From contig NZ_CP038634.1 in the NCBI RefSeq assembly GCF_004768545.1, forward strand, positions 186,001 through 250,000: DNA of 64,000 bases, written 5' to 3'. Positions 1 to 64,000 of this stretch are shown one piece after another (the first letter of the stretch is position 1; the number at the start of each line of letters is the position of its first letter). The notes beneath the pieces were generated by a model that had not been told where the DNA came from, did not search any database, and worked only from the letters and a program-made list of their open reading frames with translations. The translations under genes were made by a program, and so were the position numbers. Origin of the DNA: Cupriavidus oxalaticus (GTDB taxonomy: Bacteria > Pseudomonadota > Gammaproteobacteria > Burkholderiales > Burkholderiaceae).

Positions 1-1077
1 CGGGCCGTTGCCGCCGTAGAGCGATGCGTCCTCGAACGGCTTGTTCAGCGGCTGGTTTTCGCGGAAGCGGCGCGGCAGGTCCGGGTTGGTGATCATCTTG
101 CGGCCGAACGACACCATGTCGGCGCGGCCGCTGCGGATGGCTTCCTCGGCCATTTCCTTCGAGTAGCCGTTGTTGACCATCCACACGCCGCTGTACAGGC
201 GGTGCAGCGCTTCGTAGTCGAACGGCACGTTGTCGCGCGGGCCGCCGGTGTGGCCTTCCACCACATGGATATACACCGGGTGCAGCTTTTCCAGTTCGCG
301 CACGACGTGCTCGAACAGCGGCTTCGGGTTGCTTTCCAGCGCATCGTTGACCGGCGACACCGGCGCCAGGCGCACGCCGACACGTTCGGCACCGATCTCC
401 GCGATCACCGCGGCCATGACTTCGAGCAGGAAGCGCGCGCGGTTCCCGACGCTGCCGCCGTAGGCGTCGGTGCGCTTGTTGGTGCCGTCGCGCAGGAAGG
501 CATCGAGCAGGTAGCCGTGGGCACCGTGCACTTCGACACCGTCGAAGCCGGCGCGGATGGCGTTGGCCGCGGCGGTGCGGAAGTCATCGACGATGCCGGC
601 AATCTCGCCCGCCTCCAGCGCGCGCGGCAGCGAGCATTCGACGTAGCCCTGGCCGTTGATAAAGGTCTTGGCGTTGGCCGCGATGGCCGACGGCGCCACC
701 GGCGCCTGGTTGTCCGGCTGGAAATGCGTGTGCGACATGCGCCCGGTGTGCCAGATCTGCAGGAAGATCCTGCCGCCCTTCGCGTGCACCGCGTCGGTCA
801 CCTGCTTCCAGGCTGCGATCTGCTCCGGCGTATAGATGCCAGGCGTGTTGGTGTAGCCCTGGGCCGTGGTCGAGACCTGCGTGGCCTCGGCAATGATCAG
901 GCCCACGCTGGCGCGCTGGCTGTAGTACTCGACCACCATGTCGGTCGGCACCAGGTCGTCGTCGGCGCGGCTGCGCGTCAGCGGCGCCATGGCCATGCGG
1001 TTGGCGAGTTCAAGCTTGCCCAGCCTGACCGGCTGGAACAGCGCATCGGCGAGAAAGGCTTCGTTCTGTGCACCCAT
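1..1077 (-). CDS. Old-yellow-enzyme family NADH:flavin oxidoreductase (alkene reductase), 3' end cut by window edge
   Basis: FMN-dependent ene-reductase that would reduce activated C=C bonds, such as enones, nitro-alkenes or N-ethylmaleimide, in the cytoplasm. The protein begins MGAQNEAFLADALFQPVRLG and shows the family landmarks in order: MAPLTRSRAD near residue 30, the QIWHTGRMSH segment, the EVHGAHGYLLDAFLRD active-site strand, TDAYGGS, and DMVSFGRKMITNPDLPRR near the end. The C-terminal tail (usually a GYTDYP motif) lies beyond base 1. The ATG at 1077-1075 is 7 bp after the stop of the TetR gene upstream, so the two form one leftward operon. This repressor plus ene-reductase pairing recalls nemRA, but the exact substrate is not shown. 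Confidence 0.9.
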   Translation of the reverse strand, partial: MGAQNEAFLADALFQPVRLGKLELANRMAMAPLTRSRADDDLVPTDMVVEYYSQRASVGLIIAEATQVSTTAQGYTNTPGIYTPEQIAAWKQVTDAVHAKGGRIFLQIWHTGRMSHTHFQPDNQAPVAPSAIAANAKTFINGQGYVECSLPRALEAGEIAGIVDDFRTAAANAIRAGFDGVEVHGAHGYLLDAFLRDGTNKRTDAYGGSVGNRARFLLEVMAAVIAEIGAERVGVRLAPVSPVNDALESNPKPLFEHVVRELEKLHPVYIHVVEGHTGGPRDNVPFDYEALHRLYSGVWMVNNGYSKEMAEEAIRSGRADMVSFGRKMITNPDLPRRFRENQPLNKPFEDASLYGGNGP

Positions 1078-1084
1078 GAATGGC

Positions 1085-1726
1085 TTACTCCGAGGTTGGT
1101 GATTGGCCGGCCGCAGCAGAAACAGCAGCGGCCGGCTGGAACAGGTGGTTGAACATCAGGTCGACGCTGCGGCGCAACGGCTCGACCGAGCGTTCGAGCT
1201 TCATGCGCAGCAAGGCGCCTTCCCAGGTATCCCAGGCCAGGCCGGACAGTTCGGCGGCCGCGATATCCGTGCGGATGGCGCCATCCGCCTGGGCGTCGGC
1301 GATCATGCCGGCCAGGCGCTCGCGCCAGGCCAGTTGCGCCGCCTGCAGCGCCACGCGGCAGGTGTCGCTGGACGAGGCGATTTCCGCGGCGAAATTGCCG
1401 ACCAGGCAGCCGGCGCGCTCCGTTTTGGCTTCGTGGTGGGCAATCATCCGCTCGAAGACATAGCGGATCGCCGCCATCGGCTGCGGCGGCGCCGCTTCCA
1501 TCATGGCTTCCCACGACCGCTGCAGGTACGCCGCGTACTGCGCGATGATCGCCGCGGCGAACGCTTCCTTGCTGTCGAAATGGTTGTAGAACGACCCCTT
1601 CGGCACGCCGGCATGGTCGGTGATCTGCTGGATGCCGGTGGCGTTGTAGCCGTGGCGCGAAAACAGTTCGCGCCCTGCCTTGGTCAGGCGGTTCGGGATG
1701 TCGGTCTTGTCTGCGGTGCGGGCCAT
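1085..1726 (-). CDS. TetR family transcriptional repressor
   Basis: A 213-residue TetR-type regulator. The N-terminal helix-turn-helix is clear (GRELFSRHGYNATGIQQITDHAGVPKGSFYNHF, about residues 18-50), followed by a variable ligand domain with a cysteine near residue 106 (RAGCLVGNF) in a stretch typical of NemR/AcuR-like proteins. It is the first gene of a two-gene leftward operon with the ene-reductase, so it probably represses that operon and is released by electrophilic compounds; this is inferred from context. The 183-bp gap upstream holds an imperfect palindrome around the GACCAGTC at 1741-1748 that might be its operator, but this is weak. Confidence 0.88.
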   Translation of the reverse strand: MARTADKTDIPNRLTKAGRELFSRHGYNATGIQQITDHAGVPKGSFYNHFDSKEAFAAAIIAQYAAYLQRSWEAMMEAAPPQPMAAIRYVFERMIAHHEAKTERAGCLVGNFAAEIASSSDTCRVALQAAQLAWRERLAGMIADAQADGAIRTDIAAAELSGLAWDTWEGALLRMKLERSVEPLRRSVDLMFNHLFQPAAAVSAAAGQSPTSE

Positions 1727-1909
1727 GGCTGGAATAATATGACCAGTCGTCTTGAAAAGTCAAACGGCAATTTTGCGCCGATTCCGACACTGTCCGTACA
1801 GATTGGCCTGGGAAGGTGCCGTTCCCTCTACCTTGGTTCGGCACGCCGCACTTCATAGAATGAAGTTGATTCCTGGACAAGCGGCCGGGGTTCCGCCGCA
1901 GCCACCGCC

Positions 1910-2665
1910 ATGCAAGCTGTCGCCTATCCCTACCAGCCGGTGCCGGAACGGGGCACCATGCGCTGCTTCCTGCTGGCCCTGCTGATGCACCTGCTGCTGG
2001 GTGCCCTGCTCTACTACGGCGTGCGCTGGCGCAACGCCGTGCCGGAAGGCGTGACAGCCGAACTGTGGGAGTCCGTGCCTGAAGTGGTCATCCCCCCGCC
2101 GGCGGTCACGCCGACGCCGACGCCAAAGCCCGTCGAGGAGGAGGACGCCGATATCTCGCTGCAGGAAAAGCAGCGCAAGGCCGAACGTGCCGCCCGCGAC
2201 GAAGCGCAGCAGGCCCGGCAGCGTGAAAACCAGGCCCGCGCCGACGCGGCCCGCAAGGAAGCACAACGCAAGGCGCAGGAAGAACTGCGCCAGGCCGACA
2301 ACACGCGGCGCCAGGGCGAACTGGCGCGGTTGCAGGCACAGGCGGGCCACGCCAACGCGGGGACCGGTTCCGGCACCTCCGCGCGGCCTTCGTCGGGCTA
2401 TGCAGAACGGGTCCGGCAGCGGGTCAAGCCGAACATCATCTTCAACGAAGACGTCGCCGGCAATCCGGCGGCGGTGGTGGCGGTGCACATGGCGCCGGAC
2501 GGCTCGGTGCTGTCGACGCGGCTGGCCAAGTCGAGCGGCAACGCCGGGTGGGACAACGCCGTGCTGCGCGCGGTCGCGCGCTCGGACCCGTTGCCGCGCG
2601 ACGAGAACGGTGTCGCGCCGTCGAGCATCAACATCACGTTCTGGCCAAAGGACCAGGGCGGCTAG
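1910..2665 (+). CDS. TolA-like energy-transducing protein (TonB/TolA C-terminal domain)
   Basis: A 251-residue inner-membrane protein with TolA architecture. A cytoplasmic N-terminus with a YPYQPVPERG stretch is followed by one transmembrane helix (FLLALLMHLLLGALLYYGV, about residues 19-37). Next come a proline/threonine spacer, a long charged Ala/Gln/Glu/Arg helix (about 80-150) and a C-terminal TonB-like domain (YAERVRQRVKPNI to the end) that would contact periplasmic or outer-membrane partners. TolA normally sits in tolQRA-tolB-pal, but none of those genes is adjacent, so this is an orphan copy or a paralogue. The start at 1910 is chosen because the residues before the helix fit the family; no strong ribosome site is visible. 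Confidence 0.8.
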   Translation: MQAVAYPYQPVPERGTMRCFLLALLMHLLLGALLYYGVRWRNAVPEGVTAELWESVPEVVIPPPAVTPTPTPKPVEEEDADISLQEKQRKAERAARDEAQQARQRENQARADAARKEAQRKAQEELRQADNTRRQGELARLQAQAGHANAGTGSGTSARPSSGYAERVRQRVKPNIIFNEDVAGNPAAVVAVHMAPDGSVLSTRLAKSSGNAGWDNAVLRAVARSDPLPRDENGVAPSSINITFWPKDQGG

Positions 2666-2717
2666 CCGCAGCGCCGTGCGGGGCGAAACGAAAAAACAGA
2701 AGGGAAACGAAAGGGGG

Positions 2718-2792
<75 letters not shown>

Positions 2793-2819
2793 GCACGCTC
2801 CGGCGAACACCGGAAGATT

Positions 2820-2895
2820 TGGAGCGGGAGACGAGTCTCGAACTCGCGACCTCAACCTTGGCAAGGTTGCGCTCTACCAACTGAGCTACTCCCGC
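2820..2895 (-). tRNA. tRNA-Gly (GCC anticodon)
   Basis: Minus-strand cloverleaf with acceptor GCGGGAG/CTCCCGC, anticodon stem CAACC/GGTTG around TTGCCAA (anticodon GCC), a TTCGAGA T-loop and an encoded CCA. It is the middle gene of the three-tRNA run, 27 bp upstream of tRNA-Thr. Confidence 0.95.
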
Positions 2896-2901
2896 GTACT
2901 T

Positions 2902-2977
2902 TGGCTCCCCGACCTGGGCTCGAACCAGGGACCTGCGGATTAACAGTCCGTCGCTCTACCGACTGAGCTATCGGGGA
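2902..2977 (-). tRNA. tRNA-Asn (GTT anticodon)
   Basis: Minus-strand cloverleaf with acceptor TCCCCGA/TCGGGGA, anticodon loop CTGTTAA (anticodon GTT), T-loop TTCGAGC, discriminator G and encoded CCA. It is the first gene of the leftward tRNA run and lies 27 bp downstream of a plausible -10 box. Confidence 0.95.
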
Positions 2978-3004
2978 ATTCATCGCGTTTTCAGCGAAGC
3001 GCGG

Positions 3005-3033
3005 ATTCTACATCAACGTTGGCGGGTTTTGAA
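3005..3033 (-). promoter_or_regulatory. Sigma-70 type promoter of the tRNA run
   Basis: On the minus strand, TTCAAA (3033-3028) and TAGAAT (3010-3005) are separated by exactly 17 bp, matching a -35/-10 pair (4/6 and 5/6). The -10 lies 27 bp before the first base of tRNA-Asn, a sensible leader length for a tRNA operon. Confidence 0.6.
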
Positions 3034-3157
3034 AGGGGGCAACGACAAAAATCCGCAGAACGTGCTTCGATCGTCGGGCTTGGTGGCGTTGCTGCTCTCA
3101 AGCCAACTGAAATCCTGCTACAGGCCGTTGCAGCATCCCCGCTGCCGGCCGAACCGG

Positions 3158-3182
3158 AAATTGTGCACATTGTGCACACCGA
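3158..3182. promoter_or_regulatory. Predicted IclR-family operator, copy A
   Basis: The arm AAATTGTGCA, a 5-bp spacer CATTG and the arm start TGCACA lie 80 bp upstream of the acyl-CoA synthetase start. The 17-bp core at 3161-3177 matches 15 of 17 positions in the core of the near-perfect inverted repeat at 17201-17225 beside the IclR gene, and both contain two TGTGCAYA motifs 9 bp apart. The match is seen directly; binding by the IclR protein at 17261 is inferred. Confidence 0.72.
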
Positions 3183-3261
3183 GCGTCCGTCCGCTTGTCC
3201 CCATCCACCCGATACGCTTGAATCGGGTCACCCTTCCGGCAGAGGAAGGATGGAGACAAAG

Positions 3262-5424
3262 ATGCCACTTTCCAACACGGCGCGGCCACCGGTACGCGCT
3301 GGCCGCACCGAACTGGCGCAGCTGCTTGAGCCCGCCTCGATCGCCATCATCGGCGCCTCGCGCGATACCAGCCGCATCGGCGGCGTCGCGCTCGACCACC
3401 TGCAGCGTCTTGGCTACCGAGGCCAGGTTTACCCGGTCAATCCGCGCTACGCGGAGATCGCCGGGCTGGCCTGCTATCCCGATGTCGAGTCCCTGCCGGC
3501 GGTGCCGGACGTGGCGGTGCTGGCGCTCGGCGCCGACGAAGTGTTGCCGCAGCTGCAGCGCTGCCATGCCCGCGGCATCCGCGCCGCCATCCTCTATGCG
3601 TCGGGCTTTGCCGAGGCGGGCGAAGCCGGCGTCGCGCGCCAGGCGGCGCTGACCGCTTTCGCGCGCGCAAGCGGCATGGCCATCGCCGGGCCCAACTGCA
3701 TGGGGCTGGCCAACCTGACCACGCGCGCCATCACCGCCTTTGCCACCACCTTCCGCGCCTACCCGCCGCAGGACGGCCCCGGCGCCGTCAGCCTGCTGAC
3801 GCAGAGCGGCAATGTGTGCGCCATCGTCTATGCCACCGGCCGGCAGATGGACGTGGGCTTTCACCAGTTCATCAATACCGGCAACGAAGCCTGCCTGGAC
3901 TATGCCGACTATCTCGGCTACCTCGCCGACGATGCCCGGACCGGCGCCGTGGTCGGATACGTCGAGGGCCTGCGCAACGGCCCGCGCTTTATCGACGCCG
4001 CGGCGCGGATGCGCGCGGCGGACAAGCCGCTGATCGTGCTGAAGGCCGGCGAGAGCGAGGCCGGTTCGGCAGCCACACAATCGCACACGGCGGTGCTGGC
4101 CGGCAACCAGGCCATCTACCGCGCCGCTTTCGCCCAGGCCGGCGCGATGCAGGCCAGCGATCCGACCCACCTGACCGACCTGGCCTACCTGTCGGGCCTG
4201 CGCCAGCGCAGCGCGGGCCGCCGCGTGGTGGTGGCATCGGTGTCGGGCGCGATGGGTGCGCTCTCCGCCGACCTGCTCAGCGCCGCCGGCCTGGACGTGC
4301 CGAGCCTGCCCGGGCCGGTGCAGCAGCGCCTGCAGGCGGCCGTGCCGGAGATCGGCTCGGTGGCGAACCCGGTCGACCTGACCGGCCAGCTGTTCAACCG
4401 CAGCGGCCTCGCCTATGCCGTGCTCGACAACCTGGCGGCGTTCGACGGCGTGGATGTGATCTTCCTGTACGCCACCGCTTACCTGCTCGACCGCGTGGCG
4501 GATGAACTGATCGACGTGGCGGGCAAGACCGGCCGGCTGATCGTGGTCGCCACCACCGGCGAGCCGGCCAGCCGCGCCCGGCTGGCGGCGGCCGGCGTGG
4601 CGCTGTTCCCGGACGTGGCGCGCGCCGCCAGGGCATTGGGCACGTATGTCGACTGGCTCGGCACGCAGGCCCGGACCACGCAGTGGATGGGACTGCGCGC
4701 GCGCGCCACCGACCATCCGCAGGCCGCAGAACTGCCCGCTCACGCACTGGACGAGTATCAGGCCAAGCACTGGCTCGCCGGTTTCGGGGTGCCGATCGGC
4801 GTGGAAGCGGTCGCGGCCACACCCGCCGACGCCGCACGCGCCGCCGCGAGCCTCGGCTTCCCGGTGGCGGTCAAGGTGCTCAGCCCCGACATCGCCCACA
4901 AGACCGAAATCGGCGGCGTGCGGCTGGGACTGCGCGATGCACAGCAGGTGCACGACGCCGCCGCGGAAGTGGTTGCCGCCGCAACGCGCGCCAGGCCGGA
5001 CGCACGCCAGCGCGGCGTGCTGGTGCAGCAGATGGCCAGCGGCGTCTGCGAGTTGATCGTCGGCGTGACGCGCGACCCGGTGTTCGGCCCGGCCATGACG
5101 GTCGGCCTGGGCGGGATCTTTACCGAGGTCTTCCACGACGTGGCGCACCGCTTGCTGCCGGTGGACCGCGCCATGGCCCGCGAGATGCTCGCTGGCCTGC
5201 GCGGCTACCGGCTGATGACCGGTTTCCGCGGCAAGCCCGCCGCGGATATCGACGCGGCCGCGGACGCGATTGCCGCGCTGTCCGACGCCGCGATGGCGCT
5301 CGGCGACTCGCTCGCTGAAATGGAAGTGAATCCCCTGCTGGTGCGCGAAGCCGGCCGCGGTGCGGTCGCGCTCGACGCACTCGTGCTGACGCAGCAGCCG
5401 AACCACGACGGAGACCGGCAATGA
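3262..5424 (+). CDS. ADP-forming acyl-CoA synthetase (fused alpha-beta, acetate-CoA ligase family)
   Basis: A single-chain ADP-forming acid-CoA ligase of about 720 residues, which would activate a carboxylic acid with ATP and CoA. The N-terminal CoA-binding Rossmann domain begins LLEPASIAIIGASRDTSRIG. The succinyl-CoA-ligase-like domains follow, with LLTQSGNVCAIV and the conserved phospho-histidine region TQSHTAVLAG. The C-terminal ATP-grasp part starts at DEYQAKHWLAGFGVPIGVEA and contains FPVAVKVLSPDIAHKTEIGGV. I start at the ATG at 3262 because GGAG lies 6 bp before it; longer open starts lack a ribosome site and run into the operator. It is the first gene of a four-gene rightward operon, and its stop overlaps the next start (ATGA). 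Confidence 0.9.
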   Translation: MPLSNTARPPVRAGRTELAQLLEPASIAIIGASRDTSRIGGVALDHLQRLGYRGQVYPVNPRYAEIAGLACYPDVESLPAVPDVAVLALGADEVLPQLQRCHARGIRAAILYASGFAEAGEAGVARQAALTAFARASGMAIAGPNCMGLANLTTRAITAFATTFRAYPPQDGPGAVSLLTQSGNVCAIVYATGRQMDVGFHQFINTGNEACLDYADYLGYLADDARTGAVVGYVEGLRNGPRFIDAAARMRAADKPLIVLKAGESEAGSAATQSHTAVLAGNQAIYRAAFAQAGAMQASDPTHLTDLAYLSGLRQRSAGRRVVVASVSGAMGALSADLLSAAGLDVPSLPGPVQQRLQAAVPEIGSVANPVDLTGQLFNRSGLAYAVLDNLAAFDGVDVIFLYATAYLLDRVADELIDVAGKTGRLIVVATTGEPASRARLAAAGVALFPDVARAARALGTYVDWLGTQARTTQWMGLRARATDHPQAAELPAHALDEYQAKHWLAGFGVPIGVEAVAATPADAARAAASLGFPVAVKVLSPDIAHKTEIGGVRLGLRDAQQVHDAAAEVVAAATRARPDARQRGVLVQQMASGVCELIVGVTRDPVFGPAMTVGLGGIFTEVFHDVAHRLLPVDRAMAREMLAGLRGYRLMTGFRGKPAADIDAAADAIAALSDAAMALGDSLAEMEVNPLLVREAGRGAVALDALVLTQQPNHDGDRQ

Positions 5425-6416
5425 GAGACGACACCATCGACACCCGCCGCCGCGACACGCTGGCGCTGCTGGGCCTGGGCGCGCTGGCGCCACTGGGAGC
5501 ACTGTCCTCCGGCGCGCGGGCGGCCGATTTCCCTATGCGGCCGGTCACGCTGATCGTGCCGTTCGCGGCCGGCGGCGCCACCGATACGCTGGTACGCACG
5601 CTGGCCGACAGCGCCGGCAAGACGCTGGGCCAGCCCGTGGTAGTCGAGAACAAGCCCGGCGCCGCCGGCGTGCTGGGCGCCAATGTAGTCGCGCGCGCCA
5701 AACCTGACGGCTACACGCTGACGGTGATCCCGGAACCCGTGTTCCGGCTGCCCCACCTGCAGAAGACGCAGTACGACCCGCTGCGCGACTTCACCTACGT
5801 GATCCACCTGACCGGCTACACGCTGGGCGTCGCGGCGCGCGCCGACGCGCCGTGGAAATCGTGGCAGGAAATGATCGACGATGCGCGCCGCCGTCCCGGC
5901 AAGATCAGCTACGGCAGCACCGGCACCAATGGCACCATGCACGTGACCATGGAAGAGATCGGGCAGAAGCTCGGCGTCCAGTTCAACCATGTGCCCTACA
6001 AGGGCGAGGCCGAGATCATCGCCGCGCTGATGGGCGGGCATATCGACCTGGGTGTCACGGCCGGCGGCATCGGCCCTTATGTCGACAGCGCCAAGGCGCG
6101 CTGGCTGGTGCTCTGGACCGCCGAGCATTCGCGCCGCTGGCCGCGCGTGCCGACGCTGCGCGATGTCGGCGTCGACATCGTGTCCACCTCGCCGTTCGGC
6201 ATCGCCGGCCCGCGCGACATGGACGCGCAGGCTGTGCAGGTGCTGCACGACGCCTTCCGCAAGGCGCTCAACGAGCCGGCGATGCAGAAGCTGCTGGAGC
6301 GGCTCGACCAGGAGAGCGCCTACCTCAACAGCGCCGACTACGCCGCCTTCGCGCGCCAGCGCTACGAAAGCCAGGGCAAGCTGGTCAAGCGCCTGGGCCT
6401 GACTGCCAACCCCTGA
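5421..6416 (+). CDS. Bug-family (TctC-like) periplasmic solute-binding protein
   Basis: A 331-residue tripartite-tricarboxylate-type binding protein, expected in the periplasm. The N-terminus carries RRRDTLALLGLGALAPLG, a possible twin-arginine export signal, cleaved near ARAADFP. Family motifs follow: PVTLIVPFAAGGATDTLVR, QPVVVENKPGAAGVLGANVVA, PDGYTLTV, the FNHVPYKGEAEIIAALMGGHID pocket region and the RVPTLRDVG strand. It overlaps the synthetase stop by 4 bp, so the two are translationally coupled, and it probably delivers or senses the acid that the ligase activates. No TctA/TctB membrane partners are nearby. Bug proteins bind small carboxylates, so the ligand cannot be named. Confidence 0.9.
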   Translation: MRDDTIDTRRRDTLALLGLGALAPLGALSSGARAADFPMRPVTLIVPFAAGGATDTLVRTLADSAGKTLGQPVVVENKPGAAGVLGANVVARAKPDGYTLTVIPEPVFRLPHLQKTQYDPLRDFTYVIHLTGYTLGVAARADAPWKSWQEMIDDARRRPGKISYGSTGTNGTMHVTMEEIGQKLGVQFNHVPYKGEAEIIAALMGGHIDLGVTAGGIGPYVDSAKARWLVLWTAEHSRRWPRVPTLRDVGVDIVSTSPFGIAGPRDMDAQAVQVLHDAFRKALNEPAMQKLLERLDQESAYLNSADYAAFARQRYESQGKLVKRLGLTANP

Positions 6417-6437
6417 TGTGCTGATCCCGGAGCCCGC

Positions 6438-7322
6438 ATGCAATATCGATCCGTCTTCCACGCCGGCCTGTTCGCCGGCCGTACCGTGCTGGTCACCGGC
6501 GCCGGCAGCGGCATCGGCCGCTGCACCGCGCACGAGCTGGCCAGCCTGGGCGCGCGCGTGGCGCTGGCTGGCCGCAAGCTGGAAAAGCTGGAACAGGTCC
6601 GCGACGAAATCCTCGACGCCGAGCCCGACGCCGCAGACCGGCTGACGCTGCACAGTTGCGATATCCGCGACGAGGCGCAGGTGCGCGAGACCGTGGCCGC
6701 GGTGCTGGCGGCGCACGGCAGCATCGACGGCCTCTTCAACAACGCCGGCGGCCAGTTCCCGTCGCCGCTGCGCGACATCAGCCAGAAGGGCTGGGAAGCC
6801 GTGGTGCGCAACAACCTGACCGGCGGCTTCCTGGTGGCGCGCGAATGCTTCACGCAATGGATGGAAGCCAACGGCGGCGCCATCGTCAACATCATCGCCG
6901 ACATGTGGAACGGCATGCCGGGCATGGGCCATTCGGGCGCGGCGCGCGCCGGCATGCTGTCGTTCACTGAAACGGCGGCGTGCGAATGGGCCGCCGCAGG
7001 CGTGCGCGTCAACGCCGTGGCGCCGGGATGGATCGCGTCCAGCGGCTTTGACACCTATCCGCCCGAATTCCAGGTCAAGATCCGCCAGCTGGCGCGCAAG
7101 GTGCCGCTGCAGCGGCTGGGCACCGAGGCCGAGGTCTCCGCGGCGGTGGTGTTCCTGCTGTCGCCGGCGGCGGCCTTCATCACCGGCTCGACCCTGCGCG
7201 TCGACGGCGGCGTGCCCAACGCCAAGCACACCTGGGCGCAGCCCCAGCACCAGCGCTCGCAGCCGTACAACGGCTTCCCGCTCTACACGCTGCCGCAATG
7301 CCTGGCGCCGTCCAACGAGTAA
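6438..7322 (+). CDS. Short-chain dehydrogenase/reductase, dienoyl-CoA-reductase-like, atypical active site
   Basis: A 294-residue SDR with the cofactor motif TGAGSGIG (residues 20-27), NNAGG at 101-105 and the NNLTGG helix. The usual Tyr-x3-Lys pair is absent: the aligned positions are Ser166 and Arg170 within GHSGAARAGM. This resembles the 2,4-dienoyl-CoA reductase branch, which also lacks the tyrosine, and SDRs linked to acyclic terpenoid pathways. The C-terminus extends about 40 residues past the core (HTWAQPQHQRSQPYNGFPLY). It lies 21 bp after the Bug gene and 9 bp before the acyl-CoA dehydrogenase, so it probably acts on an enoyl- or hydroxyacyl-CoA of the same pathway. Confidence 0.85.
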   Translation: MQYRSVFHAGLFAGRTVLVTGAGSGIGRCTAHELASLGARVALAGRKLEKLEQVRDEILDAEPDAADRLTLHSCDIRDEAQVRETVAAVLAAHGSIDGLFNNAGGQFPSPLRDISQKGWEAVVRNNLTGGFLVARECFTQWMEANGGAIVNIIADMWNGMPGMGHSGAARAGMLSFTETAACEWAAAGVRVNAVAPGWIASSGFDTYPPEFQVKIRQLARKVPLQRLGTEAEVSAAVVFLLSPAAAFITGSTLRVDGGVPNAKHTWAQPQHQRSQPYNGFPLYTLPQCLAPSNE

Positions 7323-7331
7323 GCGAACACC

Positions 7332-8483
7332 ATGACCCTGCAACCGCCCAACCCGCGCTACTACAGCGCGGACCATGAAGCATTCCGCGCCAGCGTGCGG
7401 CGCTTCTTTGAAAAGGAAGTCGCGCCCAATGCCGAGGCCTGGGACGAAGCCGGCAGCTTCCCGCGCGAGCTGTACCGCAAGGCGGCGCAAGCCGGCCTGC
7501 TGGCGCCCGGTTTTCCCGAGGAGTACGGCGGCGCGCCGTGCGATGCCTTCTACCGCATGATCCTGTTCGAGGAGCGCGCCTGGGGCGGCTCGGGCGGGAT
7601 CGCCTCGGGGCTGTTCTCGCACACCATCGGCGCACCGCCGATCGCCGCGGTGGGCAGCGAGGCGCTGAAGGCGCGTGTGCTGCCGCAGATCCTGTCGGGC
7701 GAAAAGATTTCCGCGCTGGCGATCACCGATCCCGACGCCGGCTCCGACGTGGCCCGGCTGTCGACCAGCGCGCGCCGCGAGGGCGACCACTATGTCGTCA
7801 ACGGCACCAAGCTCTATATCACCTCCGGCATGCGCGCCGACTACATCACCGTGGCCGTGCGTACCGGCGGCCCGGGTGCGGGTGGCGTGTCGCTGCTACT
7901 GATCGAAGGCGATACGCCGGGGCTGAGCCGGACGCCGCTGAACAAGATGGGCTGGTGGGCGTCCGACACCGCGCAGCTGTTCTTCGAGGACTGCCGCGTG
8001 CCGGTGGAAAACCTGGTCGGCGAGGAAGGCAAGGGCTTTGCCGCCATCACCCGCAACTTCAACCACGAGCGCCTGGCGCTGGCGGCGGCTGCCTGCGGCT
8101 ATGCCCAGGTCTGCTTCCACGATGCGCTGGCGTGGGCGCGCGACCGCCATACCTTCGGCAAGCGGCTGGCCGACCACCAGGTGGTGCGCCACCAGCTGGT
8201 CGACATGGCCACGCGCATCGAATCCACGCGCGCCCTGCTCGACGACCTCGCCGCGCGGCTGGACGACGGCGCCGCGCCGGTGGCGCAGATTGCGATGGCC
8301 AAGAACATGGCCACGCGGACCTTCCAGTTCTGCGCGGACCGCGCGGTGCAATTGCTCGGGGGGATGGGCTATATGCGCGGCAGCCGCGTGGAGCGGCTGT
8401 ATCGCGAGGTCAAGGTGATGATGATCGGCGGCGGCGCCGAGGAAATCATGAAGGACCTGGCGGCGAAGCAGTTGGGGCTTTAA
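7332..8483 (+). CDS. Acyl-CoA dehydrogenase
   Basis: A 383-residue FAD-dependent acyl-CoA dehydrogenase that introduces an alpha,beta double bond and passes electrons to ETF. It shows ALAITDPDAGSDVARL (FAD and substrate loop), NGTKLYITSGMRADY, the helix-G segment NFNHERLALAAAACGY and the C-terminal QLLGGMGYMRGSRVERLYREVK. The glutamate in HERL sits where isovaleryl-CoA dehydrogenases keep their base, and the usual YEGT glutamate is replaced by MIGGGAEEIM, so a branched or bulky substrate is likely. It is the last gene of the rightward operon, followed directly by a strong terminator. Confidence 0.92.
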   Translation: MTLQPPNPRYYSADHEAFRASVRRFFEKEVAPNAEAWDEAGSFPRELYRKAAQAGLLAPGFPEEYGGAPCDAFYRMILFEERAWGGSGGIASGLFSHTIGAPPIAAVGSEALKARVLPQILSGEKISALAITDPDAGSDVARLSTSARREGDHYVVNGTKLYITSGMRADYITVAVRTGGPGAGGVSLLLIEGDTPGLSRTPLNKMGWWASDTAQLFFEDCRVPVENLVGEEGKGFAAITRNFNHERLALAAAACGYAQVCFHDALAWARDRHTFGKRLADHQVVRHQLVDMATRIESTRALLDDLAARLDDGAAPVAQIAMAKNMATRTFQFCADRAVQLLGGMGYMRGSRVERLYREVKVMMIGGGAEEIMKDLAAKQLGL

Positions 8484-8490
8484 ACGCCTA

Positions 8491-8519
8491 GCGCCCGCGG
8501 CTTCTGCCGCGGGCGCTTT
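8491..8519. terminator. Bidirectional terminator between convergent operons
   Basis: A perfect 10-bp stem GCGCCCGCGG/CCGCGGGCGC with loop CTTCTG is followed by TTT, 7 bp after the stop of the acyl-CoA dehydrogenase and 17 bp before the end of the convergent Bug gene. The T-run is short rightward, and the leftward reading has only GGC after the stem, so it is mainly a rightward terminator that may also slow leftward transcription. Confidence 0.75.
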
Positions 8520-8536
8520 CCCTACGCAAGTCCTGC

Positions 8537-9535
8537 TTATTCCAGCTTCACCCCACTCTTCTTCACCACCTCGCCCCAGCGCACCGCTTCCGTCCTGATA
8601 AAGGCCTGGAACTGCTCGGGCTTGCCGCCGACCGGATCGATACCGTAGTCGATCAGCCGCGCGCGCACGTCCGGCTGCTGCAGCACCGCGTCCATGTCCG
8701 CCGACAGCTTTGCCAGCACCGCCGGCGGCGTCTTGGCCGGCGCCAGCAGGCCGATCCAGCTGCCAGCCGTCACCGCCGGGAAGCCGGCCTCGGCCATGGT
8801 CGGCACCTCCGGTGCGGCTGGCCAGCGCGTCGGGCTGGTAATCGCCAGCGCGCGCACCTTGCCAGCCTTCACCTGCGGCATCATGGTCTGCACCGAATCG
8901 AAGATCACCGCGACCTGCCCGGAAAACAGGTCGGGCAATGCCGGCGAGATGCCCTTGTACGGCACATGCGTCATCTTCATGCCGACCGCCTGCGCGAGCA
9001 GTTCTCCCGCCAGGTGCGCGCCGGAGCCGGTGCCGCTGGACGCAAAGGTCATCTTGTCCGGATTGGCCTTGCCCCAGCCAACCAGTTCCTTAACGGTGGT
9101 CGGCGGCAGCTGTGCGCTGCCGACCAGCAGCAGCGGGATCCGGCCGATCATGCTGACGCCGGTCAGGTCCTTGACCGGGTCATAGCTCATCTTGCCGTAC
9201 AGGCTCGGGTTGATCGCGTGGGCGGCGACCACGACCAGCAGCGAATAGCCGTCCGGCGCCGATCTGGCGACGTTTTCCGAGCCGATCATGCCGTTGGCGC
9301 CGGCACGGTTTTCGACCACCACGGGCTGGCCGATGCGCTCGGACAGTTTCTGCATGACCAGCCGCGTCACGGCGTCGGACACGCCGCCAGGCGTATACGG
9401 CACCACCACGCGGAGCGGCCGGTTCGGATAGGCGTCGCCCTGCGCCATGGCCGGGATTGCGCCAGCGAGGCTGCTGGCGAGCAGGCTTAGCGTCAGCAGC
9501 CGGCGGACAAGCGGGTTGCGCATGGATCGGGTCAT
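8537..9535 (-). CDS. Bug-family (TctC-like) periplasmic solute-binding protein
   Basis: A 332-residue periplasmic binding protein with a Sec-type signal (RRLLTLSLLASSLAGAIPAMAQ) and the family motifs PLRVVVPYTPGGVSDAVTR, QPVVVENRAGANGMIGSENVA, MTHVPYKGISPALPDLFSGQV and APEVPTMAEAG. The ATG at 9535 has GGAGGAG just upstream. It is the last gene of the leftward carboxylase operon, 31 bp after the AtuA-like gene. Each arm of this regulon therefore ends or begins with a Bug protein; the two are clearly diverged and may bind different acids or feed a sensor. There is no adjacent TctAB transporter. Confidence 0.9.
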   Translation of the reverse strand: MTRSMRNPLVRRLLTLSLLASSLAGAIPAMAQGDAYPNRPLRVVVPYTPGGVSDAVTRLVMQKLSERIGQPVVVENRAGANGMIGSENVARSAPDGYSLLVVVAAHAINPSLYGKMSYDPVKDLTGVSMIGRIPLLLVGSAQLPPTTVKELVGWGKANPDKMTFASSGTGSGAHLAGELLAQAVGMKMTHVPYKGISPALPDLFSGQVAVIFDSVQTMMPQVKAGKVRALAITSPTRWPAAPEVPTMAEAGFPAVTAGSWIGLLAPAKTPPAVLAKLSADMDAVLQQPDVRARLIDYGIDPVGGKPEQFQAFIRTEAVRWGEVVKKSGVKLE

Positions 9536-9566
9536 GTGTCTCCTCCTTGGTCAGTGTTGGCCGGGT

Positions 9567-11368
9567 CTATGCCCAGCTGCGCGGTACGGAAAGCGGGAAA
9601 TCAAGCAGCATCTGCGCATAGCTCTTGCCCAGCGGGTCGGAGCGCAGGCTGGCCACGCCGCCGCCGCCCAGCGCGCCATGCATCAGGAAGTTCAGCGCAT
9701 GCAGGCCGGGCACGTCGAAGCGCTCGACCTGTCCCACCACCAGGTGGGCAAAGTACGCGCGCACGGCCTGCGGCGTCAGCTGTTCGCGCAGCAGCGCCAG
9801 GTACTCCGGCTTGCGCGCGATCACGCCGATGTTCTCGTCGTCGCCCTTGTCGCCGCTGCGCGCGTAGGCAAGGATGACCAATGGCCGTTGAACGCGCGGT
9901 TCGTCGGGCACCGGCGGCAGTGGCGGGCCATCGACCACGGCGGGCGCCTCGGGTGCGACGCTGGCTGCCGCATCAGGCAGCGCGATCACGCTGCCCTCGA
10001 ATTCCACGCGCATCGGCACGTCGGCCTTGGGCACCAGGAAGGAGAACACCTTCACCACCGGCTGGATATCGACACGCCCCGCAAACGAGGATCGCGTCCC
10101 GGCCGCCATCGACGTTCCCGCCGACGAGCATTCGCGCTGCAGGAAGCTCAGGCCCCGCGCCTGCGGATGGCGCGCGCCGATGCGCAGCACCACCTCGCGC
10201 GTCGGCAACTCGCGCGCATGGGCGCCGTATTGCGATTCGCAGCCCAGCAGCTCGACCACGGTGTCGGTGTAGTCGGGCATGCCACGTTCGGCCAGCATGG
10301 CGCGGGTGCGCGCCAGCAGCGCCTCGGCGGTGCGCCGCGCCTTGGCCGGGGCGTCGATGCCGCGGATCGCCATCATCAGGCTGATCTGGAAGCCGTCCTG
10401 CCAGGTGGCGTTGCCCTTGTAGTGGGTGCCGGGCGCCCTGCCGCGCGCGCCAGCCACGCGCACGCGGCCCGGCCCGACCAGCTCGGTACGCACCATGCGG
10501 AAGTCGCAGGTCACGTCCGGCATCAGGTAGCTAGCGGGGTCGCCCACCTCGTACAGCACTTGCTCTGCGACCGCGGCGGGGTCGACCAGCCCGCCGGTGC
10601 CGTCCGGCTTGCTCAGCTCGAAACTGCCGTCGTGCGCGCAGTCGATCACCGGGTAACCCATCCGGTCCCAGCCGGGCACGCGCTCCCAGTCGGTGAACAA
10701 CCCGCCGGTGGCCTGCGCGCCGCACTCGATCACGTGGCCCGCCAGCGTGCCGGCGGCAAGGCGGTCCCAGTCGGTCCAGTCCCAGCCGAACTCGTGCGCC
10801 AGCACCCCGACCACCACGGCGCTGTCGACGCAACGCCCGGCGATGACGATATCGGCGCCCAGCGCCAGCGCGCGGGCAATGCATTGCGCGCCGGTGTAGG
10901 CGTTGGCCGACCACGGCTCGGTGGTCGGCACCGGCGCCCCGGCAAGGTCGGTCAGCCCGTCGGCGCACCATTGCGCGAAGCGGGGCTGCACGTCGTCGCC
11001 GGTGACCACGGCGATGCGCGGCTTCAGGCCCTGCTGCGCGGCCACCTTGAGCAGCGCGTCGCGGCAGGCTGCCGGGTTGAGGCCGCCGGCGTTGGCGACC
11101 ACGCGGACGCCGCGCCGCAGGATTTCGGCAAGGTTGGGCGCCATCGCTGCCTGCACGAAATCGGTGGCATAGCCCAGCGCCGGGTCCTTGGCGCGGGCGC
11201 GCGCCAGGATCGACATGGTGGTCTCGGCCAGGTAGTCGTAGACCAGGTACTGCAGGCGGGGCACGGACAGCAGCTGCGGCGTGGCAATCGCGGAATCGCC
11301 CCAGAAGCCGGAGGCGCCGCCGATGCGAACGGTCTTGCCGGTGTGTGTCGCGGTATTTGCCAGTTCGC

Positions 11369-11372
<4 letters not shown>
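9567..11372 (-). CDS. AtuA-like protein (DUF1446 plus C-terminal AtuA-like domain)
   Basis: A 601-residue cytoplasmic protein. The large N-terminal DUF1446 domain begins VRIGGASGFWGDSA and contains VVANAGGLNPAACRDAL, VVTGDDVQPRF, DIVIAGRCVDSAVVVGVLAHEFGWDW and HVIECGAQATGG. A C-terminal AtuA-like domain of about 110 residues follows (VILAYARSGDKGDDENIGVIAR to HGALGGGGVASLR). AtuA is the first gene of the Pseudomonas citronellol/geraniol cluster, and its biochemical role is not settled. Here it overlaps the biotin carboxylase stop by 4 bp, which ties it to the carboxylation step. No separate HMG-CoA-lyase-like gene is present, so a role in cleaving the hydroxylated product is conceivable but unproven. 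Confidence 0.85.
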
Positions 11373-13384
<2,012 letters not shown>

Positions 13385-13437
13385 GTGGGAATCCTTTGAA
13401 TTACCGGAAATTGGCAGGCGGCAGCCCTCAGTTCAGC

Positions 13438-14283
13438 TCAGCTCGGCGACTGCGCTGCGCGCACGGCATCGGCATCGAAGCGCACGGTCCAGCTCGCGTC
13501 ACGCTTCTCGCGGAAGGCCGCCACGCCTTCGGCGCCTTCGCTGCGCATGCACTGGGCGAAAAGCCGCGAGGCTTCGTCCAGCAGCGGTCCCGCCGGCTCC
13601 TGGCCGCAGCGGCTGACCAGCGTCTTGAACACGCGGTTGGCATTGGGGGCGCAGCGGCCGATGCGCGTCAGCCATTCGGCGACCAGCGCGTCCAGCTCGG
13701 CGCTGTCGGCGGCCAGCTGGTCGACCAGCCCGATCGCCACCGCTGCCTCTCCGCCGATGCGCTCGCCGGTCAGGCCCAGGCGGCGCGTGGCCGCCGCGCC
13801 GATGCGCTGCACCACGAACGGCGCGATCTGCGCGGCGATGATGCCGAGCGTGGTTTCCGACAGCGCGAAACGCGCATCCCGCGTGGCCAGCACGATGTCG
13901 GCGGCGCACGCCAGGCCCATGCCGCCGCCCATTGCAGCGCCATCCACGGCGGCGATGACCGGCACCGGCAATGCGCCCAGCCGCTGCATGAAATAGCCGA
14001 ATTCCCGGTTGCGCGTGGCGACCGGGTCTTCCCGGCTGGCTTCGGCATCGAGCCGCGCCTGGAAGTTGCCGACATTGCCGCCGGCACTGAACATGCCGCC
14101 GGCGCCGCGCAGCACCAGCGCGCGCACCTCGGGGCCGGCTTCGGCCTGCTCGACCGCCGCCGCCAGCGCGGCAACGACCTCGGGCGCCAGCGCATTGCGC
14201 GTGGCCGGGATATTGAGGGTGGCGAACAGCACGCCGCCGGCGCGGCGTACGATCACGGATTCGGTTTGCGTTGGGTCGGTCAT
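13438..14283 (-). CDS. Enoyl-CoA hydratase/isomerase family protein, AtuE-like position
   Basis: A 281-residue crotonase-fold protein, starting 4 bp after AGGAGG. The first oxyanion region is FSAGGNVGNF and the second MGGGMGLACAADIVLA. The first catalytic glutamate of classical enoyl-CoA hydratases is Gly123 here, while the second is kept (Glu143 in ALSETTLGIIAAQIAP). In Atu and Liu pathways the hydratase adds water to a glutaconyl-CoA formed by the carboxylase, and the position between dehydrogenase and biotin carboxylase genes matches that role. The substrate is inferred from context. Confidence 0.86.
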   Translation of the reverse strand: MTDPTQTESVIVRRAGGVLFATLNIPATRNALAPEVVAALAAAVEQAEAGPEVRALVLRGAGGMFSAGGNVGNFQARLDAEASREDPVATRNREFGYFMQRLGALPVPVIAAVDGAAMGGGMGLACAADIVLATRDARFALSETTLGIIAAQIAPFVVQRIGAAATRRLGLTGERIGGEAAVAIGLVDQLAADSAELDALVAEWLTRIGRCAPNANRVFKTLVSRCGQEPAGPLLDEASRLFAQCMRSEGAEGVAAFREKRDASWTVRFDADAVRAAQSPS

Positions 14284-14298
14284 GGCGCCTCCTGCCTG

Positions 14299-15459
14299 TC
14301 AGCCGCGCGACATCAGGCCCATCTGCTTGGCGATGACCTGCAGCATCACTTCGTCCGCGCCGCCGCCGATCGAGCCCAGGCGGAAGTCGCGGTACGCGCG
14401 CGATGCATGGTTGTCCCACGTGTAGCCCATGCCGCCCTGGAACTGCATGCACCAGTCGGCCACCTCGCGCGACAGGCGCCCGGCCTTGAGCTTGGCCATC
14501 GACGCCAGCTCGACCACGTCGCCGCCGGCGATATAGGTCTGCGTGGCCAGGTAGACCAGCGCGCGCAGCGCTTCCATTTCGGTCTTCAGCTCGGCCAGCT
14601 TGAACTGGATGAACTGGTTGTCCAGCAGCGGCTTGCCGAAGGCGATGCGCTGGCGCAGGTACTCGGCGGTTTCCTCGATCAGCGCGGTGCAGGCGAGCCG
14701 GCGCGCCGCGCCGTTCAGCCGCTCTTCCTGGAATTGCTTCATCTGGTAGATAAAGCCCATGCCCTCCTCGCCGATGCGGTTGCGTACCGGCACGCGCACT
14801 TCGTCAAAGAAGATCTGCGCAGTGTCCGAGCACCACATGCCGAACTTCTTGATCTTCTGCACTTCCACGCCGCGCACGCGCTTGCCGTCTTCCTTGATCG
14901 GCACCACGATCAGCGACTTGTTCTTGTGCACGGGCCCGTCGGAAGTGTTGCACAGCAGGCAGATCCAGTCCGACTGGGTGCCGTTGGTGATCCACATCTT
15001 GGAGCCGGAGATGACATAGTCGTCGCCGTCGCGCACCGCGCGCGTCTTGAGCGAGGCCACGTCGGAACCCGCGCCCGCCTCGGACACCCCGATCGAGCAC
15101 ACCATGTCGCCGGCGATGGCGGGCGCCAGGTAGTTGCGCTTCAGTTCATCGGAGCCGAACGCAGTCAGTGCCGGCGTGGCCATGTCGGTCTGCACGCCCA
15201 CGCCCATGCCGACGCCTTGTGCGCGCGCATACCCGAGCGCCTCGGCGGCGGCAACGGCATAGGAGAAGTCGAGCCCCATGCCGCCATACTCCACCGGCTT
15301 GGTGATGCCGAGGAAGCCGAGGTTGCCCATCTTCTTGAACAGCTCGTGCGCCGGAAACACCTCGGCGGCTTCCCATTCGTCGACGAAGGGATCGATCTCC
15401 GCCGAGACGAAGCGGCGGATGCTGTCCATGATGTTGCGGTGGTCTTCGGTGTAAAGCAT
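14299..15459 (-). CDS. Acyl-CoA dehydrogenase, citronellyl-CoA-dehydrogenase-like (AtuD position)
   Basis: A 386-residue acyl-CoA dehydrogenase starting MLYTEDHRNIMDSIRRFVSA; the ATG at 15459 follows GGGAG. Landmarks are IGVSEAGAGSDVASLKT, ISGSKMWITNGTQSDW, KKFGMWCSDTAQIFFDEV, KQFQEERLNGAARRLAC and FQGGMGYTWDNHASRAYRDFRLGSIGGGADEVM. A catalytic glutamate in EERL (isovaleryl-CoA type) replaces the C-terminal base. It would form the unsaturated acyl-CoA that the carboxylase needs. A longer open frame continues upstream but overlaps the carboxyltransferase gene, so it was not used. Confidence 0.9.
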   Translation of the reverse strand: MLYTEDHRNIMDSIRRFVSAEIDPFVDEWEAAEVFPAHELFKKMGNLGFLGITKPVEYGGMGLDFSYAVAAAEALGYARAQGVGMGVGVQTDMATPALTAFGSDELKRNYLAPAIAGDMVCSIGVSEAGAGSDVASLKTRAVRDGDDYVISGSKMWITNGTQSDWICLLCNTSDGPVHKNKSLIVVPIKEDGKRVRGVEVQKIKKFGMWCSDTAQIFFDEVRVPVRNRIGEEGMGFIYQMKQFQEERLNGAARRLACTALIEETAEYLRQRIAFGKPLLDNQFIQFKLAELKTEMEALRALVYLATQTYIAGGDVVELASMAKLKAGRLSREVADWCMQFQGGMGYTWDNHASRAYRDFRLGSIGGGADEVMLQVIAKQMGLMSRG

Positions 15460-15509
15460 GCTGGTCTCCCGGATTTCGTTGCGTTCTGGTTGTCTGGAGG
15501 CGGCGGCGC

Positions 15510-17129
15510 TCAGAAGCGCCCGACGCCGAACTGGATGGCATGCGGCCGGCGCAGCGCCGCCTCGCGCGCGGTGACCAGCACGAAGGCGAGCACGGCGCGC
15601 GTGTCGCGCGGATCGATCACGCCGTCGTCGAGCAGCAGCCCGCTGGTGACGAATGCGCTCGCCTGCCGCTCGAAGTTGGCGACGATCTCGGCGGTCTGGC
15701 CGGCCAGCTGCGCCTCGTCGACCGGCTTGCCCTTGCGCGCCGCCTGCTGGCGCGCCACGATCTCCAGCGTCATGGCGGCCTGCTCGCCGCCCATCACCGC
15801 GGTGCGCGCGTTCGGCCACGAAAAGCAGAAGCGCGGCTTGAAGCCCCTCCCGCACATGCCAAAGTTGCCCGCGCCGAACGAGGCGCCACAGTACAGCGTA
15901 ATCTGCGGCACCCTGGAGTTGGACAGCGCCTGGATCATCTTGGCGCCGTGCTTGATCATGCCGGCCTCTTCCGACGCGCGCCCGACGATAAAGCCGGTGG
16001 TGTTCTGCAGGAATACGATCGGCGTGCCGGACTGGTTGCACAGCTGGATGAACTGCGCGGCCTTGGTTGCGCCGGCGGGATCGATCGGGCCGTTGTTGGT
16101 GATCAAGCCCACGGTATTGCCCTCGATGCGGGCATGGCCGCACACCGTGCCGGGGCCGTAGTCGGGCTTGAACGGCAGCCACGCCGAATCGTCGACGATG
16201 CGCGCGATCACCTCGCGCATGTCCACCGGGCGCTTCATGTCGAGCGTCATGACGCCGTCCAGTTCCGACGGGTCCAGCCGCGGCGGGCGCGCCGGCTGTG
16301 CTGGCTGGGGCTCCACACGGGGCCAGTCCAGGCTGGCGACGATGTCGCGCGCGGTGGCGATGGCGTGCTCGTCGTCTTCCGCAAGGTATTCGGCCAGGCC
16401 GGTGGCGGTGGCATGCAGGTCGGCGCCGCCCAGTTCCTCGTCAGTGGCGATCTCGCCGGTGGCGGCCTTCAGCAGCGGCGGCCCGGCCAGGAAGGCGCGG
16501 GCGCGGCTGCGCACCATCACCACGTAGTCGGACAGGCCGGGCATGTAGGCGCCGCCCGCCGTGGACGAGCCGTGCACGACCGTGATTACCGGCAGCCCGG
16601 CCGCCGACAGCCGCGCCAGGTTGTAGAAGATGGCGCCGCCGCGCACGAACTTGTCGACGCGGTACTTGCGCAGGTTGGCGCCGGCCGACTCCACCAGGTG
16701 GATGAAGGGCAGCCGGTTTTCCAGCGCGATTTCCTGGCAGCGCACCAGCTTCATGTTGCCGGCCTCGGTCATGGCGCCGGCATCGATGCCGGAATCGGTG
16801 GCGAGCACCATGCAGCGCACCCCGCACACGAAGCCGATGCCGGCCACCAGCGAGCCGCCGGGCACCGAGGTCTCCGGATCGGGATCGTCCATGCAGAAGC
16901 CCGCCAGCGTGGACAGCGGCAGGAACGGCGCCCCCGGGTCGAGCAGGCGGCCGACGCGCTCGCGCGGCAGCAGCGCGCCACGCTTTGCAAAGGCGGGCCG
17001 CGAGCGCTCGGACGCGGCCACGGCGCGCTGCTCCAGGCCGTGCAGGCGGTCGATCAGTGCCTGCATGCCGGCGCGCTGGCCGGCGAAGGTGTCGGAGGAC
17101 GGGTCAATGCGGGATTCGATGGAGATCAT
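15510..17129 (-). CDS. Acyl-CoA carboxylase beta (carboxyltransferase) subunit, geranyl-CoA-carboxylase-like
   Basis: A 539-residue carboxyltransferase beginning MISIESRIDPSSDTFAGQRA; the usual length of MCC/GCC beta subunits is about 535-540. N- and C-domain crotonase folds are seen: SVPGGSLVAGIGFVCG, HLVESAGANLRKYRVDKF, VVHGSSTAGGAYMPGLSDYV, then GLITNNGPIDPAGATKAAQFI, FLQNTTGFIVGRASEEAG and MGGEQAAMTLEIV. Where methylcrotonyl-CoA carboxylases have HFGR before FYN, this protein has RGGA, with Gly164 at the phenylalanine that limits acyl-chain size, as in geranyl-CoA carboxylase. It is the first gene of the leftward operon, divergent from iclR with an operator between them. A GTG at 17171 is an alternative start without a ribosome site. 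Confidence 0.9.
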   Translation of the reverse strand: MISIESRIDPSSDTFAGQRAGMQALIDRLHGLEQRAVAASERSRPAFAKRGALLPRERVGRLLDPGAPFLPLSTLAGFCMDDPDPETSVPGGSLVAGIGFVCGVRCMVLATDSGIDAGAMTEAGNMKLVRCQEIALENRLPFIHLVESAGANLRKYRVDKFVRGGAIFYNLARLSAAGLPVITVVHGSSTAGGAYMPGLSDYVVMVRSRARAFLAGPPLLKAATGEIATDEELGGADLHATATGLAEYLAEDDEHAIATARDIVASLDWPRVEPQPAQPARPPRLDPSELDGVMTLDMKRPVDMREVIARIVDDSAWLPFKPDYGPGTVCGHARIEGNTVGLITNNGPIDPAGATKAAQFIQLCNQSGTPIVFLQNTTGFIVGRASEEAGMIKHGAKMIQALSNSRVPQITLYCGASFGAGNFGMCGRGFKPRFCFSWPNARTAVMGGEQAAMTLEIVARQQAARKGKPVDEAQLAGQTAEIVANFERQASAFVTSGLLLDDGVIDPRDTRAVLAFVLVTAREAALRRPHAIQFGVGRF

Positions 17130-17200
17130 GGCGCGTGCCTGTGGTTCCGTGATGGATGGATTGCAAACCACGGCGCACGGCGCGACAACCGCAATCGCTC

Positions 17201-17225
17201 AGATTGTGCATAATGTGCACAATCT
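17201..17225. promoter_or_regulatory. Predicted IclR-family operator, copy B
   Basis: A perfect 10-bp inverted repeat, AGATTGTGCA and TGCACAATCT, separated by TAATG. It lies in the 131-bp divergent region, 72 bp from the carboxyltransferase start and 36 bp from the IclR start, where it could control both genes. Its core is nearly identical to the site at 3158-3182 before the other operon. Confidence 0.8.
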
Positions 17226-17260
17226 GCCGAACCAGCGCGGCGCCGCCGGCGCATCCAGCC

Positions 17261-17998
17261 ATGCCCCCCAGATCCCCTGCCCCCGGCGGCGTCCAGAGCC
17301 TGGCGCGCGCCTTCACCCTGCTGCAGTTGCTGGCCGAACACCATGACGCCGGGCTGGCGCTGCCCGACCTTGCCGCCATGGCCGGCATCGACCGCACCAC
17401 CGCCCACCGCATGGCGCGCTTCCTGGAAGCCGGCGCGTATATCGAGCGCGAATCGGCCGGCAAGCGCTATCACCTCGGTACCGCGGCGATGGCGCTCGGG
17501 CTGCGCGCGATGAACCGGCCGCCGCCCAACAGCGCCCTCGTCAGCAAGATGAAGGCACTGGCGCGGCTGACCGGCGACGCGGTCTTCCTGATCGTGCGCA
17601 TCGGCGACCATGGTCATTGCCTGCATACCGAGGAAGGCAGCCATCGCATCAAGACCTTCCACATGCTGACCGGCACCTCGCGCCTGCTGGGCCAGGGCAC
17701 CGGCAGCATGGCGCTGCTGGCCAAGATGGACAACGACGCGGTCCGCGCGCACTACGAACGCCACCGCGCCGAGTACGAAGCCGGCGGCCTCAGCCTGCTC
17801 CGGCTGATGCGCGGCGTCGAGCGCAGCCGCAAGCTGGGCTACGCGCTGGCCGGCGCGGAAGGCGTGGCGGGCGTGGGCTACGCCCTGCCGCTGGCAATGG
17901 GCGCGGAGGCGGCCATCAGCATCGTTTCGACTGCGTCGCGGATGTCGGCGGCACGCCGGCATGAAATGGGCGGGATCATCGTGGCGATGTTCGCGTAG
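17261..17998 (+). CDS. IclR family transcriptional regulator
   Basis: A 245-residue regulator. The N-terminal winged helix is clear (VQSLARAFTLLQLLAEHHDAGLALPDLAAMAGIDRTTAHRMARFLE, then YHLGTAAMALG). The C-terminal effector domain contains GHCLHTEEGSHRIKTFHMLTGTSRLLGQGTGSMALLA and a GVGYALPLA strand. It is divergent from the carboxylase operon with a 25-bp inverted repeat between them, and the same motif precedes the acyl-CoA synthetase operon 14 kb away. I infer that it governs both arms and possibly itself, responding to an acid or acyl-CoA of the pathway. The start at 17261 is chosen because longer frames run through the operator. Confidence 0.9.
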   Translation: MPPRSPAPGGVQSLARAFTLLQLLAEHHDAGLALPDLAAMAGIDRTTAHRMARFLEAGAYIERESAGKRYHLGTAAMALGLRAMNRPPPNSALVSKMKALARLTGDAVFLIVRIGDHGHCLHTEEGSHRIKTFHMLTGTSRLLGQGTGSMALLAKMDNDAVRAHYERHRAEYEAGGLSLLRLMRGVERSRKLGYALAGAEGVAGVGYALPLAMGAEAAISIVSTASRMSAARRHEMGGIIVAMFA

Positions 17999-18547
17999 CA
18001 AGGATGAAGCGGCGCGGCCGCGCGAACCCCCGGCTTTGCGCGACCTGTTGCCGCACTGAGCGGCCGCCCGCCTCGGTTTTGAAACGCGCCTCTGTCAGAG
18101 GCCGCACAGAGCCGCACCACGTCGGCGGCGTTCAATGGTGACGCAAGCAGAGATACGCAAGAACGCGCCCGCCGCCCTGGCATCGGCCGGGCCAGGCCGC
18201 CTTCACTGGAAGGCGGAATCAGTCCAGGTGCCAGAACAATAAATTCCCCCGCCGGCCAGAGGGAGGGTCGGCATTCCAGGCCACGCCCCGACGTCGGAGC
18301 GTGGCTTTTTTTTGTTTTGCCGGAGGGTGGACCAGGTCACGCGCGCCAGCATCATCGCGCCATATCTGTCGCTGGTCATGCAGCTCGATGCTTCGGTCAT
18401 CGCCGCGCGGTGCCGGGGTAACGGGTGCGGATGGCGATGCCACCAGCATGGGATACCGGGGCCAGACGGATCTTCCGGAGGTGCAAGCGGCCCATCAGCC
18501 GGTAGAATTTCGTTGCCACCAGCAAACGCCAGAGCCGTGCGCAGTGA
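17999..18547. other. Intergenic region with no recognisable gene
   Basis: This 549-bp gap between iclR and the glutamine synthetase gene contains one strong rightward terminator (18280-18313) and a small hairpin around CCTCTGTCAGAGG near 18090. No reading frame resembles a known protein, and no promoter could be fixed. The terminator lies 280 bp past iclR, leaving room for an unannotated small RNA or a long 3' UTR. Confidence 0.4.
18280..18313 (+). terminator. Rho-independent terminator
   Basis: GCCACGC and GCGTGGC arms enclose CCGAC/GTCGG with one mismatch pair, followed by eight T residues (18306-18313). This is a strong rightward intrinsic terminator, either for iclR or for an unrecognised transcript upstream. 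Confidence 0.8.
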
Positions 18548-20023
18548 TCAGATGTCGAAGTACAGATAGAACTCCCACGGGTGCGGGCGTAACTTCAATG
18601 TATCGATCTCGTGCGTGCGCTTGTAGTCAATCCAGGTCCTGATCAGGTCTTCAGTAAAGACATCTCCCTTTCGCAGGAATGCAGAATCGGATTCCAGTGC
18701 GGAAAGCGACTCTTCGAGAGAACCTGGAACCTGCCGGATGCCGGCGGCTTCCTCCGGTGGCAGATCATAGATGTTCTTGTCGAGCGGGTCGCCGGGGTCC
18801 GTCTGGTTTTCAATACCGTCAAGGCCGGCAAGCAGCATTGCCGAGAAGGCGAGATAGGCATTGGCCGACGGGTCAGGGCAGCGGAATTCAACGCGCCTGG
18901 CGCTTGGGGAATCAGAAACCATTGGAATCCTGGCGGCGGCAGATCGGTTGCGCTGCGACATGGCCAGATTGACAGGCGCCTCGTATCCGGGCACCAGTCG
19001 CTTGTAGGAGTTTGTGCTCGGCGCACAGAACGCCATCAGGGCGGGGGCGTGCCTGAGCAAGCCGCCTATGTACCACCGGCACATCTGGGACGTCTGCGCC
19101 CAGCCATTCTCGTCGTAGAAGAGGTTCTCGTCGCCGCGCCAGAGGCTTTGGTGGCAATGCATGCCGCTCGCGTTGTCGGCAAACAGGGGCTTAGGCATGA
19201 ATGTGGCGACCTTGCCGTGGCGGCGTGCAACATTCTTGCAGAAGTACTTATACATCATCACGTTGTCCGCCATTCGGGTCAGCGGTGCAAAGCGCATGTC
19301 GATCTCATTCTGGCCCGCCGTGGCTACCTCATGGTGATGCACCTCGACCCGGACGCCAGCCTGCATCAGCGCGAGTACGATTTCGGAGCGGATATCCTGC
19401 AGCGTATCGCTTGGCGGCACGGGAAAATATCCTCCCTTGTAGTGCTGCTTGTACCCAAGATTGCCTCCGCCATAGGCGCCTTCGTCACGGCCGGAGGCCC
19501 ATTCGCCTTCGGCGGATTCGACATGGTAGTAGCCAGAGTGCTGGTCCTGGCCGAAGCGAATGGAGTCGAAAATGAAAAACTCCAGTTCGGGGCCAATGTA
19601 GCAAACCGTGGCAAGACCGGTTTGCTGGAGATAAAGCTCCGCCTTTCTCGCAATGTGGCGCGGATCGCGCGAATATGGCTGGTGCAGGACAGGGTCCAGC
19701 ACGTCGCAGATCAGGACCAGCGTTGGTGCCGTACAAAACGGATCGATGAATGCCGTGGCCGGGTCAGGCCTGACCAGCATGTCGGATTCGTGTATTTGCT
19801 GGAACCCACGAATGGACGACCCGTCGAACCCGATGCCGGCTGAGAATAAATCGTCATTGACTTCCGGCAGCGTGATTGAGAAGTGCTGCCACACGCCGGG
19901 CAAGTCCGTGAACCTGAGGTCAATGACCTGGATCGCATGCTCCTTGATCAGAGCGATGACTTCACCGGGGTTTTGCGGCGGTGCAACGTGATAGCTGCCG
20001 GGTTCTATTGAGACCGTGCTCAT
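18548..20023 (-). CDS. Type I glutamine synthetase, probable second copy
   Basis: A 491-residue glutamine synthetase (glutamate plus ammonia plus ATP to glutamine). Seen in order: VWQHFSITLPEV, AGIGFDGSSIRGFQQIHESD, GPELEFFIFDSI, EVHHHEVATAGQNEID, ADNASGMHCHQSLW, NSYKRLVPGYEAPVNLA, ARRVEFRCPDPSANAYLA and KNIYDLPPEE, which keeps the tyrosine adenylylated in GlnA. Two changes stand out: DNASGMHCHQS instead of the usual DNGSGMHVHQS, and an N-terminus about 20 residues longer than typical GlnA. Base composition is less GC-rich than the flanks, and no ntrBC is adjacent. I read it as an acquired or paralogous GlnA. GGAGG sits 5 bp before the ATG at 20023. Confidence 0.9.
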   Translation of the reverse strand: MSTVSIEPGSYHVAPPQNPGEVIALIKEHAIQVIDLRFTDLPGVWQHFSITLPEVNDDLFSAGIGFDGSSIRGFQQIHESDMLVRPDPATAFIDPFCTAPTLVLICDVLDPVLHQPYSRDPRHIARKAELYLQQTGLATVCYIGPELEFFIFDSIRFGQDQHSGYYHVESAEGEWASGRDEGAYGGGNLGYKQHYKGGYFPVPPSDTLQDIRSEIVLALMQAGVRVEVHHHEVATAGQNEIDMRFAPLTRMADNVMMYKYFCKNVARRHGKVATFMPKPLFADNASGMHCHQSLWRGDENLFYDENGWAQTSQMCRWYIGGLLRHAPALMAFCAPSTNSYKRLVPGYEAPVNLAMSQRNRSAAARIPMVSDSPSARRVEFRCPDPSANAYLAFSAMLLAGLDGIENQTDPGDPLDKNIYDLPPEEAAGIRQVPGSLEESLSALESDSAFLRKGDVFTEDLIRTWIDYKRTHEIDTLKLRPHPWEFYLYFDI

Positions 20024-20300
20024 AAGCGCCTCCGTCGTCTGACCCCGGAGCATAGTCCAACATTAGCCTGTCAGGTTCCGATTGCAAAGTGCCTCGCGAA
20101 CCGTGCAGGCATCTCCGATGCGGCCCCATGTGTGAAATCCGCGCTCTCACCAGCCAGATCGCCGCAATACGGAAACCTGGAAGCAGGTGTTGGGAATGGA
20201 TCAGTGCGGCTCGCGGAGCACTCGGCAAATCGTCGTCCTGGCAATGGTAGCTGTCACCTTTGGCTACACTGAACGCACTCCGCGCAAAGAGGGCCGCTCC

Positions 20301-20525
20301 ATGCCAGACACGTTCATCTTCAACCGGTACCGCACCTGGCGCTGCCGGCCAGGCCATGCGTTTTGTATTGCACTGCTTGCGGCAGCCGTGGCTGGATGTG
20401 AAGCCCCGCCTCGCGATACTTCCATGACTCCGCCGCCGCCACGCTTGCCGATTGCGGCTGGCGACGAGGTATATCCGGCGCCCGGCACGGCGCGCGACAC
20501 CCGCCCTGCAACGCCCACCCGCTAG
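20301..20525 (+). CDS. Small putative lipoprotein
   Basis: A 74-residue protein with a hydrophobic stretch FCIALLAAAVAGC ending in a lipobox (V-A-G-C, lipidated Cys33), then a proline-rich tail (TPPPPRLPIAAGDEVYPAPGT). GAGGG lies 7 bp before the ATG at 20301; a longer in-frame start at 20187 lacks this. The N-terminal 20 residues before the hydrophobic core are unusually long for a lipoprotein signal. No family is recognised. It lies alone between the divergent glutamine synthetase and the convergent acyl-CoA dehydrogenase. Confidence 0.5.
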   Translation: MPDTFIFNRYRTWRCRPGHAFCIALLAAAVAGCEAPPRDTSMTPPPPRLPIAAGDEVYPAPGTARDTRPATPTR

Positions 20526-20590
20526 CGGAGTCGCGCCGCGCCGGCCAGCTTGCAAAAGCCGGCGCGCAAGCGCGCCGGCCCCCCGCCCGC

Positions 20591-21757
20591 TCAGAACGAG
20601 CGCGGCAGGCCGAGAATATGTTCCGCGACGTACGAGTAGATCAGGTTGGTCGAGATCGGCGCGACCTGGTACAGGCGCGTCTCGCGGAACTTGCGCTCGA
20701 CGTCGTATTCGCACGCAAAGCCGAAGCCGCCGTGGAACTGCAGGCAGGCGTTGCCGGCTTCCCAGCTGGCCTTGGCCGCCAGGTACTTGGCCATATTGGC
20801 CTGGGCGCCCATCGGCTCGTGCTTGTCGAACAGTTCGCAGGCCTTCCAGCGCATCAGGTTGGCGGCTTCCAGCTCGATGAAGGACTCGGCGATCGGGAAC
20901 TGCACGCCCTGGTTCTGGCCGATGGGGCGGCCGAAGACTTCGCGCTCGCTGACGTACTTGGTGACGCGGTCCATGAACCAGTAGCCGTCGCCGATGCACT
21001 CGGCGGCAATCAGGGTGCGCTCGGCGTTGAGGCCGTCGAGGATGTACTTGAAGCCCTTGCCCTCTTCGCCGATCAGGTTTTCCTCGGGGATTTCCAGGTC
21101 TTCGAAGAACAGCTCGTTGGTCTCGTGGTTGACCATGTTCGGGATCGGCCGCACGGTCAGGCCCTTCTTCTGCGCTTCGTGCAAGTCGACCATGAAGATG
21201 GACATGCCTTCGCTCTTCTTCTTCACGTCGGCCAGCGCGGTGGTGCGCGCCAGCAGGATCATGAAGTCGCTGTGCTGCACGCGGCTGATCCACACCTTCT
21301 GGCCGTTGACGACATAGCGGCCGTCCTTCTTGACCGCCGAGGTCTTGATCTTGGTGGTGTCCGTGCCGGTGGTGGGCTCGGTTACGCCCATCGACTGCAG
21401 GCGCCATTCGCCCGAGGCGATCTTCGGCAGGTACTTTTCCTTCTGCGCCTGGGAGCCGTGGCGCAGCAGCGTGCCCATGTTGTACATCTGGCCGTGGCAG
21501 GCACCGGAGTTGCCGCCGCTGCGGTTGATTTCTTCCATGATGACCGAGGCTTCGGTCAGGCCCAGGCCGGAACCGCCGTACTCTTGCGGGATCAGTGCTG
21601 CCAGCCAGCCGGCCGCGGTCAGTGCATTGACGAAGGCTTCGGGGTAGGCGCGCTGCTCGTCGACCTTGCGGAAGTACTCATCCGGGAATTCGGCGCAAAG
21701 CGCGCGCACGGCATCGCGGATTTCTTGGTAGTTGTTCGATTGGGTCTGTTCGATCAT
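20591..21757 (-). CDS. Acyl-CoA dehydrogenase
   Basis: A 388-residue acyl-CoA dehydrogenase beginning MIEQTQSNNYQEIRDAVRAL. It shows IPQEYGGSGLGLTEASVIMEE, QSMGVTEPTTGTDTTKIKT, NGQKVWISRVQHSDF, LDGLNAERTLIAAECIGDG and CLQFHGGFGFACEYDVERKFRETR. The segment TEPTTGTDT replaces the more common TEPxAGSD, and the base again appears to be the helix-G glutamate (AERT). It is divergent from a MaoC/CoA-transferase/thiolase operon and probably supplies the enoyl-CoA for it. The 302-bp gap to that operon (21758-22059) contains no recognisable gene; no operator could be fixed there. Confidence 0.9.
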   Translation of the reverse strand: MIEQTQSNNYQEIRDAVRALCAEFPDEYFRKVDEQRAYPEAFVNALTAAGWLAALIPQEYGGSGLGLTEASVIMEEINRSGGNSGACHGQMYNMGTLLRHGSQAQKEKYLPKIASGEWRLQSMGVTEPTTGTDTTKIKTSAVKKDGRYVVNGQKVWISRVQHSDFMILLARTTALADVKKKSEGMSIFMVDLHEAQKKGLTVRPIPNMVNHETNELFFEDLEIPEENLIGEEGKGFKYILDGLNAERTLIAAECIGDGYWFMDRVTKYVSEREVFGRPIGQNQGVQFPIAESFIELEAANLMRWKACELFDKHEPMGAQANMAKYLAAKASWEAGNACLQFHGGFGFACEYDVERKFRETRLYQVAPISTNLIYSYVAEHILGLPRSF

Positions 21758-22059
21758 GGCGCGTCGTTGGCTTGGGTACGGACGAAATTGCGGACGGAGT
21801 TTGCGGCGCATCGGTCCCACGGAATGCCCGCGGCGACCGCCGATGTTGTCTTGGCCGCAATGGTCGCTGCGATCGCCGCCCCGGGCAATCAACCATTGCG
21901 AAAGCGCGCCTTCCACTGCGCTTAAGGCCGGCATCCGGGGCCGCCGAGTGCCGTTTTCGCGAACGCCGAAGCCGACCATTGGCATTGTCAAATAGCGCAA
22001 AACCCACTTTGGCGACATCCTCACGGCTATCTCCTGATGAAGACATAGGACCCCCGGAC

Positions 22060-22953
22060 ATGGCAGTGAGCTACCAGCACCTCAAGCAGCGACCATTCGC
22101 CCCCGTACGCCAGCGCTATACCGAGCGCGACACCATGCTGTACGCACTCAGCCTGGGGCTGGGCAACGATCCGCTGGATGCGGCCGCCCTGCCCTTCGTG
22201 TTCGAGGGCGCCGCGGGCGGGCTGCGCACGCTGCCGTCGCAAGCCGTGGTGCTGGGCTATCCGGGCTTCTGGGCGCGCGAGGCCGATACCGGCATCGACT
22301 GGGTCAAGCTGCTGCACGGCGAGCAGCGCATGCGGCTGCACCGCCCGCTGCCGGCCAGCGCCGACATCGTCGGCAACAACCGCATCACGCACCTGACCGA
22401 CAAGGGTGAAGGCAAGGGCGCGATCATGGTGACCGAGCGCCGGCTCGAAACGGCGGACGGCGAGTTGCTGGCGACGGTGCAGCAGGTCAGCTTCCTGCGC
22501 GGCGATGGCGGCTACAGCCAGCGCGACGGCGGCCAGCCCAGCGACGAGCCGCTGCCCGCATTGCGCCCCACGCCGGAAGACCGCGCGCCGGACTTCACCG
22601 ACGCGCAGGCAATCCGCCCCGAGGCCGCGCTGCTGTATCGCCTGATGGGCGACTTCAACCCGCTGCATGCCGACCCGGAAGTTGCCAGGGCCGCAGGCTT
22701 CGAGCGTCCGATCCTGCACGGCCTGGCCAGCTACGGGCTGGTCGCGCATGCGCTGGTGCGCCAGTGCGCGGACCACGATCCCGCCCGCCTGCGCGCGCTG
22801 GATATCCGCTTCACCGCGCCGGTGTTCCCGGGCGAGACGCTGGTCACCGAGATCTGGCGCACGCCGGACAATCCTAACCACTTCCGGTTACGCGCACGCG
22901 TGGCCGAGCGCGACAAGGTAGTGCTCAGCCATGGCTGGGCCGAGATCGCCTGA
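22060..22953 (+). CDS. MaoC family hydratase, double hot-dog (enoyl-CoA hydratase 2 type)
   Basis: A 297-residue double hot-dog protein expected to hydrate trans-2-enoyl-CoA to the (R)-3-hydroxyacyl-CoA. The N-terminal half is the degenerate hot dog (LYALSLGLGNDPLDAAALPFVFEG, AVVLGYPGFW). The C-terminal half keeps the hydratase 2 motif, YRLMGDFNPLHADPEVARAAG followed by PILHGLASYG, with the Asp/Asn/His set. The open frame extends upstream to 21772, but the ATG at 22060 matches the family N-terminus. First gene of a rightward operon, 14 bp before the next gene. Confidence 0.88.
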   Translation: MAVSYQHLKQRPFAPVRQRYTERDTMLYALSLGLGNDPLDAAALPFVFEGAAGGLRTLPSQAVVLGYPGFWAREADTGIDWVKLLHGEQRMRLHRPLPASADIVGNNRITHLTDKGEGKGAIMVTERRLETADGELLATVQQVSFLRGDGGYSQRDGGQPSDEPLPALRPTPEDRAPDFTDAQAIRPEAALLYRLMGDFNPLHADPEVARAAGFERPILHGLASYGLVAHALVRQCADHDPARLRALDIRFTAPVFPGETLVTEIWRTPDNPNHFRLRARVAERDKVVLSHGWAEIA

Positions 22954-22967
22954 GCCTGCACCGCCCA

Positions 22968-24284
22968 ATGCATCCTGCTACCGTGGATAACAACGAACTT
23001 GGCGCCGCGCTGCAGGCACTGCTGCGCCCCGGCGACCATATCTGGTGGGGCCAGGCCACCGCCGAGCCGCTGACGCTGACGCGCGCGCTGGTCGGGCATC
23101 GCCACGCGCTGGCCCGGGGCAGCCGGCTGAGCGTGTTTGTCGGCATCGGCCAGTCAGACACGCTGCAGCCGGCGCAGGCCGACGTGATCGATTTCTTCGG
23201 CTATGCCGCCAGCGGTCCGCATCGCGCGCTGGCCAAGGCCGGCGTGCTGGACATCGTGCCCAGCCATTACTCGCATCTGCCTGGCCTGATCCGCCAGGGC
23301 GCGCTGCGCGCCGACGTGGTGCTGGTGCAGGTGTCGCCGCCCGACGAGGAAGGCCGCTACAGCATGGGCCTGGTGCATGAGTACATTCCGGCGGCGCTGG
23401 ACCGGGCCCGCGTGATCGTGGCCGAGGTGAACCCCGACGTGCCGTGGACCTATGGCAGCCGCCATCTCACCGCGGACGAGATCGACCTGCTGGTCGATGC
23501 CGCGCATCCACCGATCAGCCTGGACCGCGGCGCCCCCGGCGCGGCGGAGCAGGCGATCGCGCGCCATATCGCCGGCTGGGTCGAGGACGGTGCCACGCTC
23601 CAGATGGGCATCGGCAACCTGCCCGAGGCCGTGGTGGCCGCGCTGCACGACCGCCGCGACCTGGGCCTGCACAGCGGCGCGGTGGGCGACGGCATTGCCG
23701 CGCTGGCCGAGGCCGGCGTGCTGACCAACGCGCGCAAGACTATCGATACCGGCATCGGCATCGGCGGCATCCTGATGGGCAGCGAGCGGGTGCGCCGCTG
23801 GGCCCATCGCAACCCGAAGCTGCAACTGCGCGAGACCAGCTACACGCATCATCCCGAAGTGCTGGCCAGCATCGACAAGCTCACGGCGATCAATTCTGCG
23901 ATCGAGGTCGACCTGACCGGACAGGTGAATGCCGAAGTGGCGGCGGGCGTCTATGTCGGCGCCGTGGGCGGCGCGGTCGACTTCCTGCGCGGCGCCGCGC
24001 GCAGCCGCGGCGGCCTGCCCATCGTCGCCCTGCCCGCGACCGCCAAGGGCGCCAGCCGCATCGTGGCGCAGCTGTCCGGGCCGGTCAGCACGCCGCGCTC
24101 GGATGCCGGCCTGATCGTCACCGAACACGGCGTCGCCGACCTGCGCGGCCAGACCCTGTCGCAGCGCGTGCGCCGCATGCTGGACATCGCCGCCCCCGAA
24201 CACCGCGAGGACCTGGAGCGCCAGGCCCACGCCCTGCTGCGCCAGTGCGGCGCGGTTTTCGTTGCCACGGCGAGCATGGCCTGA
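22968..24284 (+). CDS. Acetyl-CoA hydrolase/transferase family protein lacking the usual catalytic glutamate
   Basis: A 438-residue protein of the acetyl-CoA hydrolase/4-hydroxybutyrate CoA-transferase superfamily. Seen: VGIGQSDTL, YSHLPGLIRQGALRADVVLVQVSPPDEEGRYSMG, VNPDVPWTYG, LQMGIGNLPEAVV, LGLHSGAVGDGIAAL, IDKLTAINSAIEVDLTGQVNAE and LIVTEHGVADLRGQTL. In CoA-transferases the glutamate that carries CoA lies in GIHTEM; here the aligned residue is Gly237 (LHSGAV). CoA transfer by the known covalent route is therefore doubtful, and a hydrolase or modified mechanism is possible. It sits between MaoC and thiolase genes, so it acts on a short acyl-CoA of that pathway by inference. Confidence 0.8.
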   Translation: MHPATVDNNELGAALQALLRPGDHIWWGQATAEPLTLTRALVGHRHALARGSRLSVFVGIGQSDTLQPAQADVIDFFGYAASGPHRALAKAGVLDIVPSHYSHLPGLIRQGALRADVVLVQVSPPDEEGRYSMGLVHEYIPAALDRARVIVAEVNPDVPWTYGSRHLTADEIDLLVDAAHPPISLDRGAPGAAEQAIARHIAGWVEDGATLQMGIGNLPEAVVAALHDRRDLGLHSGAVGDGIAALAEAGVLTNARKTIDTGIGIGGILMGSERVRRWAHRNPKLQLRETSYTHHPEVLASIDKLTAINSAIEVDLTGQVNAEVAAGVYVGAVGGAVDFLRGAARSRGGLPIVALPATAKGASRIVAQLSGPVSTPRSDAGLIVTEHGVADLRGQTLSQRVRRMLDIAAPEHREDLERQAHALLRQCGAVFVATASMA

Positions 24285-24330
24285 CCGGGCGCCTGCCTCG
24301 CTACCCAACAGAATTTCCAAGGAGACTTCC

Positions 24331-25539
24331 ATGCGCCGAGCCGCAATCGTCACCCCCCTCCGTACTCCCGTCGGCACCTTCGGCGGCAGCCTGCGCCCCG
24401 TGTCCGTCGAGGAACTGGCCGCCACCACCGTGCGCGCCGTGGTCGAACGCAGCGGCATCGACCCCGCCCGCATCGATGACGTGGTCTTTGCCCAGTCCTA
24501 CGCCAACAGCGAAGTGCCCTGCGTGGGCCGCTGGGCCGCGCTGCAGGCCGGCCTGCCGGTTGAAGTGCCGGGCATGCAGCTGGACCGCCGCTGTGGCGGC
24601 GGCCTGCAGGCCATCGTCACGGCGTCGATGATGGTGCAGAGCGGCGCTGCCGACGTGGTCATTGCCGGCGGCGTCGAGAGCATGAGCAATATCGAGTACT
24701 ACACCACCGACATGCGCTGGGGCTCGCGCTCGGGCAACGTCAAGTTCTACGACCGCCTCGACCGCGGCCGCGAGCGTTCGCAGCCGGTCGAGCGCTTCGG
24801 CAAGATCTCCGGGATGATCGAGACCGCCGAAAACCTCGCGCGCGACTACGGCATTACGCGCGAGCGGGCCGACGCCTTCTCCGTGCGCAGCCACGAACGC
24901 GCCGCGGCCGCTTGGGAAGCCGGCCGCTTCGACGCCGAGATCGTGCCGGTGCAGGTGCCGCAGCGCAAGGGCGACCCGGTCACGTTCGCGCGTGACGAGG
25001 GCTTCCGCCCCGGCACCTCGATGGAAAGCCTGGGCAAGCTGCGCGCGCTGATGCCCAACGGCACCGTCACCGCCGGCAATGCCAGCCAGCAGAACGACGC
25101 GTCCGCCGCCTGCCTGATCGTGGCCGAAGACAAGCTGGCCGAGCTTGGCCTGACCCCGATGGCGACGCTGGTGGGCTGGGCGGCAGCGGGCTGCGAGCCG
25201 TCGCACATGGGCATCGGCCCGGTTCCGGCGGTGAAGAAGCTGCTCAAGCGCCTGAACCTGACGCTGGACCAGATGGACCTGGTGGAGCTGAACGAAGCCT
25301 TTGCCTGCCAGGTGCTGGCCGTGCTGAAGGGCTGGGAATGGAACGACCAGGACGCGATCGAGCAGAAGCTCAACGTCAACGGCTCGGGCATCTCGCTGGG
25401 CCACCCGATCGGCGCCACCGGCGTGCGCATCCTGGCCACGCTGCTGCACGAACTGCAGCGCCGTGGCGGCCGCTATGGCCTGGAGACCATGTGCATCGGC
25501 GGCGGCCAGGGGATCGCCGCGGTGTTCGAGCGCTGCTGA
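24331..25539 (+). CDS. Thiolase (acetyl-CoA C-acyltransferase family)
   Basis: A 402-residue thiolase that would cleave 3-ketoacyl-CoA with CoA or condense acetyl-CoA. The nucleophile Cys88 lies in QLDRRCGGGLQAI, the NASQQNDASAA segment covers the CoA site, and NEAFA, GHPIGATG and CIGGGQG complete the catalytic set. The residue after the nucleophile motif is Gly rather than the common Ser. GGAG lies 8 bp before the ATG at 24331; an earlier in-frame start overlaps the upstream gene. It is the thiolytic step of the cluster running from 22060. Confidence 0.93.
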   Translation: MRRAAIVTPLRTPVGTFGGSLRPVSVEELAATTVRAVVERSGIDPARIDDVVFAQSYANSEVPCVGRWAALQAGLPVEVPGMQLDRRCGGGLQAIVTASMMVQSGAADVVIAGGVESMSNIEYYTTDMRWGSRSGNVKFYDRLDRGRERSQPVERFGKISGMIETAENLARDYGITRERADAFSVRSHERAAAAWEAGRFDAEIVPVQVPQRKGDPVTFARDEGFRPGTSMESLGKLRALMPNGTVTAGNASQQNDASAACLIVAEDKLAELGLTPMATLVGWAAAGCEPSHMGIGPVPAVKKLLKRLNLTLDQMDLVELNEAFACQVLAVLKGWEWNDQDAIEQKLNVNGSGISLGHPIGATGVRILATLLHELQRRGGRYGLETMCIGGGQGIAAVFERC

Positions 25540-25578
25540 TCGCATGCACCGTCGTCGAGCCGTCGTCCCTGCAGTTCC

Positions 25579-25773
25579 GGCTATATTTCCGAGTTCGGCA
25601 TCGAGCGCTTCTACCGCGACGTGCGCCTGTTCCGGCTGTATGAAGGCACCACGCAGATCCAGCAGGTCATCATCGCCCGCAACATGATTTGCGAGGCGCC
25701 GCGCTGCCGATATGCCCCCACGCTGCCCGCACCGCGACGGGCAGCAACGACGCAACCGCCACGATTTCCATGA
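25579..25773 (+). pseudogene. C-terminal remnant of an acyl-CoA dehydrogenase
   Basis: In frame from 25579 the DNA encodes GYISEFGIERFYRDVRLF and continues RLYEGTTQIQQVIIARNMI, which is the last helix region of acyl-CoA dehydrogenases, including the catalytic YEGT glutamate. There is no start and no upstream body. The frame reads on to a TGA at 25771-25773 that overlaps the start of the CaiB gene. It is a decayed or recombined gene end, not a functional protein, and its YEGT type differs from the complete dehydrogenases in this window. Confidence 0.75.
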
Positions 25774-27068
25774 CCGATTCCGCCGCCAATTCCCTTCCCG
25801 AACTGCCCCCCCCTTCGCCGCGCACGGGCGCGCTGAGCCACCTGCGCGTGCTCGACCTGTCGCGCGTGCTGGCCGGGCCGTGGTCCACCCAGAACCTGGC
25901 GGACATGGGCGCCGACGTCATCAAGATCGAAAAGCCCGGCGAAGGCGACGACACCCGCCACTGGGGCCCGCCGTTCCTGTCGGGCGACGATGGCGTGCCC
26001 ACGCGGCAGGCGAGCTATTTCACCGCGGCCAACCGCAATAAGCGCTCGGTCACCGTGGACATGTCCAAGCCCGAAGGCCAGGCACTGATCCGCGAACTGG
26101 CCCGCCACAGCGACGTCGTGGTGGAGAACTTCAAGACCGGCGGCCTCAAGCGCTATGGCCTGGACTACGAGAGCCTGAGCGCGGTCAATCCGCGCCTGGT
26201 CTACTGCTCGGTAACGGGCTTCGGCCATACCGGGCCGTATGCGGCCCGCCCCGGCTACGACCTGCTGATCCAGGCCATGAGCGGCCTGATGAGCATCACC
26301 GGCCATGCCGACAGCGAACCCGGCGGCGGCCCGATGAAGGTGGGCGTGGCGGTGATCGACCTGTTCACCGGCATGTACGCCACCACCGCGATCCTGAGTG
26401 CGCTCGAAGCGCGCCACTACACCGGCCGCGGCCAGCATATCGACATCGCGCTGCTTGACGTGGCGATGGCCGTGCTCGCCAACCAGGGCGCGGGCTTTCT
26501 CAATGCCGACGACGTACCGCGCCGCCAGGGCAATATCCACCCGAGCGTGGTGCCCTACCAGGACTTCCCCACCGCCGACGGCAACATGCTGCTGGCGATC
26601 GGCAACGACGGCCAGTTCGCGCGCTTCTGCGAGGCCGCGGGCGTGGACTGGGCCCGCGACGAGCGCTATGCCACCAACACCGGCCGCGTCAACAACCGCA
26701 AGGTGCTGATCGCGATGATGATGGAGCTGACGCGCACCCGCACCACCGCCGAATGGGTCGCGCTGCTCGAAGCCAATTCGGTGCCGTGCGGCCCGATCAA
26801 CAATATCGCCCAGGCGTATGCCGACCCCCATGTGCAGTCGCGTGGGCTGCGCATCGAGCAGTCGCGCTATCCGGGCGCGCAGCCGCCTGCGGACCAGAGC
26901 GTCAATCGGGTCGTCACCGCCGCCAGCCCGCTGCGCCTGTCGGAGACGCCGCCCACGCTGCGCTATGCCCCGCCGGCGCTGGGCCAGCACACCGAGGAAG
27001 TGCTGCGCGACTACCTGAAGCTGGACGCGAAGCAGGTTGAAGCACTGCGCACCAGGGGCGTAGTGTAA
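25770..27068 (+). CDS. CaiB/BaiF family (class III) CoA-transferase
   Basis: A 432-residue class III CoA-transferase that swaps CoA between a donor acyl-CoA and an acid. Landmarks: LRVLDLSRVLAGPWSTQNLADMGADVIKIEKP near the N-terminus, YFTAANRNKRSVTVDMSKPEG, VVENFKTGGLKRYGLDY, VTGFGHTGPYAARPGYDLL with the catalytic aspartate in PGYD, GRGQHIDIALLD and VPCGPINNIAQAYADPHVQ. The ATG at 25770 is preferred over upstream frames inside the dehydrogenase remnant. It belongs to the rightward cluster with thiolase and ligase. Confidence 0.92.
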   Translation: MTDSAANSLPELPPPSPRTGALSHLRVLDLSRVLAGPWSTQNLADMGADVIKIEKPGEGDDTRHWGPPFLSGDDGVPTRQASYFTAANRNKRSVTVDMSKPEGQALIRELARHSDVVVENFKTGGLKRYGLDYESLSAVNPRLVYCSVTGFGHTGPYAARPGYDLLIQAMSGLMSITGHADSEPGGGPMKVGVAVIDLFTGMYATTAILSALEARHYTGRGQHIDIALLDVAMAVLANQGAGFLNADDVPRRQGNIHPSVVPYQDFPTADGNMLLAIGNDGQFARFCEAAGVDWARDERYATNTGRVNNRKVLIAMMMELTRTRTTAEWVALLEANSVPCGPINNIAQAYADPHVQSRGLRIEQSRYPGAQPPADQSVNRVVTAASPLRLSETPPTLRYAPPALGQHTEEVLRDYLKLDAKQVEALRTRGVV

Positions 27069-27157
27069 GCCGATTGCAGCGCAATTGCCGCGCACATACA
27101 CTGGCGTCGTCCGGTTTGCCGGACGGTTTTCTACCCCGCACAAGGACTTTCCGCGCG

Positions 27158-28690
27158 ATGCCCCCGGACCGAGCCAACCCGCAACGGATCAGCGATATCC
27201 CCCGCCACTGGGCCGCCGAGGCCCCAGACCGCGCGGCCGTTTTCGAGGACGGCCGCATCGTGACCTTCGCGCGGCTGTGGCAGGGCATCGAGGCTGCACA
27301 AGGCTACCTGCAGGCGCAAGGCGTCGGCACCGGCGACCGGGTGCTGGTCGTGGCGGAGAACTGCCTGGCCGTGATCACGCTGGTGTTCGCGCTGTCCGAA
27401 CTGGGCGCATGGCCGGTGGTGGTCAACGCGCGCCTGTCGGAGCGCGAGATCGAGGAGATCCGCTCGCACTGCCAGCCCCGGCTGATGCTCTTTACCCACG
27501 GTGCCTCGCCCGACGCGCTGCGGCACGGCGTGCGCCACCGTGCCCGCGAAATCGCGCCGGCCGGACTCGGCCCGCTGATGGCCAGCGCCGCCGACAGCGC
27601 CAGCGAACGCGAGCCCGAAGCCGTGGCACGCGAGGTCGCCGTGCTGATCTACACCTCCGGCACCACCGGGCAGCCCAAGGGCGTGATGGTGACGCACCGC
27701 GGCCTGCTGCACTTTGCCCGTGTCACGGTGGAATCGCGCCGCATGCAGCCGGATGACTGCGCCTATGCGGTCATGCCGATGTCGCATGTGTTCGGACTGG
27801 GCACGCTGCTGGTGTCGACCTTCCAGGCCGGCGCCAGCCTGTACCTGAGCGCGCGCTTCAACGCGGCGGACGTCATCGCGGCAATCCGGCAAGGGGCGAT
27901 CACGCTGCTGCAGGGCGTGCCGACCATGTTCGGCCGCATCCTCGCGCATGTGCGTGCGAGCGGCATGCCGCTGGCGCCCTCACCCAGGCTGCGCTACCTG
28001 TACACCGGCGGCGGACCGCTCGACCCGACGCTCAAGCAGGAAGTCGAAGCGATGTTCGGCCAGCCGCTGCACCATGGCTACGGCATGACCGAGTACGCGG
28101 GCTCGCTGTTCGTCACGCGCGTGGACCGCCCGCGCGGCGATTGCTCGGCGGGTGAGATCGTGGAAGGCGCCGAACTGCGGGTGGTCGGCCCCGACGGCCA
28201 GCCCGTGCCGGCCGGCGAGCCCGGCGAGCTGTGGGTCAGGGGCCCCGGTGTCATGCGCGGCTACTACCGCGCACCGGCGCTGACCGCCGAGGCGCTGCGC
28301 CCCGGCGGCTGGCTCAACACCGGCGACCTGGGCCGGCTGGGGCCCGACGGCGCGCTGTTCATCGTGGGCCGGACCAAGGACCTGATCATCCACTCTGGCT
28401 TCAACGTCTATCCGATCGAGGTCGAATCGGTGATCAACACGCATCCGTCGGTGCGCGTGTCGGCGGTGGTCGGCCAGCCGGCCGCGGACGGCAACGAGCA
28501 GGTGATTGCCTTTGTCGAGATCAAGGACGGCGAGAAGTTCGATGCGCAGGCGCTGCACGACTACCTAGTCGACCGCCTGTCGCCGTACAAGCGCCCGGAA
28601 AAGATCCTGCGCGTCGCCAGCATCCCGACCACGGCCAGCGGCAAGCTGCTCAAGCACCAGCTCAAGCAGATGGTTTCGCAGCAGAATTAG
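27158..28690 (+). CDS. AMP-forming acyl-CoA synthetase (AMP-binding enzyme)
   Basis: A 510-residue adenylate-forming ligase. The phosphate loop is IYTSGTTGQPKGVMVTH; further motifs are MPMSHVFGLGTLL, LYTGGGPLDPTLKQ, HHGYGMTEYAG, GWLNTGDLGRLGPDGALFIVGR and, at the C-terminus, PTTASGKLLKHQLK with the catalytic lysine. It would activate a fatty or aromatic acid for the cluster. The ATG at 27158 begins the typical N-terminus (RISDIPRHWAAEAPDRAAV), with AAGGA 11 bp upstream. Last gene of the rightward cluster, convergent with a LysR gene 39 bp away. Confidence 0.9.
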   Translation: MPPDRANPQRISDIPRHWAAEAPDRAAVFEDGRIVTFARLWQGIEAAQGYLQAQGVGTGDRVLVVAENCLAVITLVFALSELGAWPVVVNARLSEREIEEIRSHCQPRLMLFTHGASPDALRHGVRHRAREIAPAGLGPLMASAADSASEREPEAVAREVAVLIYTSGTTGQPKGVMVTHRGLLHFARVTVESRRMQPDDCAYAVMPMSHVFGLGTLLVSTFQAGASLYLSARFNAADVIAAIRQGAITLLQGVPTMFGRILAHVRASGMPLAPSPRLRYLYTGGGPLDPTLKQEVEAMFGQPLHHGYGMTEYAGSLFVTRVDRPRGDCSAGEIVEGAELRVVGPDGQPVPAGEPGELWVRGPGVMRGYYRAPALTAEALRPGGWLNTGDLGRLGPDGALFIVGRTKDLIIHSGFNVYPIEVESVINTHPSVRVSAVVGQPAADGNEQVIAFVEIKDGEKFDAQALHDYLVDRLSPYKRPEKILRVASIPTTASGKLLKHQLKQMVSQQN

Positions 28691-28729
28691 CGGTGGCGAT
28701 AACGGTGGCGATAGCGGCAGCGGCGGCGC

Positions 28730-29632
28730 TCAGTCCTGCCGCCCGAGTCCGTCCTCGACGAGCAGGTCGACCAGCTTGCGCGCGAACAGCGGCAATGCGC
28801 CCACATCCGCCACGCACACCTGCAGCTTGCGCTCGGCCCATTCGTCGTTGAGCTGGACGATGCGCAGCGCCATCGTGCCGGCGTGCCGCGCAGCCGTGCT
28901 CTCGGGCAGCACGCCGACGCCGACATTGGCCTCGATCATGCGGCAGGCGGTCTCGAAGTTGCTGACCTGGACGCGCCAGCGCAGCTCGCGCTGCAGGTCG
29001 GCCGCGGCGCGCTTGAGGAAGTTGTGGATGGCGCTGGCTTCCGGCAGGCCGATAAAGTCGTAGTCGAGCGTATCGATGAAATCCACGGTGTCGCGCTCGG
29101 CCAGCGGATGGCTCAGTGCGGTCGCAAGCACGAGCCGGTCGCGCCGGTAGGGCATGACCTCCAGCCCTTCGGTGCGCACATTGCCCGCGATGATGCCGAT
29201 ATCGACCATCCCCTCCTGCACCGCACGCACGATGTCCGGGCTGAGCCGCTCCTGCATGTCGATGGTGACGTCGGGATTGCTGACCAGGTAGGTGCGCAGC
29301 ACCGCGGGCAGGAACTCGCTCATCGCCGTGGTGTTGGCAAAGACGCGCACATGGCCCTTCACGCCGGCCACGTATTCCTGCAGATCGCCGCTGAGCTGCT
29401 CCAGCTGGCGGATCACGCGGCGCGCGTGCGCCAGCAGGGTCTCGCCGGCACCGGTGACCTTCACGCCCTGGCTGCTGCGGCTCAGCAGCTTGACGCCGAC
29501 ATACTCTTCCAGGTTCTTGATGCGGGTACTGGCCGCGGCCAGCGACAGGTGGGAACGCTGCGCGCCGCCGGTCAGGCTCTGGGCCTCGGCAATATGCGTG
29601 AACAGTTTCAGATCGACCAGATCAAAGCGCAT
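28730..29632 (-). CDS. LysR family transcriptional regulator
   Basis: A 300-residue LysR-type regulator. The N-terminal winged helix-turn-helix (DLKLFTHIAEAQSLTGGAQRSHLSLAAASTRIKNLEEYVGVKLL) is followed by the periplasmic-binding-like effector domain (GHVRVFANTTAMSEFLPAVLRTYL, DIGIIAGNVRTEGLEVMPYRRDRLVL, ANVGVGVLPESTA). It ends convergent with the acyl-CoA ligase gene and could regulate that cluster, but LysR targets are usually divergent, and upstream of it (29633-29851) there is only non-coding DNA. Confidence 0.92.
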   Translation of the reverse strand: MRFDLVDLKLFTHIAEAQSLTGGAQRSHLSLAAASTRIKNLEEYVGVKLLSRSSQGVKVTGAGETLLAHARRVIRQLEQLSGDLQEYVAGVKGHVRVFANTTAMSEFLPAVLRTYLVSNPDVTIDMQERLSPDIVRAVQEGMVDIGIIAGNVRTEGLEVMPYRRDRLVLATALSHPLAERDTVDFIDTLDYDFIGLPEASAIHNFLKRAAADLQRELRWRVQVSNFETACRMIEANVGVGVLPESTAARHAGTMALRIVQLNDEWAERKLQVCVADVGALPLFARKLVDLLVEDGLGRQD

Positions 29633-29851
29633 TACGTCGTTCCCTAGCGTGGTACGGGATTATCGCGCAAAGGCGGCGCCCGTACACGACGCCGGTGCGA
29701 ATGCCGCACCGCCGGGGCGAATATCGCCCAGCGTTGGCGCCTTGTCCGCAAGACAGGCAAAGGTTAGCCAATAGTGCCAGGAAGCCGCGCGGGGCTGGAA
29801 GGCAGATGCGCTTGGGTGCCGGGCGGCAGCGAAACGAACGCGTCGTTCGGC

Positions 29852-30448
29852 TCAGGCTACCGAACGGTGCCGTTCCGGGGCGTGATGCAGCGCGAGACGG
29901 CGCGCTGCATCCATGGACAGGCCAAAGCGGTCATAGAAGGCGCAGTCGAGGTCGCTATTGGCGGGCCAGCCCGCAAAGCGCGCCAGGTCGGCCGTCGCCA
30001 CGTGCCCCGACATGGCTTCGAACAGCACGCGCATGAGCCGCTGCGTCCGGCACAGGTCGGTCAGTGCCGTGCCCTGCGCAAACAACGTGCGGCGCACCCG
30101 TGCTGCGGAAATGTCGAGCCGTTCGGCGATGAATGCGGCGCTCCAGGCGTATTGCGGCTGCAGGAAAACCCGCTTGGAGACTCGGTGATGCAGCGCCGCC
30201 TGTGCCGCCGCCGGCACCACGCCATGCAGTTCGAGATGGCATGCCGCGGGCTGGGCGCCGCTGCCGTCCAGATGCAGATCGATGGCTTCGAACGGCGCGA
30301 CCGCCATCTCCTGGCCGGCCACCAGCAGCCGATCGAAGCCGCGCCGCCTGACCACCACCCTGCCTTGCGTGACCGCGACCGACAGCGGAAATGCCAGCAG
30401 CAGCCGCTGCAGGCTGATATGCATGGGGGACTGCAAATGGACGCGCAT
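29852..30448 (-). CDS. AraC-type helix-turn-helix protein, short
   Basis: A 198-residue protein. The C-terminal half resembles an AraC DNA-binding domain (SAAFIAERLDISAARVRRTLFAQGTALTDLCRTQRLMRVLFEAM, then VATADLARFAGWPANSDLDCAFYDRFGLSMDAARR). The N-terminal half looks like a short cupin strand series (AVTQGRVVVRRRGFDRLLVAGQEMAVAPFEAIDL). At under 200 residues it is shorter than most AraC proteins but close to GadX/AppY-type members. Its targets are unknown. The 203 bp upstream hold no gene. Confidence 0.65.
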   Translation of the reverse strand: MRVHLQSPMHISLQRLLLAFPLSVAVTQGRVVVRRRGFDRLLVAGQEMAVAPFEAIDLHLDGSGAQPAACHLELHGVVPAAAQAALHHRVSKRVFLQPQYAWSAAFIAERLDISAARVRRTLFAQGTALTDLCRTQRLMRVLFEAMSGHVATADLARFAGWPANSDLDCAFYDRFGLSMDAARRLALHHAPERHRSVA

Positions 30449-30651
30449 GGTGGCTCGGAAAGCGGTCTGTAACGATGACTATCATCGCCGCCCGCGAGAA
30501 TTCCTGCCTCTGCAATTTCCGAACACCCCATTCGCCGCCACCACATGGGCTCGCTCGCACAGGCTGCCGGGACCGCGGGACTGCCCGCGGAGCCCGGTGA
30601 CGCAAGCACTCAGGATGCGGCCGCCATGCCGCCATGCCGCCGCTTGCGCGG

Positions 30652-30869
30652 TCAGGCAGGGAAACGGCTGCCATCGGTGGCGGCATAGTACTTGCCGACC
30701 GTGGGATTGTCGGCATCGCCAACGCTGACGACGTAGGCGCCGGGCTCCAGGTCCGTGACCGGCAGGCTCGCGACGCGCCCGGGCTGGTCTTGCCCGGCGC
30801 ATCGTCGCCACCGCAGCCGGCAAGTGTCAGCAGTGCCAACAGGGGGAAAGCTGAAATAAGGCGTTTCAT
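30652..30869 (-). pseudogene. Small lipoprotein gene with an apparent frameshift
   Basis: The ATG at 30869 opens MKRLISAFPLLALLTLAGC, a textbook lipoprotein signal with lipobox LAGC, then GGDDAPGKTSPG. From there the sensible sequence continues only in another frame: RVASLPVTDLEPGAYVVSVG and DADNPTVGKYYAATDGSRFP to a TGA at 30654-30652. The switch lies in the G/C run near 30780. Either the gene is broken by a 1-bp indel or the base run is misread; the repaired protein would have about 72 residues. Family not recognised. Confidence 0.6.
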
Positions 30870-30880
30870 CGCGGCACGCC

Positions 30881-31081
30881 TCACTGGCCAAACAGTTCAC
30901 CGAGACGCAGGCGCAGCCATTGCTGGCCCGCCGTGCGCTGGTCGAAGCCAACCTGCATGGCCGTCACGGCCACCTTGGTCTTGTAGACCACCGATTCATC
31001 TTCGGCCTGCGCGGGCGTCGGCGTACCGCCGCCGGCGCCGATGCCCAGCCCGTACGGAACGCATCCTGTCCGATATTCTCG
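30881..31081 (-). pseudogene. Possible 3' remnant of a gene upstream of the lipoprotein
   Basis: The minus-strand frame ending at the TGA 30883-30881 reads AEDESVVYKTKVAVTAMQVG then FDQRTAGQQWLRLRLGELFG, which looks protein-like, and its stop is 11 bp before the lipoprotein ATG as in an operon. Upstream it is closed by a TGA at 31084-31082, and no start with a ribosome site is seen, so it may be the end of a gene truncated or frameshifted near 31040. No family is recognised. Confidence 0.35.
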
Positions 31082-31241
31082 TCAATTGAGCCGGTGCGCC
31101 CCGGACACGCCATGCGAGCCTGCGTTTCTGGCTGCCAGCGTGTGAAGGCCGGATTCTTCCCGATATCCGACGGTCCAACCGGAAGATCGCAGCCGCCGGT
31201 GCTGCGGACAGTTCGCATCAATTCCTGATAAGGACTTCCAG

Positions 31242-31664
31242 ATGAAGCCGAACAAAGCCTGTCCGATTGTCCTGAGACGCACGCCGAACGGCCTGGAGAT
31301 CCTGGCATTCGAGCATCCCCTCTCCGGACTCCAGATCATCAAGGGCAAGATCGAACCGGGTGAACCGCCGGCGGATGCCGCCGTGCGCGAGTTGCGCGAG
31401 GAGTCCGGCATTGCTGGCGTAGTGACGGCCGACCTGGGGTTGTGGGAATCCGGTCATGAAGAGCAGATATGGTCGCTGCACCTCTGCGAGCCATCGCAGC
31501 CGCTGCCGGACACCTGGGAGCACCTTACCGCCGATGATGACGGCCACGTGTTCAAATTCTTCTGGCATCCCCTGGGCGAGGCTCCATCCGATCGCTGGCA
31601 TTCGCTGTACAAGGATGCGCTGTCCACCATCGAAATGCGGCTGGCACGGATTGGAAAGTCCTAG
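31242..31664 (+). CDS. Nudix hydrolase
   Basis: A 140-residue Nudix protein with an intact Nudix box, GKIEPGEPPADAAVRELREE followed by SGI (G-x5-E-x7-REL-x-EE-x-G), which binds Mg2+ for hydrolysing nucleoside-diphosphate-linked substrates. The N-terminus (CPIVLRRTPNGLEILAFEHP) forms the first strand of the fold. AAGGA lies 7 bp before the ATG. Its stop overlaps the end of the convergent DUF3574 gene by 4 bp. The substrate cannot be told from sequence. Confidence 0.9.
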   Translation: MKPNKACPIVLRRTPNGLEILAFEHPLSGLQIIKGKIEPGEPPADAAVRELREESGIAGVVTADLGLWESGHEEQIWSLHLCEPSQPLPDTWEHLTADDDGHVFKFFWHPLGEAPSDRWHSLYKDALSTIEMRLARIGKS

Positions 31665-32110
31665 AACGACATACAGGCGTTGCTGCGCACCCTGAGCATC
31701 GCTTCCTGCCGGAAGCGGGCCTTGTACTCGCTGGCGATGGCACGTACCGCCGCCTCGCTGCGTTCGTCGGGGGCATGCGCCAGGCTGAGCACGCGTGTCG
31801 CCTCGCTGACGGCCTTGCCATCCGCGCCGCGCCATTGGCCGGAAGCCGGCCAGACCGTAAAGCCGTCCGGGAAGCGCGGTGCCACGGAGCCTTGCACAAA
31901 GGCATCCCATTCTGCCTCGGACACCGTGCCGCCGGGCTTTGCCATGCCGAAGTAGATCAGTTCGCCGATGGCCGCCTGTTCTCCGGCCGCGCATGGCGCA
32001 GCCGGTATGGCAGCGCAACCCGAAAGCGCGAATGCCAGCGCCAGCGCGATGGCAGGGGCGATCGCGATGGCATTCCCGGCACGAGACGAAGGCGAGCACC
32101 GAATCCGCAT
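31661..32110 (-). CDS. DUF3574-type lipoprotein
   Basis: A 149-residue secreted protein with a signal AIAPAIALALAFALSGC ending in a lipobox (lipidated Cys32). The mature part carries ELIYFGMAKPGGTVSEAEWD and APRFPDGFTVWPASGQWRG, matching my recollection of the DUF3574 pattern. The function is unknown. It is convergent with the Nudix gene and lies 82 bp downstream of the epoxide-hydrolase-like gene on the same strand. Confidence 0.7.
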   Translation of the reverse strand: MRIRCSPSSRAGNAIAIAPAIALALAFALSGCAAIPAAPCAAGEQAAIGELIYFGMAKPGGTVSEAEWDAFVQGSVAPRFPDGFTVWPASGQWRGADGKAVSEATRVLSLAHAPDERSEAAVRAIASEYKARFRQEAMLRVRSNACMSF

Positions 32111-32192
32111 CCGTGCAGATTAGTGCAGCGACCGGCCCGCGTAAACGGTAAGGGATGCCGGAGCCGCGAACGTTCCGGCCTCCCCTCGGGCA

Positions 32193-33245
32193 TCAGCGGC
32201 TGTCGGCGTCCAGTACCGCCTGCGCAAACGCCACCGGCGCCTCTTGCGGCGGGTTGTGGCCGATCTTGCCGCCCAGCTGGCGGTGCTCATAACGCCCGGT
32301 GAACTTGTTCGCATACGAACTGGGCGCCGGGTGCGGCGCGCCGTTCGCGTCGGCTTCCATGGTGATGGTGGGCACGCTGATCGCAGGCGCCGTGGCAAGG
32401 CGTTTCTCGAACTCGTCGAAGTGCGACTCGCCGGCCGCAAGGCCCTGTCGCCAGCGGTAGTTGTGGATGGTGATCGCCACGTGGTCGGGATTGTCGAGCG
32501 CCACGGCGCTGCGATGGAAGGTGGCATCGTCGAACTCCCACTTCGGCGACGCCAGTTTCCAGATCAGTTTGGCAAACTGGTGCGTGTATTGCTGGTAGCC
32601 AGCCTGGCCACGGTCGGTAGCGAAATAGAACTGGTACCACCATTGCAGTTCTGCCTCGGGCGGCAGCGGCTTCTTGCCGGCGGCCTGGTTGCCGATCAGG
32701 TAGCCACTGACCGAGACCAGTGCACGGCAGCGGTCCGGCCACAGCGCGGCCATGATGGCGGCGGTGCGCGCACCCCAGTCGAAGCCGGCGACCACGGCGG
32801 TCGGGATGCGCAGCGCATCCATCAGCGCGATCATGTCGGCGGCGATGGCCGAGGGCTGTCCGTTGCGCATCGTGCCGGACGACAGGAAGGTCGTCGAACC
32901 GAAGCCGCGCAGGTAGGGAACGATCACGCGATAGCCGCGTGCCGCCAGCAACGGCGCTACGTCGACGAAGCTGTGGATGTCATACGGCCAGCCGTGCAGC
33001 AGCAGCGCGACCGGGCCGTCGGCCGGCCCGGCTTCGGCATAGCCGACGTTGAGCACGCCGGCATTGACCTGGCGGAGCGCGGCGAACTTCGTATGGGTGC
33101 CTGGCGTGGTCGACGGCAACGGCGCGGTCTTGGGCAGGCCGGCTTCGGGACGGGCGGCTTGTGCCAGGCCGGCGTGCGCGGCGGCCAGCGTCAGCGCGGC
33201 AGCGCCGAGAAAGCCGCGGCGCGGCAGGTCGATGGTGTTTGACAT
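32193..33245 (-). CDS. Secreted alpha/beta hydrolase, epoxide-hydrolase/dehalogenase-like
   Basis: A 350-residue alpha/beta hydrolase. The N-terminus has a twin-arginine-like signal (PRRGFLGAAALTLAAAHAGLAQA), pointing to periplasmic export after folding. The fold shows LLLHGWPYDIHSF (HGxP oxyanion motif), VPYLRGFGSTTF and the nucleophile elbow AGFDWGARTAA, where aspartate replaces serine as in epoxide hydrolases and haloalkane dehalogenases. The catalytic histidine is probably in KIGHNPPQEAP. A symmetrical cluster of GTATC/GATAC half-sites lies 80-130 bp upstream, so the gene is probably regulated by a dimeric repressor that is not encoded next to it. Confidence 0.85.
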   Translation of the reverse strand: MSNTIDLPRRGFLGAAALTLAAAHAGLAQAARPEAGLPKTAPLPSTTPGTHTKFAALRQVNAGVLNVGYAEAGPADGPVALLLHGWPYDIHSFVDVAPLLAARGYRVIVPYLRGFGSTTFLSSGTMRNGQPSAIAADMIALMDALRIPTAVVAGFDWGARTAAIMAALWPDRCRALVSVSGYLIGNQAAGKKPLPPEAELQWWYQFYFATDRGQAGYQQYTHQFAKLIWKLASPKWEFDDATFHRSAVALDNPDHVAITIHNYRWRQGLAAGESHFDEFEKRLATAPAISVPTITMEADANGAPHPAPSSYANKFTGRYEHRQLGGKIGHNPPQEAPVAFAQAVLDADSR

Positions 33246-33325
33246 CTCTCTCTCCTATCTGGTGATCGAACCAGGCACGAGTCTAGGAGGCGCTGGCAAG
33301 CGCAATGTGTCGGGAATCCGGCGTC

Positions 33326-33372
33326 TTGTATCGCTGTGTATCCGGATGTGGATGCCAGATACGCCGATACAA
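33326..33372. promoter_or_regulatory. Nested inverted repeat, probable operator of the alpha/beta hydrolase gene
   Basis: The outer arms TTGTATCG (33326-33333) and CGATACAA (33365-33372) are perfect inverted repeats; inner half-sites GTATC (33338-33342) and GATAC (33358-33362) are nested inside with almost the same centre. Four half-sites placed symmetrically suggest binding of two dimers. The cognate regulator is not identifiable. Confidence 0.55.
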
Positions 33373-33400
33373 ATACGGGCCGGAAAATCAGCCAATCGGC

Positions 33401-35250
33401 ATAGGGGGCAGCCCATCGGGCTGCATCCCCTGCCACACCACCCGGCATGCGGGTCCGCACCGGGCGGTTCGAGAGGTTGAGGTCAGACGAGACGGGGCAG
33501 TCCCAGACTATCGAAGTAGGCAGTGGTCAGCACCCGATGAATCGCCGATAGGCTGTTGTGCCACCAGCGACGGCTTAACGCCGCCACCGACTGCGCCACC
33601 GGTAGTGAGGCCCCCAGGCGAAGCAGTTCGCGGTGGATAGTCTTGCCCCTGCGCCACTGTTTGAGCTGCAAGGCCCGAAGCCGCCGCCTTATCCAGCTGT
33701 CCAACTCACGCCAGATTCTGGAGGTCTGCGCCAGCCCGAAGTAGGCTTTCCAGCCCAGCAGGTAAGGGCGCAACTGATCGACTACGGCTTGGAGGCTGCG
33801 CCCACCATTGCGCCGCGTCAGTACCCTGACACGCTGTTTGAACGCCGCCATTGGCTTAGCAGCCACCACACGTTTGATCACACCGTCCCGGGCTTGCCAT
33901 AGGCCATACCCAAGGAACTTGCGACCAAATACCGGCGCCACGGCGCTTTTGGCTTCGTTAACTTTCAGCTTGAGGCGGTCATAGAGCCTTCGTAGCAGAG
34001 CCATCACCCGCTCGCCAGCGCGACGACTGCCAACGTAGACGTTGCAGTCATCGGCATACCGCGCGAAGCAGTGACCCCGCCACTCTAACTCCTTGTCCAC
34101 CTCATCTAGCAAGACGTTGGCCAGCAGCGGCGACAGGGGACCACCTTGCGGCGTTCCCTGATGCCGTTCCATGACCACCCCGCCATCCATGATTCCCGCG
34201 TTCAGGTAGGCTCGTATCAGCCGGATGATCCCGGCGTCGGCGATGCGTTGCCTTAGGCGGTCGATCAGAATGTCGTGGTTGACCCGGTCGAAGAACTTCT
34301 CCAAGTCCACGTCCACCACCACATGACGGCCCGACTGCACGAACGACTGAGCGGCTAACACCGCATCATGTGCCCGCCGTCCAGGCCGAAACCCGTAGCT
34401 ATGCTTGCTGAAGGTCGGGTCAAGCAGCGGTTGCAGGACTTGCAACAGCGCCTGCTGGATCAGCCGATCCGTCACCGTCGGGATGCCAAGCTCGCGCTCG
34501 CCACCTTCCGCCTTCGGGATCGTCACCCGTCGTACCGGACTGGGCCGGTACGTCCCCCGCAGCAGTTCCTCACGGATACGAGGCCACTCGGACGCCAGTT
34601 TGCGCGACGTCTGGTCAATGTCCAGCCCGTCCACACCCGCCGACCCCTTGTTCGCCCGCACCCGTTTGAACGCCTGCCGCAAGTTCTCGCGCGTCAGCGC
34701 CGCTTCCAGCAGCGCCGACCCTGTGCCGTCCGTTTCATGCCGCGGGATTTCGGCTTCGCCGCGACACACTCCATCCGGGGCTTCACCCCTTGCTTCGGTG
34801 TCCCGCCCCGCTCGCGCGGGCTTCTGGCGCCTGGCCTCCAACATCGTCATGGCTTCTGACACTTCCTCTCGTTCGGCCCTTCGCCAATAGCTCCAACCTT
34901 GCCGGTCTGTCCTCTGGCTACTACGGCCTCTGCTGACTCCTCACTCCGGCTCGACGCCGTTACCCTTTCGGGATCGAGGTGAGGTCTCCCCAGGTAAGAA
35001 CGCACTCCTTCATCGCACAGCCGCCACATTTACGCTGCCTCGCCTTGATCACAAGAGCTTCGCGGTTTCTCGCCCGCTCGCCCTGCTCAGCCGCGCCTTC
35101 TATGTGGTTCTTGTTCATCGGCTCACGATTTACGCTCCACGCTTCCTCCCCACGCTCGGTCGCCCTCACGCAGTTGCGCTTCGCTTCGTTCGCTGTGATC
35201 AGCTTACGGTGGGACTTGCACCCACAAGAGTGCGCCCATGCTGGGCGCAC
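33401..35250 (-). mobile_element. Group II intron, probable class IIC, with maturase
   Basis: On the minus strand the element starts GTGCGCCCAGCATGGGCGCA, matching the GUGYG 5' consensus, and runs 1850 nt. Downstream of the maturase gene lies a domain V-like hairpin (CCGCCCGGTGCGGACCCGCA then TGCCGGGTGG) and a domain VI-like hairpin ending CCCCTAT, taken as the 3' end at 33401. The 5' exon is the T-run of the ilvD terminator (GGAGCGGCCTTTTTT before the first G), the insertion target typical of class IIC introns. The 5' boundary is firm; the 3' boundary is good to a base or two. Confidence 0.85.
33483..34862 (-). CDS. ltrA: Group II intron reverse transcriptase/maturase
   Basis: A 459-residue intron-encoded protein. 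The reverse transcriptase domain shows RANKGSAGVDGLDIDQ, YRPSPVRRVTIPKAEGGERE, GIPTVTDRLIQQALLQVLQP, FSKHSYGFRPGRRAHDAV, VDVDLEKFFDRVNHDIL, GTPQGGPLSPLLANVLLDEV and the catalytic RYADDCNVYV. The C-terminal maturase domain (YLLGWKAYFGLAQTSRIWRELDSWIRRRLR) helps fold and splice the RNA. No HNH endonuclease domain follows, which fits class IIC. The frame is intact from a GTG at 34862 to the stop, so the intron may be active. Confidence 0.93.
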   Translation of the reverse strand: MSEAMTMLEARRQKPARAGRDTEARGEAPDGVCRGEAEIPRHETDGTGSALLEAALTRENLRQAFKRVRANKGSAGVDGLDIDQTSRKLASEWPRIREELLRGTYRPSPVRRVTIPKAEGGERELGIPTVTDRLIQQALLQVLQPLLDPTFSKHSYGFRPGRRAHDAVLAAQSFVQSGRHVVVDVDLEKFFDRVNHDILIDRLRQRIADAGIIRLIRAYLNAGIMDGGVVMERHQGTPQGGPLSPLLANVLLDEVDKELEWRGHCFARYADDCNVYVGSRRAGERVMALLRRLYDRLKLKVNEAKSAVAPVFGRKFLGYGLWQARDGVIKRVVAAKPMAAFKQRVRVLTRRNGGRSLQAVVDQLRPYLLGWKAYFGLAQTSRIWRELDSWIRRRLRALQLKQWRRGKTIHRELLRLGASLPVAQSVAALSRRWWHNSLSAIHRVLTTAYFDSLGLPRLV

Positions 35251-35276
35251 AAAAAAGGCCGCTCCGAGGAGCGGCC
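35251..35276 (-). terminator. ilvD terminator, target of the intron
   Basis: Read leftward, GGCCGCTCC and GGAGCGGCC pair around a tiny loop, followed by six T residues (35256-35251), after which the intron begins immediately. It lies about 105 bp past the ilvD stop. Confidence 0.85.
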
Positions 35277-35298
35277 CGAGTCTGGTGATATTCACCTC

Positions 35299-35367
35299 AG
35301 TCATTCCCGCGCAGGCGGGAATCCAGCGTCGTTGAAGTCACCGGGTTCCCGCCTGCGCGGGAACGAC
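35299..35367. repeat. Pair of inverted REP-like repeats
   Basis: TCATTCCCGCGCAGGCGGGA (from 35301) and, inverted, TTCCCGCCTGCGCGGGAACG (from 35346) are two copies of a palindromic unit TTCCCGC-GCAGGCGGGAA. They are arranged tail to tail between the ilvD stop and its terminator. Such units are scattered intergenic repeats in many proteobacteria and could form an extended hairpin in the ilvD mRNA tail. Confidence 0.75.
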
Positions 35368-35380
35368 AGTCAACCTGGCG

Positions 35381-37240
35381 TCAGTCGTCCAGCAGCGACA
35401 GGTCGCGCACGGCGCCCTTGTCGGCCGACATGACCAGCTTGGCATAGGCCTTCAGCGCGGCCGACACCTTGCGCGGACGCGCCTTGGCCGGCTTCCAGCC
35501 GCGGGCGTCCTGCTCCTGGCGGCGGCGCGCCAGTTCCTCGTCGGACACCAGCACGTCGATGGTGCGGTTGGGGATGTCGATGCGGATCTTGTCGCCGTCG
35601 CGCACCAGCCCGATCGCACCGCCGGCTGCCGCCTCGGGCGAGCAGTGGCCGATCGACAGGCCCGAGGTGCCGCCCGAGAAGCGGCCGTCGGTCAGCAGCG
35701 CGCACGCCTTGCCCAGGCCCTTGGACTTGATGTAGCTGGTCGGGTACAGCATTTCCTGCATGCCGGGGCCGCCCTTGGGGCCTTCGTAGCGCACGATCAC
35801 CACGTCGCCGGCCTTTACCTTGTCGTTCAGGATGTTCTCGACCGCCTCGTCCTGCGACTCGGTGACATGCGCCGTGCCCTCGAACACCAGGATGCTCTCG
35901 TCCACGCCGGCGGTCTTCACCACGCAGCCGTCGAGCGCGATGTTGCCCCTCAGCACGGCCAGGCCGCCTTCCTTGGAGAACGCATGCTCATAGGAGCGGA
36001 TGCAGCCCTCGGCGCGGTCCAGGTCCAGGCTCGGCCAGCGCGTGTCCTGGCTGAACGCGACCTGCGTCGGGATGCCGGCGGGGCCGGCCATGTAGAAATG
36101 GCGGACCGCTTCGTCCTGCGTGCGGCCGATGTCCCACTGCTCCAGCGCATCCTTGAGCGAGGGGGCGTGGACCGTCGGCACGTCGGTATGCAGCTTGCCG
36201 GCGCGTTCCAGCTCGCCCAGGATCGCCATGATGCCGCCGGCGCGGTGCACGTCTTCGATGTGGTACTTGTTGGTGTTGGGCGCGACCTTGCACAGCTGCG
36301 GCACGACGCGCGAGAGGCGGTCGATGTCGTCCATGGTGAAGTCGATGCCCGCTTCCTGCGCGATCGCCAGCAGGTGCAGGATGGTGTTGGTCGAGCCGCC
36401 CATGGCGATATCCAGCGTCATGGCGTTCTCGAACGCCTTGAAGCCCACCGAGCGCGGCAGCACGCGCGCGTCTTCCTGCTCGTAGTACTGGCGTGCCAGC
36501 TCCACGATGCGGCTGCCGGCGCGCTTGAACAGTTGCTCGCGGTCGGCGTGGGTTGCCACCACGGTGCCGTTGCCCGGCAGCGAGAGGCCCAGCGCCTCGG
36601 TCAGGCAGTTCATGGAGTTGGCCGTGAACATGCCCGAGCACGAACCGCAGGTCGGGCACGCCGAGCGCTCCACCTCGGCCACGTCGGCGTCGGAATAGGC
36701 GCTGTCGGCGGCGATCACCATGGCGTCGACCAGGTCGAGCTTCTTGAACTCGACGGCCTTGGTGACGGGATTGGCCAGGCGCGTCTTGCCGGCTTCCATC
36801 GGGCCGCCGGAGACGAAGATCACCGGGATGTTGAGGCGCATCGCGGCCATCAGCATGCCCGGGGTGATCTTGTCGCAGTTGGAGATGCACACCATGGCAT
36901 CGGCGCAGTGCGCGTTGACCATGTACTCGACCGAGTCGGCAATGATGTCGCGGCTGGGCAGCGAGTACAGCATGCCGTCGTGGCCCATGGCGATGCCGTC
37001 ATCGACCGCGATGGTGTTGAATTCCTTGGCCACGCCGCCGGCTGCCTCGATCTCGCGCGCGACCAGCTGGCCCAGGTCCTTCAGGTGCACGTGCCCGGGC
37101 ACGAACTGGGTGAACGAATTGACCACCGCGACGATGGGCTTGTTGAAATCGTCGTCTTTCATGCCGGTGGCACGCCACAGCGAGCGGGCCCCCGCCATGT
37201 TGCGGCCGGCGGTGGAGGTTTTGGAACGGTATGTGGGCAT
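35381..37240 (-). CDS. ilvD: Dihydroxy-acid dehydratase
   Basis: A 619-residue enzyme of valine/isoleucine and CoA biosynthesis that dehydrates 2,3-dihydroxy-isovalerate and its methyl homologue; a cytoplasmic Fe-S protein. The length matches E. coli IlvD (about 616). Motifs: [46 protein letters not shown] and [20 protein letters not shown] (cluster cysteines), [20 protein letters not shown] and [21 protein letters not shown]. The ATG at 37240 starts [14 protein letters not shown]; the open frame extends to 37339 without a better start. The 300-bp gap to ligD (37241-37540) shows no gene or clear signal. Confidence 0.97.
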
Positions 37241-37540
37241 TGTTTTGCTAAGGAATGTCGCCAGAAAGGTTGCGGGCCACGGGATGAACGGCCCTGCGCG
37301 CGCCCGTGCGGACAACCTCTTGAGCTGCGCCCTGGGCAAACCGGGGATTATCCCATAACAGGTCGTGTGTCAGGCTCCGGGTCGGCGGCCGATGCGGGCC
37401 GTGGATGGGAGCGCCCCCTCGAAATGCCCGATGACGCACTTCCCTCCAACGTAAGACACCGCCCGATACACCGTATCCGGCGCGCCCCCTAGACTGGAAT
37501 CGCGGGCGCTCTCGTGGCGCGGCTGAGGCGCGGAAGTCTT

Positions 37541-40078
37541 ATGGCAACGAACCCAAGGGCGACAACGGCCAGGCGCCGCGCTGCGGAGCGGCCGGCCAGC
37601 CTTCAGGATTACCAGGAAAAGCGGAATTTCCACATTACCCCCGAGCCCGCCGGCACACGGCGCAGGGGGAAGGCGCAGCCGTTGCGCCAGCCGTTGCATT
37701 TTGTGGTGCAGAAGCACTGGGCCCGCCGCCTGCACTACGATTTCCGGCTGGAACTGGACGGCGTGCTGCTGAGCTGGGCCGTGCCCAAGGGACCCAGCTA
37801 CGACCCTGCCGAAAAGCGCATTGCCATCCATGTCGAGGACCATCCGCTCGACTATGCGGATTTTGAAGGCGAGATTCCACCGAAACAGTACGGCGCCGGC
37901 TCGGTCATTGTCTGGGACCGCGGCACGTGGGCGCCGGTCGGCGACGCGCGTGAGGGCATGGCAGCCGGCAAGCTGGTGTTCGACCTGTCCGGCGAGAAGC
38001 TGGCCGGCCGCTGGGAACTGGTCCGCATCGCCAGGCCGGGCGACCAGTCGGATCAGTGGATCCTCTTCAAGAAGCGCGACGCGTGGGCGCGGCCGTTGTC
38101 GGAGTTCGATGTGCTGGCCGCGCTGCCGGACAGCGTCATCGCCAGGCCACTGGGCGCATTGAACGAATCCGGGCAAGGCCTGGTTGACGACGCGGCCGAG
38201 GCGGTCAGGCACGCGCCGCGCGCGCCGCTGCCGGCGAAGCTGGCGCCGCAGCTGGCAACGCCTTCGCCCACGCTACCGGGCGGCACCGGCTGGATCATCG
38301 AAACCAAGTTCGACGGCTACCGCATCCTGGCGCGGATCGACGATGCGCGGGTGACGCTCTTCACCCGCAACGGCCATGACTGGACCCGCAAGCTCGGCTC
38401 GCTGGCCGCCGAGATCGAGAAGCTCGATATCTCGCAAGGCTGGCTCGATGGCGAGATCGTCGTGCTGCGCGACGGCATGCCGGACTTCAATGCGCTGCAG
38501 AACGCCATCGACGGGCAGCGGCACGACGCCATTGTCTTCTTTGCCTTCGACCTGCCTTACTGGGAAGGCCGCGACCTGCGCGGCCTGCCGCTGGCGCAGC
38601 GCCGCGAAAAGCTGGCCACGCTGGTCGCCACGGGCACGGAGCGGGTCCGCTTCAGCGAGGCCTTCGATGCGCCTGCCGCGCAGATGTTCCAGGCGGCGTG
38701 CAAGCTCGGCCTGGAAGGCCTGATGTTCAAGCGCGCGGATGCGGCCTACGTTTCCGCTCGTACGCAGACCTGGCTGAAGATCAAGTGCAAGCTGCGCCAG
38801 GAGTTCGTCATCGGCGGGTTCGCGGACCGCGAAGGGTCGAAGACTGAAATCGGCAGGCTGCACCTGGGTGTCTATGACGAGGGCAACAAGGGCGAACTGC
38901 TCTACGTGGGCGGCGTCGGCACCGGCTGGGACAGCGAGATGGCCGCGAAGCTGCACAAGCGGCTGGCGGCATTGCAGGTCGACGACAGCCCGTTCGCCAA
39001 CGAAGCGCGTGGCAGCCGCCGCTGGGGCCGTGGCCGTCCCGCCGTGTCGCGATGGGTCAAGCCAACGCTGGTGGCGGAGGTCGAGTTTTCCGACTGGACG
39101 CCGGAGGGCCAGGTCCGCCATGCCTGCTTCAAGGGCCTGCGCACCGACCGCCCCGCCGGGTCGGTCCGGCGCGAAGCGGTCCAGACCGCCGTGACGCCGC
39201 ATGGCATGGCCGCCATCAAGGTCACCAACCCCGCGCGCGTCATCGACAAGGCCGGGGGCTTCACCAAGGTCGAACTGGTGCGCTATTACGAGAGCGTCGC
39301 CAGCCTGATGCTGCCGCACCTCGCCGAGCGCCCCTTGTCGCTGGTGCGCGCGCCGGAAGGCATCGACGGGCCGACGTTTTTCCAGAAGTATGCGGAAACG
39401 GCAATGCCGGGACTGACCGAGCGCCCCGCGTCGCTCTGGCCCGGCCACGGCGCGCTGCTGACGGCCGACTCGGCCGAAGCCATCGTCGCCGCGGCGCAGA
39501 TGAATGTGGTGGAGTTCCATACCTGGAACTCCACCACACGCGATATCGACCATCCCGACCGGGTCATCTTCGATCTCGATCCCGGCGAAGGCGTGCCATG
39601 GGAATCGATGCTCGAAGCAGCCATGCTGGTGCGCACGCTGCTCGATGAGCTCGGCCTGCAGGCATGGCTGAAGACCAGCGGCGGCAAGGGACTGCATGTG
39701 GTGGTGCCGCTGGCGCCGCGCCGCTCGTACGATGAAGTCAAGGCATTCTCACGGGCGGCGGTGAAGCACCTGGCCGCCACCCTGCCCCGCCGCTTCACCG
39801 CCCGCTCCGGCGCGGCCAACCGCAAGGGGCGGATTTTTGTCGATTACCTGCGCAACGGCTTTTCCCAGACCACCGCGGCGGCGTTCTCGGCGCGGGCCAG
39901 GCCGGGGCTCGGGGTCTCGATGCCGGTGTCGTGGGAGCAACTTGGCAAGCTGAAAAGTGGCGCACAGTGGACCATCCGCGATGCCCGCGAGTACCTCAGC
40001 TTCCAGGTCGCCGACCCGTGGCAGTCCTATTGGGACAGCCGCCAGACTTTGACCGCCGCCATCGAGCGCTTAAGCTGA
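37541..40078 (+). CDS. ligD: ATP-dependent DNA ligase D, multidomain
   Basis: An 845-residue LigD that repairs double-strand breaks with Ku. Domain order is phosphoesterase, ligase, polymerase. The 3'-phosphoesterase domain spans about residues 50-165 (FVVQKHWARRLHYDFRLELD, HVEDHPLDYADFEGEIPPKQ). The ligase domain has the nucleotidyl lysine Lys256 in ETKFDGYR, then DGEIVVLR, EGLMFKRADA and WLKIKCK. The primase/polymerase domain carries the metal pair Asp678/Asp680 in FDLDPGEG, then TSGGKGLHVVVPL. I start at 37541, where GGAAG precedes the ATG. It heads a three-gene operon with ku 30 bp downstream. Confidence 0.96.
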   Translation: MATNPRATTARRRAAERPASLQDYQEKRNFHITPEPAGTRRRGKAQPLRQPLHFVVQKHWARRLHYDFRLELDGVLLSWAVPKGPSYDPAEKRIAIHVEDHPLDYADFEGEIPPKQYGAGSVIVWDRGTWAPVGDAREGMAAGKLVFDLSGEKLAGRWELVRIARPGDQSDQWILFKKRDAWARPLSEFDVLAALPDSVIARPLGALNESGQGLVDDAAEAVRHAPRAPLPAKLAPQLATPSPTLPGGTGWIIETKFDGYRILARIDDARVTLFTRNGHDWTRKLGSLAAEIEKLDISQGWLDGEIVVLRDGMPDFNALQNAIDGQRHDAIVFFAFDLPYWEGRDLRGLPLAQRREKLATLVATGTERVRFSEAFDAPAAQMFQAACKLGLEGLMFKRADAAYVSARTQTWLKIKCKLRQEFVIGGFADREGSKTEIGRLHLGVYDEGNKGELLYVGGVGTGWDSEMAAKLHKRLAALQVDDSPFANEARGSRRWGRGRPAVSRWVKPTLVAEVEFSDWTPEGQVRHACFKGLRTDRPAGSVRREAVQTAVTPHGMAAIKVTNPARVIDKAGGFTKVELVRYYESVASLMLPHLAERPLSLVRAPEGIDGPTFFQKYAETAMPGLTERPASLWPGHGALLTADSAEAIVAAAQMNVVEFHTWNSTTRDIDHPDRVIFDLDPGEGVPWESMLEAAMLVRTLLDELGLQAWLKTSGGKGLHVVVPLAPRRSYDEVKAFSRAAVKHLAATLPRRFTARSGAANRKGRIFVDYLRNGFSQTTAAAFSARARPGLGVSMPVSWEQLGKLKSGAQWTIRDAREYLSFQVADPWQSYWDSRQTLTAAIERLS

Positions 40079-40108
40079 TTCCAGCCGTACTGCATTGCGG
40101 AGACTTCC

Positions 40109-41005
40109 ATGCCTGCCCGATCCCTCGCCTCGCTGTCCCTCTCCTTCGGCCTAGTATCGATCCCCGTCAAGCTCTACACGGCCACCGAAACCAGCTCGGC
40201 GGTGCGCTTCAACCTGCTGAGCAAGGAAGGCTCGCGCCTGAAGCAGCAGTACATCTCCGAGCAGACGCAGGAGGTGGTCGAGCGGGCCGACATGGTCAAG
40301 GGCTATGAATTCGAGAAGGGCCGCTTCGTGACCTTCTCTCCCGACGAGCTCAAGGCGCTGGAAGAAAGCGCCAGCCACATGGTCGATATCGTCGCGTTCA
40401 TTCCCGAGCGAAGCGTCGATCCGCTGTACTACGACAAGGCCTATTTCATCGCGCCGGACAAGCGCGGCGGCAAGCCTTACAGCCTGCTGCGCGAAGCCAT
40501 GGCCAGGACCGGGCGCTGCGCCATCGCCAAGTGGGCCGCCAAGGGCAAGTCGCATATCGTGCAGATCCGGCCGGTCGAAGGCGGGCTGGTGTTCCAGCAG
40601 CTGCTGTTCGCCGATGAAGTGCGCAATATCGCGGAACTGCATATCGATGAGGTGGCGGTCTCGGATGCCGAGCTGAAACTCGCGGTCCAGCTGATCGAGC
40701 AGGCATCGGAAGACCAGTACGACCCGGCCCAGTACAAGGACGAAGAGAAGGCCAGGGTTCTCGCCGCCATCGACGCCAAGATCGCCGGCAAGCAGATCGT
40801 GTCGCCGGAGCCGGCCGAGGTTGCCGCCGGCGGCGAGGTCATCGACCTGATGGATGCACTGCGCGCCAGCCTGTCGAAGAAGGGAGCGCCTGCGGCCAAG
40901 GGCAAGGCCGCCGCGGAAACGGCGTCCGCCCGCCGTCCCGGCAAGCGCGCCGCAACGCCGGCAGCGCCCACGCCGATCCGGCGCACCGCGAAGAAATCGG
41001 CGTGA
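40109..41005 (+). CDS. ku: Ku protein, end-joining DNA-end binder
   Basis: A 298-residue bacterial Ku, a homodimeric ring that binds DNA ends and recruits LigD. Visible: SLSFGLVSIPVKLYTATE, VKGYEFEKGRFVTFSPDELK, IVAFIPERSVDPLYYDKAYF, APDKRGGKPYSLLREAMART and KARVLAAIDAKIAGKQIV. The last about 45 residues form an Ala/Lys/Arg-rich tail (KGKAAAETASARRPGKRA to RRTAKKSA) resembling the basic extensions that tune DNA binding. Its stop overlaps the GTG start of the next gene by 4 bp. Confidence 0.96.
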   Translation: MPARSLASLSLSFGLVSIPVKLYTATETSSAVRFNLLSKEGSRLKQQYISEQTQEVVERADMVKGYEFEKGRFVTFSPDELKALEESASHMVDIVAFIPERSVDPLYYDKAYFIAPDKRGGKPYSLLREAMARTGRCAIAKWAAKGKSHIVQIRPVEGGLVFQQLLFADEVRNIAELHIDEVAVSDAELKLAVQLIEQASEDQYDPAQYKDEEKARVLAAIDAKIAGKQIVSPEPAEVAAGGEVIDLMDALRASLSKKGAPAAKGKAAAETASARRPGKRAATPAAPTPIRRTAKKSA

Positions 41006-41820
41006 ACCGCGGCGAAGGCCTGACCACGCGGGCGCTGGAGGCGCGCCTGGGCGTATCGCGCCGGCTGATCGGCAGCCTGGTCAGCGCCGGGCTGGTCACG
41101 CCCGCGCGCGGTCCGCGCGGCGAGCATGTGTTCTCGTTCCAGGACGTGGTGCTGATCCGCACCGCGGCCTCGCTGCACCAGGCACGCGTGGCACCGGCGC
41201 AGATCCTGCGGGCGCTGCAGCGGCTCGAACGGCTGGCGCCGGACCGGCACCTGTCAGGCATGCGCATGTCCGCCAGCAGCGGCAAGGTCTCGGTGCGCGA
41301 CCGGCATGGCGCGTGGCTGGTGGAGAGCGGGCAGCGGCTGATGGAATTCGAGCCGGCGCCGGACGATGTGCGCGTGGTGGAACTGGCGCGTGCCGCCGCC
41401 GGCGAAACAGCGGCCGGCCAAGCCTTTGCGCGCGCGCAGGCGCTCGAGCCCGTCGATGCCGTCGCCGCGGAAGCCGGCTACCGGCGCGCGCTGTCGCTGG
41501 CGCCCGGCATGCTGGACGCCTACCTGAACCTGGGCTGCCTGCTGTCGGACCAGCAGCGCTTCGACGACGCGATCGCGCTCTATGAAGGCGCACTGGGCTG
41601 GCTGCCGGACGCGCCGCAGCTGCATTTCAACCTGGGCGTCGCGCTGGAAGATATTGGTGCGCCGCAGTCGGCGCTGGCGGCCTACGATCGCTGCATTGCG
41701 CTTGCGCCCGGCGATGCGGATGCACATTACAACGCCGCGCGGCTGCATCATGAACTGGGGCACTTCGAGAAGGCGGTGCGGCACTTCAACCAGTATCGCA
41801 AGCTCAACCGGGCGGATTAG
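41002..41820 (+). CDS. MerR-like DNA-binding domain fused to TPR repeats
   Basis: A 272-residue protein starting at a GTG that overlaps the ku stop (GTGA), so translation is coupled. Residues 1-75 resemble a MerR-type winged helix (LTTRALEARLGVSRRLIGSL, FSFQDVVLIRTAASLHQARV), and about 145-272 contain three TPR units (DAYLNLGCLLSDQQRFDDAI, PQLHFNLGVALEDIGAPQSA, ADAHYNAARLHHELGHFEKA). No catalytic domain is seen. In an operon with ligD and ku it could regulate the operon or act as an adaptor in end joining; both are inferences. Confidence 0.75.
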   Translation: MNRGEGLTTRALEARLGVSRRLIGSLVSAGLVTPARGPRGEHVFSFQDVVLIRTAASLHQARVAPAQILRALQRLERLAPDRHLSGMRMSASSGKVSVRDRHGAWLVESGQRLMEFEPAPDDVRVVELARAAAGETAAGQAFARAQALEPVDAVAAEAGYRRALSLAPGMLDAYLNLGCLLSDQQRFDDAIALYEGALGWLPDAPQLHFNLGVALEDIGAPQSALAAYDRCIALAPGDADAHYNAARLHHELGHFEKAVRHFNQYRKLNRAD

Positions 41821-41867
41821 CAGTACGGGCGGCCGCACGGGCCGATGGCCGCGAAGTGACGCCCGCT

Positions 41868-42122
41868 TCAGCTGAAGCGATCCCGCATGACCAGTGCGCT
41901 GACCTTGTGGCCGTGCCAGAACATCTGGTGGATGCGGCCCTTGAGCTTGTCCAGGGTCTCGTCGTCGAGCGTGTCGAAGGTCAGCCTGACCGCGGGCCGG
42001 GTGCCGTCGCCTTCCATATGTTCGATGCTGTTGTATTCCGGGAAGCCGTACTTCACCAGGAAGGCGCCGATTTCTTCGTCGGTGACGCCGGCATCGATGT
42101 TGCTGAGCATGAGAACGGACAT
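41868..42122 (-). CDS. Small RRM-like (RNA-binding fold) protein
   Basis: An 84-residue protein, MSVLMLSNIDAGVTDEEIGA followed by FLVKYGFPEYN and VRLTFDTLDDETLDKLKGR. The beta-alpha-beta pattern and the opening SNID phrase resemble small single-RRM proteins of Burkholderiales, but the aromatic RNP residues are weak, so RNA binding is uncertain. It is preceded by an unusually complete ribosome-binding site and lies 53 bp downstream of the DUF2950 gene on the same strand. Confidence 0.65.
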   Translation of the reverse strand: MSVLMLSNIDAGVTDEEIGAFLVKYGFPEYNSIEHMEGDGTRPAVRLTFDTLDDETLDKLKGRIHQMFWHGHKVSALVMRDRFS

Positions 42123-42133
42123 GGATCACCTCC
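42123..42133 (-). promoter_or_regulatory. Extended Shine-Dalgarno site
   Basis: Read on the minus strand, GGAGGTGATCC lies directly before the ATG of the RRM-like gene, complementary over about 11 bases to the 3' end of 16S rRNA (which ends GGATCACCTCC-TTA in proteobacteria). Most genes here have 4-6 bases of match, so translation is probably very strong or specially controlled. Confidence 0.7.
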
Positions 42134-42175
42134 GCTGTTGGTACAAGGGCGACGGACATTCCGCCGCCCGGGGCG

Positions 42176-43087
42176 TCATGGCTTGACCTCGGTCCACCCC
42201 GGGCCGGGGTCGAAGGACCGGATCGCAGCGGCCCTTGCCGCACTGTCCGGACCCAGGTCGCGCTCGTAGACGCGGCCGTCGTGGCTCACCATGAAGCTCT
42301 TGACGCCGGTATCCCCGTACCGCAGCGGCCAGGCGATCACCGCAAACCCGCCAAAGAGCTTGCCATCGACGACATAGTCATACTTGCCGCCCGGCGCGTG
42401 CGCGCCCTGCGACGTCAGCAGCCGGTAGCGGTAGCCATGGTAGCCCGCGCCCGGCGCGCTGCGATGCTCCGCGCTGAGAAAGGCGGGGCCCAGCGGGCTT
42501 TCCGGTTCGCCGGGGCGCGTTGGCCAGTACAGGCCATCGTGCTTGCCGGGCGAGCTGACCAGCTTCGAGGCGTACGCTGTCACGCCGCGGTCCTGGCGCA
42601 TCAGCTGCGCATATTCGTTCTGCGCGTCGCACACGGCGAGCAAGGTCTGCATCACCGACAGTTCGTTGCGGCCGATGCGGCGCAGGCGCATCTCATCGAC
42701 GCCGGCGCGCGTGTCGAAATGCCAGCCCTTGGCAGTCTTCACCAGCGGCACCGGCATGGTCCAGCCGTCATTGCCCGCGGCAATGCGGGCGCGGTCTGGC
42801 CCGTCGGGTCGGATTGCGTGCGACTGGTGCCATGCCTCAAGGAACCTGTAGCGGATCTCGGCGCCGACCGGCGGGATCAGGTCGGTATAGCGGGCGCCGA
42901 GCAGCGACTTCATGGCGGCGTCGTCGCTGGTGGCAACCGCTTCGCCGAATGCGTTCATTGCCGCCTCGGGCGTGGCGAAACTCTTCTGCGCGTAGGCCGG
43001 CGCCGCCGCCAGGGCGAGCAGCAGCCCTCCAAGGGACAACGCCTTGCGGCAGGGCCAGGCCAGGCCCGATCGTTGCGTGCGCTGCAT
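42176..43087 (-). CDS. DUF2950 family secreted protein
   Basis: A 303-residue exported protein with signal ALSLGGLLLALAAAPAYAQ. The mature part contains FATPEAAMNAFGEAVATSDD, the Trp-rich DNGWTMPVPLVKTAKGWHFD, NELSVMQTLLAVCDAQNEYA, the GYHGYRYRLLTSQGAHAPGG core and FAVIAWPLRYGDTGVKSFMV, matching my recollection of DUF2950. The function is unknown. It is 15 bp downstream of a DUF3300 gene, a pairing found elsewhere in proteobacteria, which supports a shared envelope role. Confidence 0.85.
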   Translation of the reverse strand: MQRTQRSGLAWPCRKALSLGGLLLALAAAPAYAQKSFATPEAAMNAFGEAVATSDDAAMKSLLGARYTDLIPPVGAEIRYRFLEAWHQSHAIRPDGPDRARIAAGNDGWTMPVPLVKTAKGWHFDTRAGVDEMRLRRIGRNELSVMQTLLAVCDAQNEYAQLMRQDRGVTAYASKLVSSPGKHDGLYWPTRPGEPESPLGPAFLSAEHRSAPGAGYHGYRYRLLTSQGAHAPGGKYDYVVDGKLFGGFAVIAWPLRYGDTGVKSFMVSHDGRVYERDLGPDSAARAAAIRSFDPGPGWTEVKP

Positions 43088-43102
43088 ATCGCTGTCCCCC
43101 GC

Positions 43103-44563
43103 TCAACGCCGTCCGCCACCACGGCCACCGCCACCACCACCGCGGCCACCGCCGAAGCCCCCGCCGCCACGGCCGCCGCCGCCGCCGCTGAAGCCGCCAC
43201 CGCCGCCACGCTGACCGCCACCGTCGCGGAACGAGGCTGACTGCGTGCTGGCGCGGCCGCGGTCGAAGTCACGCTGCGCGGCCGCGCCTCCGCCGCCTAC
43301 GCCCTGGAATGCGTTGTCGCGACCACCGCCAGCGGACCGGTCCGAAGCGCGAGCCCGGTCGGACGCCCCGGCGCGATCGGACACCCCTGCCCGGTCGGAC
43401 ACGCCGGCGCGATCGCCCGCACCGCCACGATTGCCACCTCTGTCCGCGACGCTGCCGCGATCGCCAACACCGCCGCGGTCGCCAACACCGCCGCGGTCGC
43501 CAACACCGCCGCGGTCGCCAACGCCGCCGCGGTCACCGACGCCGCCGCGCCCACCGCGATCCCCGCCCGCCATGCGGTCGGACACGCCACCCGCGCCTTC
43601 GCGGCCGCGGAACTCGTTGCGGCGGTTGGCGGCAGCCGCATCACGCCCGCCAAACCTTTCGCTCGTCGCGTTATCCCGGTACGCCACCCCTTTGCGGTGC
43701 GAGGCGTCGTGCTGCCATTTCCCTCCGCCCTGCACCTTGGTGCGGTCGAAATTGCGATCGATATTGGCAGCCTTGTTGACGTTGATGTTGACGTCGCCCC
43801 CGCCCCAGTTGCAGTTGCCGAAAATCGCGCCCGCAGCGGCCAGGCCAACGCCCCAGGCAAAGCCGGTCATCAGCGCGGCGCCGGGATAGTAGGCGGGATA
43901 AGGGGGCCAGTAATACGGCGGGTAGGAGGGATAGCTCCAGGCGCCATACACCACCGTCGGGTTGTAGGCCGGCACATAGATGACTTCCGGGTTCGCCGGC
44001 TCGATCCGCACGATGGTTTGCGCCGGCGCTGCCGACTGCGCTGCCTGTGCCGACGGCGCCGGCGCAGGTTCTACAATGACGTTCTGCTGCTCGTTCGACT
44101 TGAGATTGCCCGATTGCTGCGCGCGCGCCCGCAACCGCTGCACGGCGTCGAGCACTTCCTTCTCCTGGCCGATGAAAGCGTCGCCCAGCTTCTGCGTCCA
44201 GTCGAGCTTGTCGCTCATGGGCTCCAGCACCTGCGGGAACGCCACCAGCGACTTGACGCTGACATCCCAGCTCTGGCTCTCGACCGCTTTCAGCGCGGCG
44301 TCACCCTTCACCTTGGGATTGGCCTTGACCCAGCGTGCCGCCTGCACGATCTCGAGCGGATAGGTGGAGGCCATCAGCACCTGCGACAGCACCGAATCGG
44401 GATAGAGGGCGATGGGTGCAACCAGGGCCTCGAGTTCTTCCGGCTTGAACGGTGCCGGCTGGGCTGGCGCATTCTGCGCATGGGCACTCAGCGCCAGCCA
44501 TGCCAGGCCCGCGCACAGGCAGGCGCCGACACGGCGCCAAAGACGCATTTCCCGCCCCTCCAT
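43103..44563 (-). CDS. DUF3300 family protein with Gly/Arg/Asp-rich repeat tail
   Basis: A 486-residue exported protein. The signal is GACLCAGLAWLALSAHA; the conserved DUF3300 region follows (ELEALVAPIALYPDSVLSQV, LMASTYPLEIVQAARWVKAN, WTQKLGDAFIGQEKEVLDAV). A hydrophobic Tyr/Pro stretch (SYPSYPPYYWPPYPAYYPGA) and a 230-residue low-complexity tail built from GGVGDR and AGVSDR units end in a Gly-rich run. The tail is disordered and basic overall. Start at 44563 with GGGAG 6 bp upstream; 44548 is also possible. The 329-bp gap up to the divergent ppk2 gene holds no other gene. Confidence 0.82.
   Translation of the reverse strand: MEGREMRLWRRVGACLCAGLAWLALSAHAQNAPAQPAPFKPEELEALVAPIALYPDSVLSQVLMASTYPLEIVQAARWVKANPKVKGDAALKAVESQSWDVSVKSLVAFPQVLEPMSDKLDWTQKLGDAFIGQEKEVLDAVQRLRARAQQSGNLKSNEQQNVIVEPAPAPSAQAAQSAAPAQTIVRIEPANPEVIYVPAYNPTVVYGAWSYPSYPPYYWPPYPAYYPGAALMTGFAWGVGLAAAGAIFGNCNWGGGDVNINVNKAANIDRNFDRTKVQGGGKWQHDASHRKGVAYRDNATSERFGGRDAAAANRRNEFRGREGAGGVSDRMAGGDRGGRGGVGDRGGVGDRGGVGDRGGVGDRGGVGDRGSVADRGGNRGGAGDRAGVSDRAGVSDRAGASDRARASDRSAGGGRDNAFQGVGGGGAAAQRDFDRGRASTQSASFRDGGGQRGGGGGFSGGGGGRGGGGFGGGRGGGGGGRGGGRR
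43458..43551 (-). repeat. 18-bp tandem repeats inside the DUF3300 gene
   Basis: About five units of GGTCGCCAACACCGCCGC (plus-strand view), encoding repeated GGVGDR hexapeptides, with the last unit slightly diverged. Copy number could vary by slippage without breaking the frame, since the unit is a multiple of three. Confidence 0.85.
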
Positions 44564-44892
44564 GGCCGTCTCCCTTGCCCCGTCGCCGAGCGCCGTTACG
44601 GGGCTCAACTTCCGGCCTGCCGTCCGCTCCGTGTCCGCGCCAGGCCTGGAAAAGGTAATTAGCGATCACGATGTATTGCCCTGACAAACTATAGGTGCCG
44701 GCGCCGCCTCCAGAGATGAAAACTTTGCGAAAGTGAAATAGGAAAAACTTTTGCCGCCCGCCGGTCCGGACAACGCGGCCAATGCCCGCGGTTTTGCTAT
44801 TGTGATGAGGTGCCGCATGACACAGGCCGGGCCGCCGTATGCCTTGCCACCTCTCCCGATGCTCGAACCCTATGGACCTATGGAGGAGAACC

Positions 44893-45789
44893 ATGGCCAA
44901 GCATAAAGACAAGCGCCACGACAAGGACAGGGAGCAGGCCGCGGCCGAGACCGAGCCGCCACGCCCGCGCGATGACGCCGAGGACCGGCAGGACGAAGGG
45001 CGGGAGCCGCTGCAGGAACGCATGTCCGAGAAGGACTACCAGAAGGAGCTTCGCCACCTGCACGGCGAACTGGTCAAGCTGCAGCGCTGGGTGCAGGCGA
45101 GCGGCACCAAGGTCTGCGTGCTCTTCGAAGGCCGCGACGGCGCCGGCAAGGGCGGCACCATCAAGGCGCTCACCGAACGCGTCAGCCCGCGCGTGTTCCG
45201 CGTGGTCGCGTTGCCGGCCCCGACCGATCGCGAAAAGAGCCAGATGTACATGCAACGCTATCTGCCGTATCTGCCCGCGGCAGGCGAGATCGTGATCTTC
45301 GACCGCAGCTGGTACAACCGTGCCGGCGTCGAGCGTGTGATGGGATTCTGCACCGAGACCCAGGCCGAGGAGTTCCTGCGCGCCGTCCCGCTGGTGGAGC
45401 GGGCCATCGTCAATTCCGGCATTATCCTGATCAAGTACTGGCTGGAAGTCAGCCCCGAAGAGCAGACGCGCCGCCTGAAAGGACGCATCCACGACGACCG
45501 CAAGACCTGGAAGCTCACCGACATGGACCTGCGCTCGTACAGCCGCTGGTACGACTATTCGCGCGCGCGCGACGCCATGTTCGAGGCGTCCGACAGCGAC
45601 TTCGCGCCGTGGTACGTCGCCGATTCCAATGACAAGCGGCGGGCGCGGCTGAACATCATCCGGCACATGCTGGACCGGATCCCGTACCAGGAGATCGAGC
45701 GCAAGCCGGTCAAGCTGCCGGCCCGGCAGAAGGCGCACGGATACCAGGAGCCCCACTACCCCTACCGGCATGTGGAGTCGCGGTATTAG
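44893..45789 (+). CDS. ppk2: Polyphosphate kinase 2 family protein
   Basis: A 298-residue PPK2 that transfers phosphate between polyphosphate and nucleotides. A charged N-terminal arm (about 45 residues, KHKDKRHDKDREQ) precedes the P-loop-like kinase core: Walker A in EGRDGAGKGGTIKALTERVS (from Gly80), lid region APTDREKSQMYMQRYLPYLP, Walker B in IVIFDRSWYNRAGVERVMGF and IKYWLEVSPEEQTRRLKGR. The direction (poly-P synthesis or nucleotide regeneration) is not readable from sequence. GGAGGAG lies just before the ATG at 44893. It is convergent with the small secreted protein gene 27 bp away. Confidence 0.93.
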   Translation: MAKHKDKRHDKDREQAAAETEPPRPRDDAEDRQDEGREPLQERMSEKDYQKELRHLHGELVKLQRWVQASGTKVCVLFEGRDGAGKGGTIKALTERVSPRVFRVVALPAPTDREKSQMYMQRYLPYLPAAGEIVIFDRSWYNRAGVERVMGFCTETQAEEFLRAVPLVERAIVNSGIILIKYWLEVSPEEQTRRLKGRIHDDRKTWKLTDMDLRSYSRWYDYSRARDAMFEASDSDFAPWYVADSNDKRRARLNIIRHMLDRIPYQEIERKPVKLPARQKAHGYQEPHYPYRHVESRY

Positions 45790-45816
45790 TACGAGGAGTA
45801 CGAGGCAGCCGTCGGC

Positions 45817-46218
45817 CTAGTCGCGCAGCTTGCGCGACTTCCAGTCGCCGTTCTTCTCCTTGCAATACCAGCCGGTCCAGCTCTCGGACACGCCGGCACG
45901 GCGGAACTCGCTGTGCAGCTGCCGGCACCGGTCGCCATGGTCCTGCCGGGAACGCAGCGGCGTGAATGCGCCTTCGACCTTGCGCTCGCGGGTGTCCGGC
46001 GGCAGCGTGAACGGCACGCGCGCACCGTCGGCCCCCTGGTCCAGCGTCCTGCGGAAGACGTCGTTCAGCACGTCGAACTGCTTCTGGGTCAGCGTGCCGA
46101 CAACAGTGCCGGAAAGATAGTGATCAAAGTAGGCAAAGGCCGTCCCTGCCGGCGCCAGCGCGGCAAGGCACGCGCCGGCGCATGCCAGCGCGGGCAAGAC
46201 CCGGAATCGGCGGTTCAT
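45817..46218 (-). CDS. Small secreted protein of unknown function
   Basis: A 133-residue protein with signal FRVLPALACAGACLAALAPAGTAFA. The mature part has YLSGTVVGTLTQKQFDVLND, DGARVPFTLPPDTRERKVEG, a charged CRQLHSEFRRAG region and a C-terminal WTGWYCKEKNGDWKSRKL. Two mature cysteines could pair in the periplasm. A strong AAGGAG lies 6 bp before the ATG at 46218. It follows the SulP gene by 74 bp on the same strand. No family is named with confidence. Confidence 0.7.
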   Translation of the reverse strand: MNRRFRVLPALACAGACLAALAPAGTAFAYFDHYLSGTVVGTLTQKQFDVLNDVFRRTLDQGADGARVPFTLPPDTRERKVEGAFTPLRSRQDHGDRCRQLHSEFRRAGVSESWTGWYCKEKNGDWKSRKLRD

Positions 46219-46292
46219 GTAAGGCTCCTTCGACGTGGTGCCCTGGCAAGCGTGGCGTGAGCTGCAGGCGCTGGCGCCGGCCGCGTACGGCA

Positions 46293-48020
46293 TCAGTCTT
46301 CCTTGCCAAGGTAATCATCGACCGCGCTGCCCACGGTAGGGTGGAACTTGTCGCCGAACGCTTCCATCAGCTCGAAGCGCTTGAGCTTGTCGCGCACCGG
46401 GTCCTTCATCTCGGCGAAATGCAGGTCGATGCCGCGCTCGCGCAAACAGGCGCTCAGATCGCGCAGCATGTCGGCCGACGTGACGTCGACGCTGGTCACC
46501 GGTTCGGCGGCGACCACCACGCGGCGCACCGGCGTCGGCGAGGCGTCGATCGCTTCCATCAGGCGTTCCTGGAACAGCTCGGCGTTGGCAAAGAACAGCG
46601 GCGCGTCCCAGCGGAACAGCACCAGTCCGTCGATCCGCCTGGCCTCAGGGTAGCGCTCGGTATCGTGGTACCCGCGCAGCCCCTCCACCTTCCCCAGCAC
46701 GGCATAGTGCGGCCGCCAGCCGTCCCAGAGGAATTCGATCACGGCGATCACCACGGCCAGGAAAATGCCCTGGATGGTGCCGAACACGGCCACCGCGGCG
46801 AAGCACACCATGGACAGCCAGAACTCCCATTGCTGGATGCGGTAGATGCGCCTCAGGTCGGCGAACTCGAACAGGCCGATGGCCGCGGCGATCACCACCG
46901 CGGCCAGCGCGCTGCTCGGCAGGTACTGCAGCAGGTTGGGCGCGAACATCAGCAGCACGGCCACGGCCAGCGCGCCCACCACGCCGGTGACCTGGGTCTT
47001 GGAGCCGGCGGCTTCGGCCACTGGCGTGCGCGAGGCGCTGCTGCTGATCGGAAAGCCCTGGAACAGTCCCGCCGCCAGGTTGGCGGCACCCAGCCCCACC
47101 ATTTCCTGGTTGGGGTCCACGCGGGTATTGGTGCGCGCGGCATAGGTGCGCGACAGCACGCTGGTGTCCGCGAAGGCGATCAGCGCCACCGCGCATCCCC
47201 CCAGCACGATCTTCATCAGGTCGGCGCCGTCCAGCCACGGCACGACAAAGGCGGGCAGCCCCTGCGGCGTCTTGCCCAGCACTTTCACCCCATGCTGGTC
47301 CAGGCCGAACATGCTCACCGCGAGCGTGGCGAGGACCACCGCGATCAGGATGCCCGGCACGCGCTCGAAGCGCTTCAGGGCCAGGATCAGGGCCAGGCTG
47401 CCGGCGCCGACGGCAAAGCTGTACCAGTTGGTCTGCCCGGCCACGATGGCGCTGCCCAGCGCAACCATCTCCCGCAGCGGCCCGGCATCCTCGACCGGGA
47501 TGGCGAACAGCTTGGGCAGCTGGCTCACCAGCACGGTCAGGGCGATGCCGTTCATATACCCGTAGCGGATCGGCTTGGACAATAGTTCGGCGACGAAGCC
47601 GAGGCGCAGCAGCCCCATCACTATGCAGACCACGCCCGAGACCACGGCCATCATGCTGGCCACCAGCACGGCACGCGCCGGATCGCCGCCGGCAACCTGC
47701 AGCACCACGGCCAGGATCGGCGCGGCCAATGCCGAGTCCGGGCCCAGCACCAGGATCCGGCTCGGCCCGAACAAGGCGTAGACCAGCAGCGGGACCATGG
47801 TGGCGTAGAGCCCGTAGACGCCGGGCACGCCGGAGGCCTCGGCGTAGGCGATGCCGACCGGCATCAGCATGGTGGTCAGCACCAGCCCCGCCGCCAGGTC
47901 CCGCGGCAACCAGTCCGGCCGGTAGGACTTCAGCATCCGGACGCCTGGCAGCCAGCGCAGCCACCCGGCGGCCTTGCCATCGTCTCGTCCTGCGAAGGGC
48001 GTCAGTTTCCCGGATTCCAT
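46293..48020 (-). CDS. SulP family anion transporter with STAS domain
   Basis: A 575-residue inner-membrane transporter. About 12 hydrophobic segments span residues 45-430 (LAAGLVLTTMLMPVGIAYAE, YGLYATMVPLLVYALFGPSR, VGLGAANLAAGLFQGFPISS, FWLSMVCFAAVAVFGTIQGI). A C-terminal STAS domain follows (IDGLVLFRWDAPLFFANAEL, VVVAAEPVTSVDVTSADMLR). SulP proteins move sulfate, bicarbonate or dicarboxylates; there is no carbonic anhydrase gene alongside to favour one. The open frame runs far upstream to 50357, antisense to other genes, so the ATG at 48020, where the protein-like sequence begins, is used. Confidence 0.93.
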   Translation of the reverse strand: MESGKLTPFAGRDDGKAAGWLRWLPGVRMLKSYRPDWLPRDLAAGLVLTTMLMPVGIAYAEASGVPGVYGLYATMVPLLVYALFGPSRILVLGPDSALAAPILAVVLQVAGGDPARAVLVASMMAVVSGVVCIVMGLLRLGFVAELLSKPIRYGYMNGIALTVLVSQLPKLFAIPVEDAGPLREMVALGSAIVAGQTNWYSFAVGAGSLALILALKRFERVPGILIAVVLATLAVSMFGLDQHGVKVLGKTPQGLPAFVVPWLDGADLMKIVLGGCAVALIAFADTSVLSRTYAARTNTRVDPNQEMVGLGAANLAAGLFQGFPISSSASRTPVAEAAGSKTQVTGVVGALAVAVLLMFAPNLLQYLPSSALAAVVIAAAIGLFEFADLRRIYRIQQWEFWLSMVCFAAVAVFGTIQGIFLAVVIAVIEFLWDGWRPHYAVLGKVEGLRGYHDTERYPEARRIDGLVLFRWDAPLFFANAELFQERLMEAIDASPTPVRRVVVAAEPVTSVDVTSADMLRDLSACLRERGIDLHFAEMKDPVRDKLKRFELMEAFGDKFHPTVGSAVDDYLGKED

Positions 48021-48168
48021 GGCAGCCTTAATTGTCCGATACGCATCGAATATAGGCGTTGGCGGCACAGTCTTGCCATGCCGCGGGTGGGTTACTTGCC
48101 GGCGGCGCCAGACGCGGGCGGTGCCACGGCTCGCGCCCCGCTCCCCCGCCCTCCTCGTTTTCCCGCAC

Positions 48169-48229
48169 TGTCCCTGAATGCAAAAACGTTGTCCCGGAAA
48201 GCCAAACCGGAGACAGCCAATCTTAGATA
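48169..48229 (+). promoter_or_regulatory. Predicted AraC-type activator site and promoter of the MFS operon
   Basis: Direct repeats TGTCCCTGAATGCAAA (48169-48184) and TGTCCCGGAAAGCCAA (48190-48205) are spaced 21 bp apart. A -10-like TAGATA (48224-48229) lies 18 bp after the second repeat, which would place that repeat over the -35. The same repeats, spacing and a shared GATACTTC octamer 21 bp downstream occur at 56617-56681 before the cleavage-enzyme gene. Confidence 0.65.
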
Positions 48230-48320
48230 CTTCGCGGGTCGCAACCGACCTGCGCCCGCCGCCTGCAAGAGCATTGCCTCCCCTGCTGGCGTAGCCGTGG
48301 CCACTACTGGAAGAGCTTTC

Positions 48321-49664
48321 ATGATCGGGCAACCCACTAACACCCATCGCGCAATTGCAACGCCCTCGGGCAAGGCATCGCAATCCGGCCTCTACGGCTG
48401 GATCGTCTTTGCCCTGAGCTTTGGCCTGCTGCTGTCGGACTACATGTCCCGCCAGGTACTGAACGCGGTATTCCCCCTGCTGAAGGCCGAGTGGTCGCTG
48501 AGTGACACCGAGCTCGGTGCGCTGGGCGGCATCGTGGCGCTGATGGTCGGCTTGCTGACGTTCCCGCTGTCGATCCTGGCGGACCGCTGGGGCCGGGTCA
48601 GGAGCCTGGTGCTGATGGCGGCGCTGTGGAGCCTGGCCACGCTGGGCTGCGCGCTGGCGAACAACTTCGGCGAGATGTTCATCGCGCGCCTGTGCGTGGG
48701 CATCGGCGAGGCGGCCTACGGCAGCGTCGGCATTGCCGTGGTGCTGTCGGTGTTTCCGCGCCACCTGCGGGCGAGCCTGAGTTCGGCCTTTATCGCCGGC
48801 GGCGCGTTCGGCTCCGTGCTGGGCATGGCGCTGGGCGGTGCGTTGTCGGCCCATTTCGGCTGGCGCTGGGCCTTTGCCGGCATGGCGCTGTTCGGGCTGG
48901 TGCTGGTGGCGGTGTTCCGCCTGGTCGTGACCGAACCGCGGCTGCAGGCCCGGCGCAAGGCGCTGGGCGAGGACGCCGAGACCGCATCGCGCGAGCCTGC
49001 CCTGGCCATGCGCCCGCTGCTCGCCGCGCTGTTCTCGGCGCGCTCGATCCTCTGCGCCTATGTCGGCAGCGCCATGCAACTGCTGGTGATGGGCGCCCTG
49101 ATCACCTGGATGCCGAGCTACCTGGCGCGCTACTACGGCATGGCCACCGATCGCGCCGGCGTGGTCGCGGCGGGCTTCGTGCTGGCCGGCGGCGTCGGCA
49201 TGGTGCTGTGCGGGGCGATGACCGACTGGATCGCCCGCCAGGCGCCTTGCCGCAAGTGGGCGGTCGCGGTGACCTACAGCCTGATCTGCTGCGGCCTGCT
49301 GCTGACGGCGTTCCGGCTCCCCGCGGGCAGCCTGCAACTGGCGCTGATCGGTGCGGGCATGCTGTTTGTCGGCGGCACCGCCGGCCCCGCCAGCGCCGCG
49401 GTCGCCAACCTGACGCGCCCGGCCATCCATGCCACCGCCTTTGCCACGCTCACGCTGGCCAACAACCTGCTGGGCCTGGCGCCCGGACCGTTCGTCACCG
49501 GCCTGCTCGCCGACCACATCGGCCTGCAAGGCGCATTGCAGTGGGTGCCGCTGGCGTCGCTGGTCGCCGCCGCCGCCTTCCTTGCCGGCCGCCGCTACTA
49601 CGCAGCCGACCTGCGCCGCCTGGAGAGCCGGAACGAAGACGCCGCTCCCGCAACTTCTCACTGA
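48321..49664 (+). CDS. MFS transporter
   Basis: A 447-residue major facilitator with 12 predicted membrane helices in two halves. The first loop carries the MFS signature-like LADRWGRVRSLVLMAALWSL, and helix 4-5 contains LCVGIGEAAYGSVGIAVVLS with FPRHLRASLSSAFIAGG after it, as in organic-anion (ACS/spinster-type) transporters. The ATG at 48321 follows GGAAGAG. A small alpha/beta hydrolase begins 9 bp after its stop and a porin gene follows, suggesting an uptake operon for an organic acid or its ester or amide. Confidence 0.9.
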   Translation: MIGQPTNTHRAIATPSGKASQSGLYGWIVFALSFGLLLSDYMSRQVLNAVFPLLKAEWSLSDTELGALGGIVALMVGLLTFPLSILADRWGRVRSLVLMAALWSLATLGCALANNFGEMFIARLCVGIGEAAYGSVGIAVVLSVFPRHLRASLSSAFIAGGAFGSVLGMALGGALSAHFGWRWAFAGMALFGLVLVAVFRLVVTEPRLQARRKALGEDAETASREPALAMRPLLAALFSARSILCAYVGSAMQLLVMGALITWMPSYLARYYGMATDRAGVVAAGFVLAGGVGMVLCGAMTDWIARQAPCRKWAVAVTYSLICCGLLLTAFRLPAGSLQLALIGAGMLFVGGTAGPASAAVANLTRPAIHATAFATLTLANNLLGLAPGPFVTGLLADHIGLQGALQWVPLASLVAAAAFLAGRRYYAADLRRLESRNEDAAPATSH

Positions 49665-49673
49665 TCTGGAACC

Positions 49674-50267
49674 ATGAGCCTTACCCCTGACACCACCGTG
49701 CTGCTGGTCCCCGGCCTGCGCGACCACGTTGCCGAGCACTGGCAGACCCTGCTCCAGGCACAGCTGCCCAACGCGCGCTCGGTGCCGCCGCTCGAGCACG
49801 ACAAGCTCAGCCGCGATGCCCGCGTTGCCGCGCTGGACGCCGCACTGGCCGAGATCGACGGTCCGGTCGTGCTGGTCGCGCACAGCGCCGGCGTCATGAT
49901 CACCGTGCACTGGGCTGCGCATGCGGACACGCATGCGGCTGCAGAAAACCGCCGCAAGATCCGCGGCGCACTGCTGGCCACGCCCGCCGACCTGGAAACC
50001 CCCATGCCGGCCGGCTACCCTGACACCGCCACGCTGGCGCAGCACGGCTGGCTGCCCGTTCCCAGGAGCCCGCTGCCCTTCCCGACCATCCTCGCCGCTA
50101 GCCGCAACGATCCGCTGGCGACCTACCCGCGCGCCGCCGAAATGGCCAGCGACTGGGGCAGCAAGCTGGTCGACCTGGGCGAAGTCGGCCACCTCAATCC
50201 CGCCGCGGGCTACGGCCCATGGCCGCGCGCGACCGCGTTGATCGATGAGTTGCTGCGCGCCGGCTGA
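49674..50267 (+). CDS. RBBP9/YdeN family small serine hydrolase
   Basis: A 197-residue alpha/beta hydrolase of the RBBP9 type: VLLVPGLRDHVAEHWQTLLQ, nucleophile elbow VLVAHSAGVMITVHW, PFPTILAASRNDPLATYPRA (Asp) and DLGEVGHLNPAAGYGPW (His), a full Ser-Asp-His triad. The substrate is unknown. It is 9 bp after the MFS gene, so it is co-translated and may process the imported compound. Confidence 0.9.
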   Translation: MSLTPDTTVLLVPGLRDHVAEHWQTLLQAQLPNARSVPPLEHDKLSRDARVAALDAALAEIDGPVVLVAHSAGVMITVHWAAHADTHAAAENRRKIRGALLATPADLETPMPAGYPDTATLAQHGWLPVPRSPLPFPTILAASRNDPLATYPRAAEMASDWGSKLVDLGEVGHLNPAAGYGPWPRATALIDELLRAG

Positions 50268-50360
50268 TCCAGCGCATTGATTTGTAGTACCCGGCAATAC
50301 CAAACGAGACGGAAATATCCGCATCCCAAAAACCAAAGGAAACAAGTGGAGAAACAATCC

Positions 50361-51527
50361 ATGAAGATCAGGACCCTGGCTGCAGCCGCAGCGCTTGCCT
50401 GCTCGGGCAGCGCGCTCGCGCAGTCATCGACCGTCACGCTGTATGGCGTGGTGGACATCAACGTCGAATACGCCAACCATGTTGGCGCGGTGCCGGTGGC
50501 GAGCAACCAGTTCAACCGCGGCCCGGCAAACGACGTGTACCGCATGAACTCGGGTGGCATCTCCGGCTCGCGCTGGGGCATGCGCGGCACCGAGGATCTC
50601 GGCGGCGGCCTGAAAGGGCTGTTCGTGCTGGAAAGCGGCTTTAACCTCGATACCGGCACGATGCAGCAAAGCAACCGCCTGTTCGGCCGCCAGGCCTTCG
50701 TCGGCCTGCAGAAGGCAGGCATCGGCCAGATCAGCCTGGGCCGCCAGTACACCTCGATGTTCGAGGCGCTGGCGAACTTCTCGCCGGCGGCCTACGCCAC
50801 CCAGTACGAGCCGGTGGTGCTGCAGTCCGGCCCGAACTTCCGCGCCGACAACACCGTCAAGTACACCGGCCAGTTCGGCCCGGTCACCGCGCTGGCGCAC
50901 TGGTCCTTCGGCACCGGCCTGGCCCTGCCGGCGACCGTGGGCATTGCCACGCCGATCGGCGGCAACGGCGAAGTGCCCGGGCAGTTCCGGCGCGACACCG
51001 CGTGGGGCGCCGCGGTGGCCTACCAGGGCGGCCCGTTCGGCGTGACCGTCGGCTACGACCAGTGGAACCCGACCATCGGCACCAGCAACGGCGAGGTCAA
51101 GAAGGCCGTGGTCGGCGCGAGCTATTCGTATGGCCCGGCAAAGATCATGGGCGGCTATCGCTGGGGCCAGAACAAGAACGCCGCGGACGTGGTGATCCAG
51201 CGCGACGATTTCTACTGGATCGGCGGCACCTACCAGGTCACCCCGGCCATCGGCCTGACGCTCGAATACGCCTACGACAACGTCAAGACCCTGTATGGCG
51301 ATACCCATGTCCCCAACCCGTGGCAGGTCGCCTTCATCGCCAACTACGCGTTCTCCAAGCGCACCGACGTGTACCTGACCACGGCCTACGCCAAGAATGC
51401 CGGCCTGATGATGGAATCGCTGGCTACGGTCTACGCCAACAGCCTGTCGCTGGGCAACAGCTACGCGCTGGCCAACGGGCAGAGCAACATGTTCGGCGCG
51501 GCAGTGGGCATCCGCCACAAGTTCTGA
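50361..51527 (+). CDS. Outer-membrane porin (Gram-negative porin family)
   Basis: A 388-residue trimeric general porin of the betaproteobacterial type. Signal LAAAAALACSGSALAQ, then SSTVTLYGVVDINVEYAN, GSRWGMRGTEDLGGGLKGLF, LFGRQAFVGLQKAGIGQISL and GRQYTSMFE, and a C-terminus ending GAAVGIRHKF with the terminal phenylalanine needed for BAM assembly. The loop near residues 95-140 would form the constriction. It lies 93 bp after the hydrolase gene and is followed by a strong terminator, so it is either the last gene of the MFS operon or has its own promoter. Confidence 0.95.
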   Translation: MKIRTLAAAAALACSGSALAQSSTVTLYGVVDINVEYANHVGAVPVASNQFNRGPANDVYRMNSGGISGSRWGMRGTEDLGGGLKGLFVLESGFNLDTGTMQQSNRLFGRQAFVGLQKAGIGQISLGRQYTSMFEALANFSPAAYATQYEPVVLQSGPNFRADNTVKYTGQFGPVTALAHWSFGTGLALPATVGIATPIGGNGEVPGQFRRDTAWGAAVAYQGGPFGVTVGYDQWNPTIGTSNGEVKKAVVGASYSYGPAKIMGGYRWGQNKNAADVVIQRDDFYWIGGTYQVTPAIGLTLEYAYDNVKTLYGDTHVPNPWQVAFIANYAFSKRTDVYLTTAYAKNAGLMMESLATVYANSLSLGNSYALANGQSNMFGAAVGIRHKF

Positions 51528-51570
51528 CAACGCGTCTCGCGGCATCGATCCCGCAAGCGATGCTCTTTGC

Positions 51571-51606
51571 GGCCGCCCGGTCTTTCCGGGACGGCCGATT
51601 TTTTTT
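51571..51606 (+). terminator. Porin-operon terminator
   Basis: GGCCGCCCGG and CCGGGACGGCC pair around TCTTT with one unpaired base, followed by an eight-T run (51599-51606). It lies 44 bp after the porin stop. Confidence 0.85.
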
Positions 51607-51647
51607 GGGACGGTGGAAATGCGGCGTGCGCCAGGCGCACGCCGCCG

Positions 51648-52481
51648 CTATCGGCGCAGGAAGCCGTGGACGATGCCGGCCGCATGCTCCGGCCCGGTCA
51701 CCAGGAAGAGGTGGCCATCATCGACCATCTGCAGCGTCGAGCCAGGGATGCGGGCGGCCAGGATCCTGGCATTGACCGCGGGAACGATCGGATCGTCGGT
51801 GCCGTGCATGACCAGCGTGGGCTGGCGCAGCGAGCCCAGCCACGGCAGGCTGCTCCAGCCCCATGCCGCGAGCAGCTGGTAAAGATAGCCGCGCCCGGCC
51901 GGCGGCTGCATGTGCTGGCCGTGTTCGTCGAGCAGGGAAGGATCACGTCGAAAAGCGCCGCCGTAGAGGTCGGCGCCGACGCGGCGCAGGTATTGCGGGT
52001 CGGTATAGCGGCGCACGCCGATCATCCTGGCAAGCACCGACAGGCGGCCCGGCACCATGATCACGCCGGGCGACGTGGCCGCCAGCACCAGGCGCCGGCA
52101 CCGCGACGAATAAAGACGGGCGAACTCCTGCGCCAGCGCCCCGCCCCACGACACCCCCAGCGCATCGACCTGGCCCGTATAGCCGAGATACGACAGCAGG
52201 CGGTCGGCGAGCACGCAAAGACTGGAAAAACGGTACGGCACCATCGGCGCGGGCGAGCCGCCGGCGCCGGGAACGTCGAATAGAATGACTTCGATGCCCG
52301 GCAGGGCATCGACAAAGGGGGCGAGCAGTTCGAGATTGGCGCCGATGCCGTTGAATATCAGCAGCGGCGGTCCGGCATCGCTGCCGGGCCGGATGCCGGC
52401 ACGCACGACCTGGCCGTCCAGGTCCACGGTCAGCACCTGCAGCTTTTGGCCGGCATGCGTGCCGGTGTCTGTTGTTGTCAT
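51648..52481 (-). CDS. Medium-chain-length PHA depolymerase-like alpha/beta hydrolase (PhaZ-like)
   Basis: A 277-residue hydrolase with the PhaZ phrases LLIFNGIGANLELLAPFVDA, LPGIEVILFDVPGAGGSPAP and PYRFSSLCVLADRLLSYLGY. The nucleophile elbow is GVSWGGALAQEFAR, the Asp lies in HGTDDPIVP and the His in DDGHLFLV. Intracellular PhaZ degrades stored polyhydroxyalkanoate. It is the last gene of a leftward run with phasin, PHA synthase and a MaoC hydratase, which supports the assignment. The ATG at 52481 has AGGA 9 bp upstream. Confidence 0.85.
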   Translation of the reverse strand: MTTTDTGTHAGQKLQVLTVDLDGQVVRAGIRPGSDAGPPLLIFNGIGANLELLAPFVDALPGIEVILFDVPGAGGSPAPMVPYRFSSLCVLADRLLSYLGYTGQVDALGVSWGGALAQEFARLYSSRCRRLVLAATSPGVIMVPGRLSVLARMIGVRRYTDPQYLRRVGADLYGGAFRRDPSLLDEHGQHMQPPAGRGYLYQLLAAWGWSSLPWLGSLRQPTLVMHGTDDPIVPAVNARILAARIPGSTLQMVDDGHLFLVTGPEHAAGIVHGFLRR

Positions 52482-52542
52482 CAGCTTGTCCTGGAGAGTT
52501 TGCGCACGGGCATGGCCGGCGCGCGGCCATGCCCGCCGCAAT

Positions 52543-52974
52543 TTATTGCTTCGGGCGCAGAATCCCCTTCACCTCCTCGACGTTCTCGGCAAGGCGGCGT
52601 CCGACCACGGAAATGCTGTCCGCCTGCGCCTTGTACAGCGTGTCGGTCAGGCCGCGCACGCCGGCAACGGCCTTCTGCAGCGAGCGCGGCAGGGCTTCCG
52701 CCAGCTTCACGGGCGCCTTGCCATCGACGGCCTGGCCGCCGCGCGACAGCGCCTGCAGATCGGCGGCGGCATCGCACAGGAACTCTGCCTGCTGGCGCAC
52801 CAGCGATTGCAGGCCTCCGAGCAGCATGACGTTGACGCTGGCGAGCGCCTCGATGTCCTTGCGGCGCGATTCCAGGACCGCGGCCGGGTCCAGGCGGTTG
52901 TTGCGCACGAAGTCGAGCAGCTTCTTGTGCGGGGCTTGCGCGGCCGATGTGCCTGCGGTGTTGGTCGATTCCAT
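52543..52974 (-). CDS. Phasin family protein, PHA granule-associated
   Basis: A 143-residue amphipathic helical protein: LLDFVRNNRLDPAAVLESRR, KDIEALASVNVMLLGGLQSL and VRQQAEFLCDAAADLQALSR. No signal or catalytic motif is present. Such helices coat PHA granules and set their size. AGGAG lies 8 bp before the ATG at 52974. It sits between phaC and the phaZ-like gene on the same strand, which is the main reason for the call. Confidence 0.8.
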   Translation of the reverse strand: MESTNTAGTSAAQAPHKKLLDFVRNNRLDPAAVLESRRKDIEALASVNVMLLGGLQSLVRQQAEFLCDAAADLQALSRGGQAVDGKAPVKLAEALPRSLQKAVAGVRGLTDTLYKAQADSISVVGRRLAENVEEVKGILRPKQ

Positions 52975-53072
52975 ATTGCTTTCTCCTGAAGGTTGGGTTG
53001 GGAAATTCAGATCGCGATGTTGGGTACTGCGATGTTGCGGTGTTGCGATGTTGCGGCGTCTCGCCATGCGCG

Positions 53073-54743
53073 CTACGCCTCGGTCACATAGCGGCCCGGC
53101 GCTTCGCCGCAGGGGGCGAAACGCAGGCTGCCGGGGGCCGCGGGCGCGTTGCGCTTCGGGCCGGAGCGCTTCTTCAGCCACTGGGTCCAATGCTCCCACC
53201 ACGAGCCCTGCTCGGCGGTGGCGCCGTCCAGCCAGGCTTCGGGGTTCGCATCGGGCGTGCCGCTGCGGAAATACTTCGACTTGGCATTGCCGGGCGGATT
53301 GACCAGGCTTTGCACGTGGCCGCTGGAACTCAGCACGAACTCGGTGCGCCCGCCGAACGCCTGCGCCGAGCGGTACACCGCCTTCCACGGCGTGATGTGG
53401 TCGGTCATGCCCGCCAGCACGTACTTGTCGCAGTCCACGTCGGACAGCGAAATGGCGTGGCCGAGCACCTGCAGCGCACCCGGCGTGGCGAGCTGGTTCA
53501 GCGTCAGCATGTCCAGGAACTGGCCATGCAGGCCGGCCGGCAGGCGCGTGGTGTCGTTGTTCCAGTAGAGGACGTCGAACGCGGGCGGCGCATTGCCGAG
53601 CAGGTAGTTGTTGACCCAGTAGTTCCACACCAGGTCGTTGGGCCGCAGCCACGCAAACACCCGGCCCAGCGCCTCGCCATCGAGCACGCCGCGCGACGCG
53701 CTGCCGTGCCGCGCCGCCGTGACCGCCTCGGGCGTGCTGAACAGCCCGAGCTGCGACTCGGCATCGAGGCCGAACACCGCCACCATCAGCGTGACGGCGT
53801 GCACGAGCTTCTCGCCACTGGCGGCGCAATAGCCCAGCAGCGCCGCCATCGTCATCGCGCCGGAGCAGGCGCCATGCACGTTGACATCGGCACTGCCGGT
53901 GATGTCGCGCATCGCATGGATCGCCTCGACCAGCGCGCCGACATAGGTATCGAGATTCCAGTCGCGCTGTGCCGCCGTGGGGTTGCGCCAGCTGACCACG
54001 AAGACCTGCAGTCCCTGGGCCAGCATGTACTCCACCATGCTCTTGCCAGGCGCAAGGTCGAACACGTAGAACTTGTTGACCTGCGGCGGCACGATCAGCT
54101 GGGGCCGCGCATGCACTTTCGCGGTGGTCGGGGCGTACTGGATCAGCTCCAGCACCTCATTGCGGAACACCACCGCGCCAGGCGTGGCAGCCAGGTTCGT
54201 GCCGACGCTGAACGCATCCTTGTCGACCTGTGCGGGCATGCCGCCGTTGGTCAGCACATCGCTGGCCAGGTTGATCATGCCGCTGACCAGGTTCATGCCG
54301 CACGACTCGAAGGTCTTGCGCAGCGCCGCCGGGTTGCCTGCCAGGGTGTTGGTCGGTGCCAGCGCGTCGGTCAGCAGCGACATGAAGTATTGCGCGCGAT
54401 GCTTGCTGCGCGGATCCATCACCGAACGCCGCACCGTGCCCTCGAGCGCGTCGCGCCAGGCCTGGTAGCCCTGCAGCGACATGCGGAACAGCGGATGGTC
54501 GCGCCAGGCGTCGTCGCCGAACCGGCGGTCGCGCGCCGACGGCATCGGTGCCGAGCCGTCCAGCACGCTGACCAGGTCATGGGTGAGCTGCGCCTGCTGC
54601 TCGAGCACCAGTACCGGCTCCTGCACGCACTGCGCGCCGATCTGCTGGGCGGCCGTGATGAGATCCTCGGGACGGATCCCGACAAAGGGATTGGGTCCTG
54701 CCAGAAAATCGGTGGGCGCCTCCATGGTGGCTGCATTTGTCAT
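53073..54743 (-). CDS. phaC: Polyhydroxyalkanoate synthase
   Basis: A 556-residue PHA synthase that polymerises (R)-3-hydroxyacyl-CoA on granules. The lipase-like box is GACSGAM with catalytic Cys293; Asp is in AGMTDHITPWKAVYRSAQAF and His in SSSGHVQSLVNPPGNAKSKY. Other family segments: FVVSWRNPTAAQRDWNLDTY and LRPNDLVWNYWVNNYLLGNA. The length is nearer to class II (about 560) than to class I PhaC (about 590), and the neighbouring mcl-type PhaZ agrees. No phaA/phaB genes are adjacent, so this looks like a second synthase locus (phaC2 type). AGGAG lies 6 bp before the ATG. Confidence 0.93.
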   Translation of the reverse strand: MTNAATMEAPTDFLAGPNPFVGIRPEDLITAAQQIGAQCVQEPVLVLEQQAQLTHDLVSVLDGSAPMPSARDRRFGDDAWRDHPLFRMSLQGYQAWRDALEGTVRRSVMDPRSKHRAQYFMSLLTDALAPTNTLAGNPAALRKTFESCGMNLVSGMINLASDVLTNGGMPAQVDKDAFSVGTNLAATPGAVVFRNEVLELIQYAPTTAKVHARPQLIVPPQVNKFYVFDLAPGKSMVEYMLAQGLQVFVVSWRNPTAAQRDWNLDTYVGALVEAIHAMRDITGSADVNVHGACSGAMTMAALLGYCAASGEKLVHAVTLMVAVFGLDAESQLGLFSTPEAVTAARHGSASRGVLDGEALGRVFAWLRPNDLVWNYWVNNYLLGNAPPAFDVLYWNNDTTRLPAGLHGQFLDMLTLNQLATPGALQVLGHAISLSDVDCDKYVLAGMTDHITPWKAVYRSAQAFGGRTEFVLSSSGHVQSLVNPPGNAKSKYFRSGTPDANPEAWLDGATAEQGSWWEHWTQWLKKRSGPKRNAPAAPGSLRFAPCGEAPGRYVTEA

Positions 54744-54799
54744 ACTGCTCTCCTGTCTCTTTCTTTCCTGCTTCTGCTTTTGCTTCCGCTGTTACCGTT

Positions 54800-55264
54800 T
54801 CACGCCATGACAAGCGCCAGGGCTTCGGCCACCATCGCCGGCTTGGCTTCGCCCTCGATCTCCATCGTGTTTTCCGTGCGCAGCAGCACGCGGCCGTCGC
54901 CCTTGTTGTCGGCCGACACCAGCCTGACGCGATTGCGCACGCGCGCCCCGGCCTTCACCGGCGCGAGGAAGCGCGTCTTCTCCACGCCATAGTTGACCGC
55001 GGCGCGCGCATCCGCCGGCACCACGCCCATGTCGACCAGCTTCCCTGCCAGCAGGGACAGCGTCAGGTAGCCGTGGGCGATGGTGCCGCCGAACGGGCTT
55101 TCGCGGCGCGCGCGCTCCACGTCGACGTGGATCCACTGGCTGTCGCCGGTGCATTGCGCGAATGCATCGATGCGCGCCTGGTCCACTTCCATCCACGCCG
55201 AAACGCCGAGTTCCTTGCCGACGAATGCGCCGAGCGTGCCCATGCTGTAACCTTCGATTGCCAT
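54800..55264 (-). CDS. MaoC-like (R)-enoyl-CoA hydratase, PhaJ-like
   Basis: A 154-residue single hot-dog protein. The hydratase motif is present: RIDAFAQCTGDSQWIHVDVE and RARRESPFGGTIAHGYLTLS (Asp and His of the catalytic pair). It would convert enoyl-CoA from beta-oxidation to (R)-3-hydroxyacyl-CoA, the monomer for PHA synthase. It is the first gene of the leftward run, 56 bp before phaC, an arrangement that supports monomer supply. Related NodN-type hydratases look similar, so the PHA role rests on context. Start at ATG 55264. Confidence 0.85.
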   Translation of the reverse strand: MAIEGYSMGTLGAFVGKELGVSAWMEVDQARIDAFAQCTGDSQWIHVDVERARRESPFGGTIAHGYLTLSLLAGKLVDMGVVPADARAAVNYGVEKTRFLAPVKAGARVRNRVRLVSADNKGDGRVLLRTENTMEIEGEAKPAMVAEALALVMA

Positions 55265-55503
55265 ATGCCTCCTTGCTTGCTTTGGCGTCCGTGCATGCCG
55301 ACCGTGTCGGCGCACGCATGTTTGTACTGCCGCATCGTAGTGGCGCGGCGCGCAAACACGGCTACCAAAACCGGCCCATTTGCTGACAATGCTTGCCGCT
55401 TTGCAGGGCCGTGGCACGGCGTGCGCGCAATGCGCTTCCGCGGGCGCACCGAATGGCAGGATTTGTCAGTCGCGCGGCCGGCATTGCCAGCACCGTTGCT
55501 GCG

Positions 55504-56517
55504 CTAAGGCGTGCGGCGGTACGTGTTTGGCGTGCTGCCGGTCCAGTGCCGGAAGGCGCGGTGGAAGGCAGTCGGATTGTCGAAACCCACGTCGAAGGCA
55601 ATGGCCGTGATCGCGTCATCGGAGCGCGTCAGGCGCTGGATGGCAATGTCGCGCCGCACGCCGTCCTTGATCGCCTGGAAGGTGGTGCCCTCCGCGGACA
55701 GCCGGCGGCAGAGCGTGCGCACCGAGCAGTGCAGCGCCGCCGCCACGGCTTCGATGGTCGGCGCTACCGGCAGGCAATCCGCCACGTACTGCCTGACGCG
55801 ATGACAGGTCATGGGCTCGGCAAACGTGACAAAGATCCAGTCCTCGGGCGCGCGTGCCAGGAATTTCTCAAGGTCGGACTTGCGTTGCCGCACCGGCATG
55901 TCGAGGAATGCCGCGTCGAAGGCAATGCCGCCGCGCTCGCAGCCGAAATGCACCGGGCCGGGAAACAGGTAGAGATGGTCACTCGCCTGCGCGGGGCGCG
56001 CTGACGGCAGCTGCACCGCCTGCAGCGGGATCTTGTGGCGGATCAGCCATGACGCCACGCCATGCACCAGCTTCAGCATCAGCTCGCGTGCCATCGGGCC
56101 CACGGCCGGACCGGCTGCAGCCTCCACCAGTTCCACATGCGCGGCACTGCCTTCGCGCCGCGACTCCACGCGGAACTCATCCAGCAGCAGCCGGAAGAAC
56201 TGCCCGAAGCGATGCAGCGCGACTTCGAGCCGTGGCGCATCCAGCAAGCTCAGGCACAGGTACTTGAGCGTGCCGTTGCGCAGCGGACGGCTGAAGATGC
56301 CGGGCATCTCATCGTCGAGCTCGTGCGCCAGCAGCCGGTACAAGGTCGAGAACTGCTCCTGCGTCACGCGTGCCGCGGGCTCGTCCATCAGCTCCGTGGC
56401 AATGCCGGAACGCGCCGCCAGCTGCGCGATCAGCGCAGGATCGGCACCGGGCAGGAAGCCATGGACGAAGGAAACCGGGACGGTGGGGGACAGGCAATTC
56501 ACTTGAAAAACCGGCAT
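55504..56517 (-). CDS. AraC family transcriptional regulator with arabinose-binding-like N-terminal domain
   Basis: A 337-residue regulator of the OruR/ArgR-like AraC group. The N-terminal domain (VHGFLPGADPALIAQLAARS, LLAHELDDEMPGIFSRPLRN, GTLKYLCLSLLDAPRLEVAL) is followed by the C-terminal AraC helix-turn-helix pair (PTIEAVAAALHCSVRTLCRR, LTRSDDAITAIAFDVGFDNP, TAFHRAFRHWTGSTPNTYRR). It is divergent from the cleavage-enzyme gene, with 21-bp-period direct repeats between them, a typical AraC target, and the same repeats precede the MFS operon. The start is uncertain: 56517 is chosen because upstream residues do not look conserved; 56601 is possible. Confidence 0.88.
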   Translation of the reverse strand: MPVFQVNCLSPTVPVSFVHGFLPGADPALIAQLAARSGIATELMDEPAARVTQEQFSTLYRLLAHELDDEMPGIFSRPLRNGTLKYLCLSLLDAPRLEVALHRFGQFFRLLLDEFRVESRREGSAAHVELVEAAAGPAVGPMARELMLKLVHGVASWLIRHKIPLQAVQLPSARPAQASDHLYLFPGPVHFGCERGGIAFDAAFLDMPVRQRKSDLEKFLARAPEDWIFVTFAEPMTCHRVRQYVADCLPVAPTIEAVAAALHCSVRTLCRRLSAEGTTFQAIKDGVRRDIAIQRLTRSDDAITAIAFDVGFDNPTAFHRAFRHWTGSTPNTYRRTP

Positions 56518-56616
56518 CGGATGCCGCGGGTGGGAGACGAAAATACGGCGCGTCTGCGCCATCGCCCCGACACTGTGCAACGTTGCCCCGGCCGCGCACA
56601 TCGTGTTTTCCCTGAC

Positions 56617-56681
56617 TGTCCCGAAATGTCAAGCGATCGTCCCGGATCGTCAAATTGCTTCATGCCGTTCGCCGATACTTC
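56617..56681 (+). promoter_or_regulatory. Predicted AraC-type activator site and promoter of the cleavage-enzyme operon
   Basis: Direct repeats TGTCCCGAAATGTCAA (56617-56632) and CGTCCCGGATCGTCAA (56638-56653) lie 21 bp apart, two turns of the helix. GATACTTC (56674-56681) follows 21 bp after the second repeat, exactly as in the MFS promoter. The distance to the start codon (about 120 bp) is also nearly the same in both. Confidence 0.65.
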
Positions 56682-56773
56682 AGGCCATCGAATGACGATG
56701 AAAACAGGCCGACGGAACGCGAACCAGCAGGTTCTGCCCGGACCGCCTGCCGACAACACCCAGGAGCAACAGC

Positions 56774-57826
56774 ATGCAATTCCTCGACGATTCCCTGCAC
56801 CCCGAGAACATGGACAAGGTGGTCATCACCGTGGCGCCGTACGGTCCGGAATGGATGCCGGCAGATTTCCCGGAAGACATCCCCGTGACCATGGAAGAGC
56901 AGGTGCAGAAGGCCGTCGACTGCTATAACGCCGGCGCCACCGTGCTGCACCTGCACGTGCGCGAACTGGATGGCAAGGGTTCCAAGCGCCTGTCGAAGTT
57001 CAACGAGCTGATCGCCGGCGTGCGCGCAGCCGTGCCCGACATGATCATCCAGGTCGGCGGCTCGATCTCGTTCGCGCCGGAAGACGACGGCCAGGCCGCC
57101 AAGTGGCTGTCGGACGACACCCGCCACATGCTGGCCGAACTGGACCCGAAGCCGGACCAGGTCACCGTGGCGATCAACACCACGCAGATGAACATCATGG
57201 AGCTGCTGTACCCGGAATACACCGCGGGTACCTCGCTGTCCCATCCGGCCTACGTCGAAGCTTATCGCGAAATGACCGTGCCGGCCGGCCCGGGCTGGGT
57301 GGAAGAGCACCTGCGCCGCTTGAGCAACGCTGGCGTCCAGCCGCACTTCCAGCTGACCGGCATGCACGCCCTCGAAACCCTCGAGCGGATGGTGCGCGCC
57401 GGCAAGTACATGGGCCCGCTGAACCTGACCTGGATCGGCATCGGCGGCGGCTTCGACGGTCCCAACCCGTTCAACTTCTTCAACTTCATCCACCGCGCGC
57501 CCAACGGCTGCACGCTGACCGCCGAGTCGCTGCTGAAGAACGTGCTGCCGTTCAACATGATGGCGATGGCGATGGGCCTGCACCCGCGCTGCGGCATCGA
57601 GGACACGATCATCGACCAGCACGGCAACCGCATGACCTCGGTGCAGCAGATCGAGCAATGCGTGCGGGTGGCCAAGGAACTGGGCCGCGAGATCGCCTCG
57701 GGCAAGGAAGCGCGCGAGATCTACCGCATCGGCACCTGGTACGACAGCGCCGAGGAAACCCTTGCGGCGCACGGCATGGCGCCCAACCGCAAGCCCGGGC
57801 AGAAGAACCTGCCGGTGCGCGCCTGA
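56774..57826 (+). CDS. Beta-keto acid cleavage enzyme (BKACE, DUF849; 3-keto-5-aminohexanoate cleavage family)
   Basis: A 350-residue TIM-barrel Zn enzyme that condenses a beta-keto acid with acetyl-CoA to give acetoacetate and a new acyl-CoA. The N-terminal Zn ligands His59 and His61 are in ATVLHLHVRELDGKGSKRL; further motifs are IIQVGGSISFAPEDDG, QPHFQLTGMHALETLERMVR, LTWIGIGGGFDGPNPFNFFN and MGLHPRCGIEDTI. BKACE substrates vary widely (aminohexanoate, dehydrocarnitine, others), and nothing here fixes one. It is divergent from the AraC gene and heads a run with a DUF1289 protein, a DsbA-fold protein and a Bug protein. Confidence 0.93.
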   Translation: MQFLDDSLHPENMDKVVITVAPYGPEWMPADFPEDIPVTMEEQVQKAVDCYNAGATVLHLHVRELDGKGSKRLSKFNELIAGVRAAVPDMIIQVGGSISFAPEDDGQAAKWLSDDTRHMLAELDPKPDQVTVAINTTQMNIMELLYPEYTAGTSLSHPAYVEAYREMTVPAGPGWVEEHLRRLSNAGVQPHFQLTGMHALETLERMVRAGKYMGPLNLTWIGIGGGFDGPNPFNFFNFIHRAPNGCTLTAESLLKNVLPFNMMAMAMGLHPRCGIEDTIIDQHGNRMTSVQQIEQCVRVAKELGREIASGKEAREIYRIGTWYDSAEETLAAHGMAPNRKPGQKNLPVRA

Positions 57827-57834
57827 CGCGCATC

Positions 57835-57867
57835 GCCCGGCCGCGGGGCGTCCCGCCCCGGCCGGGC
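57835..57867 (+). other. GC-rich hairpin after the cleavage-enzyme gene
   Basis: GCCCGGCC-GCGGGGC and GCCCCG-GCCGGGC pair with a small bulge around GTCCC, directly after the stop. There is no T-run, so it may attenuate, or stabilise the upstream mRNA, rather than terminate. Confidence 0.4.
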
Positions 57868-57912
57868 ATCGGCGCCCCGCGCGCCTGCCCGAACCACAAC
57901 ACCGCTGAAGCC

Positions 57913-58116
57913 ATGAATCCTGCCCCCGCCGTCGCCAATCCGTGCCTCAACATCTGCCGCCTGGACGTGGCCGGCAAGTATTGCCAGGGCTGCGGCAGGA
58001 CCCCGCTGGAAATCGGCACCTGGGACCGGATGACCGAGGCCCGGCGCGCCGAGGTGCTGGCCGAGCTGCCCGCCCGCCAGCCCTGGCGCCGCGCGCAAGC
58101 CGCGTCCGCCCCCTGA
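57913..58116 (+). CDS. DUF1289 small cysteine-motif protein
   Basis: A 67-residue protein. The core NPCLNICRLDVAGKYCQGCG has four cysteines (C-x3-C then C-x2-C), a probable Zn or Fe site, followed by RTPLEIGTWDRMTEARRAEV, the DUF1289 pattern. The role is unknown. It lies 86 bp after the cleavage enzyme and 57 bp before the DsbA-fold gene, all rightward. Confidence 0.85.
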   Translation: MNPAPAVANPCLNICRLDVAGKYCQGCGRTPLEIGTWDRMTEARRAEVLAELPARQPWRRAQAASAP

Positions 58117-58173
58117 TTCCCCTCGCCCGCCGCCAGGCACGCATGCGGCGGCGGGCGCCATCAAGCTGCTGCC

Positions 58174-58872
58174 ATGACCCACCCCACGACGCTTACGGTC
58201 GATGCCTACTTCGACCTGATCTGCCCCTGGTGCATGATCGGCAAGAAGCACCTCGAAACCGCCATTGAATGGCTCGCCCGGGAGTACCCGAAAGTTGCCG
58301 TCCGGGTCGCCTGGCACTCTTATCCGCTGATCCCGACCACGCCACCGGAGGGCAGGCCCTACCGCGAGTTCTACCTCGCGCGGCTGGGAGGCCCCGAGGC
58401 CATGGCCGCGCGCCAGGCGCAAGTCTGCGCTGCCGCGCGCGAAGCCGGCATCACGCTGGCGCTGGATCGCATCGAGACCTTTCCCAGCACGCTGCTGGCC
58501 CACCGGCTGGTCCGCCACGCCGTCAGGCAAGCCGGCCCCGAGGCCGCTTCGGCGCTGCTGGACGAGCTGTTCACGCGCTACTTCATCCGCGCCGAGAACA
58601 TCGGCGATCCGCAAGTCCTGCGGCGCGCCGCGGCAGCCTGCGGCATCGCACTGCCTGACGCAGGCGCCGACGGCGACCTGCCCGATCTGGACTGGCTGCC
58701 CCCGCTGCACGACCCGGACGCCCCGCCGCTGCGCACCGGCTTCGGCGTGCCGCATGTGGTGTTCAACGGCACGCACAGCGTGTCGGGCGCCCGGCCGCCT
58801 TCGGTGCTGGTCGAAGCCATGCAGCGGGCCCTTGCGCGCGCGAAGCAGCGCGCCACGCTCGCTGCCGGCTGA
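58174..58872 (+). CDS. DsbA-fold oxidoreductase, FrnE/2-hydroxychromene-2-carboxylate isomerase-like
   Basis: A 232-residue cytoplasmic thioredoxin-fold protein without a signal peptide. The active-site-like CPWC (Cys17, Cys20) is in DAYFDLICPWCMIGKKHLET; the cis-proline segment is GFGVPHVVFNGTHSVSGARP. Further family motifs are LAHRLVRHAVRQAGPEAASA and YFIRAENIGDPQVLRRAAAA. FrnE-type proteins catalyse disulfide or polyketide-type redox reactions, and the substrate is open. It lies downstream of the DUF1289 gene, probably in the same operon. Confidence 0.88.
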   Translation: MTHPTTLTVDAYFDLICPWCMIGKKHLETAIEWLAREYPKVAVRVAWHSYPLIPTTPPEGRPYREFYLARLGGPEAMAARQAQVCAAAREAGITLALDRIETFPSTLLAHRLVRHAVRQAGPEAASALLDELFTRYFIRAENIGDPQVLRRAAAACGIALPDAGADGDLPDLDWLPPLHDPDAPPLRTGFGVPHVVFNGTHSVSGARPPSVLVEAMQRALARAKQRATLAAG

Positions 58873-58994
58873 AGCTCCCCCGCCGGTATTCAAACCGGCG
58901 CGCGCCCCCATCTCTTCAACCTGAGCCCATGACCATCCCGACAAGAAGGCTGGCATGGGCAAGTTTCATCTCATATCTTTAAACGGAGACAACC

Positions 58995-59972
58995 ATGCCA
59001 ACCCGCCCCACCCTGTTCCGTCCCCGCCACGCCGCGGTTGCCGCCATGCTGGCACTGGCGATGCCGGCCGCGATGGCCTGGACCAGCAAGCCCGTGCGCA
59101 TGCTGGTGCCGGCGCCTGCCGGCGGCACCATGGACGTGATCGCACGCCTGCTGGCCGACCAGCTTTCGGCCGACCTCGGCACGCCCGTGGTGGTCGACAA
59201 CAAGCCGGGCGCCGGCGGCGGCATCGCGATTAGCGCGATGCTGGCCGCGCCGCCCGACGGCCAGACCATCATGGTGACCGCGACCAACGTGCTGACCGAA
59301 GTGCCGCACGTGCTGAAGACTCCCTACAACACCATGAAGGACATCCGCCCGCTGGCCGCCGTGGCCCGCTCGCGGCTGCTGCTGGTGGGCTCGCCGACGC
59401 TGCCCGCCAAGGACTTCAACGGCCTGGTGAGCTACGCGCGTGCCAACCCCGGCAAGCTCAGCTTCGCTTCCTACAGCGCCGGCACCGCTTCGCACTACGC
59501 GGGCGTGATCGTGAACCAGAAGTCCGGCATGGACCTGCAGCACGTGCCGTTCGCCGGCTCGGCGCCAGCGCTGGCCCAGGTGATGGGCGGCCAGATCGCC
59601 GTGATGTACGACGGCATGGTGACGTCGCTGCCGATGATCAAGGCGGGCAAGCTGCAGCCGTACGCCGTGGCATCGAAGAACCGCTCGCCGCTGCTGCCGC
59701 AGGTGCCGACCTTCGCCGAACTGGGCTATCCCGATGTGGAGTTCAGCAACTGGGTCGGCGTGATCGCATCGGCGCGCGTGCCGGTCGAACTGGCGCAGAA
59801 GATCCAGACCGCGACCTACAAGGCCGCGGCGACACCCAAGGTGCAGGAGCGGATGCAGGCGCTGAGCTATGAGCCGATGCAGCCACAGTCGCTGCAGCAG
59901 CTCGGGCAGTCGCTGCACGAAGAGTTCGAGCGCAATGGCGCGATTGTGAAGGCGTTCAATATCCAGCCTTGA
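58995..59972 (+). CDS. Bug-family (TctC-like) periplasmic solute-binding protein
   Basis: A 325-residue protein, the third Bug protein in the window. Signal AAVAAMLALAMPAAMAW; family motifs PVRMLVPAPAGGTMDVIARL, GTPVVVDNKPGAGGGIAISA, LQHVPFAGSAPALAQVMGGQ and VPTFAELGYPDVEFSNW. GGAGA precedes the ATG after an A/T-rich stretch (CATATCTTTAAACGGAG), so it may have its own promoter. It follows the cleavage-enzyme run by 122 bp and may bind the substrate of that pathway. Confidence 0.9.
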   Translation: MPTRPTLFRPRHAAVAAMLALAMPAAMAWTSKPVRMLVPAPAGGTMDVIARLLADQLSADLGTPVVVDNKPGAGGGIAISAMLAAPPDGQTIMVTATNVLTEVPHVLKTPYNTMKDIRPLAAVARSRLLLVGSPTLPAKDFNGLVSYARANPGKLSFASYSAGTASHYAGVIVNQKSGMDLQHVPFAGSAPALAQVMGGQIAVMYDGMVTSLPMIKAGKLQPYAVASKNRSPLLPQVPTFAELGYPDVEFSNWVGVIASARVPVELAQKIQTATYKAAATPKVQERMQALSYEPMQPQSLQQLGQSLHEEFERNGAIVKAFNIQP

Positions 59973-60035
59973 TCGGGCGCTTTTGTTCCACTGGTTTGCT
60001 TCCCTTTCCCATAAATGGGAGAGAGGAGAAAGCAC

Positions 60036-60452
60036 TGCCGGCACCAGGCTTCGTCGCACCCACACGCCTCCCTCGGGAGGCGTTTCTCATGTGTGCCGAG
60101 CATGCCCAACAGCTCGGTGGTGCAGGTCCCCTATCCAACCTGATGGTGGTGAAGGATTAGCGAAGCGCAAGGGCTCCACCGTGAGGTGGGGTCTGAAGGA
60201 AGCGTGGAGCAAAGCCACGACCTGACGAACAGAAATCAGATACGAGGCCTGGTACCTGAAGTCGCACTGGGCTGGGCTACTTCGGCTTCAGTGAGTGGCC
60301 AAGCGTGCTGCGCGATCTCGAGTGCTGGCTGCGCCGGCGCTTGCGCTGCTTCCTCCGCTTGCGCGAGAGAGGGTGAGGGCAGGCGCATGGCAAGCATCGC
60401 TGCCGGCACCAGGCTTCGTCAGCCCCCGCACGCCTTTCTCGGGAGGCGTTTC
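60036..60452. repeat. Two direct copies of a roughly 53-bp hairpin-bearing repeat flanking an intron relic
   Basis: Copy 1 (60036-60088) and copy 2 (60401-60452) both read CTGCCGGCACCAGGCTTCGT (copy 1 from its C, copy 2 from a preceding C at 60400) and then, after a few differing bases, CACGCCT-CTCGGGAGGCGTTTCT, which folds into a terminator-like hairpin ACGCCTCCC/GGGAGGCGT. The group II intron relic lies between them. They look like dispersed intergenic repeats. The rest of the interval holds no recognised gene. Confidence 0.65.
60110..60358 (+). pseudogene. Group II intron relic (ribozyme fragment joined to a maturase C-terminus)
   Basis: From about 60110 the sequence resembles group II intron domain I (GCGAAGCGCAAGGGCTCC, GTGAGGTGGGGTCTGAAGGA, CCTGACGAACAGAAATC). 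From 60272 one frame reads LGYFGFSEWPSVLRDLECWL and then RRRLRCFL, which is the end of a group II maturase domain. The reverse transcriptase core is missing, so this is an internally deleted element, distinct from the intact intron at 33401-35250 (whose matching segment reads WKAYFGLAQTSRIWRELDSW). Confidence 0.7.
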
Positions 60453-60493
60453 TACTTGCCGGCGAAAGCGCGTCGCCCTTTCGCAAGCTCAAC

Positions 60494-60530
60494 AAAAAAA
60501 AAGCGCCAGTCCCCGCCCGAGGACTGGCGC
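60494..60530 (-). terminator. Terminator of the leftward AMP-ligase operon
   Basis: Read leftward, GCGCCAGTCC (60530-60521) pairs with GGACTGGCGC (60512-60503) around an 8-base loop and is followed by nine T residues (60502-60494). It lies 20 bp after the stop of the ligase gene. Confidence 0.9.
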
Positions 60531-60550
60531 CAAGCTCCTTACCTTCCCTT

Positions 60551-62203
60551 TCAGGCTACGTCTTCCCGCAGCTGCTTCTTGTTGATCTTGCCCACGCTGG
60601 TCTTCGGGATCGCCTCGACGAACGTGATGCGGTCGGCTTCAGGCACCGCGTACTTGCTGATGCGCTGCGATTCGACGTGGCCCAGCAGGTGCGCGCGGAC
60701 CTGTTCCGCATTCACCTCCACGCCCGGCTTGCGTACCACGAACGCCATCGGCCGCTCGCCCCACCTGGCGTCGGGGACACCGATCACCGCGCATTCCAGC
60801 ACGCCTGGCACTTCGGTGATCAGATTCTCCACCTCGATCGACGACACCCACTCGCCGCCGGTCTTGATCACGTCCTTGATGCGGTCGACGATCTGCACGA
60901 AGCCGTCCTGCCCCATCACCGCGACGTCCTGCGTGTGCAGGTAGCCGCCGGCCCACAGGTCTTCCGATGCCGCCGGCTTGCCGAAGTACGCCTTGGTCAG
61001 GAACGGCGCACGCAGCACGATCTCGCCGCGGCTCTTGCCGTCGTGCGGCAGGTCCTGCATGTCTTCGCTGACGATGCGGTAGTCCACCAGCGTCACCGGG
61101 CGGCCGGTGGAGCAGCGCATGCGCACTTCTTCGGCACGGTCCTTCGGCACGCACCCGGGCGGCAGCTGCGCCAGCGACACGATCGGGCCGGTCTCCGACA
61201 TGCCGTAGCCGGCGAAGATGTCGATGCCGCGATCCAGGGCCGCCTCGCACAGCGCGGGCGGCAACGCCGAGCCACCGATGATGATCTTCCAGCCCGACAG
61301 GTCCGGCTTGCCGTCGGCGGAGGCCTGCAGCAGCATCTGCAGGATGGTTGGCACGCAGTGCGAGAAAGTGACCTTCTCGGTCTCGCGCAATTTCAGCAGC
61401 TGGTCGGGCAGGTAGCGGCCCGGCAGCACCGTGCGCAGCCCGAGCATCACGGCGACATACGGGATGCCCCATGCCAGCACGTGGAACATCGGCGTGATCG
61501 GCATGTAGACATCTTCACGATGCATGCGCTGTCCTTCGCGCGGCGAGCACAGGCTCGTCGCCGACGCCAGCGTGTGCAGCACGATCTCGCGGTGGCTGTA
61601 GCAGACACCCTTCGGATCGCCGGTGGTGCCGGTGGTATAGAAGGTGGCGGCCTTGGTGTTCTCGTCGAAATCCGCGAACTCGAAGTCCGCGGGCGCATGC
61701 TCCAGCAGCGCCTCGTACTCGCCGGCGAACGGCACGCTGGACTTCGGCACGTCCTGGCCATCGGCCAGCAGCACGAAGCGCGGGTTGCCGGTGAGCTGCG
61801 GGCGGATCTGCTCGATCACCGGCAGGAAATCCGGGTGCACCAGCACGATCGCGGCGCCTGCATCGTTGAGCGTGTAGAGGATCTGCTGGGGCGACAGCCG
61901 CACATTGACGGTGAACAGCGTGGCGCCCATCATCGGTACGCCGAAATAGCATTCCAGGTAGCGGTGGCTGTCCCAGTCCATCACGGCCACGGTGCTGCCG
62001 TGGCGGATGTCCAGCGCAGCCAGCGCAGACGCCAGCTTGCCGATGCGGCGGCGGAAATCGCGGAAGGTGTAGCGCATTTCGCCGCGGTAGCTGATCTCCT
62101 GGTCGCCATAGAGGCTCAGGGCATTGGTCAGCAGCTGCTTGACCAGCAGCGGATAGGCGTAGGCCGACTTGGCCGGCGTGATCAGGTTGTCTTGCATGTT
62201 CAT
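60551..62203 (-). CDS. AMP-forming fatty/aryl acyl-CoA synthetase
   Basis: A 550-residue adenylate-forming ligase. Phosphate loop TFYTTGTTGDPKGVCYSHRE; also PMFHVLAWGIPYVAVMLGLR, IIIGGSALPPALCEAALDRG, FAGYGMSETGPIVSLAQLPP, YLHTQDVAVMGQDGFVQIVD, RIKDVIKTGGEWVSSIEVEN and, at the C-terminus, IPKTSVGKINKKQLRED with the catalytic lysine. This is the FadK/medium-chain type close to dimethylmalonyl- or fatty-acid-CoA ligases; the substrate is unknown. It is the last gene of a leftward run with a TauD dioxygenase (17 bp upstream) and a quinone oxidoreductase. The ATG at 62203 is chosen; one two codons later is equally possible. Confidence 0.92.
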   Translation of the reverse strand: MNMQDNLITPAKSAYAYPLLVKQLLTNALSLYGDQEISYRGEMRYTFRDFRRRIGKLASALAALDIRHGSTVAVMDWDSHRYLECYFGVPMMGATLFTVNVRLSPQQILYTLNDAGAAIVLVHPDFLPVIEQIRPQLTGNPRFVLLADGQDVPKSSVPFAGEYEALLEHAPADFEFADFDENTKAATFYTTGTTGDPKGVCYSHREIVLHTLASATSLCSPREGQRMHREDVYMPITPMFHVLAWGIPYVAVMLGLRTVLPGRYLPDQLLKLRETEKVTFSHCVPTILQMLLQASADGKPDLSGWKIIIGGSALPPALCEAALDRGIDIFAGYGMSETGPIVSLAQLPPGCVPKDRAEEVRMRCSTGRPVTLVDYRIVSEDMQDLPHDGKSRGEIVLRAPFLTKAYFGKPAASEDLWAGGYLHTQDVAVMGQDGFVQIVDRIKDVIKTGGEWVSSIEVENLITEVPGVLECAVIGVPDARWGERPMAFVVRKPGVEVNAEQVRAHLLGHVESQRISKYAVPEADRITFVEAIPKTSVGKINKKQLREDVA

Positions 62204-62220
62204 TCGCTCGAATCCAGGGT

Positions 62221-63069
62221 TCAGTACGGCCTGGTGCCGATGATGCCGGCCCGCTCCATCTTGCGGTGGCACGGCGGATAATCCATCACAGCATAGTGCT
62301 GCGTCGCGGTGTTGTCCCAGATCGCCACGCTGTCGGGCGCCCAGCGCCAGCGCACCTGGTACTCGGGGATGTACGCCTGGCTTACCAGGTAGCGCAGCAG
62401 GTCGGCGGCGCCCGGGTTGGCGTCCTGCCCGAAGCGCACGCGCGCGGCGGTGTGGTAGTTGGTGAAGTGCGTGGTGAAGGCGTTGACGTAAAGCACCTTC
62501 TCGCCGGTGTCCGGGTGCGTGCGCACCACCGGATGCTCGGCATCGGGATACTGCGCCTTCAGCGCCAGGCGCTTCTCGACCGGCATGGCGGCGCCGAAGC
62601 TCGCTTCGATGCTATGGCGCGCGCGCAGGTCGGCGATCTGCGTCTTGATGTGCTCGGGCAGCCGTTCGTAAGCCAGCGCCATGTTCGCCCACATGGTGTC
62701 GCCGCCAACCGGCGGGCATTCCACGCAGCGCAGCACCGCGCCGAACTGCGGCGCCTCGCGCCACGTGGTGTCGGAGTGCCAGGCGTTCTCGTAGCGGTCG
62801 TTGGGCTGGTCGGGCGTCTTGTAGATGCGCACCAGGCCGGGGTGTTCCGGGTCGCTGCCGGCCACCGGATGGTCTTCCAGTTCGCCGAAGCGGCTGGCGA
62901 AGGCGACATGCTCGGCCCGGCTGAACTTCTGGTCGCGCAGGAACAGCACGCGGTGCTGCAGCAGCAACGCGCGGATCTCGGCGAACAGGCCGTCGTCGCG
63001 CACGGCATCGGCCAGGTTGACGCCGCTCAGTTCGGCGCCCAGCGCGCAGGTGAGTTGTTGGACTCGCAT
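62221..63069 (-). CDS. TauD/TfdA family Fe(II)/2-oxoglutarate dioxygenase
   Basis: A 282-residue non-heme dioxygenase. The facial triad is visible: His and Asp in NAWHSDTTWREAPQFGAVLR, and the distal His in WDNTATQHYAVMDY; the 2-oxoglutarate arginine is in PPCHRKMERAGIIG. The N-terminus is LGAELSGVNLADAVRDDGLF, as in TauD. Such enzymes hydroxylate sulfonates, phenoxy-acids and similar compounds to release sulfite or a phenol. Placed beside an acyl-CoA ligase and a quinone reductase, it probably opens a catabolic route. Start at ATG 63069. Confidence 0.92.
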   Translation of the reverse strand: MRVQQLTCALGAELSGVNLADAVRDDGLFAEIRALLLQHRVLFLRDQKFSRAEHVAFASRFGELEDHPVAGSDPEHPGLVRIYKTPDQPNDRYENAWHSDTTWREAPQFGAVLRCVECPPVGGDTMWANMALAYERLPEHIKTQIADLRARHSIEASFGAAMPVEKRLALKAQYPDAEHPVVRTHPDTGEKVLYVNAFTTHFTNYHTAARVRFGQDANPGAADLLRYLVSQAYIPEYQVRWRWAPDSVAIWDNTATQHYAVMDYPPCHRKMERAGIIGTRPY

Positions 63070-63082
63070 GGCTTTTGGCTCC

Positions 63083-64000
63083 TCAGATGACAAAGATCGA
63101 CGAACCGGTGGTCTTGCGCGACTCCAGGTCGATATGCGCCTGCACCGCGTCTTCGAGCGCGTAGCGCTGGTTGATCTCGATCCGGATGCGGCCGGAGCCG
63201 ACATGATCGAACAGTTCCCCGGCCAGTTGCGCCTTCTCGGCCGGATCGAAGATGTAGTCGGCCAGCGCCGGACGGGTCAGGAACAGCGAGCCCTTCATCG
63301 CCAGCAGCACCGGGTCGAACGGCGGGATCGGGCCGGAGGCCGTGCCGACGCAGACCATGGTGCCGCGGCGGCGCAGCGAATCCAGCGAAGACGTGAAGGT
63401 GCTCTTGCCGACGCTGTCGAACACCACCGACACGCCGACGCCGTCGGTCAGTTCGCGCACGCGCTTGGCCACGTCTTCATGGCTGTAGTTGATGATGTGG
63501 TCGCAGCCATGGGCACGCGCCACTTCGGCCTTGGCCTCGCTCGACACCGTGCCGATCACGGTCAGTCCCAGCAGCTTGGCCCACTGCGAAACGATCAGGC
63601 CCACGCCGCCGGCTGCCGCGTGCAGCAGGATGGTTTCGCCCGGCTGGAACGCATGGATGCGGCGCATCAGGTACGCCGAAGTCAGGCCGCGCATGGTCAT
63701 CGCCGCCGCGGTCTCGAAGCCGATGGTGTCGGGCAGGCGGATCAGCGGCGCCGCCGGCACCAGGCGCTCGGTGCTGTAGGCGCCCAGCGTGTTGATAAAG
63801 CCGGTATACGTGACGCGATCGCCCACGGCGACGTTGGTCACGCCCGGGCCGATGGCCTGCACCACGCCCGAGGCTTCCACGCCCATGCCGGACGGCAGCG
63901 GCACCGGGTAGGTGCCGTTGCGGAAATAGGTGTCTGCGTAGTTCAGGCCCACCGCCACGTGGCGGATGCGCACCTGTCCCGCGCCGGGCTCTCCCACCGC
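63083..64000 (-). CDS. Quinone oxidoreductase/zinc-less alcohol dehydrogenase family (Qor-like), 5' end beyond the window
   Basis: At least 306 residues of an NADPH-dependent MDR-family quinone reductase. Seen: VRIRHVAVGLNYADTYFRNG, PLPSGMGVEASGVVQAIGPG, VAVGDRVTYTG, TMRGLTSAYLMRR, the nucleotide site HAAAGGVGLIVSQWAKLLGL, VVFDSVGKSTFTSSLDSLRR and a C-terminal LEDAVQAHIDLESRKTTGSS. No structural zinc cysteines are present. The start codon lies to the right of base 64000; about 20 residues are missing. It precedes the TauD gene by 13 bp on the same strand. Confidence 0.93.
   Translation of the reverse strand, partial: AVGEPGAGQVRIRHVAVGLNYADTYFRNGTYPVPLPSGMGVEASGVVQAIGPGVTNVAVGDRVTYTGFINTLGAYSTERLVPAAPLIRLPDTIGFETAAAMTMRGLTSAYLMRRIHAFQPGETILLHAAAGGVGLIVSQWAKLLGLTVIGTVSSEAKAEVARAHGCDHIINYSHEDVAKRVRELTDGVGVSVVFDSVGKSTFTSSLDSLRRRGTMVCVGTASGPIPPFDPVLLAMKGSLFLTRPALADYIFDPAEKAQLAGELFDHVGSGRIRIEINQRYALEDAVQAHIDLESRKTTGSSIFVI

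Follow-up and report, generated by a model that had tools for sequence, protein, structure and literature searches.

A XylS/Pm-like promoter layout at the BKACE and MFS transporter genes of Cupriavidus oxalaticus, and a divergent AraC gene that is probably not its activator

In Cupriavidus oxalaticus, similar direct repeats lie before an MFS transporter gene and before a gene for a beta-keto acid cleavage enzyme (BKACE), which raises the question of which regulator reads both sites and which genes are thereby joined. The window is the whole stretch of DNA analysed here, 64,000 nt of C. oxalaticus (GCF_004768545.1, contig NZ_CP038634.1, positions 186,001-250,000, forward strand). The promoters and their likely activator form a system of a known kind, together with an instructive mix-up of regulators. 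A literature search within an open-access library found no publication on this operon, nor on the motif and the protein that would read it. The elements of the two promoters are:

48169..48205, + strand: paired half-sites of TGTCCC type, 21-bp period, at the MFS promoter (half-sites 48169-48184 and 48190-48205)
48226..48233, + strand: GATACTTC, predicted -10 of the MFS promoter
56617..56653, + strand: paired half-sites of TGTCCC type, 21-bp period, at the BKACE promoter (half-sites 56617-56632 and 56638-56653)
56674..56681, + strand: GATACTTC, predicted -10 of the BKACE promoter

The repeats are 16-bp direct repeats at both promoters, and deviate from the consensus of the earlier note on this DNA by three mismatches (48169-48184), two (48190-48205), one (56617-56632) and three (56638-56653). 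Four matches to that consensus occur in the window against a mean of 0.27 in shuffled sequence (largest value 2; four reached in 0 of 100 shuffles), bearing out the direct repeats with a 21-bp period described there. The spacing claimed downstream was likewise found: the first base of GATACTTC lies 21 nt past the last base of repeat 2 at both promoters, and the start codons, said to follow about 120 bp downstream, lie 116 nt (MFS, 48321) and 121 nt (BKACE, 56774) past repeat 2. Assuming a 17-nt spacer, the -35 position would be CAAACC at 48203-48208 in the MFS promoter and CAAATT at 56651-56656 in the BKACE promoter, each overlapping repeat 2 by 3 bp. Each pair consists of half-sites repeated in tandem and in the same direction every two helical turns (21 bp), with the proximal half-site over a poor predicted -35 and the predicted -10 at a fixed distance. 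The overlap of activator and polymerase sites at the Pm promoter is, going by its title, reportedly the subject of a paper.

This layout is, by prediction, that of a class II activator promoter resembling XylS/Pm. At Pm of the TOL plasmid, two direct repeats of 15 bp, each composed of boxes A and B, are separated by 6 bp, giving a 21-bp period, and XylS monomers bind the proximal site first and the distal site second (PMC5481539, in the excerpt available to us). The AraC/XylS family, the two direct repeats and the period are shared with the C. oxalaticus pairs; the boxes differ, being TGCA and GGTA at Pm in that excerpt but TGTCCC and ATGTCAA-like here. GliR (PA3027) of Pseudomonas aeruginosa is an AraC-type activator comparable in having two sites at its target, one of them upstream and the other over the -35, but the motifs reported for it, YYGGCGHTDTYSGMC and GGAYAWCGCCG, differ from the repeats seen here and its targets are glycerolipid genes (PMC8151288, as excerpted). 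The GliR model of NCBIfam gives the AraC-type regulator divergent to BKACE (the window AraC) a score under its cut-off.

Conservation was followed in the genome and in two sets of relatives. The genome scan suggested in the earlier note covered 7,968,737 bases, allowing up to three mismatches to the paired pattern and with the reversed pattern as control; it gave six paired sites against none, and in all six the offset of ATACT is 21 or 22. The first set of relatives comprised 80 BKACE loci, scanned with a matrix from the C. oxalaticus half-sites that left out the -10 element, and yielded 53 pairs against one in the reversed control sequences. The period is 21 bp in 52 of these, and ATACT stands at offset 21-22 in 50 (about 0.05% expected for three positions), including 49 of the 49 strong matches (summed score of at least 25). 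Four matches score below 25 (L088 before MFS, two of L071, and L086), and three are without ATACT (two of L071, and L086). The second set, 160 family genomes in which the motif was counted at up to two mismatches, gave no control match for the paired pattern. That the repeats and GATACTTC are a functionless chance resemblance could draw on the three matches without the -10 element and the one control match, but the clean controls in the genome and the 160 genomes, the 53 pairs against one, and the fixed -10 of every strong match make it scarcely credible; a chance origin was rejected on the controls and is contradicted by the conservation. At up to three mismatches, 20 of the 160 genomes have the motif, five of them only with three mismatches. 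Among these, G108, G098, G062 and G034 look unrelated, one sequence being common to G098, G062 and a second match in G002, while the site of G043, left out of the motif genomes counted below, lies beside a BkaR-like gene.

The genes that the two promoters would serve, and their neighbours to the window end, are:

48321..49664, + strand: MFS transporter (PF07690, E 5.8e-44)
49674..50267, + strand: serine hydrolase (PF06821, E 2.2e-43)
50361..51527, + strand: porin (PF13609)
56774..57826, + strand: BKACE, beta-keto acid cleavage enzyme (PF05853, E 7.6e-60)
58174..58872, + strand: DsbA-like protein, downstream of BKACE (PF01323)
58995..59972, + strand: TctC/Bug-type substrate-binding protein, downstream of BKACE (PF03401)
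60551..63997, - strand: Qor (zinc-binding dehydrogenase family), TauD-family dioxygenase and CoA ligase (PF00107, PF02668, PF00501), the Qor gene extending beyond the window end

The porin is probably the last gene of the MFS unit. We infer that the BKACE unit includes the DsbA-like gene, conserved behind BKACE in several Cupriavidus loci, and the TctC/Bug-type gene, kept in Cupriavidus loci. BKACE scores 203 bits against the PF05853 cut-off of 24.8; among named NCBIfam equivalogs, which would specify a substrate, the best score is 124.4 against 382 bits, and its solved-structure matches are general and indicate no substrate. In 30 of the 80 BKACE loci, mostly Paraburkholderia, the genes for BKACE, MFS, quinone oxidoreductase, TauD and hydrolase follow in that order on one strand, so that the description as one catabolic unit is well supported. 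The BKACE motif is present in 25 of the 80 loci, and 12 of these 25 have a strong site before BKACE and also before MFS, hydrolase or porin; in related Cupriavidus the same promoters recur, often upstream of both BKACE and MFS-hydrolase-porin, and in loci without an MFS match the site stands directly before the hydrolase (L051, L077) or the porin (L075, L153). Gene order in relatives and sites at both promoters thus speak for the proposal that MFS, hydrolase, porin and BKACE form one functional set, and in relatives Qor-TauD-CoA ligase is, as judged from gene order, part of that predicted set. Caballeronia loci showed no recognisable common 21-bp repeat upstream of BKACE. A BKACE within a catabolic cluster is also found in the deoxyribonate catabolism clusters of Paraburkholderia, Burkholderia and Pseudomonas, whose pathway, in the excerpt of PMC6365646 at hand, employs an SDR dehydrogenase, joined in P. 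simiae by a lactonase, unlike the TauD, Qor, CoA ligase and hydrolase of C. oxalaticus. A deoxyribonate role, considered from that excerpt, is not claimed because the gene sets differ.

Two regulator genes come into question, one of them just outside the window and named BkaR in the present analysis:

55504..56523, - strand: AraC-type regulator divergent to BKACE, the window AraC (PF12625 1.6e-35, HTH_18 1.2e-20)
C1:251350-252366 (window-equivalent 65350-66366): BkaR orthologue (PF12625 9.1e-43, HTH_18 7.7e-14)

Both proteins have the PF12625 N-terminal domain and the AraC-type HTH_18 domain. The window AraC reaches no NCBIfam equivalog cut-off (best QhpR, 142.1 against 250 bits; GliR, 105.9 against 570), and BkaR-type proteins differ from it in their recognition helices. 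In C. oxalaticus, BkaR lies about 10 kb from the BKACE-divergent regulator and adjoins neither promoter. Among relatives, a BkaR of at least 60% identity is directly divergent from BKACE in 21 of the 25 motif loci and in none of the 55 others; in the remaining four motif genomes it is encoded elsewhere, at 77-99% identity. Across the 160 genomes the motif occurs in 15 and BkaR (E <= 1e-90) in 15, with 14 in common; up to 14 first-look candidates were scored in each genome, and weaker homologues could have escaped. In the exception, G133, the site lies between an MFS gene and a regulator from a different lineage whose recognition helices are similar. The three non-Cupriavidus genomes of g24 (G043, G087, G151) have a BkaR-like gene of 48-49% beside the site.

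The earlier note had assigned both promoters, as the simplest reading, to the window AraC. This is indeed the regulator nearest to BKACE, divergent here and in L044, L045 and L062, and BKACE loci with the motif have its type somewhat more often than those without (9 of 25 against 7 of 55, p = 0.03). It is, however, absent from the fetched stretch in 16 of the 25 motif loci, and its homologues (E <= 1e-100) occur in 6 and are absent from 9 of the 15 motif genomes (p = 0.36; p-values are not independent because the genomes are related), while the motif, counted at up to two mismatches, is missing from 38 of the 44 genomes that have such a homologue. In L053 the AraC match is broken into two pieces and the BKACE site is retained. 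The window AraC has, moreover, a site type of its own, next to the PHA genes:

51648..55267, - strand: PHA genes (MaoC-like, PhaC, phasin-like, PhaZ-like depolymerase)
55361..55397, - strand: a different paired site of 21-bp period, GGCAAGCATTGTCAGC-N5-GGCCGGTTTTGGTAGC, before MaoC-PhaC

TACGAT begins 21 nt beyond this site, three such sites occur in the genome against none for the reversed control, and the type is typical of loci with window-AraC homologues. These homologues adjoin an acyl-CoA dehydrogenase gene with the different paired site (type A) upstream in 23 of 29 cases, a count made with a pattern partly drawn from the same rows; the other six (L080, L083, L104, L111, L114, L204) are without it. 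PhaC matches PhaC_N (PF07167) and the depolymerase exceeds its TIGR02240 cut-off, the phasin-like gene matching below cut-off. From these patterns, the window AraC is probably the regulator of the PHA genes and not of BKACE/MFS; as likeliest activator of the latter it was rejected, since the motif follows BkaR, the helices differ and its own site type is present, and we consider that assignment very unlikely. The catabolic genes do bracket the PHA genes by position, but the PHA genes appear to be separately regulated.

That both promoters answer to a single kind of AraC-family activator is supported, the same site standing before BKACE and MFS-hydrolase-porin in relatives. Several PF12625 paralogues, namely BkaR together with the C3-cluster proteins AraC1 and AraC2, might also share these sites, so that mixed activators read both promoters: the recognition helices of AraC1 and AraC2 are related to those of BkaR, and the cluster carries TGCCCC-variant sites at C3:150896 and C3:154231 and a mixed one at C3:160934. 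Most C3 half-sites, however, have TGCCCC instead of TGTCCC, a change in the third base, and TGTCCC sites follow BkaR across genomes, which leaves such sharing doubtful.

Taking the observed sites, geometry, conservation, gene order and co-occurrence together, we favour, with a probability of roughly 0.8, a head-to-tail class II activator of PF12625 type, most likely BkaR and not the neighbouring AraC, driving BKACE and MFS-hydrolase-porin, with the PHA and Qor sets using other sites and regulators. The two repeats would be distal and proximal half-sites, bound head to tail by the PF12625-type AraC/XylS activator, which would contact RNA polymerase at the weak -35 as XylS does at Pm, and BkaR would turn on MFS-hydrolase-porin at the same time as BKACE and the genes that follow it; binding, activation, effector and substrate are all predictions from sequence. 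The window AraC would run the PHA genes through the site before MaoC-PhaC. Qor-TauD-CoA ligase appears to be run by a third, tandem AraC3-like regulator through a third site: an AraC3-type site precedes Qor at C1:250142-250178, outside the window, and the pattern is absent from one of 18 Qor promoters (L075), while three of 31 AraC3/BKACE promoters (L067, L116, L119) are without theirs. Against the BkaR reading stand the window AraC as neighbour of the BKACE promoter where BkaR is not, the weak association of window-type AraC with the motif among the 80 loci, and the C3 paralogues, whose similar helices might let them bind as well.

Interleaved gene sets within about 11 kb would thus be served by three PF12625 paralogues (window AraC, AraC3-like, BkaR) through three different sites of one 21-bp geometry. 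We lean slightly towards their descent from an ancestral operon run by an AraC3-like regulator and split in Cupriavidus, where BKACE and the uptake genes would have passed to BkaR; in the C. oxalaticus lineage bkaR would later have moved off, the PHA regulator remaining beside the BKACE promoter. If true, this would offer a natural experiment on the way in which recognition helices determine AraC-family specificity at a fixed promoter geometry, and an example of neighbourhood misleading the assignment of a regulator. The locus is in any event a clear case of a divergent neighbour that is probably not the cognate activator, and for the uncharacterised BKACE pathway conserved in Cupriavidus and Paraburkholderia it offers a testable regulon, comprising promoters, a candidate activator and predicted start regions. 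Its three sites are also a small natural data set on AraC-family specificity, in which the geometry is constant while the letters and the paired regulator type change from site to site.

The 16-bp direct repeats with a 21-bp period upstream of the MFS and BKACE genes, and the GATACTTC elements accompanying them, lie where the earlier note had placed them, and the genome motif scan proposed there returned six such pairs (at most three mismatches) in 7.97 Mb, against none for the reversed pattern:

48169-48205, window, pair upstream of the MFS gene
56617-56653, window, pair upstream of BKACE
C3:150896, plus strand, pair on contig C3
C3:154231, plus strand, pair on contig C3
C3:160934, minus strand, pair on contig C3
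C2:1766263-1766299 (L029:8264-8300), minus strand, pair beside the end of an rRNA operon

ATACT starts 21 or 22 nt past the second repeat in all six, and with a 17-nt spacer assumed, the -35 hexamers of the MFS and BKACE promoters are poor (CAAACC, CAAATT) and overlap the final 3 bp of that repeat. Judged from sequence, a weak -35 overlapped by the second repeat is the layout expected of a class II activator promoter. Within each repeat, the first HTH of the activator would read box A, and the second HTH box B. The relevant passage on XylS/Pm describes two 15-bp repeats, each made of box A and box B, with 6 bp between them (PMC5481539), a 21-bp period identical to that of the BKACE and MFS repeats.

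The open frame that follows the C2 pair would encode a small membrane-like protein (MFAIACWLIF...); the region of the pair shows 79% identity over 195 bp in one family genome (G123), where the pair has three mismatches and no clear ATACT. A second cluster (C3:145500-165000, L027) holds BKACE2 (81% identical) together with several SDRs and a TctC-like protein; three AraC genes of PF12625 type and the three C3 pairs, which are of a TGCCCC/TGTCCC type, also lie there. One perfect TGTCCCGAAATGTCAA without a partner (C1:753188-753203, minus) is followed after some 0.2 kb by an open frame of 745 aa, which by eye resembles monomeric isocitrate dehydrogenase.

Conservation was assessed in BKACE loci of Cupriavidus, Caballeronia, Paraburkholderia, Burkholderia and Ralstonia, the best 80 of 420 relatives found; those closest to the window belong to Cupriavidus, the genus to which it is accordingly assigned. 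The search used a matrix of the 12 half-sites of the source genome that left out the -10 element. It found 53 pairs against one in reversed sequences, and ATACT stood at offset 21-22 in 49 of 49 strong matches, though absent from the matrix. Strong matches precede BKACE, MFS (hydrolase or porin where the MFS match is absent) or C3-type genes; the BKACE motif is strong in 25 loci, 12 of which have a second strong one, upstream of MFS (9), hydrolase (2) or porin (1).

The earlier note had named the AraC-type gene divergent to BKACE (window AraC, 55504-56523, minus strand) as the simplest common activator, a choice that probably has to give way to another PF12625 regulator, named BkaR here, which is the divergent gene in most motif-bearing Cupriavidus loci. 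BkaR is directly divergent in 21 of the 25 loci with a BKACE motif, is encoded elsewhere in the genome in the other four (L044, L045, L053, L062; 77-99% identity), and at 60% identity or more occurs in none of the 55 BKACE loci without the motif. Its orthologue here (C1:251431-252339, frame 251350-252366; 80% identity to the copy in locus L041) lies a short way outside the window, beyond its end; between the two is an AraC3-like gene that is divergent to Qor. Across 160 family genomes, with up to 14 candidates scored in each, the motif (at most two mismatches) occurs in 15, BkaR (E <= 1e-90) in 15 and both in 14 (Fisher p about 5e-18, kinship among genomes ignored). Only G133 has the motif without BkaR among the candidates scored; there the site lies between an MFS gene and a divergent regulator gene that belongs to a different lineage (34% to the C3 AraC2). 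The helices of this regulator (NRRTLHRRL, SLSAFSRWF) are similar to the ones that BkaR has in the source genome (DRRTIHRRL, SLSTFSRWF), in contrast to those of the window AraC (SVRTLCRRL, NPTAFHRAF).

At E <= 1e-100, 44 of the 160 genomes and 6 of the 15 with the motif contain a homologue of the window AraC (p = 0.36). Counter to the BkaR reading, window-type AraC genes are present in 9 of 25 motif loci versus 7 of 55 other BKACE loci (p = 0.03), a weak association that common Cupriavidus ancestry may explain. In L053 (8592-9574) the window-type AraC match falls in two pieces, perhaps by frameshift or assembly error, with the BKACE motif retained. In locus L155 (G138) a TGTC-type pair that looks like a remnant promoter lies next to a window-type AraC (81%) and upstream of a DsbA gene; the locus gave no match to BKACE, and ATACT is not clearly present.

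The window AraC appears to have a site type of its own. Its homologues adjoin an acyl-CoA dehydrogenase gene, for which the window gave no match, and 23 of 29 upstream regions of that gene carry another 21-bp-period pair, roughly GGCAGATTTTGTCAGT-N5-GGCAGATTTGGATAGC (type A; at most four mismatches), against none of 29 for the reversed pattern at up to five mismatches; the BkaR pair was not found in those regions (at least six mismatches). The genome holds three type-A pairs (control 0):

55361-55397, minus strand, window, upstream of MaoC-PhaC-phasin-PhaZ
C1:122841, before acyl-CoA dehydrogenase
C1:601321-601355, plus strand

TACGAT follows the first of these at 21 nt, the same offset as the predicted -10 of the two TGTCCC pairs in the window. 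Upstream of this MaoC pair, an inverted copy of a type-A half-site, CTGACAAATCCTGCCA (55454-55469, minus strand), is perhaps a distal operator; L041, L045 and L046 show comparable inverted copies.

A third pair, GGCATGAAATGCAAAG..., lies upstream of Qor (C1:250142-250178, no mismatches), with three more genome matches at three mismatches (control 0). Of 18 Qor promoters from Cupriavidus, 17 carry it, and a related pair precedes BKACE in 28 of the 31 loci in which BKACE has an AraC3-like gene as its divergent neighbour (0 when reversed).

The order BKACE, MFS, quinone oxidoreductase, TauD, hydrolase on a single strand recurs in 30 of the best 80 of 420 loci, mostly in Paraburkholderia and in many with a CoA ligase and porin further behind; 16 show the window-like arrangement, with MFS, hydrolase or porin genes 5' of BKACE on the same strand. 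A functional link among the MFS, hydrolase, porin and BKACE genes is therefore well supported, and the genes at 60551-63997 (Qor, TauD, CoA ligase) should be counted in the same set.

BkaR is most likely the joint activator of the BKACE and MFS promoters; its binding and effector are inferred, as are the substrate and how far the operons reach. With an effector it would fill both half-sites at each promoter and recruit RNA polymerase to the two jointly. A BkaR-type regulator stands beside BKACE in the non-Cupriavidus genomes G071, G136, G043, G087 and G151, so this was probably its ancestral place; its displacement in the lineage of the source genome probably made the window AraC, as the probable PHA regulator, the neighbour of BKACE. 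While XylS-like class II regulation is a known type of system, what stands out in this organism is that the regulator is reassigned from the neighbouring gene, and that three site types share a single geometry.
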